This document shows, piece after piece, positions 1 to 33,355 of a stretch of 33,355 nucleotides of DNA. The stretch is taken from the NCBI GenBank assembly GCA_016840065.1, contig JAEOTB010000050.1, positions 1 to 33,355 of the forward strand, given 5' to 3'. The notes below the pieces were generated by a model. The model did not search any database, was not told where the DNA came from, and saw only the letters and a list, made by a program, of their open reading frames with translations. Within the stretch, counting starts at the first letter, position 1. Each line of letters begins with the position of its first letter. This DNA is from Candidatus Hermodarchaeota archaeon. Its GTDB lineage: Archaea; Asgardarchaeota; Hermodarchaeia; Hermodarchaeales; Hermodarchaeaceae. The translations under genes and the position numbers were made by a program.

Positions 1-377
1 AATGGAACCTGCATCGGGACCTCAAGCAAGAGCCCGAAAAGTACTGTCACTTTGCGGCTGCCTAATGTATGGGTGATCTGGAGTTCTTTGTTCTGGTAGT
101 GTCGCATAGACATGATGATTACGACCCAGTTGATAGAAAGGAAGATGAGGCTGGACAAAAACCAGAGATTGTGGTCAGTGACGCCATAGAGGTCAATGAG
201 GATTGGTATAATGGCAGCGACTATCACCAAGAGTCCGACTGTGACTACACTGCGAATCCGCGTTAGTTGGTAAGGGTTAACTTCGTTCCGGCGAGTTACA
301 CCGATGAGAGCGCCAAAGCCGACAAAGATACCAGAGATTTCAGCTATTGCAATAAGCAATCCAGAGTCTAGTGTCAT
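1..377 (-). CDS. Polytopic membrane protein, partial (C-terminus beyond left edge)
   Basis: An open minus-strand frame runs from an ATG at 377 off the left edge, giving about 125 residues. It shows three clear hydrophobic helices: near residues 6-24 (LLIAIAEISGIFVGFGALIG), near 43-60 and near 70-86. They are separated by short polar loops, including a basic TRR just after the first helix. The AEI-G-FVGFGALIGV style of the first helix recalls a widespread uncharacterised small membrane protein type; no enzyme motif is visible. The start is uncertain. An in-frame TTG at 395 lies 10 bases after AGGAG (406-410) and would add MAGGGN. An ATG at 399 has the best spacing to AGGAG but is in another frame and stops quickly. 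The gene is divergent from the phosphoesterase at 481. Confidence 0.7.
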   Translation of the reverse strand, partial: MTLDSGLLIAIAEISGIFVGFGALIGVTRRNEVNPYQLTRIRSVVTVGLLVIVAAIIPILIDLYGVTDHNLWFLSSLIFLSINWVVIIMSMRHYQNKELQITHTLGSRKVTVLFGLLLEVPMQVP

Positions 378-480
378 GTTTCCGCCGCCAGCCAACCATT
401 GATTACTCCTTCCTTTTTTCGTTTGCTCTTCGATATCTGTCCCAAACTATTTTGTAGAGAAACCTTACCTGATAACGACA

Positions 481-1077
481 ATGCAAGCATTGGTCTTTAG
501 TGATCTCCACGCTGATAGAGGTGCTACCCAGAAAATCGCTGCGAAGTTAAGAGTAGCAGACTACGGATTTTGCCTAGGTGACCTCTCCCAGTGGGGACAA
601 GGTCTTGAAGCGACAGTAGATGCTCTAGATGTTGGTACACAGCTCTACGTTCTCCCAGGAAACCATGAAACAGAAAAAGAGATCGAGCAGGTATGCCGTG
701 AACGCCCCAATCTACACCCCTTACATGGCAAGCACATCTCTCTTGGCGGAGGCAACTTCGTGGGATTTGGTGGAGGTAGAGAGCGGGGCATCGGAAGGTT
801 CCTCCTCAGCAATCCAGAGGCAGAACAGATACTAGCTCAATTCAGGGGATTAACCAATCTCATTCTACTCACTCACACCCCACCCTTTGAAACCGCAGTG
901 GATTTGACTGGGGGAAACAAGCACATCGGGTCCCTACCCCTCCGCATGTTCATCCAAGAAGAGCAGCCGCATGTAATCTACTCGGGACATGTTCATGAAA
1001 GGAGAGGAACAACAGACAACCTAGGAGCCTCAAAGCTAGTTTCTGTAGGCGCAGAAGGCATTCTCATCGATTTGTAA
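481..1077 (+). CDS. Calcineurin-like metallophosphoesterase
   Basis: A 198-residue soluble protein with the full set of metallophosphoesterase motifs in order: D8-L-H10, G33-D34, G60-N-H-E63, T131-H132 and G169-H-V-H172. These residues form the two-metal site that hydrolyses phosphoesters in this superfamily. The length and the compact spacing resemble the small YfcE/Icc-like single-domain enzymes (Metallophos_2). The substrate cannot be read from sequence; cyclic nucleotides, phosphodiesters and phosphoproteins are all possible. The ATG at 481 is the first start in frame and sits just before the DLH motif, where these enzymes normally begin. It is divergent from the membrane protein on its left, with about 100 bases of shared upstream DNA. 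The family call is secure, the function is not. Confidence 0.93.
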   Translation: MQALVFSDLHADRGATQKIAAKLRVADYGFCLGDLSQWGQGLEATVDALDVGTQLYVLPGNHETEKEIEQVCRERPNLHPLHGKHISLGGGNFVGFGGGRERGIGRFLLSNPEAEQILAQFRGLTNLILLTHTPPFETAVDLTGGNKHIGSLPLRMFIQEEQPHVIYSGHVHERRGTTDNLGASKLVSVGAEGILIDL

Positions 1078-1183
1078 AGCTAAGTTGGGGAACGAATAGA
1101 TTTTAAGCTGATATTCCCAGTAATGAATATAGAAAAGTCCGTCCCACACCATGGGGTATTGAAATAGATAAGGAGAACCTACA

Positions 1184-1396
1184 ATGAATGCTGAAGAAAG
1201 TGTACCGGCTGCATCCGAAGAGCTATGCCGGGTATGCCTGAAGCCCGTGACGACTGCTTTCAAATGCCAGGAATGCTACAGTGTTTTTCACAAAACGTGT
1301 ATTACCCACGAGAAGGGCAGGCTACGTAAGAAGAAGGTTTATGTTTGTAGCGTGTGTGGCCACTCATCCTCCTCTTTTGAAATGAGAGTGGGCTAG
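1184..1396 (+). CDS. Small C4HC3 zinc-finger (PHD/RING-like) protein
   Basis: A 70-residue protein that is almost entirely one zinc-binding module. The ligands are C15-x2-C18-x9-C28-x2-C31-x4-H36-x2-C39-x15-C55-x2-C58. This C4HC3 order and spacing matches the cross-brace pattern of PHD fingers and related RING-type fingers. A basic stretch (RLRKKK, 46-51) lies between the third and fourth ligand pairs. The start is well supported, since AAGGAG at 1170-1175 ends 8 bases before the ATG. Such fingers mediate protein-protein contacts, and in RING proteins they recruit E2 enzymes; which applies here is unknown. The same spacing between ligands 3 and 6 recurs in the cytoplasmic tail of the surface protein at 25698-28487. 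It is convergent with the next gene. Confidence 0.85.
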   Translation: MNAEESVPAASEELCRVCLKPVTTAFKCQECYSVFHKTCITHEKGRLRKKKVYVCSVCGHSSSSFEMRVG

Positions 1397-1451
1397 ACGT
1401 CTTACGAGTTATAGCTCCGCTGTGGGACCGTTAGCAAACCACAGAAACGAG
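1397..1451. terminator. Possible bidirectional terminator between convergent genes
   Basis: The gap between two convergent genes holds an inverted repeat, CTGTGG (1420-1425) pairing with CCACAG (1439-1444) around a 13-base loop. A decamer ACGAGTTATA occurs on both sides of it. There is no T-run, so a terminator role is only inferred from position. Confidence 0.3.
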
Positions 1452-1934
1452 TTATAACTCCCTCAGCTTTGCTGCCGCTTGTTTTATCAAATCAGAGGCA
1501 TGTGGTAATGTGGATGTAGAGAGGACCATTGCACGGTAGGCTGAAAAACGAGATTGCTCGATCCCGAGCTGTTCACACACTCTCTCAGCAAAGCCGGAAG
1601 TATCAGCACTAAACTTAGTCTCCACCACTACTTCAGCGAATTTCGTCATACTAATCCCGAGTTCACGTTCTCTAAGGGATTTTCCAAAGGATGACCTAAT
1701 GGTCTTCATGTACCCTCTCTTGTAAACCCGGACATAGACAAGGACCTTGAAGTCCCCTCTGGGCATCTGCTCTGTAACCATCCGAGCTTGCAGTGTTCGA
1801 TCATCCATGGAGGCAATCAGGGATCCACCCGTATCTTCTTTAACGTATTTCATACCGAGTTTATTACAGAACTTCTCAAACTTCTCAAGCGCCTTCGGAT
1901 ATGATGGAAACTCGAATACTAATTCCTTACGCAA
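1452..1934 (-). CDS. Hypothetical protein, 160 aa
   Basis: A soluble 160-residue protein that I do not recognise. It has no signal peptide, membrane segment or cysteine cluster; the only cysteines are C23 and C120. The composition is mixed alpha/beta. An N-terminal part (1-80) has alternating charged helices and a strand-rich stretch (FKVLVYVRVYKRG, about 62-74). A C-terminal half of about 70 residues is helix-rich and ends in KQAAAKLREL. Coding is supported by codon structure, a clean ATG and the absence of a credible overlapping frame. It faces the zinc-finger gene and is divergent from the phospholipase D-like gene at 2022, with 87 bases between them for both promoters. Confidence 0.75.
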   Translation of the reverse strand: MRKELVFEFPSYPKALEKFEKFCNKLGMKYVKEDTGGSLIASMDDRTLQARMVTEQMPRGDFKVLVYVRVYKRGYMKTIRSSFGKSLRERELGISMTKFAEVVVETKFSADTSGFAERVCEQLGIEQSRFSAYRAMVLSTSTLPHASDLIKQAAAKLREL

Positions 1935-2021
1935 GTCTAGACACCTTCTGAATCACAAATAGGTTTTTACGAATCCTTCCAACTAGGATAACTAGCAAAC
2001 AAGAGCTTAAGAGGATTACTC

Positions 2022-3635
2022 ATGAAGTTTCAGCGGATTAGGAGACAAGCTATTACTGCACTACTTGTTTTAATATTGGCAGTTATTTTCCTTCCATCCC
2101 CACAGCCGTCTTCAGCAGTGGATGGGACTCGTTCTTTCGACAAACCCGCAAGCACCTACACAGGACCAGCTACGGTCACCTGTTTCACCTCCCCTGATTC
2201 TAGCTGGGCTGTCCTGAGAGACCTCATGCGTAGCACTCAAAATGAGATGCTCATCTGCGTCTACTCCATCAGCAACGGCTTCCTCATCAACGAGGTAGAG
2301 AACGCCCTTGAACGCAACTCCTCCATGGAGATCAAGATCCTGGTCTCGTGGAAATGGGCTTCATCCGCAGAACGCACCTACACTAAGGGTGCTTTCTACA
2401 ACCTGAGCCAACACGCTGCCTTTGAGAACAACCTATGGCTCTTCTACTCAGAAGATACCGATCTTGAATTCACCCATGGAAAATATATGATCTATGACCG
2501 GGAAGTCCTCATCGTACAGAGCTGCAACTGGGCGAAAAGCGGTATACCCCCAAGGAATAGCACTGGCAATCGTGAATGGGGTGTAGCCATCCGCCAACCT
2601 GATGTCGTCAACTACTTCATGGATGTCTTCACCCACGATTGGCTCCTCCCCAACACTGAACCCTACACACCCAGCTCTGGTGATGCGTACACCTTTAGTA
2701 ATTATCAACCAGGAGGATCTTACACCGCACCCTTTCCAAGCCAAACAATATCTGATACGATGAGCATCCAATGTGTAGTCTCCCCAGACAACAGCGTAGA
2801 TACCATCCTTTCTCTGATCCGAAGTGCCACTAGTACTCTTCACATACAACAGATGTACATCAGAGAAACATGGGGTGCCACATATGCGAACCAGTTCCTC
2901 GACGAAATCATAAATGTCAGAAAACGTGGAGTCGACTGCCGAGTCATCATGGACATAAAAGATGACGAAAACATGGAAGTAGCTAACACACTATGGGCAG
3001 CAGGCGTAGCTGTCGCCTGGCAGGGAGAACACTGGGGAGCAACCGGCTATTGGATGCACAACAAGGGCATAATCGTTGATGATGAGAAAGTCTTCGTCTC
3101 ATCAATAAACTGGAGCAATTACTCAGTTTCCCAGAACCGAGAAGCTGGCGTCATAATCACTCACACAGGAGTTGCAGGGTTCTTCGCAAACGTCTTTCAA
3201 TGGGACTGGGAGCACGCACAACGATTTAGAGGACCGACATCGCCGGTTCTTGATGATGTTCGTGAACCTGACATAAACGGTGAGGTTGGGCTATTCTGGT
3301 CTGAGAGTACTCCCCTTGAAGGCTCCATAGATTATTACCAAATCCAAATGAGCTCCAGAGACACCTTCAATACAATCCTGGGAGTATGGGAAACGAATCA
3401 CTTACAGTACATCATACGTAGACTTGGGGCAGGCACCTATTACTTCCGGGTCCGCGCAGTCGATGAAAACGGACTATTCAGCCCCTGGAGCAACACCGAA
3501 AGCACCACAGTAGTACCTGGAAACGAGTTCCCTTTCCTAATACCCGGCTATCCCTGGGAAGCCATCCTCCTATCACTGGCTCTAGCTCTGGTACCCGTAC
3601 TGATAATACGAAGACGGAAGCATCGCTTTGCCTAA
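2022..3635 (+). CDS. Secreted phospholipase D-like protein with FN3 domain and C-terminal anchor
   Basis: A 537-residue protein. An N-terminal signal sequence (residues 10-33, hydrophobic, ending near SSA) leads into two phospholipase D half-domains, each with an HKD motif: H152-x-K154-x4-D159 and H346-x-K348-x4-D353. Each is followed by the usual S/N-W stretch. A fibronectin type III domain follows at about 410-500, recognised by YYFRVRAVDENG. A Pro-Gly-Tyr motif then precedes one membrane helix (513-529) and a basic end (RRRKHR), as in archaeal surface-sorting tails. Both catalytic halves look intact, so phosphodiester hydrolysis or transfer outside the cell is likely. Lipid and nucleic acid are both possible substrates. 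The ATG is preceded by GAGG. A GNAT gene follows after 73 bases. Confidence 0.9.
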   Translation: MKFQRIRRQAITALLVLILAVIFLPSPQPSSAVDGTRSFDKPASTYTGPATVTCFTSPDSSWAVLRDLMRSTQNEMLICVYSISNGFLINEVENALERNSSMEIKILVSWKWASSAERTYTKGAFYNLSQHAAFENNLWLFYSEDTDLEFTHGKYMIYDREVLIVQSCNWAKSGIPPRNSTGNREWGVAIRQPDVVNYFMDVFTHDWLLPNTEPYTPSSGDAYTFSNYQPGGSYTAPFPSQTISDTMSIQCVVSPDNSVDTILSLIRSATSTLHIQQMYIRETWGATYANQFLDEIINVRKRGVDCRVIMDIKDDENMEVANTLWAAGVAVAWQGEHWGATGYWMHNKGIIVDDEKVFVSSINWSNYSVSQNREAGVIITHTGVAGFFANVFQWDWEHAQRFRGPTSPVLDDVREPDINGEVGLFWSESTPLEGSIDYYQIQMSSRDTFNTILGVWETNHLQYIIRRLGAGTYYFRVRAVDENGLFSPWSNTESTTVVPGNEFPFLIPGYPWEAILLSLALALVPVLIIRRRKHRFA

Positions 3636-3708
3636 TCAGGGAGAGTGTAGGGTAAAAGTTATGTTAGGGTAAATCTCCAACATCTTCCCTTGAAAGAGAT
3701 GTTCTGCC

Positions 3709-4251
3709 ATGTTGGAAGGTAAGAGAGTAACACTTCGTGGGCTAGAACTCACCGACGCTGAAGAAATCATCAAACACTTCAACGACCTTGAGATACGCCA
3801 GTTCTTGGGTGAATCAATACCTATTTCGAAACAGGAAGAAGAAGAGTGGATTCGTAACACTTGGAAAATGCGGCAGGAAGGTAAGGGACACATCTTCGGA
3901 ATCGAATTACACTCTAGCAGGAAACTGATCGGAACCTGCGGACTGGTAAGAATCAGCCCGATTCACCGTGGCGCTGAACTAGGCATAGCAATCATGGACA
4001 AGCAATACTGGGGGAAAGGCCTCGGCGTAGAAGCGCTACATCTGCTTCTCGACTACGCCTTTAACATCCTGAACCTACACCGGGTCTGGCTCGTGGTCAT
4101 CGAGGATAATGAACGGGCAATCCGCTCCTACCTGAAGGTGGGCTTCCAGCACACAGGACGGCTCAGACAGGCTGTCTACAAAGGAGGCATCTATAAAGAC
4201 TCACTCTTCATGGACATCCTCGCAGACGAATACGGCCAGAAACAAAGCTAG
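3709..4251 (+). CDS. GNAT family N-acetyltransferase (RimJ/RimL-like), copy 1
   Basis: A 180-residue protein spanning a whole Acetyltransf_3-type GNAT fold. It opens with the typical GKRVTLRGLELTDAEEI start. The acetyl-CoA pyrophosphate-binding loop is W101-G-K-G-L-G-V-E-A109, followed by the helix and the LHRV-L-V--DNERAI--Y-K-GF segment characteristic of ribosomal-protein or amino-acid N-acetyltransferases. It ends in a D-FMDILADEY motif. The substrate is unknown; protein N-termini and small amines are both used by this family. It is closely related to the gene at 7650 and to the broken copy at 5853. All three lie directly downstream of a gene for a secreted protein. Confidence 0.93.
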   Translation: MLEGKRVTLRGLELTDAEEIIKHFNDLEIRQFLGESIPISKQEEEEWIRNTWKMRQEGKGHIFGIELHSSRKLIGTCGLVRISPIHRGAELGIAIMDKQYWGKGLGVEALHLLLDYAFNILNLHRVWLVVIEDNERAIRSYLKVGFQHTGRLRQAVYKGGIYKDSLFMDILADEYGQKQS

Positions 4252-4377
4252 CGAAAAGGGATGTTGTATCCTAATAATTCGTGGAAAAATCAGAGTCTTC
4301 AGCTCACACTAAACGCTAAAAACCTATTAATTCATTAACACAACTATTCCTCGCTTTAAACTCTAGAGGATTGAGAT

Positions 4378-5631
4378 ATGGTCAAGTTGAAATATCATGA
4401 TGTTGCGGCTACTTTCCTTCTTACCATTTTTGTACTCGCACCATTTCTAGTTCAGCCTAGTATCATGCGGGATAACCATGCTCGGGTTGAAATCTCAGCG
4501 GAGGCACACACATATACAGTTACTCGGCGGCAAGCAGTCATAGATTTCATTGAACCCTTACAGATGTCAGACGGCAGCTTCATCGGTCGTCTTCATCACG
4601 CATGGGCATATGCTACAGGACTCAACAGTCTCTATACGAGTACTGTATTGGAGGCATTAAGTGGGACTAGTTCCATCAATGTGGATCAAGCAATCCAGTT
4701 CTTGGCAAGCTGTCAAGTCGCCCAAGGCGGCTTTACAGCTAATACTTGGACGATAAGTGTAACAACAACGGAAACTCACACCGCTGTAACACCTCTGTCC
4801 ATCTTTGGAGGTTTGTCATCGATTAACCAGGGTACATTGGCTAGTTGGTTAGAGTCACTCTATCGTAGCGACGGTGGCTTCGACCCATCCCCCTCCGAGT
4901 CTAGCGATGTAATCTGGGTCACATACGCTGCAGTAGAAACCCTTGCCTATATCGGTAGATTGGATTTGATTAGTTCATATCTGACCACGAATCGCATCCT
5001 TGAATACTATGACGCGGGTGGCGGGTTCAGTCTCCTGCCTGGTGATGTACCTTCAGGTCTTGGCACTTACTACGGTGTTAGTGTACTTGCCCAGCTAAAT
5101 GCTCTCCATCGCATTTCTTCTACTGACACTAAGAACTTCCTAATGACTTACTACAACCCGACTACCGGTATATTTCGCAATGACAACAGTGACAACTTCT
5201 ATTTCCTTGGTGCCCTCTACATTCTCAACAGATTAGAAGATGTGAATTCTACGGCTACGGTTGACTACATTCTCTCCTGTCAGAGCCACTTACAAGGCGG
5301 TTTTACTCTCGGCCCAAGTGAAGTTGGGCATTCCCCTTTTCAGGGTGCGTCGGAGTGTCGATACGCGGTGGAGTCATTACGGTTTCTGGGAGCCCTGGAC
5401 GCGTTGGACGCGGCGTTCACCGTTGACAACGAACCTGTCTGGACTGGGGATGACACACCTCCAACGACAACTACACCTCCACTCCCTCTAAGTAATGAAT
5501 TATTATTGGTTGGGTTATTAGTAGGTGCTATTGTGACTGTGTTCGTCACAGTTGTTTTGATTAATAAGTGGAGTACCCGTTCTAAAACTAGAAAACAGAA
5601 AGTAGTGAAACGGAAGAAACGAAAGAGATAG
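4378..5631 (+). CDS. Membrane-anchored prenyltransferase-type alpha/alpha-toroid protein
   Basis: A 417-residue protein. An N-terminal hydrophobic segment (about 8-28) looks like a signal peptide. The body (about 50-350) is built of roughly 50-residue units carrying the Q/D-GGF signature of prenyltransferase/squalene-cyclase repeats: AQGGF, SDGGF, AGGGF, TTGIF and LQGGF. These form an alpha/alpha toroid. A short Thr/Pro linker (DDTPPTTTTPP) then leads to one membrane helix (about 372-395) and a strongly basic tail ending KRKKRKR. The orientation predicts an extracellular toroid. I see no DDXD or DXDD cyclase motif, so a binding role is more likely than catalysis. The ATG at 4378 precedes the signal peptide. 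Confidence 0.82.
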   Translation: MVKLKYHDVAATFLLTIFVLAPFLVQPSIMRDNHARVEISAEAHTYTVTRRQAVIDFIEPLQMSDGSFIGRLHHAWAYATGLNSLYTSTVLEALSGTSSINVDQAIQFLASCQVAQGGFTANTWTISVTTTETHTAVTPLSIFGGLSSINQGTLASWLESLYRSDGGFDPSPSESSDVIWVTYAAVETLAYIGRLDLISSYLTTNRILEYYDAGGGFSLLPGDVPSGLGTYYGVSVLAQLNALHRISSTDTKNFLMTYYNPTTGIFRNDNSDNFYFLGALYILNRLEDVNSTATVDYILSCQSHLQGGFTLGPSEVGHSPFQGASECRYAVESLRFLGALDALDAAFTVDNEPVWTGDDTPPTTTTPPLPLSNELLLVGLLVGAIVTVFVTVVLINKWSTRSKTRKQKVVKRKKRKR

Positions 5632-5759
5632 GTCCGGGTTGAAATTACTGGTAGCGCGTGCGACTCTTTTTTCAAAGACTAGTTTTGCTGATTCTTTGAT
5701 TTAAGGTAGACTAATTAGCACACTTGTCACCCTTGTTGTGAAGGTTTCTGGTCGAACTT

Positions 5760-5876
5760 CTACTCCTTGCTTGCAGAGCTGACAATCTCGAAAAGCCCCA
5801 CCCCAACAAACAAGAGGAGGATGAAGAACATGAAGCCAAAGAAAGCACCTGATACATACGGGATATTGTATGGGTT
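5760..5876 (-). pseudogene. Possible membrane-protein C-terminal remnant
   Basis: On the minus strand, codons from about 5876 to a TAG at 5762-5760 read NPYNIPYVSGAFFGF, then a strongly hydrophobic helix (FMFFILLLFVGVGLF), then a short polar end (EIVSSASKE). This looks like the last membrane helix of a protein, but the frame has no start codon. Upstream it runs antisense into the GNAT remnant and then a stop. It may be the tail of a deleted gene or a chance frame. The rest of the 5632-6029 gap, apart from the GNAT remnant, shows nothing I can name. Confidence 0.3.
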
Positions 5877-5954
5877 TTGAACGGACGCTACATCGATATG
5901 TACCTCTACGACATCCTCGCTGAAGAATTCAACCAGCACTTGGCAATAGGCTAA
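5853..5954 (+). pseudogene. GNAT acetyltransferase C-terminal remnant
   Basis: The frame ending at TAA 5952-5954 encodes about 33 residues with no start of its own. Its last part, NGRYIDMYLYDILAEEF, matches the C-terminus of the intact GNAT at 7650-8180 (NGRYWDIYVMDILANEF) almost position for position. It also resembles the end of the GNAT at 3709-4251. A stop (TGA at 5850-5852) closes the frame on the left and the acetyl-CoA loop is missing, so only the last beta-strand region survives. It sits between the toroid gene and the propeller gene, the position at which the other two surface-protein genes have a full GNAT. Best read as a decayed third paralog. Confidence 0.7.
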
Positions 5955-6029
5955 CTTAAACGTAGAATTGGTATAATACTAAAGGATCTACTAGAACCCT
6001 TTCACATTACAGGAATTGGATGTGATAAG

Positions 6030-7601
6030 ATGAAATTTAGGAAACTATTCACCCTCTTCACACTCACTCTACTACTTTTACCAATATTGAATGTGGGAAC
6101 ACCTCAGAGCCACACAACAGCAATCAAAGCTGAACCCCAGGTACTCACCTCAAAACCTTCACTAGCTACTTCCCTAGGTGAGGCACACAAGACACCCAGC
6201 CCCATTAGCTCTCCTTACACCATCCATAATATTTCTGCCAACACTATAGTTGATTTTATCTACTTTCCGTCCAATGGGATTGATGGCAACCAGTTCGCAT
6301 GGCAAGGCTTCGATGGAAACGATTTTGAAATCTTTTGGTACAACGGAACAGACACCATCCAGCTCACAAACAACTATTATGATGACGTTTCCCCATGGAT
6401 CCATGATGGACAAATAGTGTGGGTAGGAAACGATTCCGTTGACGATGAGATTTTCCATTTCAATGGCACTCACACGAACCAGCTCACAGACAACTGTGTC
6501 AACGAATTCTGGCCTCAAATCCACAACGGTCAAGCGGTCTGGGTATCATATGAACCTGACGAAGAAATCTACTTCTTCAATGGCACCCACACTATTCACA
6601 TCGGTTCAGGCTGGGATCCCCAAATCTATGATGGCCAAATAGTCTTTCGAGGTAACGATAGCCTTGATATCGAAATCTTCCTCTGCCCCAATCCCTCCAC
6701 TCCTACCCCAACCATCCTTAATATCTCGAGTAATAGCTTCTATGATGTATACCCCAGCCTTCACGACGGAAAGGTAGCCTGGATGGGTGAGGTATCAGGG
6801 AACGATTATGAAATCCTTTACTACGATGGAGCAACTACAGCTCCCATAACTGATAATGATGGCGATGATTACAATCCAAAGCTCCATGATGGTGAAATCG
6901 TCTGGTACAGCGAAGAGATTGGTGCCGACTATGAGGTTTTCCACTACAATGGCACTGATGTCAACCAGCTTACCGACAACGATGATGATGACAGGTACCC
7001 GTACATTCACGCGGGGCAGGTGGTATGGCAGCAGTACGACGGAAATGACTTTCAAATCCTCCTCTTCGATGGCATCGCCACCATCCAACTCACTAATCGC
7101 ACATTCTACGATGGGCATCCACGTATTCACGATGGATGGGTTGTCTGGGAAGGGGATGATGGACTTGATTACGAAATCTTTCTCGTGGTGACCGAAGACA
7201 TCTGGGCACCCGTGATTAACCATCCACCGGATCTGAGTTATGCGCTGGGTACAACTGGGCACAGCATCACCTGGCACGCAAGTGACTGGAATCCCACCGG
7301 CTTCAACATCACAGGCGACGGAACCCTCGTTGACCAGGACGCCTGGACGGGTGGTAGCCTCACGGTGGACATCGACGGTCTCATCGTTGGATTGCACAAC
7401 TATACCTGTACCGTGTGGGATGGAGCTATGGCATACGCCAGCGATACCGTACAAGTGTATGTGTATGAGACAACGATTCCTATACCTCCTCCTTTGGTAC
7501 CTCTAGCCTTCATGTGGGGTGCCCTCGTCATTGGGGCTGTCGTCGGATTAATCATCGGTCTCCTAGCTAGCTTGATATATCGCCGTACGAAAAAGACGTA
7601 G
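6030..7601 (+). CDS. Membrane-anchored surface protein with eight beta-propeller-like repeats
   Basis: A 523-residue protein. A signal peptide (about 1-27, KFRKLFTLFTLTLLLLPIL) is followed by a roughly 45-residue repeat seen eight times between about 80 and 395. Each unit carries an H/N-DG-Q-VVW strand, an acidic N/D-D-EIF strand and an F/Y-NGT-T-QLT-N strand. This pattern fits a TolB-type beta-propeller with Asp-rich loops that may bind calcium. A C-terminal Ig-like domain (about 400-485; ITWHASDWNPTGFNI, NYTCTVWDG) precedes one membrane helix (about 494-517) and RRTKKT. N-x-T/S sequons are common. The propeller should face outward and bind a ligand; nothing suggests catalysis. The ATG starts directly at the signal peptide. 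Confidence 0.85.
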   Translation: MKFRKLFTLFTLTLLLLPILNVGTPQSHTTAIKAEPQVLTSKPSLATSLGEAHKTPSPISSPYTIHNISANTIVDFIYFPSNGIDGNQFAWQGFDGNDFEIFWYNGTDTIQLTNNYYDDVSPWIHDGQIVWVGNDSVDDEIFHFNGTHTNQLTDNCVNEFWPQIHNGQAVWVSYEPDEEIYFFNGTHTIHIGSGWDPQIYDGQIVFRGNDSLDIEIFLCPNPSTPTPTILNISSNSFYDVYPSLHDGKVAWMGEVSGNDYEILYYDGATTAPITDNDGDDYNPKLHDGEIVWYSEEIGADYEVFHYNGTDVNQLTDNDDDDRYPYIHAGQVVWQQYDGNDFQILLFDGIATIQLTNRTFYDGHPRIHDGWVVWEGDDGLDYEIFLVVTEDIWAPVINHPPDLSYALGTTGHSITWHASDWNPTGFNITGDGTLVDQDAWTGGSLTVDIDGLIVGLHNYTCTVWDGAMAYASDTVQVYVYETTIPIPPPLVPLAFMWGALVIGAVVGLIIGLLASLIYRRTKKT

Positions 7602-7649
7602 TGATGAACTCCTGAGCTGTCCCTGACATGCAGCAGAGTGTGAACTCAC

Positions 7650-8180
7650 TTGATTCAAGGTAAACACGTTACCCTTCGCGGGCTTGAGCTAGAAGACGCC
7701 CCAGAGATCGCATTACACTATAATGACTGGGAGGTCCGCCGGTTCCTCAACAGGATTGCTCCGGTCTCAAAGGAGGATGAGGAGGAATGGATAAGGAGTA
7801 CCTGGGAACAGCGGCGTAAGGGTACAGGTTATGTCTTTGGCATCGAAGTGAACAAGTCTAGGCTCCTCATCGGATCCTGTGGCTTGCACTGGATGAGCGT
7901 AACTAATCGCAGCGCAGACTTTGGCATCGCCCTCTACAACAAAGCCCACTGGAACAAAGGATACGGCACCGAAGCCACCCAGCTTATTCTTGGCTACGGC
8001 TTCAACCAGCTTAATCTCCATCGGATCCACCTTACTGTTTTCGAATTCAACGAGCGGGCCCGGCATGTCTACGAGAAAGTCGGTTTCAAACATATCGGAC
8101 GCCACCGCCAGGCCCTCTTCCGTAACGGACGCTACTGGGACATATACGTCATGGATATTCTCGCAAACGAGTTCGGTTAG
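7650..8180 (+). CDS. GNAT family N-acetyltransferase (RimJ/RimL-like), copy 2
   Basis: A 176-residue paralog of the GNAT at 3709, similar along its whole length. It has the same opening (GK-VTLRGLEL-DA-EI), EEEWIR-TW helix, acetyl-CoA loop (HWNKGYGTEA, about 100-109), LHRI-L-V-E-NERA--VYEK-GF segment and D-YVMDILANEF end. The start is TTG at 7650, placed so that the protein begins like its paralog; no ATG is available there. It lies 48 bases after the propeller gene, on the same strand. Substrate unknown. The pairing with a surface-protein gene, repeated elsewhere in the window, hints at common inheritance or a common job but proves neither. Confidence 0.92.
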   Translation: MIQGKHVTLRGLELEDAPEIALHYNDWEVRRFLNRIAPVSKEDEEEWIRSTWEQRRKGTGYVFGIEVNKSRLLIGSCGLHWMSVTNRSADFGIALYNKAHWNKGYGTEATQLILGYGFNQLNLHRIHLTVFEFNERARHVYEKVGFKHIGRHRQALFRNGRYWDIYVMDILANEFG

Positions 8181-8242
8181 AAATTCTAACAGCAAGAAAG
8201 ATTATAGCGGAAAAGGAAAGCTGTATACTTGGAGAGATTTTC

Positions 8243-9121
8243 ATGAGTTATGTGAAAGGCAAAAAGAACATCTTCTTCCTACTCGCCTGGTTCATCCTGG
8301 TCCAGGTGGGCGTAATATACATCCTACTAGTAGGAGGGGTATCATTCGGTACCATAATACTCGATGTATCCCTACTATCATACTTCCTATCCTATTACTA
8401 CATCTGGCCAATTCTTGGGACACTCTTCTGTATCCTAGTATTTCCAAGAATATTCAGTCCCCTCTTCATTAGAATAAAGCCGGTTTTCAGCCGCGGATTC
8501 AGGAACGCCTATCTAGACATAGCTTCCACACCCTTCAACCTCGGAAAATTCATTCTACGAGGATTCTCTATCTTTCTATTCTGTTTAGGCGTTGGTTCAT
8601 CCTTGATAACACTCTGGTTGTACAATAGCACTTGGCTAATTATAGTATTGGGGTTCTTACCCTTCTATTCGGATGCAGGGGGAATCATTAGCAGCATAGG
8701 GTTCTTCGAGCTCTACTTCCTCATCCTTCCAATAATCGTAGGAATCCTAGCTGTTGGCTGGGCTTTTGAAGACGCAGGCGTCATCCATTACAAGCTCCAG
8801 AAACAGGTTACACAAGAGTTCTTCGAGATACAGCCAATCCACCTCAAGTACCGCGACCTTATCCTAGGCTATGCCTCTCTATCTTCGGTATTCTACTTCG
8901 CTAGAAGTATCTATTACTACTGGATTACAGCACCCTGGGCACTCTATGAACCTTTCCTTATCTTCGTCTTCGGGTTCATGATCACCCTGCTAATGATTCC
9001 AGCCTACATAGTTTACGGGCTCGTGGGTACAAGGTATCTCAGAAAGAAGCTAGACGAAGTACAGCCAATCGCTGAAGGGCATCTAAAGAGAGGTAAGGTA
9101 CGGGCAGCCGCAGCGGATTAA
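8243..9121 (+). CDS. Polytopic membrane protein of unknown function
   Basis: A 292-residue, very hydrophobic protein with about seven predicted membrane helices: near 10-30, 45-65, 105-125, 130-145, 150-172, 208-228 and 237-262. A basic cytoplasmic N-terminus (SYVKGKK) and a charged C-terminal tail (RYLRKKLDEVQ...KRGKVR) are visible. Between helices lie aromatic-rich loops. No transporter signature, ATP-binding motif or catalytic cluster is visible, and I do not recognise a family. GGAGAG ends a few bases before the ATG and supports the start. It follows the GNAT gene by 62 bases on the same strand and could be co-transcribed. Confidence 0.8.
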   Translation: MSYVKGKKNIFFLLAWFILVQVGVIYILLVGGVSFGTIILDVSLLSYFLSYYYIWPILGTLFCILVFPRIFSPLFIRIKPVFSRGFRNAYLDIASTPFNLGKFILRGFSIFLFCLGVGSSLITLWLYNSTWLIIVLGFLPFYSDAGGIISSIGFFELYFLILPIIVGILAVGWAFEDAGVIHYKLQKQVTQEFFEIQPIHLKYRDLILGYASLSSVFYFARSIYYYWITAPWALYEPFLIFVFGFMITLLMIPAYIVYGLVGTRYLRKKLDEVQPIAEGHLKRGKVRAAAAD

Positions 9122-9250
9122 CCAAGGGTAAGAGTTACTTCTCGACAAAGTATAGGATAACAAGTCTACTGGGCACGCACAAAGGGAGTACCGAAGCTAT
9201 GCGGTTCAGTTTATAATGAAGAGACCACATACCTAAGTTGTTCTGTTGGG

Positions 9251-11917
9251 TTATCGTGTGCTTTGTATGAACGGCTTCTCTCTCTTCCTTTCAAGCTCCC
9301 ACTTTCTCCGCTCCGAACGAAGCCTGAAAAGGTCAATCTCCTTGTAGATCAGCTTCTCCTCCTTAGGTGGAATTGTACGCTCAACCTTGTCCTTTTCCGG
9401 AGAGAAGATGAAGGAGTCACCAAACTCAGCAACATTAGCGAAGAAGCAATAAGCATAGATCGTTCTCCGGGCATCAAAGTGGGCTGCCCTGAAGGCTGCT
9501 GTTACAGGAGTGAAGGCTGGATTGAAGACAAGGTCCACAGCGGGGTCCGAGTTCTTTAGCTCCACCCGCAGATCCATGTCAAGGAAATCCCGACAAATGG
9601 TGATTGCAATCCTTCCAAATTCAGTGTCCCCAATCAAGACCTTTTGTGGTGAAGCCGTAACATCTATGCCCTCAGTTATTCTTTCTCCCCCGTAGCTAAT
9701 GATGGCGGGGATGTGCTTTTCCTGCTCCCAAAGGATACCTTCTGGAGAAATCACAAGACTAAGGTTCCGCTTTGATTTCGGGTCATGGTATGACCCTGGA
9801 ATGATAAGCATCTTGTAATGTTTAGCGTAAGCCAGTAAATCCTCGTGCAACTGCTTATAGCCTAGGTCAATTGTCATTTCCGGAAAGAGCAAGATACTGA
9901 TTTGTTCTGAATAGGCTCGTGTTACCATCTCCCTGACCTTAGCTCTTACACTTTCCACTTTATCTTCTTTAATGCGAAAGAGGTCTTGGGTCTGGGGTTC
10001 ATAGTACTCGTGAAGAATATCGCCATCCTTTGAAACTCCTATCTGGGCGATGCCAACTCGGAAACGACTTCTCTCCCCACTAGAAGACCCTTTAAGCAGG
10101 TCCAAGTGAACCAGCTTGTACTTACCTTTCGGTGTTACCTCCTCTGTGGCTAGGCTTGAAACAGTTTTCTGAACCATCAACTCAAGGTAGGCATCCAATC
10201 CGATAAGGTCCACCATGTCCTGTCTGGAGGGTTTCTGCTCAATGATTCTTTCCCACTTTTGCATCTGAGAGAGCAACGCGTCTCGCTCATGTACTACTGC
10301 CTGAGCCAGCATCTGTAACCCCTTGCCCTCAGCGATGGTGTAGGCTTGCTCAAGTAGTTTCTTTGCCCGACCCATATCCAGCTCTATCAAGGCAAGCTTG
10401 GACTGAAGTAGATAGGTTTCAGCGAGAAGCGAATGAGATGATTGTTGCTCAGCAATCTTCAAGAGCCGGGTTGTCAGGCTCTTGATTTCGCTAAACAATT
10501 CCTCCTCTCCTGTCAGCTTCAGTTCAGACACTAGTAGATCACACAGGTGAATCATTGCAGTTACCTTAAGAGAGTGGTCAACAACCTCTTCCTCGACAAC
10601 TTGCTCAAGAACTTCCACTGCTTTCATCTTATGACGAGTACGTGTACTCGCCTTGAGAGATAGCGCTTGGGCAATACGATACCTATGTTTACTGGCAAGA
10701 CCCTCTGTTCTTTCACTGATTTCTTTCAGCCTTTTGAGGTGCTGTTCTGCCAGAGAACTTTCGCCAGAGTCTAGGGCTATCCATAGCAGCTCATAAACAA
10801 CAATGGCTGTGTATTGTTCATTCCCAATGTCTTCAAAAATCGCCAAGCTCTGCTGGAAATAGTCTAACGCTTCTGTCTTGGAACCTTTCTTTCTGTGAAT
10901 TCTCCCGATGTTCATTAACGTAAGAGCGGTTTTATGCCTTGTACCTAACTCTCTGTATGATGTAAGGCTCCTTTGAAAGAAGTCCAGTGCTTGGTCTAGC
11001 TCTCCTTTCAATGAGTATGCGCTGCCCATGTTGTGTAGCGCCAGTGCAAGATCCCTTTTAGATTTCTGTTCTTTGCTGATTTCCAAACTTCGCTGATAAT
11101 ACTCTAGTGCCTTATCCAGATCCCCTCTCATCTGGTGGATAACACCAATGTTTGTAAGTGAACTGGAGATGTCATGCCATATTTCCAATTCCTCTCTGAT
11201 AGCTAGACTCCGCTGATGGCACTCTAGCGCTTGGTCAAAGTCACCTATCAAGGAAAAGCAATTCCCCATGTTGTTCAGTGTTGTGGCAATGAATCTCCTG
11301 TTACCTTGCTGCTCTCTTATGGCTAGACTCCGCTGGTAATACTCTATGGCCTGATTGTAATCACCTTTCGACCAAAAAACTAGACCCAGATTGTTAAGGG
11401 CCCCTGCAACACCATACTGGTCACCTAAAGTCTCAGAGATTGCTAGGCTCTCCTGATGGTATTCAAGTGCCTGGTCAAGTTCGCCTTTGTACCAGAAAAT
11501 AACTCCTCTATGATGTGATATCTCCCCTGTTCTACGTTTTACTTCTTCTTCTAAAACCTGCTCTTTCGCAATCCCCTTGAGGAGCCCCTCACCTTCCGCT
11601 AACAATTCCAGCCCTTCACCGAGTTTTCCAGACCGCCAGGAAATTTCAGCTTTCACAATCAGGGCATCTACGACTATCAACGGGTTAGCTTCTTCTCGTG
11701 CACCCCTCAAGGTTGCTTCAACCAGCTTCAAAGCCCTCTCTGATTCTCCAAGTTTTAGCCAGAGCTGAGACTCAAGCAGCGAACACGCAAACCGATTATC
11801 CGCAGCTAATCCTTCCTGATTTACAAGCTCCTCCACTAGCTTGAGGGCGTCCTTGTAATCACCCTTTTCCAACAATATCTTCACACGAGAGAGTACTTCA
11901 CGGGCTGTTTCTGGCAA
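9251..11917 (-). CDS. TPR-nitrilase fusion protein
   Basis: An 888-residue protein. Residues 1-560 are tetratricopeptide repeats. A conserved central block (about 130-380) of 40-residue units of the type LNNLG--F-KGDYDQALEYYQRSLAI is flanked by more degenerate repeats. Residues about 620-870 are a carbon-nitrogen hydrolase (nitrilase-superfamily) domain starting FRVGIAQIG. All three catalytic residues are visible: E680 in LFPEM, K734 in QEKHIP and C775 in TICRDF. The enzyme should cleave or form an amide or nitrile C-N bond, and the TPR array is expected to bind a partner protein. No signal peptide, so cytosolic. The start is TTG at 11917 with GGAAGG upstream. It stands alone, convergent with the gene at 8243. 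Confidence 0.9.
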   Translation of the reverse strand: MPETAREVLSRVKILLEKGDYKDALKLVEELVNQEGLAADNRFACSLLESQLWLKLGESERALKLVEATLRGAREEANPLIVVDALIVKAEISWRSGKLGEGLELLAEGEGLLKGIAKEQVLEEEVKRRTGEISHHRGVIFWYKGELDQALEYHQESLAISETLGDQYGVAGALNNLGLVFWSKGDYNQAIEYYQRSLAIREQQGNRRFIATTLNNMGNCFSLIGDFDQALECHQRSLAIREELEIWHDISSSLTNIGVIHQMRGDLDKALEYYQRSLEISKEQKSKRDLALALHNMGSAYSLKGELDQALDFFQRSLTSYRELGTRHKTALTLMNIGRIHRKKGSKTEALDYFQQSLAIFEDIGNEQYTAIVVYELLWIALDSGESSLAEQHLKRLKEISERTEGLASKHRYRIAQALSLKASTRTRHKMKAVEVLEQVVEEEVVDHSLKVTAMIHLCDLLVSELKLTGEEELFSEIKSLTTRLLKIAEQQSSHSLLAETYLLQSKLALIELDMGRAKKLLEQAYTIAEGKGLQMLAQAVVHERDALLSQMQKWERIIEQKPSRQDMVDLIGLDAYLELMVQKTVSSLATEEVTPKGKYKLVHLDLLKGSSSGERSRFRVGIAQIGVSKDGDILHEYYEPQTQDLFRIKEDKVESVRAKVREMVTRAYSEQISILLFPEMTIDLGYKQLHEDLLAYAKHYKMLIIPGSYHDPKSKRNLSLVISPEGILWEQEKHIPAIISYGGERITEGIDVTASPQKVLIGDTEFGRIAITICRDFLDMDLRVELKNSDPAVDLVFNPAFTPVTAAFRAAHFDARRTIYAYCFFANVAEFGDSFIFSPEKDKVERTIPPKEEKLIYKEIDLFRLRSERRKWELERKREKPFIQSTR

Positions 11918-12033
11918 GAGCTACCTTCCTGGAATTCTTCCTGAAAATCACTAACACGACTGAATTTGTACTCTACCCTGATTAATATTTCATTCGGGCA
12001 CTTGTAGAGCGTTTCGACGCGGTTCAAGTAGTA

Positions 12034-12321
12034 CTAATATTGTTTGGCGAGTCCTTGTCGCTGGTCCCAAGCCTTCTCCGCCTGATACATGTTGTACCCA
12101 TGTATCAGCAGGGCTAAGCCCACAATGGTCAATACTCCTCCTGCAATTACCAGCGCCCACAACATCCCCCCCAGGAAGAAGGGGAAGAAGAACATCGGCG
12201 GCATGAGGAAGAGAAACATTAGCCCGACACCTAGTAGTGCCACGCCTTGTGGGGTAATGACTCCACCAGCGACTAAGAAACCAATCCATCGGTTTCTCTT
12301 AGGTTTAGGTTCATATGCCAT
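12034..12321 (-). CDS. Small two-helix membrane protein
   Basis: A 95-residue protein. A basic N-terminus (YEPKPKRNR) is followed by hydrophobic segments at about 13-42 and 48-74, rich in Phe, Gly and Met, including MPPMFFFPFF near the middle. The C-terminus is polar (NMYQAEKAWDQRQ). This suggests a helical hairpin with both ends in the cytosol. An overlapping frame on the same strand (11990-12289) is rejected because it reads as Arg/Pro/Ser-rich noise. GGTGAT upstream of the ATG supports the start. It lies downstream of the ABC transporter operon on the same strand but beyond its terminator, so it is probably separate. Function unknown. Confidence 0.75.
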   Translation of the reverse strand: MAYEPKPKRNRWIGFLVAGGVITPQGVALLGVGLMFLFLMPPMFFFPFFLGGMLWALVIAGGVLTIVGLALLIHGYNMYQAEKAWDQRQGLAKQY

Positions 12322-12396
12322 TCCAAATCACCACAATACCCATCTATTGTTGCGACCATATTAATCTAGTTACTCGCTGAGCATCTTCTAAAATCT

Positions 12397-12437
12397 AAAA
12401 AAAGGGTGGGTGCGTGGAGCAGCGAAACTACTCCACG
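12397..12437 (-). terminator. Hairpin plus T-run terminator of the PadR-ABC operon
   Basis: Read on the minus strand, CGTGGAG (12437-12431) pairs perfectly with CTCCACG (12419-12413) around an 11-base loop. A seven-T run follows at 12403-12397. It lies 14 bases past the permease stop codon. Confidence 0.75.
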
Positions 12438-12450
12438 TTGGAACGTCAGG

Positions 12451-13287
12451 CTAGACTTGGGCTCTTGAGAACAGAAGGGTTCCTATGGCTATCATGATAC
12501 TCGTGAAGAGAATCAGTACAAGGATGGGTACAAGCCAAGGAACCATTACCAGTATCGGCCCAATCACTGGGATACCACTAAAGATGGCGATCAGACTTGG
12601 TGAAACTGAGCTTCCAAGGCAGAATCTCATCGCCTCAACGCCATAAAACATCGGATCGCAGAGCATCGCAACCTGGAGCCATGATGGTGCTACATCGAAG
12701 GGGAAGAAGACTCCTGAGAGCATAAACAAGGGCCAGATCACAAAGGTTACTAGAAGCTGGAAGGCGTGGAAGTCATTCAGGCTAGAGCCTATAGCAACAC
12801 CGAGGCCCACAAAACCTGCAGTTACGAGGATCATCACACCTACGGAAAGCAGTACACCCAAGGCAAAGTAAGGAATTGGTACGGATGAGAAGGCACCCAT
12901 TATCGTTGAGATAACTAAAATGATTACTCCCTGAATTGAGGCAGTAAGGGCACCACCAAGTATTTTTCCAATGATGATACTTGTCCGGCTAACTGGGGCT
13001 ACAAGCATTTCCTTCATGAAGCCAAACTGCCTGTCAAAGATAACAGAAACTCCAGAAAACACACTTCCAAACAGAAGTGCCATCGCAATAATTCCAGGTG
13101 CGATGTAGCTAAGGTAGCCGCCTTCAACTGTACCACCAATCATGCTACCGATTCCCATACCGAATATTAACAGGAAGAAGAAGCTTTGGGCGACAGACGA
13201 AATTATCCTCGCCTTGGCACGCCAGTACCGCTTAATCTCCCTCAATAGCACAACATAGATTGCTTGTCCTGATATTGGTTGAACCAT
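12451..13287 (-). CDS. ABC-2 type transporter permease (DrrB-like)
   Basis: A 278-residue membrane protein with six predicted helices. It begins with the cytosolic LLREIKRYWRAKARIISSVAQ segment usual for ABC-2 permeases. The middle holds the family signature region: a helix, then FDRQFGFMKEMLVAPVSRTSIIIGKILGG (about 84-112), which contacts the ATPase. Later helices include the LLVTFVIWPLFMLSGVFFPF stretch. Together with the ATPase encoded just upstream it should form a homodimeric-permease exporter for drugs, lipids or polysaccharide precursors; the substrate is not evident. It starts 33 bases after the ATPase stop codon and is the last gene of the operon, before a hairpin terminator. Confidence 0.93.
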   Translation of the reverse strand: MVQPISGQAIYVVLLREIKRYWRAKARIISSVAQSFFFLLIFGMGIGSMIGGTVEGGYLSYIAPGIIAMALLFGSVFSGVSVIFDRQFGFMKEMLVAPVSRTSIIIGKILGGALTASIQGVIILVISTIMGAFSSVPIPYFALGVLLSVGVMILVTAGFVGLGVAIGSSLNDFHAFQLLVTFVIWPLFMLSGVFFPFDVAPSWLQVAMLCDPMFYGVEAMRFCLGSSVSPSLIAIFSGIPVIGPILVMVPWLVPILVLILFTSIMIAIGTLLFSRAQV

Positions 13288-13320
13288 TTCATATCACCTA
13301 TGATTACTTCATTAGTCTCC

Positions 13321-14559
13321 CTATCTTGGTCCCATTCTCCTGCGACCACGCGCCGAATCTGTTATCCTGCGGCGTCTGATTGTTTGCATAAAGCTGCCCC
13401 GCTCGTCTCGGATACTCCGACCCGTAGTAGCGAGGAATACATCATCCAGAGTTGGTTTGTGCAACTGAACAGATTCAAGTTCCACGCCAGCGCCATCCAC
13501 AATTTTTACGATTTCAGGAATCCTGTGTCCCCCGTCATCTACTAGGAGATTGAGCCGCTTGGCACCTGCCATCATCATCCCAGCAGGGCCACCCTTACCA
13601 GACATAGCTTTCTCCATCATCTCCTTCACATGCTTGGGGACTCTTCTGCCGCCACCTCCGTGACCACCACCCCCGCCCATACCACCCATTCCACCTCCTC
13701 CTCTTCCCATTCGACGCATCATCTCCATCATCCTGCCCATACCGGCACCGTTTCCACCATCTCCTGCGACTGGAATTGCGCTGCTAACCCATTCCTTTCC
13801 TTTGAAGAGTGGGTGAACCTTCATTAGGTGTGCAGGGTCCTTGAAGGCCAGGCTAACGATGTCACCTTCGAGCTGGGACTTGAGATCCTCTGGAGTGCCC
13901 ACGGCAACTAGTTTTCCGAGGTCAATAATCTGGATGCGGTTACAGAGATGGTCTGCCTCCTCAGTATAGTGGGTTGTGAGGATTATGGTTACCTTCTCTT
14001 CTTCGTTCAAGCGCTGAATGTGCTCCCAAATTGCACGTCGAGTCTGGGGGTCAAGACCTAAGGTGGGTTCATCTAGGAAAAGGACCTTTGGGTAATGAAG
14101 TAGCCCTCGGGCGATTTCTAGACGGCGTTTCATCCCACCAGAATAGGTTTTCACGAAGTCGTCTGCACGATCAGTGAGCTGGACAACTTCTAACATCTCC
14201 TTGATGCGTTCGGCACGCACCTTCCGTTTAAGACCATAGAGCCTTCCGTGGAAGTCTAGGTTTTCACGGCCGGTCAATTCGATGTCGAGTGTTGGGTCTT
14301 GGAAGACAAAACCAATGCTCCGACGGACAGCATCCGGGTTCTCCAAGATGTCGTGCCCATTCACAATAGCTGAGCCGCTCGTGGGTTTCAAGAGCGTTGA
14401 GAGCATATTGAGAGTCGTTGTCTTTCCAGCACCATTCGGTCCGAGGAAGCCAAGTAGCTCGCCCTCCTCGACCTCGAAGCTGATGCCATCCACTGCTCGG
14501 ATGTCACCGTTAAAGACCTTAGTCAGCTCATTAACTTTGATAATTGACATTTTACTCAT
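13321..14559 (-). CDS. ABC transporter ATPase (DrrA-like) with Gly/Met-rich insertion
   Basis: A 412-residue ATPase. Visible motifs are Walker A GPNGAGKTT (40-48), Q-loop Q87, signature YSGGMKRRLEIA (139-150), Walker B VLFLDEPTLGLD (159-170) and H-loop H197. These place it in the DrrA/CcmA group that pairs with ABC-2 permeases. The C-terminal regulatory domain is interrupted at about 266-333 by a low-complexity stretch dominated by Gly and Met, with a lone His in a run of glycines, before LNLLVDDGG and HKPTLDDVFL. Family members normally end near 310-330 residues, so this insertion and a basic tail (IRRRRITDSARGRRRM) account for the extra length. It is second in the operon, 10 bases after the PadR gene. 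Confidence 0.94.
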   Translation of the reverse strand: MSKMSIIKVNELTKVFNGDIRAVDGISFEVEEGELLGFLGPNGAGKTTTLNMLSTLLKPTSGSAIVNGHDILENPDAVRRSIGFVFQDPTLDIELTGRENLDFHGRLYGLKRKVRAERIKEMLEVVQLTDRADDFVKTYSGGMKRRLEIARGLLHYPKVLFLDEPTLGLDPQTRRAIWEHIQRLNEEEKVTIILTTHYTEEADHLCNRIQIIDLGKLVAVGTPEDLKSQLEGDIVSLAFKDPAHLMKVHPLFKGKEWVSSAIPVAGDGGNGAGMGRMMEMMRRMGRGGGGMGGMGGGGGHGGGGRRVPKHVKEMMEKAMSGKGGPAGMMMAGAKRLNLLVDDGGHRIPEIVKIVDGAGVELESVQLHKPTLDDVFLATTGRSIRDERGSFMQTIRRRRITDSARGRRRMGPR

Positions 14560-14569
14560 TTATCCTGTT

Positions 14570-15187
14570 TCACTTAGATTCAGATGAAGTCCGCCCTTCC
14601 AGCTCTTTTAGCTGCTGTTTAATTCGTTTGATTGCAGCCTCTAACCATTCGGTGCGTTCTTCAAGTAATTTCAGTCGGTTGGTCAGCCGCTTTGCGGCTT
14701 CTACTGGGTCCTGAGCTATCTCCTTTGAGAGCAAATGAACCTCTTCGTATAGGTATTTCACTCGCCCATGCATCTTGGGTAGTATGTAATCGACATCCAA
14801 GGTTGAGGGGTGGGGCATATGGGGTGCACCATGTTTTCCGAGGATTCTGCGCATGGCCGACATGAACATTATGTGATGGGATGCCGCCATGTCAAGTTTG
14901 GTCCGCCCCTCCTCGTTTAGCTCATAGATGATGCGCTGGCGCCCCTCCTTCTCGTCTGGATGTCCTGTGATGAGTTTGTGTTTGCTAAGGTGGTGGAGGA
15001 TGGGGTAGATGGTTCCTGGTGAGGGACGCCATCCGCCTAGGTGCTCATCGATGGCTTGCTGTAGGTCGTATCCGGAGCGGGGTTTCTCCGCGAGGAGTGC
15101 GAGTATGATCCAGCGGAGGTAGCCCTTGCCGAATCCCTTGAATTTGGTGTCTGTGGTTTTTTCGGGGGAGGGTTGTTCCTCTGTCAT
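14570..15187 (-). CDS. PadR family transcriptional regulator
   Basis: A 205-residue DNA-binding protein. Residues about 18-100 form the PadR winged helix: LRWIILALLAEKPRSGYDLQQAI, then WRPSPGTIYPILHHLSKHKLI, then a wing with GRQRIIYELNEEG. A histidine/methionine-rich linker (about 102-125) and a long charged C-terminal helix (about 140-198) suited to dimerisation follow. PadR proteins usually repress a neighbouring transporter operon and are released by a ligand. Here it is the first gene of an operon with the ABC ATPase and permease. Two copies of a palindrome overlap its promoter, which suggests autoregulation. ATG at 15187, with GGAG 10 bases upstream. Confidence 0.94.
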   Translation of the reverse strand: MTEEQPSPEKTTDTKFKGFGKGYLRWIILALLAEKPRSGYDLQQAIDEHLGGWRPSPGTIYPILHHLSKHKLITGHPDEKEGRQRIIYELNEEGRTKLDMAASHHIMFMSAMRRILGKHGAPHMPHPSTLDVDYILPKMHGRVKYLYEEVHLLSKEIAQDPVEAAKRLTNRLKLLEERTEWLEAAIKRIKQQLKELEGRTSSESK

Positions 15188-15205
15188 GTGGTTGGTTCTC
15201 CGGTA

Positions 15206-15262
15206 ATAGCTCGGAAACCGACATATTCCGATAGCTCGGAAACCGATACATTCCTATAAAAG
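15206..15262 (-). promoter_or_regulatory. PadR operon promoter with two palindromic operators
   Basis: A TATA-like CTTTTATAGG lies on the minus strand at 15262-15253. Downstream are two copies of a 16-base direct repeat (15231-15246 and 15206-15221), exactly 25 bases apart. Each contains the palindrome TCGG-AAA-CCGA. One copy falls between the TATA box and the expected start of transcription, the other just after it, which is a repressor-site layout. Confidence 0.65.
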
Positions 15263-15284
15263 AATTATGGTCAAACTACCGAAG

Positions 15285-16070
15285 CTAGCCACCAAACACT
15301 AACCCAAGAACTGCCCGAAGAATACCGGTGTGAACCTGGCTCTTAAGCTCCAGACTATCCTCAAGGGCATCCCATAGGAGTAGTCCCTGAAGGGGCAAAT
15401 CATCAACCCTGATAATCCCCACAGCCTTCTTGGAGAAATGATTAGCCAACGCATACAACACAGACAACTCCATATCCACAGACAAGACACCCCTATTCAA
15501 CAAGTCCACCAAGAAAGGCTTGTTTTCACACAACAAGAAAGGAACAGTAGCATGAAGACCATCATGGAGGCTAATACCCAAACCCTTGACCTCCTCTTCC
15601 ACAAGCTTCCAGATCCTTCTTCTCAAGCCTGGGTCTGCCTTAGCTGGAGCTTCTAAAGGCAACATAATCTCCAGCACCTTATCCAGACGGAGACAATTGG
15701 AGGGGATGTTGATATCAGCGGTTTTCACATCTCGACTGATCCCACCTCCCGTCCCCAGGAAAATCACTTCCTCCACGTTTCGGCTGTTGCACAGAACATA
15801 CCCGATATCAGCAAACATTGACGCTCCGATGGCTCCTCGACAAAAGAGCACACGTTTGCCATCAACATTCACCATGTAGCCTGTCTTGGTCTCCTCATAG
15901 GATGCCCCATGCGCCTTGAGAACATCAAAGAAGTCCTTGAAGTACCGCTCAATCTTGAAGGGGCTAATAACAACATGTTCTGGGATCTGGGGCTGCGTCA
16001 AGCCAAATATAGATTGAGTGGCCCATTTCAACGCGTCTTTGCCAAGTTCACCATAGACCATCCTATTCAC
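15285..16070 (-). CDS. Nucleoside phosphorylase family protein (PNP/UDP type)
   Basis: A 261-residue protein with the landmarks of the PNP_UDP_1 fold: a strand and glycine loop GAIGASMFADIGYVL (about 79-93), the phosphate/ribose-site stretch VIFLGTGGGIS (about 102-112), the ribose-binding VDMEL (198-202, with M200-E201), and a C-terminal IRVDDLP in place of the base-binding S-D segment. Such enzymes split nucleosides by phosphorolysis in purine or pyrimidine salvage. Which base is used cannot be told from sequence; methylthioadenosine phosphorylase or a nucleosidase are alternatives. The start is GTG at 16070, with an in-frame ATG three codons later as a possible alternative. It is divergent from TyrRS. 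Confidence 0.85.
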   Translation of the reverse strand: MNRMVYGELGKDALKWATQSIFGLTQPQIPEHVVISPFKIERYFKDFFDVLKAHGASYEETKTGYMVNVDGKRVLFCRGAIGASMFADIGYVLCNSRNVEEVIFLGTGGGISRDVKTADINIPSNCLRLDKVLEIMLPLEAPAKADPGLRRRIWKLVEEEVKGLGISLHDGLHATVPFLLCENKPFLVDLLNRGVLSVDMELSVLYALANHFSKKAVGIIRVDDLPLQGLLLWDALEDSLELKSQVHTGILRAVLGLVFGG

Positions 16071-16137
16071 CGCTGGGCTATCCCAGACTAGCTGTCTTAA
16101 ACTTTACTCGCAGGCACTCTAGCTCCCATAGAGAGGC

Positions 16138-16183
16138 TTTAAAAGAAGGCGATATAAACGAAGGCAAACTACATTCCAAGGAG
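16138..16183 (+). promoter_or_regulatory. Candidate TyrRS promoter and ribosome-binding site
   Basis: A TATA-like TTTAAAAG lies at 16138-16145, and AAGGAG at 16178-16183 ends 10 bases before the ATG at 16194. Position and composition fit an archaeal promoter; the start of transcription is inferred. Confidence 0.5.
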
Positions 16184-16193
16184 AATACTGAAG

Positions 16194-17333
16194 ATGGATC
16201 CTGAATCGGCTTTCGAGCTAATCAAACGAAAACCCACCCAAGAAATACTCACCGAAGATCGTCTAATGACACATCTCAAGGAAGGCACACCACTCAAGCA
16301 TTACATCGGCTTTGAGATATCAGGATTCGTACACCTTGGAACTGGGTTACTATGCATGCAGAAAGTAGCCGACTTCCAGAAGGCTGGAGTAGAAACCCAA
16401 ATCTTCCTCGCTGACTACCACTCATGGATAAACGGAAAACTCGGAGGAGACCTTGACACCATCCGGGAAGTAGGTGGAGGCTACTTCAAAGAGGCCCTCA
16501 AGATTTCACTGGAATGCGTTGGCGGAAACCCCGATGATACCAGGTTCATCATGGGCTCAGACCTCTACAAGCGGCTGGGACGAGAATACTTGGAAACCAT
16601 GATACGGGTCTCTCTGAAACTCAACCTCGCCAGGGCAAAGAGCAGCATCACCATCATGGGACGAAAGGAGGGAGAATCCGTGAATTTCGGGCAGCTCCTC
16701 TATGCGCCCATGCAGGTAGCAGACATCTACTCGCTGGGAGTTAATCTAGCTCATGGTGGTATGCCTCAGCGAAAGGCTCACGTGATAGCCTTAGAGGTCA
16801 GCAACGCCTTCAAATACAAGCCGCTGGCGGTTCACCACTACATCCTAATGGGTACCCACGTCACCGCTGAACAGCGAGAACGAATCATCAAGGCCAAGAG
16901 TTCAGGTGACAGGGCAGGCTATGAGGACGGGCTCATCGATGTCAAGATGTCCAAGTCCAAGCCCAAGAGCGCCATCTTCATCCACGATACAGAGGAAGAG
17001 ATACGACGCAAGATTAAGAAGGCCTTCTGCCCCGCCAAGGAGTTAGAGCTGAACGCGGTGATGTCCATCCAGCAGTTCATCGTCTGGCCCCGCCTCCTGA
17101 GGCGGAAACAGCCCCTAGAGCTAGTCAACAAGAAAACAGGCAAGACAACCACCTTTGAAACACCAACTGAGCTAGAATTACACTACATGAAGGGCGATGT
17201 CCATCCCCTCGACCTGAAGGAGGCAGTGGCAAACTATCTGGTTGAAATCCTTGCCCCAGCTAGAAAACACTTCCTCGAGGGAAAGGGACGGAGATACTTA
17301 GAGGAACTTGAAGCCCTGCAGGTTACACGATAG
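16194..17333 (+). CDS. tyrS: Tyrosyl-tRNA synthetase, archaeal type
   Basis: A 379-residue class I aminoacyl-tRNA synthetase that charges tRNA-Tyr. The Rossmann core carries the HIGH-equivalent SGFVHLGTG (43-51) and KMSKS (251-255). Between them lie the features of archaeal/eukaryotic Tyr[51 protein letters not shown] and the region around the second half of the active site. The length is a little above a minimal archaeal TyrRS, with a C-terminal anticodon-binding part and no S4 domain, unlike bacterial TyrRS. A TrpRS is less likely because of the MQVADI--LGV---HGGM-QRK block. It is divergent from the phosphorylase gene. Confidence 0.93.
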
Positions 17334-17386
17334 CACTAAATACAAGATAGTCAATTTTCCACACATTAGTGTAAGGGAGTGTTTTT

Positions 17387-17734
17387 TTGCCATATTGTAG
17401 TGAATGTGGAGACAAGATTGGAGAAGATGGTCTCTTCTGTGATAAATGCGGTGAAGAACATACTGACCAACACCTCTGCAAGTATTGCGGATTACAAATA
17501 ACAGCCAGACGATACAAGAAACACAGAGGACTCTGTAGTCAATGCACTAGAAGAGCAACAAGCGAGATAAGATGGGTCTACCCATTTCTGGTATTTGCGG
17601 TCATTGGTCTTGTCGGCTCCATTATATGGACCTTGCTCTATCCTTCATTTTACATTCTTACTCCTCTCATGTTTGCTGTGTGTGTATTGATTCTCATTGG
17701 AGCGATTTTCATCCATAGAACACGAAGGTATTAG
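17387..17734 (+). CDS. Zinc-ribbon membrane protein
   Basis: A 115-residue protein. The N-terminus is a zinc ribbon (C4-x2-C7...C18-x2-C21). A second zinc-binding set follows directly: C31-x2-C34 and C50-x2-C53, with H46 nearby. Two membrane helices (about 64-84 and 88-108) and a short basic end (HRTRRY) complete it. The fingers should be cytosolic. The start is TTG at 17387, chosen because AGGGAG (17374-17379) ends 7 bases before it and because it gives the usual zinc-ribbon opening PYCSECG. Function unknown; such proteins are common in archaea. It follows TyrRS by 53 bases on the same strand. Confidence 0.8.
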   Translation: MPYCSECGDKIGEDGLFCDKCGEEHTDQHLCKYCGLQITARRYKKHRGLCSQCTRRATSEIRWVYPFLVFAVIGLVGSIIWTLLYPSFYILTPLMFAVCVLILIGAIFIHRTRRY

Positions 17735-17880
17735 ATATGCTGTTCTCTCAGGAAGTGTTTCAAAGAAAATCTTCTAAAGATAGCAAGCTTTCTGTATCCT
17801 GCTAGATGACAGACCTGTAGAAATAGAAAAGGTAGAGGTGGTGGAACAGAATGCTCAACCCCCTCATGAAGTGTTGGTTG

Positions 17881-18084
17881 TCACCGTTTCTCTGGGTAGT
17901 ATCCTATCATAGCGTTGATACGCAGTGGAGTCCCAGCAGGTGATTCCTGATCGGTGTTCTTCCACCCGCCTGAGGAAGCTACTAAGGTCATCGCCTTTGT
18001 GGAGGGTTTGATTTTCGGAACGGCAATATGGTATTCGTCATCGGTTTCCTTAAGGATTCTAACTTTAGGTTTTTCTTCTGGCAA
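17881..18084 (-). CDS. Small hypothetical protein, 67 aa
   Basis: A 67-residue soluble protein, charged and without cysteines, signal peptide or membrane helix. The first half (PEEKPKVRILKETDDEYHIAVPKI) reads as a beta-strand pair. The middle has a Gly/Ser turn (SSGGWKNTDQ), and the end is LRINAMIGYYPEKR. I do not recognise a family. Support for coding is moderate: a normal ATG, sensible codons and, unusually for so small a gene, an elaborate upstream region with three palindromes around a TATA-like box. It lies downstream of the sugar-kinase gene on the same strand, but with 124 bases between them and its own likely promoter. Confidence 0.6.
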   Translation of the reverse strand: MPEEKPKVRILKETDDEYHIAVPKIKPSTKAMTLVASSGGWKNTDQESPAGTPLRINAMIGYYPEKR

Positions 18085-18114
18085 TTAATTCAGCCCCTTG
18101 GTGAAGGTGTAAAG

Positions 18115-18197
18115 GGATTATCTTCTATGGAAGATGTAGAGAAAGTATAAAGGATTATCTTCTATGGAAGATTCATAACCCAATCTTCAGAAGATTG
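18115..18197 (-). promoter_or_regulatory. Array of three ATCTTC/GAAGAT palindromes around a TATA-like box
   Basis: Three inverted repeats share the arms ATCTTC and GAAGAT: 18120-18135 (4-base centre), 18157-18172 (4-base centre) and 18181-18197 (arms extended to 8, centre of one base). The first two are inside a 21-base direct repeat (18115-18135, 18152-18172). A TATA-like CCTTTATAC on the minus strand (about 18153-18145) lies between sites one and two, upstream of the small gene at 18084. This is operator-like; the binding protein is unknown. Confidence 0.6.
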
Positions 18198-18208
18198 TAA
18201 CCCAGTAT

Positions 18209-19237
18209 CTAGGATGCCGGGTGATCTTGGTTTTCACCTGATGTCTGTTCCTCCTCTTCTTTGAGGAGTTCTAGGTGGTGGCTGTTTTCGGGTTTTGCGA
18301 GGAATCTCTGAAACCTTTGCTCCACAGTGACTAGGTCAGGGAATTTATGGGGACCGAGAGTCTCTACGTTGAAGGAGGCTGCCGCAGAAGCGAAGTAAGC
18401 CGACCACAGGGGGCGCTTGGTCCGCTCGTATCCGATGATGAATGCGACGGAAAACACGTCGCCACAACCGGTGTGGTCTACTACGCAAAAGGGAGTGAAT
18501 GGAGGTATGTGTTGGAGCGTCTCACCCTGGTAGAGGTATGCGCCGCGGTCGCCATCAGTGATGAGAACTATCGCCTTTGATTGGGTGAAGGCGCTGTGGG
18601 CTGCTGGCTCAAGGTCTAGTTCACCGGTGAGCTGCCGGATTTCCTCGGTGTCACCCTTGAGCACATCGATATTAGCTGCCACCTTAGAGAACGTGTTCCA
18701 GGGGCAAGCCTCCACAATGTCATTCTTTCTAGTATTCCTTCTCCGTACAAAACCTTGTATGTCAACAGACACCTGTATATCACGGTGCTTGGCAGAAGCT
18801 ATTATTCTCGGGTTCACTTCTTGGAGAACAGGGCTTATGTGCATCCATTTAGTCCTCCAGTAGGTTTTGGGAATGTCTCGTGTATTGATTTTTTCAGCTA
18901 TGTGGGGAACATGCTGAGTCCGCCTCCCCTCCTCATCATACTTGTTCACAAAGCGGGTTGTGTGATGTCCATGCCGTAATCCCTCAAGATCCATTCCACC
19001 TTCAGCGAGCCGCTTAAGATAGGCTACTGGGAAGTCATCACCAATCACCGAGACAAGACCAACGCGTTGAAGCCCCATGCTTCGAGCTGCCATTGCATAA
19101 GATGGTGGTCCTCCAAGGACTATCCCTTTCTCCTCTTGGGTAATCGTCTCGTCCAGGGCGACGTGACCAACCACCACTAGGTCATAATCATAATTCTGCA
19201 ACCTTACGGATATGATGATGTCGTCGGATTTCTCCAC
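18209..19237 (-). CDS. PfkB/ribokinase family carbohydrate or nucleoside kinase
   Basis: A 342-residue kinase. The N-terminal part has the VVVGHVALDE strand and the GGPPSYAMAARSMGL helix that replaces the usual GG-N-A substrate motif. The C-terminal PfkB signature is D254-H-T-G-C-G-D260, with D260 the catalytic base and the GCG loop the anion hole. It should phosphorylate a sugar, nucleoside or similar alcohol with ATP. The G-P-P-S-YA-A variant is found in kinases of the inositol/nucleoside branch, so a plain ribokinase is less likely. A charged tail (about 318-342) is extra. The start is GTG at 19237, with a TATA-like box at 19290-19298. It is divergent from the PAS gene. Confidence 0.9.
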   Translation of the reverse strand: MEKSDDIIISVRLQNYDYDLVVVGHVALDETITQEEKGIVLGGPPSYAMAARSMGLQRVGLVSVIGDDFPVAYLKRLAEGGMDLEGLRHGHHTTRFVNKYDEEGRRTQHVPHIAEKINTRDIPKTYWRTKWMHISPVLQEVNPRIIASAKHRDIQVSVDIQGFVRRRNTRKNDIVEACPWNTFSKVAANIDVLKGDTEEIRQLTGELDLEPAAHSAFTQSKAIVLITDGDRGAYLYQGETLQHIPPFTPFCVVDHTGCGDVFSVAFIIGYERTKRPLWSAYFASAAASFNVETLGPHKFPDLVTVEQRFQRFLAKPENSHHLELLKEEEEQTSGENQDHPAS

Positions 19238-19287
19238 TCAAACGCCGCCTAGGATTTAGAATAAGGTGTATGTTCAAGGCATTTCGC

Positions 19288-19298
19288 TCCTATAAAAC
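19288..19298 (-). promoter_or_regulatory. Candidate TATA box for the PfkB-family kinase gene
   Basis: The minus strand reads GTTTTATAGG about 50-60 bases upstream of the GTG start at 19237. Only position and composition support this. Confidence 0.35.
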
Positions 19299-19452
19299 TC
19301 TCTAGTTCTTTCTACACGTTCTTGATGCAAAAATATTTTAGCCACGCCGCCAGAGGTTCTCCTTGACTCGGGTAGGTTGAGGTCGGGTTATCAATACTAC
19401 CCTCATTTCCTCGGCTCCATCTCCTCCTCTAAAAGAACAAAGGTGCATAAAT

Positions 19453-22400
19453 TTGCCTCGCAGTGAAAAGGGATTAAAGGCTAAAACCGCAGCCCAGGCT
19501 AGAATGTTTAAGGTGTTTGCAGACAAGACATCCCAGGGCATTCTTGTTTTCCAGGAAGACAGCATTATCTACGTTAATGCGGCGTTTGCCAAGATTATCG
19601 GTTATCCTCTGCGTGAAATCCGTAACTGGCAGCCTCAAGCCCTTCTAGCCTTGACTCTAAAGGAGGAGCAGAAGATAAGTGAGGACCAATTTCTGAGGGG
19701 TCTTAAAGGCAGGGTTAAGACTCGTGTCTATGTGGCGAGGATTATCGATAAGAAGGGTAGGGTTCGCTGGATTCAATCCATTCCCAAGTCTATCAAAATA
19801 CAAAGCGAGCCAGCGATTCTAGTAACAGTCACTGATGTCTCTGAATACAAAGAGACAGAACAGGCACTGAGAGCCTCCGAAGAACGATACCGAAGATTTC
19901 TAGAGCACTTCCAAGGGATCGCCTACAGCGCAGTCTTTGAAGGACTCCCAGTCTTCTTTCACGGTGCGGTGAAAGCCATAACCGGGTACACAGAAAGGGA
20001 TTTCATATCTGGCGAAGTATCGTGGAAGGATATCGTTCACCCAGAAGACTGGATCTTAATAGAATCAGACTGGAAAAGGATAGGGTCTGTCCCTGGGTCA
20101 ACAGTCGAACGTGAGTATCGCATCATCCGCAAGGATGGGAAAATACGCTGGCTCCTTGAACTCTGCCATAATATCAGTGATGAGTCAGGTCAAGTATTTG
20201 GAGTGGAAGGCCACATCTATGACATAACGGAAAGAAAAGAGGCTGAGGAGGCCCGCCACGAATCAGAAGCTAGATATCGAACTCTGGTCGCAATCTCCCC
20301 TGATGCCATATTCCTCACAGACCTCACAGGGAAGATCCTTATAGTCAATCCCCGAACCGTTGAGTTATTTGGGTGCAAGTCAGAAGCAGATTTGCTAGGA
20401 AAACCTGCGATAGATTTCGTACTGCCCGAAGATCGACAACGAATCGTTCAAATCATGTTAAATACAGTGCAGACTAGAATAACTAGAAATATTGAGTATA
20501 CTATCCTACGCAGAGATAGCTCCACAAAACCCGTAAATGCCAGCGCATCAGTTATCACGGGACCTGACGGTCAACCCCAAGCCCTGATTGGCGTTATTCG
20601 AGACATCACCCAGCAGAAACTGGGCGAAAAGGCCTTGAGCGAATCTGAAGCCAAATACCGAGCACTAGTAGAGCAGTCCCTCCAGGGGATTATTGTTACA
20701 CAAGGCTCACCACTACGTGTAGTATATGCCAATACAGCCTTTGAAGAAATTATCGGTTACTCGCTGGAGGAATTGATTGCCCTGGAGGATAGTATTGATC
20801 AATTACTCTACCCTGCTGACAGGAAACTGGTTCTGGAACGAGCAAGGAAGCGACTGAGGGGAGAGTCAGTACCGCAGAGTTATGAGTATCGCATCATACA
20901 CAAAAGTGGAGTCGTACGCTGGGTACGAAATTATGCTAGCCCAATCGAGTATGAAGGTAAACCCGCAATCCAGTCAATAATCGCTGATATAACCGAGCGC
21001 AAGCAAGCAGAGCTGGCACTCCAGGAATCCGAGGAGAAGTACAGTAACTTATTCCAATACTTCCATGACCTAATTATACTACATGATTTGGAAGGCAACA
21101 TCCTTGATGTTAACCAGCAGGTTATAGACCAGTTGGGTTATTCTCGAGAGGAACTTCTTCAAATGAAGATAGCTGATTTGCATCCTCCCGAAGCGGTGGA
21201 GGCCTCCCATGATGCCTTTGAAACGGTTATCCGAGAGGGCTCAGTACACTTTGAGATTGATCTCTTACGGAAGACTGGTGAAGTATTCACAGCAGAAGTT
21301 TCCTCCAGCCTCTTCAATATCAGTGGACAAAAAGTAATCCAAGGAATTCTCCGAGATATAACCGAACGGAAACAAGCAGAACAGGAACTCAAGGAACGGG
21401 AGAAGCGCTATCGGGCGCTCTTTGAAAAAACAAATGATGCCGTATTCATTCTCAGCCTCGACCTAATCCATATCCAGGTAAATCAACGAGCCGCAGACCT
21501 ACTTGGATACACGATTGAAGAACTGATGGGATTGCATGTTCAAGATGTTGTTGCACTAGGAGAATATCCAGACAGCCAACGAGTGATACAAGCTCTACTG
21601 GCTGGAGACCATGTGCCCGTGTATGAGCGATTATTCCGAAGAAAAGATGGCACCGTATTCCCAGTAGAAATAAACGCAGCATTAGTAACTGATGCTGAAG
21701 GCAATCCTCTCCACTTTCAAAGCGTGGTCCGAGACATTACTGAACGAAAACGAGCAGAGCAGGCGTTGTTGGAGAGTGAGCACAGGTTCAGAGGAATCGC
21801 GGAAAACATGGATGACGCGTTAATCATCCGCGAAGAAGGAGAAGTGGTCTACGTCAATGACCGGGCTTGTGAAATCTTCGGTTATCCTCGAGAAGAACTA
21901 ATGACCATGTCAACCAAGGATCTCTGTGCTCCAGAAGAGCGAAGCAGATTCCAAGCCTTCATTGAAGAACTACAGCACAGAGGTGGGGGATTTGCCGAAC
22001 TCGAGCTGCGAGTGCTTCACAAGGACGGATCAAACAGGTTTCTCCACTATCGGTTCTGGGTACGGAGGGACTATGGAAAAGTCATTCACTTCATTATAGC
22101 CAATGATATCACTCAACGCAAGCTCGCCGAGCAAGCATTACAGGAATCTGAGTTGAAGTATCGATCCCTGGTTGACAAGTCCATCCAAGGCATTATACTC
22201 CTGCAAGATATTCCTCCACGAATTGTTTTTGCCAATCCAGAAGGAGCTAGGATATTAGGATACAAACCAGAAGAGCTAGAATCCCTTTCAAAAAGTGATA
22301 TCGAGAACCTCTTCCACCCAGATGCCCGGGAAATAATCTTCCAACGAGCAAGAGAAATTCTCGAAGGGTCTATCGAAACTACACACATCTCCTATGGTCC

Positions 22401-22950
22401 CCGCGAAGTTCGGATGTTCCACCGGGACAAAACCCAACACTGGGTAGAGCTATTCGCACGGCGCATTGAATATCAAGAAGAACCCGCAGTACAGGTGATG
22501 GCCATTGAAATCACTGAACGAAAGGAGGCAGAGCTAGCCTTGAAGGCATCAGAGGAGAAGTTCCGCGCCCTAGTTGAGGAGCTAGATGACTGGGTCTTCG
22601 AAATGGATGCTCAGGGTACCCTCACCTATTCGAACAATTCGGTTGAGAACCTCCTTGGCTACTCGGTGGGACAGGTAATCGGACTCAATCCACTGGACTT
22701 CCTTCACCCTGACGATGCAAAAGCCACCAAGCAGCTATTCAACGAAATGGTAAGAAACAAACAGCGAATACGAAACCTGACCGCCCGTTATCTTCACCGC
22801 GATGGATCCGTCGTCATTCTGGAAGCTGTGGGACACCCAATACTCGACGACAAAGGGGAACTCCTCGGTTACCGAGGAATCTACCGAGACCTAACAGAAC
22901 GTCTACAAATACTAGACCAACTACGACAATACGCAACCGAAGAACCATAA
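19453..22950 (+). CDS. Nine-PAS-domain signalling protein without an output domain
   Basis: A 1165-residue soluble protein composed of nine consecutive PAS domains. They begin near residues 20, 143, 272, 399, 527, 650, 777, 900 and 1034. Most show a VN/AN-----LGY---EL core and end in a PAC segment with D-ITERK-AE-AL-ESE-KYR, the helical linker into the next. Domains one, four and eight share a QGI opening and may be closer duplicates. The C-terminus stops just after the ninth PAS (RDLTERLQILDQLRQYATEEP). There is no H-box, HATPase, GGDEF, receiver or membrane helix. It probably senses small ligands or redox state and acts through partner proteins. The start is TTG at 19453 with AGGTG upstream; the first in-frame ATG is 17 codons later. 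Confidence 0.92.
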   Translation: MPRSEKGLKAKTAAQARMFKVFADKTSQGILVFQEDSIIYVNAAFAKIIGYPLREIRNWQPQALLALTLKEEQKISEDQFLRGLKGRVKTRVYVARIIDKKGRVRWIQSIPKSIKIQSEPAILVTVTDVSEYKETEQALRASEERYRRFLEHFQGIAYSAVFEGLPVFFHGAVKAITGYTERDFISGEVSWKDIVHPEDWILIESDWKRIGSVPGSTVEREYRIIRKDGKIRWLLELCHNISDESGQVFGVEGHIYDITERKEAEEARHESEARYRTLVAISPDAIFLTDLTGKILIVNPRTVELFGCKSEADLLGKPAIDFVLPEDRQRIVQIMLNTVQTRITRNIEYTILRRDSSTKPVNASASVITGPDGQPQALIGVIRDITQQKLGEKALSESEAKYRALVEQSLQGIIVTQGSPLRVVYANTAFEEIIGYSLEELIALEDSIDQLLYPADRKLVLERARKRLRGESVPQSYEYRIIHKSGVVRWVRNYASPIEYEGKPAIQSIIADITERKQAELALQESEEKYSNLFQYFHDLIILHDLEGNILDVNQQVIDQLGYSREELLQMKIADLHPPEAVEASHDAFETVIREGSVHFEIDLLRKTGEVFTAEVSSSLFNISGQKVIQGILRDITERKQAEQELKEREKRYRALFEKTNDAVFILSLDLIHIQVNQRAADLLGYTIEELMGLHVQDVVALGEYPDSQRVIQALLAGDHVPVYERLFRRKDGTVFPVEINAALVTDAEGNPLHFQSVVRDITERKRAEQALLESEHRFRGIAENMDDALIIREEGEVVYVNDRACEIFGYPREELMTMSTKDLCAPEERSRFQAFIEELQHRGGGFAELELRVLHKDGSNRFLHYRFWVRRDYGKVIHFIIANDITQRKLAEQALQESELKYRSLVDKSIQGIILLQDIPPRIVFANPEGARILGYKPEELESLSKSDIENLFHPDAREIIFQRAREILEGSIETTHISYGPREVRMFHRDKTQHWVELFARRIEYQEEPAVQVMAIEITERKEAELALKASEEKFRALVEELDDWVFEMDAQGTLTYSNNSVENLLGYSVGQVIGLNPLDFLHPDDAKATKQLFNEMVRNKQRIRNLTARYLHRDGSVVILEAVGHPILDDKGELLGYRGIYRDLTERLQILDQLRQYATEEP

Positions 22951-23027
22951 GCCACTGCATCATCGCCGAAACCCTTCACCACCAAAAAACCCACGAAACC
23001 AGTAGTTTGTCTAGAATCAATTTACTT

Positions 23028-23079
23028 CCCCTTCCTCCCCCGCTCCCCCTCCATCCCCTTGGTGTCTTGTTGGTGAGGG
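23028..23079. repeat. Dispersed C-rich (G-quadruplex-type) repeat, copy 1
   Basis: The plus strand carries four C-tracts (4, 5, 5, 4 bases) with spacers of 5, 3 and 5 bases at 23028-23058, followed by TGTCTTG and GGTGAGGG. The minus strand therefore fits a G-quadruplex pattern. The 31-base tract block is identical to that in the copy near 31300. Confidence 0.8.
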
Positions 23080-23119
23080 TGTGTGTTGGGATGTTTTGTC
23101 GCAACCTTGGTTTTTTCCT

Positions 23120-23142
23120 GAAACCTCATCTTTAAGTACCCT
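23120..23142 (+). promoter_or_regulatory. Promoter shared by tandem surface-protein genes, copy 1
   Basis: A 23-base block containing CTTTAAGTA as a TATA-like box lies about 40-60 bases before the ATG at 23180. It differs at a single position from the block at 25632-25654 upstream of the paralogous gene. Both genes also have GGGGAG just before the ATG. Confidence 0.6.
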
Positions 23143-23179
23143 CAGGTATCATTCAAGAATGTCTTGATAGGGGAGTAAA

Positions 23180-25612
23180 ATGGTCAAGATTGTATGCTGG
23201 AAGTCACGACATACTCATTTGATTTTTCTAATAGGGTTGCTATTCATAATAATAGCACCTAGGAGTACTCCTTTACTCACCTATTCCAATTCCTCTCATG
23301 TTTCCACCATGGCACAAGACTGTGATTCTGCAGTCACTCAGAGTAGTATTTCTCGGGGATTTCCTTACAAATCTTTGGTTCCAGTTCCTGGTAGCCATGC
23401 CCCTATATGGAGTCAGCTCTACGGTGGCTTCGAAGAAGATGATTGTAATGATGTTATAGCACTTAGCGGCGGGGGTTATGCTCTAATCGGGTACACCGAT
23501 ATCAGTCCTGCTCCCTACACGGACATATACATTCTAGGTACCGATGGGAATGGTAACCAGCTATGGAGCAATACATTTGGAGGGGTCTACGATGATAAAG
23601 GAATATCTGGGGCAGAATGCTCCACGGGTGGCCTGATTATCAGTGGGTACATTCAAGATACAATGAGTTATTCTGAATCTGATATCATACTAATCCGTAC
23701 AAGCAACACAGGGACTCACCTCTGGAATAAGACCTTTGGGGGTGTCAATGAAGAAAAAGTTGGGGCAGTAATAGAGTGTTCAGGAGGAGGCTTCATCCTT
23801 GTGGGCGATACTACAAGTTTTGGTGCAGGATCATGTGATGTTTGGCTGATTCGTACTGATGCTAGTGGGAACCTCCTATGGGATGTTACCTTCGGCGGCT
23901 ATTATGAAGACAGAGGCTATGATATCGTTGAGTGCTCAGACGGAGGGTTTGCCGTCCTGGGGTATACTTACAGTTCTAGTACAAGATCGTATGACCTTTG
24001 GTTAATCCGTACTGATGCTTCAGGAAACCTTCTTTGGAGTAAAACATACGGCAGCGATCGTTTCGAAACTAGCAGGGGGCTAGTAGAGTGTGCTGGTGGG
24101 GGCTTTGCAATAACAGGTACGAAATACACAGCTTCCAGTAGTGGTGACATTTGGTTGCTGCGTACTGATGCCACAGGTAATCTCCTTTGGGACGAGTTCT
24201 ATGGTGGTTCAGATTGGGAAAACAGCGACGACCTCATCGAATGTAGTGATGGAGGCTTTGCCATCACAGGCGAGACTAGAAGCTACGGTTCAGGGGGGCT
24301 GGATTTATGGGTGATTCGCACAAACAACTTGGGCGAATGCTTATGGACAAAAAGCTACGGTGGGGTATCTAGCGACTATTCAGGAGGAATAGTTGAGGTA
24401 GGTGCAGGCGGGTTTGTCGTAGCTGGTGGATATACCACCCTCAGCACCTCTGATAGGGATGTGTGGTTACTACATATTCCCGATCCTTTCATGTGGTGGG
24501 GAGAAACAACAGGGGACAAAATTGTAGAAGTCGGTGCGGGCATCTGGTTTGAACTAGTAGCAAAAGCCCGCTTGGGCATTGACAGGTGGTGGATAAACGA
24601 CACGGTGAAATTCAACCTTTCAGCTGGTGTGATAACGAATGCATCGGTACTCTCACTTGGTAATCATGGTGTCCAGGTATGGGTCAACGACTCGGTCGAT
24701 AATAGATTGAACAAAAACATCACTTTCACGGTTGAACCTCAGGCACCGCCCACCTGGGTTGAGGTGCCTACGAATCAGGTTGTTGAATTAGGCACCCCGT
24801 TCATCTACAATTTAAACGCAACAGACCGTACCGGAATAGATGCTTGGTGGTTAACCAATACTATACCTTTTAGAATAAATGAAGAGGGAATAATCTCCAA
24901 TGACACATTCCTTGCACTCGGAGAATATGATTTGCAGATTTGGGTGAACGACACCTTTGGAAACACTATCTCAGCCTCCTTCCAAGTACAGGTTGTTGAT
25001 CAAACAGCACCGGTCTGGGTGGAAACGCCCCAGGACTTATACTGTGAGTTGGGCTACCCTTTCTATTGCGATTTAGATGCCAAGGATTTGAGTGGAATTG
25101 ACACCTGGTCGATAGATGACACCACCAGATTCACCATCAGCCCATTAGGAACGATTACAAATATCACCTTTTTACCAGTTGGAGACTATCCGATATTTGT
25201 CTGGGTTAATGATACGCTTGGCAATACGCTAAACGCCTACTTCAAAGTCACTGTAAATGACAATGTAGGACCAATCTTTTTGAATACCCAACCTGCCTTG
25301 ATTGGAACTCCTGACCTGTTTGTTTATCAGTTGGAAGCCTACGATTTATCTGGTGTGGGTGGGTGGGGTGTGAGTGACACTACTAATTTTGATATCACAG
25401 AGTCTGGACTGCTCTCCAACCGTCGGACCCTAAATCCAGGCACATACAATCTTACAGTCTATGTTTATGACATCCATGGTAATTCCAAGAGTAAACTGAT
25501 TCAAATTACTATTACTGGCTTGGGTTCGATGATGTTCACAATTATCATCATGGCTGCTCTGGTTATTGTATTAGTAGTCGGTGGTACCTATGCCGCTACC
25601 CGCCGCTTCTGA
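23180..25612 (+). CDS. Propeller and Ig/cadherin-like repeat surface protein, paralog A
   Basis: An 810-residue protein. After a hydrophobic signal segment (about 10-32), residues 78-435 hold seven repeats of about 50 residues. Each has a T-F/Y-GG strand, an E-C-GGGF---G strand and an S--DVWLIRTD-SGN-LW strand; seven copies fit a seven-bladed propeller. Residues 437-775 are four Ig/cadherin-like domains with an ELG-PF-Y-L-A-D-SGID-WW opening and a G-Y---VWVND--GN end. One membrane helix (about 783-805) and a very short ATRRF tail follow. The bulk should be extracellular, for adhesion or ligand binding. It is clearly homologous throughout to the next gene but lacks that gene's cytoplasmic finger domain. 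Confidence 0.9.
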   Translation: MVKIVCWKSRHTHLIFLIGLLFIIIAPRSTPLLTYSNSSHVSTMAQDCDSAVTQSSISRGFPYKSLVPVPGSHAPIWSQLYGGFEEDDCNDVIALSGGGYALIGYTDISPAPYTDIYILGTDGNGNQLWSNTFGGVYDDKGISGAECSTGGLIISGYIQDTMSYSESDIILIRTSNTGTHLWNKTFGGVNEEKVGAVIECSGGGFILVGDTTSFGAGSCDVWLIRTDASGNLLWDVTFGGYYEDRGYDIVECSDGGFAVLGYTYSSSTRSYDLWLIRTDASGNLLWSKTYGSDRFETSRGLVECAGGGFAITGTKYTASSSGDIWLLRTDATGNLLWDEFYGGSDWENSDDLIECSDGGFAITGETRSYGSGGLDLWVIRTNNLGECLWTKSYGGVSSDYSGGIVEVGAGGFVVAGGYTTLSTSDRDVWLLHIPDPFMWWGETTGDKIVEVGAGIWFELVAKARLGIDRWWINDTVKFNLSAGVITNASVLSLGNHGVQVWVNDSVDNRLNKNITFTVEPQAPPTWVEVPTNQVVELGTPFIYNLNATDRTGIDAWWLTNTIPFRINEEGIISNDTFLALGEYDLQIWVNDTFGNTISASFQVQVVDQTAPVWVETPQDLYCELGYPFYCDLDAKDLSGIDTWSIDDTTRFTISPLGTITNITFLPVGDYPIFVWVNDTLGNTLNAYFKVTVNDNVGPIFLNTQPALIGTPDLFVYQLEAYDLSGVGGWGVSDTTNFDITESGLLSNRRTLNPGTYNLTVYVYDIHGNSKSKLIQITITGLGSMMFTIIIMAALVIVLVVGGTYAATRRF

Positions 25613-25631
25613 AGCAAATCAGCCCGCTCAA

Positions 25632-25654
25632 GAAACCTCAACTTTAAGTACCCT
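25632..25654 (+). promoter_or_regulatory. Promoter shared by tandem surface-protein genes, copy 2
   Basis: A near-exact copy (one mismatch over 23 bases) of the block at 23120-23142, including CTTTAAGTA. It lies 20 bases after the stop of paralog A and 43 bases before the ATG of paralog B, so each paralog probably has its own promoter. Confidence 0.6.
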
Positions 25655-25697
25655 GCCATACTAATCTACACATTCGATAGAAGCTAGGGGAGCTTAA

Positions 25698-28487
25698 ATG
25701 GTTTCAATGATAGCTTGCCGAGAAGCCCGATATAATAGGTTCCTTCTTCTGATAGTATTGGCGTGTCTTGTAACACCGAATGGTGCTTTCAACATCAAGC
25801 CCTCAATTAATTTCAGAGTTTCCTCAGGAGATATTGATAGTACATCAGCGGGTTTACTTACCTCTGTTACTTCCCTGGAACCCCCTCCCACTTTTTCTCC
25901 TCCTGTTCCTGGTGCCGCCTTAAATCCCATCTGGAGTAAAATTCATGCCGGGAAATATTACCCATATAGCAGTACTGACCATGGTTCGGATTTAGTTGAG
26001 TTGAGTGGGGGAGGGTACGCCCTCATCGGAACCACCACTGGACCTAGTGGTGAAGAAAATGTTTGGGTTATAGGAACTGATGAGAACGGTACAGAATTAT
26101 GGAATAGTAGCCTTGGAGGTCCCTACATAGATAAGGGAATGGCTGGGGTGGAATGCTCTACTGGCGGCTTAATCATCGGGGGATACACACAGGGAATCGT
26201 TGACGACGACTTAGATTTTTGGATGATACTCACGGACGCAACAGGAAATCCTCTCTGGTCCAAGACCTTTGGCGGCACCGATGACGATTTTGCTAAATCA
26301 GTCATAGAGTGTTCTGGCGGAGGCTTTGCTATCGTTGGCAACACTTGGAGTTTTGGTGCAGGGTCATGGGATGTCTGGCTGATTCGGACAGATAGTTCGG
26401 GGAATCATTTGTGGAATGTTACATTCGGCGGCGCTAGCGGGGACTACGGATATGATATCGTGGAGTGTTCTGGCGGAGGCTTTGCTATACTGGCGTCCAC
26501 CAGTAGTTTTGGTGCAGGAGTTTATGATGTGTGGTTGATTCGTACTGATGCTTCAGGTAATCACCTATGGGATGTTACTTATGGTGGAACTGGATCTGAA
26601 TCTGGCAGTGGGCTAGTTGAGTGTGCGGGCGGTGGCTTCGCCATCATCGGGTATACAGGCCCTAGTTTTAGTGGACGTGATTTCTGGTTACTACGCACCG
26701 ATACTTCAGGAACACTCCTCTGGGACAAGACCTTCGGCGGCTCAGAAATCGATGTCGGTAGCGACATCGCCGAGTGTGCGGGCGGTGGCTTTGTCTTAAG
26801 TGGTACGACTAAAAGCTTTGGTAATGGTGATTACGATATTTGGGTGGTACGCACAGATGGACTAGGTGAAGGTCTGTGGACCCAAGCATACGGTAGCCCT
26901 AGACGAGACGAGTCCGGTGGAATCGTCGAATGTAGTGAGGGGGGCTTCACGGTCATTGGTTCGCTTGCGGATTCCGTGGGTAGGTTAGATGTATGGTTAT
27001 TCCGGATTCCTGATCCTGAAATCTGTTGGTATGTAACACCCGAGGACAAGATTGTAGAGTATGGTGCTAACTTCGAGTATGAACTACGAGCATCATCTCT
27101 ACAGGGTATTGACCAATGGTGGATGAATGATACTACAGGTTTTAACCTCAATCCCGAAGGGTTCCACACCAATACTTCTGTAGGTGTGCTAACTAATGCC
27201 TCCACGCTTTCAGTCGGTGACTACGGGTTACAGGTCTTTGTGAACGACACCGCTGATAACCGGATAAACGCGAACATCACGATTAACATTGAATCCCAGG
27301 CGCCCCCCACTTGGGTGGAGGCACCTACGAACCAAGTAGTCGAATTAGGTTCATCCTTCTATTACTACCTGGACGCCACCGACCGGTCGGGAATCGATTC
27401 CTGGTGGCTCACTAGCGGCGGGCCTTTCACCATCAGTTCACATGGGGACATCACCAACACGGGCGCCTTATCCCTAGCAGTGTACAACATAGAAGTGTGG
27501 GTAAATGACTCACTCGGTAATGCCTTATCCGCTACTTTCCAAGTTCAGGTAGTGGATACAACTGCACCAAGTATATCCTGGTTGCCTATTGACATAAACC
27601 ATGAGCTGGGCGACCCGTTCAATTACTACGTGAGTGCCTATGACCGGAGTGGTATTGATTCATGGTGGATAGATGACACGACTCACTTCACCATCAATGA
27701 TAATGGCAAGATTACCAACGTCACCTTCTTGCCGATCGGTGAATATCTTATCAGGGTTTGGGTCAACGATACCCAAGGAAACACCCAGAATGACAAAATC
27801 GCCCTCACAGTTGTTGACACCATAGCACCAACCATCCTAAATACTCCGGCTATAATACACGGATATCCTGAATCCGTTTCTTACCAATTTGAAGCGTACG
27901 ATCTATCAGGAGTTTCTGGTTGGGGTGTAAGTGATACCACTAATTTCAGAATCTCTTCTTCAGGGCTGCTAACCAACCATAGGGTCTTGAACCAAGGTAG
28001 ATACGATTTAACAGTTTATGTATCCGATGCTCGTGGAAATGTTCAACACCTAAATGTCCGGATTGATATTTTTCCCAGCCAGAGTACGTCATTTGTCGGA
28101 GGTCTAGTAATGGTAGGATTAGTCTCTCTATTTGTACTCGGTTGCTGTTTTCTGATTATTCGCGTTTTCAGAAACAGACCATCAGTCTCTGAAGTCCAAG
28201 AGGAGGAACCCGATTCTATCGCTCACACTCGTCGTGAACGCCCTACTCGCTACAACTGCCGAAAATGTGGAGCCCAAATCACGGGCGACAAGGCGACCTG
28301 CCAGAAGTGCGGGGCCAAGCAGAGGCAGTGTACCGTGTGCCAAGGCTTCATTGAGCATAAGGAACAGTATCTCCAGTGTCCCCACTGCAAGCAACTAGCT
28401 CACAAAAGACACTTGCTTGAATGGCTAAAGGTCAAAGGTCAGTGCCCCTATTGCAGACGAAAGCTACGGCGCAAAGATGTGGTCTAG
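25698..28487 (+). CDS. Propeller/Ig-like surface protein with cytoplasmic zinc-ribbon and RING/PHD-like tail, paralog B
   Basis: A 929-residue protein. The ectodomain matches paralog A: signal segment (about 10-30), seven propeller repeats (78-437), four Ig/cadherin-like domains (about 445-790) and one membrane helix (about 798-822). Unlike A, it continues into the cytosol for about 105 residues. An acidic linker (EVQEEEPDS) is followed by a zinc ribbon (C854-x2-C857...C868-x2-C871) and then an eight-ligand finger: C878-x2-C881-x12-C894-x2-C897-x4-H902-x2-H905-x10-C916-x2-C919. The HLLEWLK-KGQCPYCRRKL stretch is RING-H2-like, while the spacing is also PHD-like. This suggests a receptor that recruits a partner, possibly a ubiquitin-type E2. 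No E1 or E2 gene is in the window, so that is inference. Confidence 0.9.
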   Translation: MVSMIACREARYNRFLLLIVLACLVTPNGAFNIKPSINFRVSSGDIDSTSAGLLTSVTSLEPPPTFSPPVPGAALNPIWSKIHAGKYYPYSSTDHGSDLVELSGGGYALIGTTTGPSGEENVWVIGTDENGTELWNSSLGGPYIDKGMAGVECSTGGLIIGGYTQGIVDDDLDFWMILTDATGNPLWSKTFGGTDDDFAKSVIECSGGGFAIVGNTWSFGAGSWDVWLIRTDSSGNHLWNVTFGGASGDYGYDIVECSGGGFAILASTSSFGAGVYDVWLIRTDASGNHLWDVTYGGTGSESGSGLVECAGGGFAIIGYTGPSFSGRDFWLLRTDTSGTLLWDKTFGGSEIDVGSDIAECAGGGFVLSGTTKSFGNGDYDIWVVRTDGLGEGLWTQAYGSPRRDESGGIVECSEGGFTVIGSLADSVGRLDVWLFRIPDPEICWYVTPEDKIVEYGANFEYELRASSLQGIDQWWMNDTTGFNLNPEGFHTNTSVGVLTNASTLSVGDYGLQVFVNDTADNRINANITINIESQAPPTWVEAPTNQVVELGSSFYYYLDATDRSGIDSWWLTSGGPFTISSHGDITNTGALSLAVYNIEVWVNDSLGNALSATFQVQVVDTTAPSISWLPIDINHELGDPFNYYVSAYDRSGIDSWWIDDTTHFTINDNGKITNVTFLPIGEYLIRVWVNDTQGNTQNDKIALTVVDTIAPTILNTPAIIHGYPESVSYQFEAYDLSGVSGWGVSDTTNFRISSSGLLTNHRVLNQGRYDLTVYVSDARGNVQHLNVRIDIFPSQSTSFVGGLVMVGLVSLFVLGCCFLIIRVFRNRPSVSEVQEEEPDSIAHTRRERPTRYNCRKCGAQITGDKATCQKCGAKQRQCTVCQGFIEHKEQYLQCPHCKQLAHKRHLLEWLKVKGQCPYCRRKLRRKDVV

Positions 28488-28568
28488 CTCCTTCAACCCG
28501 ATATTTCTGTACTAGTGAAGGCTTAAATGCCACAAGATAGTGGGCTAGCCTAGGAAGGCTGGTGTTTG

Positions 28569-29510
28569 ATGGCAAACAAAAGTGGCAACGAGAGACGCAG
28601 CGGGTCACCCGCCTCGGATGAACACCCACACGACCCACCCTCAATCCCCAACTGGAGGGAGAGGTGGGGTTTCCAGTTCTACGACCCCAAAGCCAAACTC
28701 TGCGGACTCTTCAACATCAGCAGCCACCCGAATATCCCCAAACAAGAGTTCCATCTGGTTCTTCTTGCCGACAGCGAAGTTGACCTCTACATCAACACCT
28801 TGCCCCTACAAGGAAGGATTGACAAACTAAGCGACGGCAACCTCACCTTCTCCATGGTCGAGCCCAACCACCAATGGAACATCAGCTTCGACGAAGGTAG
28901 CCGCTTCGCTGAGCTAGAGTTCCATGGACGAATCCCCCCAGTCAAATACGACTCCAAACTCTACCGCATGGAGGGGGTTCTTGAGTTGGAGTACTACGGG
29001 CAACCTTGCATCGTGAAAGGCAATATCCGTCTCGATGATGGGGCTAGCCACGACATTCACTGTCTTGGTTACCGGGACCATTCCTGGGGAATCAGGGATG
29101 ATGCCGCCATCGACAAGTGGTACAGGGTCGTCGCCCATTTCGAATGGTGCGTCATAAACCTAATTCAACTCCAAATCCGGGACCGAACCCTTTCAACGGG
29201 CTTCATGGTGACAAACAAGGGCACCCAACAACTCAAAGATGTTGAAGTAGTAACCCGCTACGAACCCGATGCGGTCACACCAGAGGGCTTTGATTTCCGA
29301 TTCAAAGATGAAACCGGGGAAAACTGGCTCCTCAAATCCGCCAAGATCCAGACCATGATGCGCTCCCCACGCCCAATAAAGCCAGGATATCATGTAAGCA
29401 TCTATGATGTCGTCTCCCATTTCATGCTCAAACGATACCCCAGCAGCGGGTACGGCATCGCCGAATACCTCACCAATCAAATATCTAGCCTACCAGGGGA
29501 ATTACCCTAA
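28569..29510 (+). CDS. CrtC/AttH-like lipocalin-fold protein
   Basis: A 313-residue soluble protein with the G-x-RDHSWG-RD motif (D170-H-S-W-G174 counted from this ATG). That motif marks the hydroxyneurosporene synthase (CrtC)/AttH-like superfamily and related domains of unknown function. Beta-rich segments surround it: WGFQFYDPKAKLCGLF near 35-50, LYRMEGVLELEYYGQPC near 133-149, and WYRVVAHFEW after the motif. CrtC enzymes hydrate carotenoid double bonds, but the many relatives act on unknown lipids, so no substrate is assigned. I chose the ATG at 28569 over a TTG one codon earlier. A TATA-like GCTTAAATG lies about 45 bases upstream. It is followed by a hairpin terminator and is convergent with the LRR gene. 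Confidence 0.8.
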   Translation: MANKSGNERRSGSPASDEHPHDPPSIPNWRERWGFQFYDPKAKLCGLFNISSHPNIPKQEFHLVLLADSEVDLYINTLPLQGRIDKLSDGNLTFSMVEPNHQWNISFDEGSRFAELEFHGRIPPVKYDSKLYRMEGVLELEYYGQPCIVKGNIRLDDGASHDIHCLGYRDHSWGIRDDAAIDKWYRVVAHFEWCVINLIQLQIRDRTLSTGFMVTNKGTQQLKDVEVVTRYEPDAVTPEGFDFRFKDETGENWLLKSAKIQTMMRSPRPIKPGYHVSIYDVVSHFMLKRYPSSGYGIAEYLTNQISSLPGELP

Positions 29511-29522
29511 TCTTGAGATAAT

Positions 29523-29572
29523 CCCCTTCCTCCCCGTCCCCCTCCATCCCCAAAGATGTCTTCCGTGATGAG
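29523..29572. repeat. Dispersed C-rich (G-quadruplex-type) repeat, copy 2
   Basis: C-tracts of 4, 4, 5 and 4 bases with spacers 5, 2 and 5 lie at 29523-29551, followed by a TGTCTT and TGATGAG stretch related to the other copies. It begins 12 bases after a stop codon, between convergent genes. Confidence 0.75.
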
Positions 29573-29584
29573 TTGCTCTCCGGG

Positions 29585-29607
29585 CAGGATTGCTGTCCTG
29601 GTTTTTT
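29585..29607 (+). terminator. Hairpin plus T-run terminator after the CrtC-like gene
   Basis: CAGGA (29585-29589) pairs with TCCTG (29596-29600) around a 6-base loop and is followed by six T at 29602-29607. It lies about 75 bases past the stop at 29510. Confidence 0.55.
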
Positions 29608-29640
29608 AGGGGTGTTTGGTTTCGTCTTGGATGATACTGG

Positions 29641-30459
29641 CTAGTCCATCCATTTCACATGACCCATTTCTATTAGTTTTCGGAGTGGCTCTGGTATGCG
29701 GTCTGCTTTCTGTAGGTGTGACGATGCCCACACTTCCACGTCTTCATCCATCCACAGAATGGAGAGGCGTGGGCAGGAGAAGATGGGGGATATATCCACA
29801 CATTCCAGTTGATTCTTGTTGAAGGTCAGGGTTTCCAGCTTGGGGCAGTGTTGCAGCGGGGTAAGGTCGAGGGATTCTAGCTGATTACTCCCTACTCCTA
29901 GACCTCCTAGCTCCGCGCATTGTTTGAGGGGAGTTAGGTCGATCTGCTGCAAAAGGTTCACGGCAAGCCCGATACTCCTGAGCTTAGGGCATTGTTGGAG
30001 GGGTGTGAGGTTGACCTGACTTAGTCTATTCCCATTAAGACCCAAACTAGTGAAGCTTTTACAGTGGCTGAGGGGGGTGAGGTCGATGCGTTCTAACTGG
30101 TTGCCACCAAATTCAAGTTCTACCAGCTGGGAGCAGTCACTGAGAGGGGTGAGGTCCAAATGCTCGAGCCGGTTGCTACCCAACCCCAGCTCTTCCAAGT
30201 TGGCGCAGTGGCGGAGAGGGATGAGGTCCAGGTGTAGCAACTGGTTCCTATCCAGCCTGAGCTCACGCAAGTTAGCATGGTGTTGGAGAGGGGTGAGGTC
30301 GATGGAGGCAATGCTCCTATTCAAGAGGTGGATAGTAGATTCATCGGTGCTAACTTCGAATTTCTCTTGTTCGCCTTTATCGGTTGTGTACTGAAGGGTT
30401 ATCTTACTCAATCTGTGAATCCTCCAAAAAGGATGAATGTTACAATGACTAGTGGCCAT
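29641..30459 (-). CDS. Leucine-rich repeat protein
   Basis: A 272-residue soluble protein. A short N-terminal region (1-50) leads into eight LRR units of 24 residues (about 50-240) with the pattern (I/L/V)-D-L-T-P-L--C--L--L-L--N-L. A cysteine recurs at the ninth position in most units, forming a ladder, as in Cys-containing LRRs. The last unit is degenerate and a helical cap (about 245-272, RKLIEMGHVKWMD) closes the solenoid. It should be a protein-binding scaffold, with no enzymatic motif. Its ATG overlaps the stop codon of the HEAT-repeat gene by 11 bases, so the two are very likely translated together and may act together. Confidence 0.9.
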   Translation of the reverse strand: MATSHCNIHPFWRIHRLSKITLQYTTDKGEQEKFEVSTDESTIHLLNRSIASIDLTPLQHHANLRELRLDRNQLLHLDLIPLRHCANLEELGLGSNRLEHLDLTPLSDCSQLVELEFGGNQLERIDLTPLSHCKSFTSLGLNGNRLSQVNLTPLQQCPKLRSIGLAVNLLQQIDLTPLKQCAELGGLGVGSNQLESLDLTPLQHCPKLETLTFNKNQLECVDISPIFSCPRLSILWMDEDVEVWASSHLQKADRIPEPLRKLIEMGHVKWMD

Positions 30460-31222
30460 TAGTTTGAATTATCTTAAGTGTCTTCTGTGCCCTAGCAAGA
30501 ACTTCTTTCCCGATGACAAGGGTGCCCCTGTCCTCAGGGTATTTGACTTGATGTCTTTCCAAGGCTTCTTTGAGCTTGGGGATGGCGTGACGAATGCGTT
30601 CTGGGAAGTGAACGGTACGTTCTGTAACACCGCACAAGATTCCGAGCCCAATCCGTACGGTATGTTCTAGGCGTGTTTCTTGTGCGGCTCGAAGGAGGAG
30701 GTCAAAGGCGGTGAAGTCGCCGATGTAGGCGAGAGCGTGGATCACGCTTCTGGCAAGTTCTGTGTGCTGTCTCGTGGTGAAGTAGTATTCGAGGATGGTG
30801 GTGAGGAACGGGAGGGCGCAGCTTTCTTGGAGGAAGGCGAGGGCTCGAATGTAGAGAGCTTGTGGACTCGCATCGAGGCTTTCCTCATGGGCATCGATGA
30901 GTGGCAGGTGGGGAAGCTTTGGGTATTCCCTGATGACGAGTTGGGCGGCATCCAATGATTTGCCCATGTGTCTGAGGGCGTCTGCCGTGTTCAAGATGAA
31001 GGAACGGTAAGTGTGATCCATTAACAGCTGGGTTAGCAGCTCATAGGCTTGCTGTCCACCGATTTCACCGATTTCTTGGATAACCTCATTTAACTTCCAT
31101 CTGTCCTGGGGGGCAACGCCTAAAGGGAGCACACCGTATTTGGCGGGAAGCATGTCGAGAACCTCCCGTAATCTAGCCAGCTTGGCCTCTGAAGGCTCCT
31201 CTGCACCGTTCTTCTCGCTCAT
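30449..31222 (-). CDS. HEAT-like repeat protein
   Basis: A 257-residue soluble helical protein. Paired helices resembling HEAT/Armadillo units are visible: LNEVIQEIGEIGGQQAYELLTQLLMD (about 44-69), FILNTADALRHMGKSLDAAQLVIREY (about 75-100), ALAFLQESCALPFLTTILEYYFT (about 127-150) and VIHALAYIGDFTAFDLLLRAA (about 162-182). A charged end (about 210-250) follows. The A-L--IG-----A---L pattern is the basis of the call, and individual repeats are diverged. The role is presumably protein binding. It is first in a two-gene operon with the LRR protein, whose start lies inside its last codons. ATG at 31222. Confidence 0.82.
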   Translation of the reverse strand: MSEKNGAEEPSEAKLARLREVLDMLPAKYGVLPLGVAPQDRWKLNEVIQEIGEIGGQQAYELLTQLLMDHTYRSFILNTADALRHMGKSLDAAQLVIREYPKLPHLPLIDAHEESLDASPQALYIRALAFLQESCALPFLTTILEYYFTTRQHTELARSVIHALAYIGDFTAFDLLLRAAQETRLEHTVRIGLGILCGVTERTVHFPERIRHAIPKLKEALERHQVKYPEDRGTLVIGKEVLARAQKTLKIIQTNGH

Positions 31223-31295
31223 ACCTCTTCCTTACCCCTCCACCCTTTAAGCTTCCCGAATTCCTTCTCTACATCCTACCCTGCTGTTTTTGTCT

Positions 31296-31350
31296 CCCCC
31301 TTCCTCCCCCGCTCCCCCTCCATCCCCATAGTGTCTTGTCTGGTGAGGGG
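31296..31350. repeat. Dispersed C-rich (G-quadruplex-type) repeat, copy 3
   Basis: C-tracts of 5, 5, 5 and 4 bases with spacers 5, 3 and 5 lie at 31296-31327, followed by GTGTCTTGTCTGGTGAGGG. The tract block equals that of copy 1. It lies between divergent genes. Confidence 0.8.
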
Positions 31351-31410
31351 GGTATTGTTTGGTGGGTGATGTTTTTATTTGGGTGTGGGTAGGGTTTCTT
31401 TGTATGTTGT

Positions 31411-31416
31411 AGGAGG
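31411..31416 (+). promoter_or_regulatory. Ribosome-binding site that decides the GTG start at 31424
   Basis: AGGAGG ends 7 bases before an in-frame GTG. A nearer ATG at 31422 is in another frame and meets a stop after 19 codons, so the GTG is preferred. Confidence 0.6.
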
Positions 31417-31423
31417 CGGTTAT

Positions 31424-31888
31424 GTGTCCACCTTACAAGTTCCTGATATGTGCGTTTATGATGGCGTTCATTGTACCGTGATGCGTCTGTCTGGAAGTGG
31501 TTTCTACACTCCAGGGGATCTTGGTATAGAGCCCTATAGCACAACGAGTTCTTGTTGGCGGGGGTATATGTTTATCTTTTTGTGCTGGGAGCAGGCGCTC
31601 TTCTTGAACCAGATTCTGATTAATGCCAAGAATCCTCCTGTCATTAATGGTGTTAAGCCAGAGCCCTTCAAGGGGATGTTTGAGTACTGGTACCGGAATC
31701 TCCGGCTCAAGGAGCGGGGAACTGGACATCTTCTGATAGGTGCGGGGCAGGACCGGTCCAAGCTCAAGGGACGCCTGTACCCTCTTCCCGTTGAATTTGG
31801 GAGAATCCTCCGGATAACTATAGACAAAGGCGACATCACCGCGGTTGTGGACCATGCCGACTGGGCTGTCAGGGAAAAAGAGGACTAG
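31424..31888 (+). CDS. Hypothetical protein, 154 aa
   Basis: A soluble protein of 154 residues with no family I recognise. The N-terminal half holds several cysteines and aromatic residues (CVYDGVHCTV, SSCWRGYMFIFLCW), including a hydrophobic stretch near 48-60 too short for a clear membrane helix. The C-terminal half is more ordered: KPEPFKGMFEYWYRNLRLKERGTGHLL, then RLYPLPVEF and strands RILRITID and ITAVVDHADW. The upstream frame is open to a TTG at 31379, but GTG 31424 has a strong AGGAGG at the right distance. The competing minus-strand frame over the same bases reads as low-complexity Pro/Ser/Arg sequence. Coding is likely but not certain. Confidence 0.6.
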   Translation: MSTLQVPDMCVYDGVHCTVMRLSGSGFYTPGDLGIEPYSTTSSCWRGYMFIFLCWEQALFLNQILINAKNPPVINGVKPEPFKGMFEYWYRNLRLKERGTGHLLIGAGQDRSKLKGRLYPLPVEFGRILRITIDKGDITAVVDHADWAVREKED

Positions 31889-31933
31889 CTCTAGTGACGA
31901 ACTGGCGATAACGGCTACACGGCTTGTATCTAT

Positions 31934-31971
31934 AAAAAAAGAGGGGGGAGAGGAAGTATGGGCTACTTCCT
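31934..31971 (-). terminator. Terminator of the LVIVD-repeat gene
   Basis: On the minus strand an 8-base stem, 31971-31964 with 31958-31951 around a 5-base loop, overlaps the stop codon. It is followed by a pyrimidine run ending in seven T at 31940-31934. Confidence 0.65.
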
Positions 31972-33355
31972 CTTGCGGAACCATAAGAAGTACAGCAGAA
32001 GAATCACTATGACAATCACTATTACAGCTATGAGTGCAATGATAATTGGCAATAGGTTTGGTGGAGGAACTGCTTCGAGGTAGTCGATTGTCACGCTCTC
32101 AATGCTGGGGGTTCGGTCATTGTTGATGCTGGTTAGGATGGCTCGCCAGCGAAGGTCACTGCCATTGTAGGTGAAAGTATGGGCTACATTAGGTGTGATG
32201 CTTTCCCAATGGGCACCGCTGTCAACGGTCAAGAACCATTCGATGGATGTACCAGGTGGTGTGGTAGTCTGTGCGGTAACGGTGGCTTCTGTGATGTTAA
32301 ATGGAGTAAAGTCAACTGTTAGCGATTGGGCTGTTCGGGGGCTCTGGTAGCTGTCACGGTAGCTGCGGAAGATACGGAAAATCAAGAGAGAATCCGTGTT
32401 TGCGACATAAGCGTAGTCTCCATGGATGGTAACTTTGCGACAATCCAGCCCTGGAGCAGTGTAGCTGGTGACGAGCTGAATGTTTGTAGAATCTGTGGTA
32501 TCGATGAGGTGGACTCCACCTAATCGTTCAGCGAGAACTACGTACCGGCCATATATGGCAACACCACTGGAGTAGTTAGTTCCAACAGGAGTATAGCTGT
32601 CCAAGTTGGTAGTAGCCCAGGGTTCGGTGACGTTGTTCAGATAGAAGCCAAATGTGCCATCAGCTATTGCCAAGAAGTCACCGTCGACCGCTATATCGAT
32701 ATCAGCAGTCGCGCCTATCTTCTCTATGAGGTTGAGAGTGGATAGGTCGGTCATTTCATAGATAGCGTATCCGCCACTTCCTCCGATACCTGAGGCATAG
32801 ACATAGTGGCCCTGCGCCCAGACCGATGTGCAGTTATCAACATCATCACTCCAATCAATCGCACTGGGATTAGATGGAGTTGAGATGTTGAACATGTAGA
32901 TTCCGTAGGTTCCATCGGCTAGGTACAGAACTTCACCGTCTAGGAAGATGTCATAGGGGTAGGACATGTCTTCGTATCCGATTTCTACAACATTGGTGGG
33001 GTCACTGGCATCAAAGACATAAATCCCTGTGTCGGAGCTGCCCACATCACCGGCAAAGACCAGGTGGCCTTGAACCGCGACTGAAGTGTAGTAACAGGGG
33101 GTGTCATGCTGGATTTGATCGAGGAACACGGGGGCTACAGGGTCACTGACATCGACGAGTACGAGTCCGTCGGTGCCAGCAGCCATATAGGCAATGTCGC
33201 CTTGGACTGCTACATCGACAGCGTCGTGTGTGCTATACTCACTCATCAAAGGTAGGTCCGTCGCAATCCCATGCCCAAAACGATGGAGATGGACACCAGA
33301 ATCGTCTCCTACTAGGAGAATGCTCCCTGACAACACTACTTCATAGACCACGCTA
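31963..33355 (-). CDS. LVIVD-type beta-propeller surface protein, partial (N-terminus beyond right edge)
   Basis: At least 463 residues; the frame is still open at the right edge, so the signal peptide and true start are missing. Repeats of about 45 residues read D-AVQGD-AYMA-GTDGLVLVDVSDP--P, the hallmark of the LVIVD propeller family, and recur six or seven times over the first 320 residues. Next comes a beta-rich domain (about 335-425; TPPGTSIEWFLTVDSGAHWE), then a Pro-rich hinge, one long membrane helix (about 432-456) and RKRK at the end. The propeller should be extracellular and ligand- or protein-binding. It is a third propeller type in this window, distinct in repeat sequence from those at 6030 and 23180-28487. 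Confidence 0.88.
   Translation of the reverse strand, partial: SVVYEVVLSGSILLVGDDSGVHLHRFGHGIATDLPLMSEYSTHDAVDVAVQGDIAYMAAGTDGLVLVDVSDPVAPVFLDQIQHDTPCYYTSVAVQGHLVFAGDVGSSDTGIYVFDASDPTNVVEIGYEDMSYPYDIFLDGEVLYLADGTYGIYMFNISTPSNPSAIDWSDDVDNCTSVWAQGHYVYASGIGGSGGYAIYEMTDLSTLNLIEKIGATADIDIAVDGDFLAIADGTFGFYLNNVTEPWATTNLDSYTPVGTNYSSGVAIYGRYVVLAERLGGVHLIDTTDSTNIQLVTSYTAPGLDCRKVTIHGDYAYVANTDSLLIFRIFRSYRDSYQSPRTAQSLTVDFTPFNITEATVTAQTTTPPGTSIEWFLTVDSGAHWESITPNVAHTFTYNGSDLRWRAILTSINNDRTPSIESVTIDYLEAVPPPNLLPIIIALIAVIVIVIVILLLYFLWFRKRK

Follow-up and report, generated by a model that had tools for sequence, protein, structure and literature searches.

The window, that is, the entire 33,355-nucleotide stretch of Candidatus Hermodarchaeota DNA analyzed here, carries on its forward strand an open reading frame (25698-28487) that starts with ATG and encodes a product of 929 amino acids. 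The predicted protein, a putative receptor referred to below simply as the receptor, combines a large repeat ectodomain with a membrane helix and a tail containing a zinc ribbon and a RING finger, and directly upstream lies the gene for a paralogue without these tail modules. The relevant features are the following.

23180..25612, + strand: tandem paralogue of 810 aa without ribbon or RING (alignment)
25698..28487, + strand: 929-aa predicted type-I membrane protein with signal peptide, propeller, cadherin/Ig-like repeats, membrane helix, zinc ribbon and RING (ORF, translation, domain matches)
25698..25796, + strand: hydrophobic, signal peptide-like N-terminus, residues 1-33 (hydropathy peak at residues 15-33)
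25920..27017, + strand: seven-repeat propeller-type ectodomain, approximately residues 75-440, with E-C-S/A-G-G-G-F motifs (sequence repeats, low-confidence AF2 model, Foldseek)
27018..28082, + strand: tandem cadherin/Ig-like domains, approximately residues 441-795 (weak Pfam and Foldseek matches)
28104..28160, + strand: single membrane helix, residues 803-821 (hydropathy 2.93; AF2 helix 797-825)
28257..28310, + strand: predicted cytoplasmic zinc ribbon, C854-x2-C857-x10-C868-x2-C871 (ligands; Pfam DZR/Zn_Ribbon_1 just under the cut-off)
28329..28457, + strand: RING finger, C878 to C919, with the E2-contact counterparts V880, W909 and R920 (sequence, profiles, AF2, Foldseek)

The repeat ectodomain, single membrane helix, zinc ribbon and eight-ligand finger spanning C878 to C919 had all been recognized in a preliminary description made without database searches, and this part held in full, coordinates included. 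The hydropathy profile contains only one internal membrane helix, which is directly followed by basic residues, and the 15-residue flanks of the helix carry a net charge of 0 on the outer and +2 on the inner side. From sequence alone, the receptor is predicted to be a type I membrane protein with its tail in the cytoplasm. The ectodomain contains 11 N-glycosylation sequons, at most a mild excess over the shuffle mean of 7.2, and the tail contains none.

The propeller part of the ectodomain consists of seven repeats of about 52 residues, each with about four strands in the low-confidence secondary structure of the AF2 model. Pfam searches yielded only weak matches to Big_13, Cadherin and Y_Y_Y; the top Foldseek matches for the propeller were CylK and the PLL2 lectin, and cadherin ectodomains were also returned. 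Because the full-length AF2 model, built from just two sequences, is poor (pLDDT 50), these fold matches are merely suggestive. The upstream paralogue is 53% identical to the receptor across the ectodomain and membrane helix, and the ectodomain family is common in this genome (34 matching stretches), mostly without the finger. Given this tail-less neighbor and the mostly finger-free family, the RING is a module that is present on some surface proteins and absent from others.

The eight ligands of the finger (C878, C881, C894, C897, H902, H905, C916 and C919) form a C4H2C2 set, in contrast to the canonical C3H2C3. A Pfam search with the tail alone produced a match to zf-RING_2 (PF13639) with E=6.9e-6 and a score of 26.7, just below the curated cut-off of 27.3; the same family is matched by 21 of 23 fingers from this genome. 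When the tail was compared to PDB sequences with phmmer, RING E3s ranked first (Arkadia RING at 1e-4), and a profile of 28 relatives retrieved RNF126 (6e-7) and RNF24 (1.4e-6), then Arkadia and synoviolin, as well as the RINGs of RNF13 and ZNRF3. An AF2 model of the tail, based on an alignment of the window sequence with relatives from a GTDB scan, reached a mean pLDDT of 84, with 88-94 in the RING blocks. In Foldseek searches, this model superposed on the TRIM37 RING at 0.9-2.1 A over 54 columns and on the RING of RNF165, in complex with E2~Ub, at 1.1 A over 47 columns; the Rad18 RING likewise superposes at about 1 A (47-54 columns). By superposition on known RINGs, then, the finger is predicted to adopt the RING fold, although the zinc geometry was not measured. 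The matches to zf-RING_2, Arkadia and RNF126, together with 34-35 matching places in the genome, show that the finger is not a chance resemblance.

Several other identities for the finger were considered, and the PHD, RINGv/MARCH and plain double-ribbon readings were rejected. A PHD finger would be expected to show C4HC3 ligands, an aromatic residue two positions before the seventh ligand and a Pfam PHD match; no PHD family matched the tail at E<=1, the ligand spacing is wrong, and the residues preceding C916 are V-K-G-Q. The RINGv/MARCH type (C4HC3 with a C-x-C third pair) is not supported, given the absence of a Pfam RINGv match to the tail at E<=1, the C-x2-C pair of the finger and H905 in the place of a cysteine. 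A plain double zinc ribbon is contradicted by the RING fold match. Prok-RING (PF14446) gives a weak partial profile match, below the cut-off, in which the first zinc half alone aligns. The remaining weak Pfam matches of the tail are to ribbon types (DZR, Zn_ribbon), zf-RING_16 and an IFT zinc ribbon. Thus, of the original designation "RING/PHD-like", the RING part held, on the evidence of both the profiles and the fold model, which lies at about 1 A from real RINGs, and the PHD part failed.

The preliminary description had also proposed looking for E1, E2 and ubiquitin genes in the same genome. All three were found, along with genes for a small RING, an ESCRT set and two JAMM proteins. Most of these genes form a cluster on contig C69 that comprises ThiF (E1), UQ_con (E2), ubiquitin ending in GG, zf-RING_2, Vps23_core, VPS28, EAP30, Vps4 and Snf7, all scoring above the Pfam cut-offs; the JAMM proteins are encoded away from the cluster, and the receptor gene resides on another contig, C25. 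The presence of this full ubiquitin-ESCRT cluster (L044:7543-16457) in an apparent Hermodarchaeota genome sits awkwardly with a sentence in PMC10936438 stating that Hermodarchaeia are without any diversified ESCRT forms.

The small RING of the cluster, which scores 27.9 against zf-RING_2 and so passes the cut-off of that family, shares approximately 45% identity with the receptor finger over 51 residues (E 6.6e-11); the two fingers are paralogues. The small RING of Caldiarchaeum is an E3 in vitro that requires I30, W58 and R69, and its authors point out an extra cysteine (C3B) in the ligand set (PMC5654768). In the receptor finger, the counterparts of these three residues are V880, W909 and R920, with a spacing of 11 from the tryptophan to the arginine in both proteins; this correspondence was assigned without direct alignment to the Caldiarchaeum sequence. 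The complete E2-contact set of the receptor finger comprises V880 (hydrophobic, between C1 and C2), W909, P917 (the proline after C7) and R920 (the basic linchpin after C8). The co-encoded E2 aligns with Ubc4/UbcH5, including the catalytic cysteine, and its loops 4 and 7 carry the matching PY and PS motifs, respectively, that PMC5654768 names. Among described proteins, the archaeal small RING finger protein (srfp) of Caldiarchaeum and Asgards (PMC5654768) shares with the receptor finger the extra cysteine in the second zinc pair and the counterparts of I30, W58 and R69. Unlike srfp, which is short and soluble, has a single domain and is encoded beside E1, E2 and ubiquitin, the receptor is a 929-aa membrane protein that adds an extracellular part and a zinc ribbon to the finger, and its gene is remote from the cluster.

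The phyletic distribution of the finger closely follows that of the conjugation machinery. Of 39 relatives, 30 have finger, E2 and ubiquitin together, and the other 9 have none of the three. In the larger set of 196 Asgard genomes, 135 possess both finger and E2, 56 neither, 4 the finger only and 1 the E2 only (Fisher 5e-43, without correction for phylogeny). The co-occurrence is driven in part by the cluster RING itself; nevertheless, extra finger copies do not persist without E2, save in the 4 genomes with the finger only; three of these are incomplete (69-76%).

Within the 2.6-Mb genome, we read about 26 of the 34-35 finger-bearing ORFs. Apart from the receptor, propeller/cadherin membrane proteins with a finger are found at L033 and L034; other membrane forms carry an Ig stack (L035) or different ectodomains (L032, L042), and short forms consist of little besides the membrane segment and finger (L033, L043, L045, L047). 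The finger is also attached to HEAT proteins (L032, L039, L041) and LRR proteins (L037, L040), occurs in double-finger forms (L048) and is represented by the cluster RING (L044). In the window itself, the stretch 29641-31222 encodes one LRR and one HEAT-like protein, identified by eye; both lack the finger, although proteins of these types carry it elsewhere in the genome. At L043, L045 and L048, short membrane RING genes form side-by-side tandem arrays, with double-finger forms among them. The hydrophobic residue, the tryptophan and the proline are retained in most paralogues and the basic linchpin in about two thirds; because some paralogues have Q or H at the linchpin position and three lack the tryptophan, not all copies need be ligases.

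In the GTDB scan, the nearest named relatives of the finger come from Hermodarchaeota, followed by Frey-, Jord-, Sif-, Sigyn-, Hel- and Heimdallarchaeota. The propeller-helix-ribbon-RING order recurs in sister genomes (L120, L123; partially in L125), and this recurrence, together with the 34-35 genomic copies, contradicts a one-off fusion or an assembly accident. Short cluster RINGs adjoin ubiquitin, E2 and E1 in Hel-, Sigyn-, Frey- and Jordarchaeia loci (L099, L104-L107). Inspection by eye reveals other fusions in Asgards, namely TPR-like (Heimdall, L089-L096, L130), substrate-binding-protein-like (L129) and winged-helix-like; at L129:741-3119, in another Asgard genome, an oligopeptide substrate-binding-like protein continues into a membrane helix, ribbon and RING. 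Well-supported branches in a tree of the finger (61 rows, 53 columns) force at least 3 changes of the membrane-anchored label, but with so few columns the tree cannot resolve where the finger originated. In Heimdallarchaeota (L089, L091, L095, L096, L103), a membrane TPR-like/ribbon/RING protein of about 1006 aa is encoded 1.4-3 kb from a gene of the EAP30 family (ESCRT-II type), within a conserved gene order. This proximity hints at a possible link to ESCRT but does not prove it.

Taken together, these observations make it likely that the protein is an RING-type E3 with type-I membrane topology, which would bring E2~ubiquitin to the membrane on its cytoplasmic side. The analysis demonstrates the predicted fold and topology, the ligands and contact residues, the kinship, the co-encoded E1/E2/ubiquitin/ESCRT genes and the co-occurrence, whereas ligase activity, ligand and substrate are all inferred. 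The preliminary proposal that it could be a surface receptor signalling through a ubiquitin-like or other protein-recruiting finger is supported, with receptor function, like the activity, still an inference. According to this model, the exported ectodomain would bind something outside the cell, and the single helix is predicted to anchor the receptor so that the ribbon and RING reside in the cytoplasm. By transfer of function from the Caldiarchaeum RING, V880 and W909 would dock the one clear conjugating E2 of the genome and R920 would serve as the linchpin closing E2~ubiquitin. Ubiquitin might then be transferred to the receptor, to its partners in the membrane or to cytoplasmic proteins close by, after which the co-encoded ESCRT-I/II/III proteins or the degradation machinery would read the mark. 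Asgard ESCRT-I binds ubiquitin (PMC9192718), and feeding into ESCRT sorting is a possibility, with the coupling inferred. The finger is one member of an expanded family in which the same RING is grafted onto many binding modules.

In eukaryotes, Goliath and other PA-TM-RING proteins, RNF13 and ZNRF3 are built from a signal peptide, a luminal or outer domain, one helix and a cytosolic RING-H2-like finger. From its sequence, the receptor is predicted to have the same order of parts as such transmembrane RING E3s, but it differs from PA-TM-RING (Goliath) in having a propeller and a cadherin/Ig stack instead of the PA domain, for which no Pfam match was detected in the receptor, in the extra zinc ribbon and in the C4H2C2 ligand set. 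The best fold match for the whole tail is found elsewhere, in the C-terminal tails of GATOR2 (WDR24/WDR59/MIOS) and IFT-A proteins, which share the two-part ribbon plus RING; unlike the receptor, these proteins are cytosolic WD40/alpha-solenoid scaffolds without a membrane helix.

The E3 assignment can be challenged on several grounds: there are no activity data, the ligands are C4H2C2 rather than C3H2C3, the zf-RING_2 score falls short of the cut-off, and GATOR2 and IFT-A rank first on the whole tail. The principal rival explanation is that ribbon and RING constitute an assembly module in the manner of GATOR2 and IFT-A that holds membrane proteins in complexes without any ligase function. This is backed by the whole-tail Foldseek ranking (IFT-A TMq 0.64-0.68 over 80 columns), by the weak zf-RING_16 and IFT zinc-ribbon matches and by the loss of the linchpin or tryptophan from some paralogues. 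However, the receptor copy keeps all three E2-contact residues, its finger is paralogous to the ubiquitin-cluster RING, and the finger family is nearly absent from Asgards without E2; we consider the assembly module unlikely. Less probable still is that the protein binds E2~Ub mainly to ubiquitinate itself for its own turnover by ESCRT or the proteasome, with a structural or adhesive ectodomain that is no signal sensor. The tandem paralogue, which shares the ectodomain but has no such tail, and the mostly finger-free ectodomain family favor this possibility, and nothing speaks directly against it; it is compatible with the membrane E3 model. An ordinary zinc-ribbon tail that binds nucleic acid or protein without any tie to ubiquitin can claim DZR and Zn_ribbon matches of similar strength but is made very unlikely by the RING fold at about 1 A, the top sequence rank of RING E3s, the E2-contact residues, the kinship with the cluster RING and the co-occurrence with E2.

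Earlier work portrays the ubiquitin systems of archaea as compact, each cluster having a single small RING, and assigns the multiplication of E3s to the evolution of eukaryotes (PMC5654768); these systems have also been called single-domain, and homologues of human E3 domains were not found in archaea (PMC11354881). The open-access literature searched yielded no account of archaeal RINGs that are transmembrane or belong to an expanded multidomain set; because subscription papers and preprints were mostly outside this search, priority is uncertain. Within these limits, the small-RING type was already known, and what seems new are the transmembrane and multidomain versions and their expansion: one Asgard genome has about 35 fingers, joined to surface modules as well as to HEAT and LRR proteins, and other Asgard families show similar expansions. 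A bolder reading, which could just as well prove wrong as right, is that Asgards, the group closest to the ancestor of eukaryotic cells, already had a large modular repertoire of RING E3s, many of them transmembrane receptors, marking membrane proteins with ubiquitin for ESCRT-dependent sorting. If so, receptor-coupled ubiquitination and E3 diversification would predate eukaryotes. Should the fingers be ligases, they would supply the layer of substrate recognition that has been missing, as well as a route, open to testing, from binding at the cell surface through ubiquitin to ESCRT in the lineage closest to eukaryotes.

Several other genes in the window deserve mention. At 9251-11917, a TPR array is joined to a nitrilase-like domain, and at 19453-22950 a 1165-aa protein consists almost entirely of PAS repeats, without an evident kinase domain (both judged by eye). 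An ABC ATPase (13321-14559) has a long Gly/Met-rich insert that precedes its C-terminal part, and a small membrane protein (17387-17734) contains an N-terminal double zinc ribbon that matches Pfam DZR below the cut-off.
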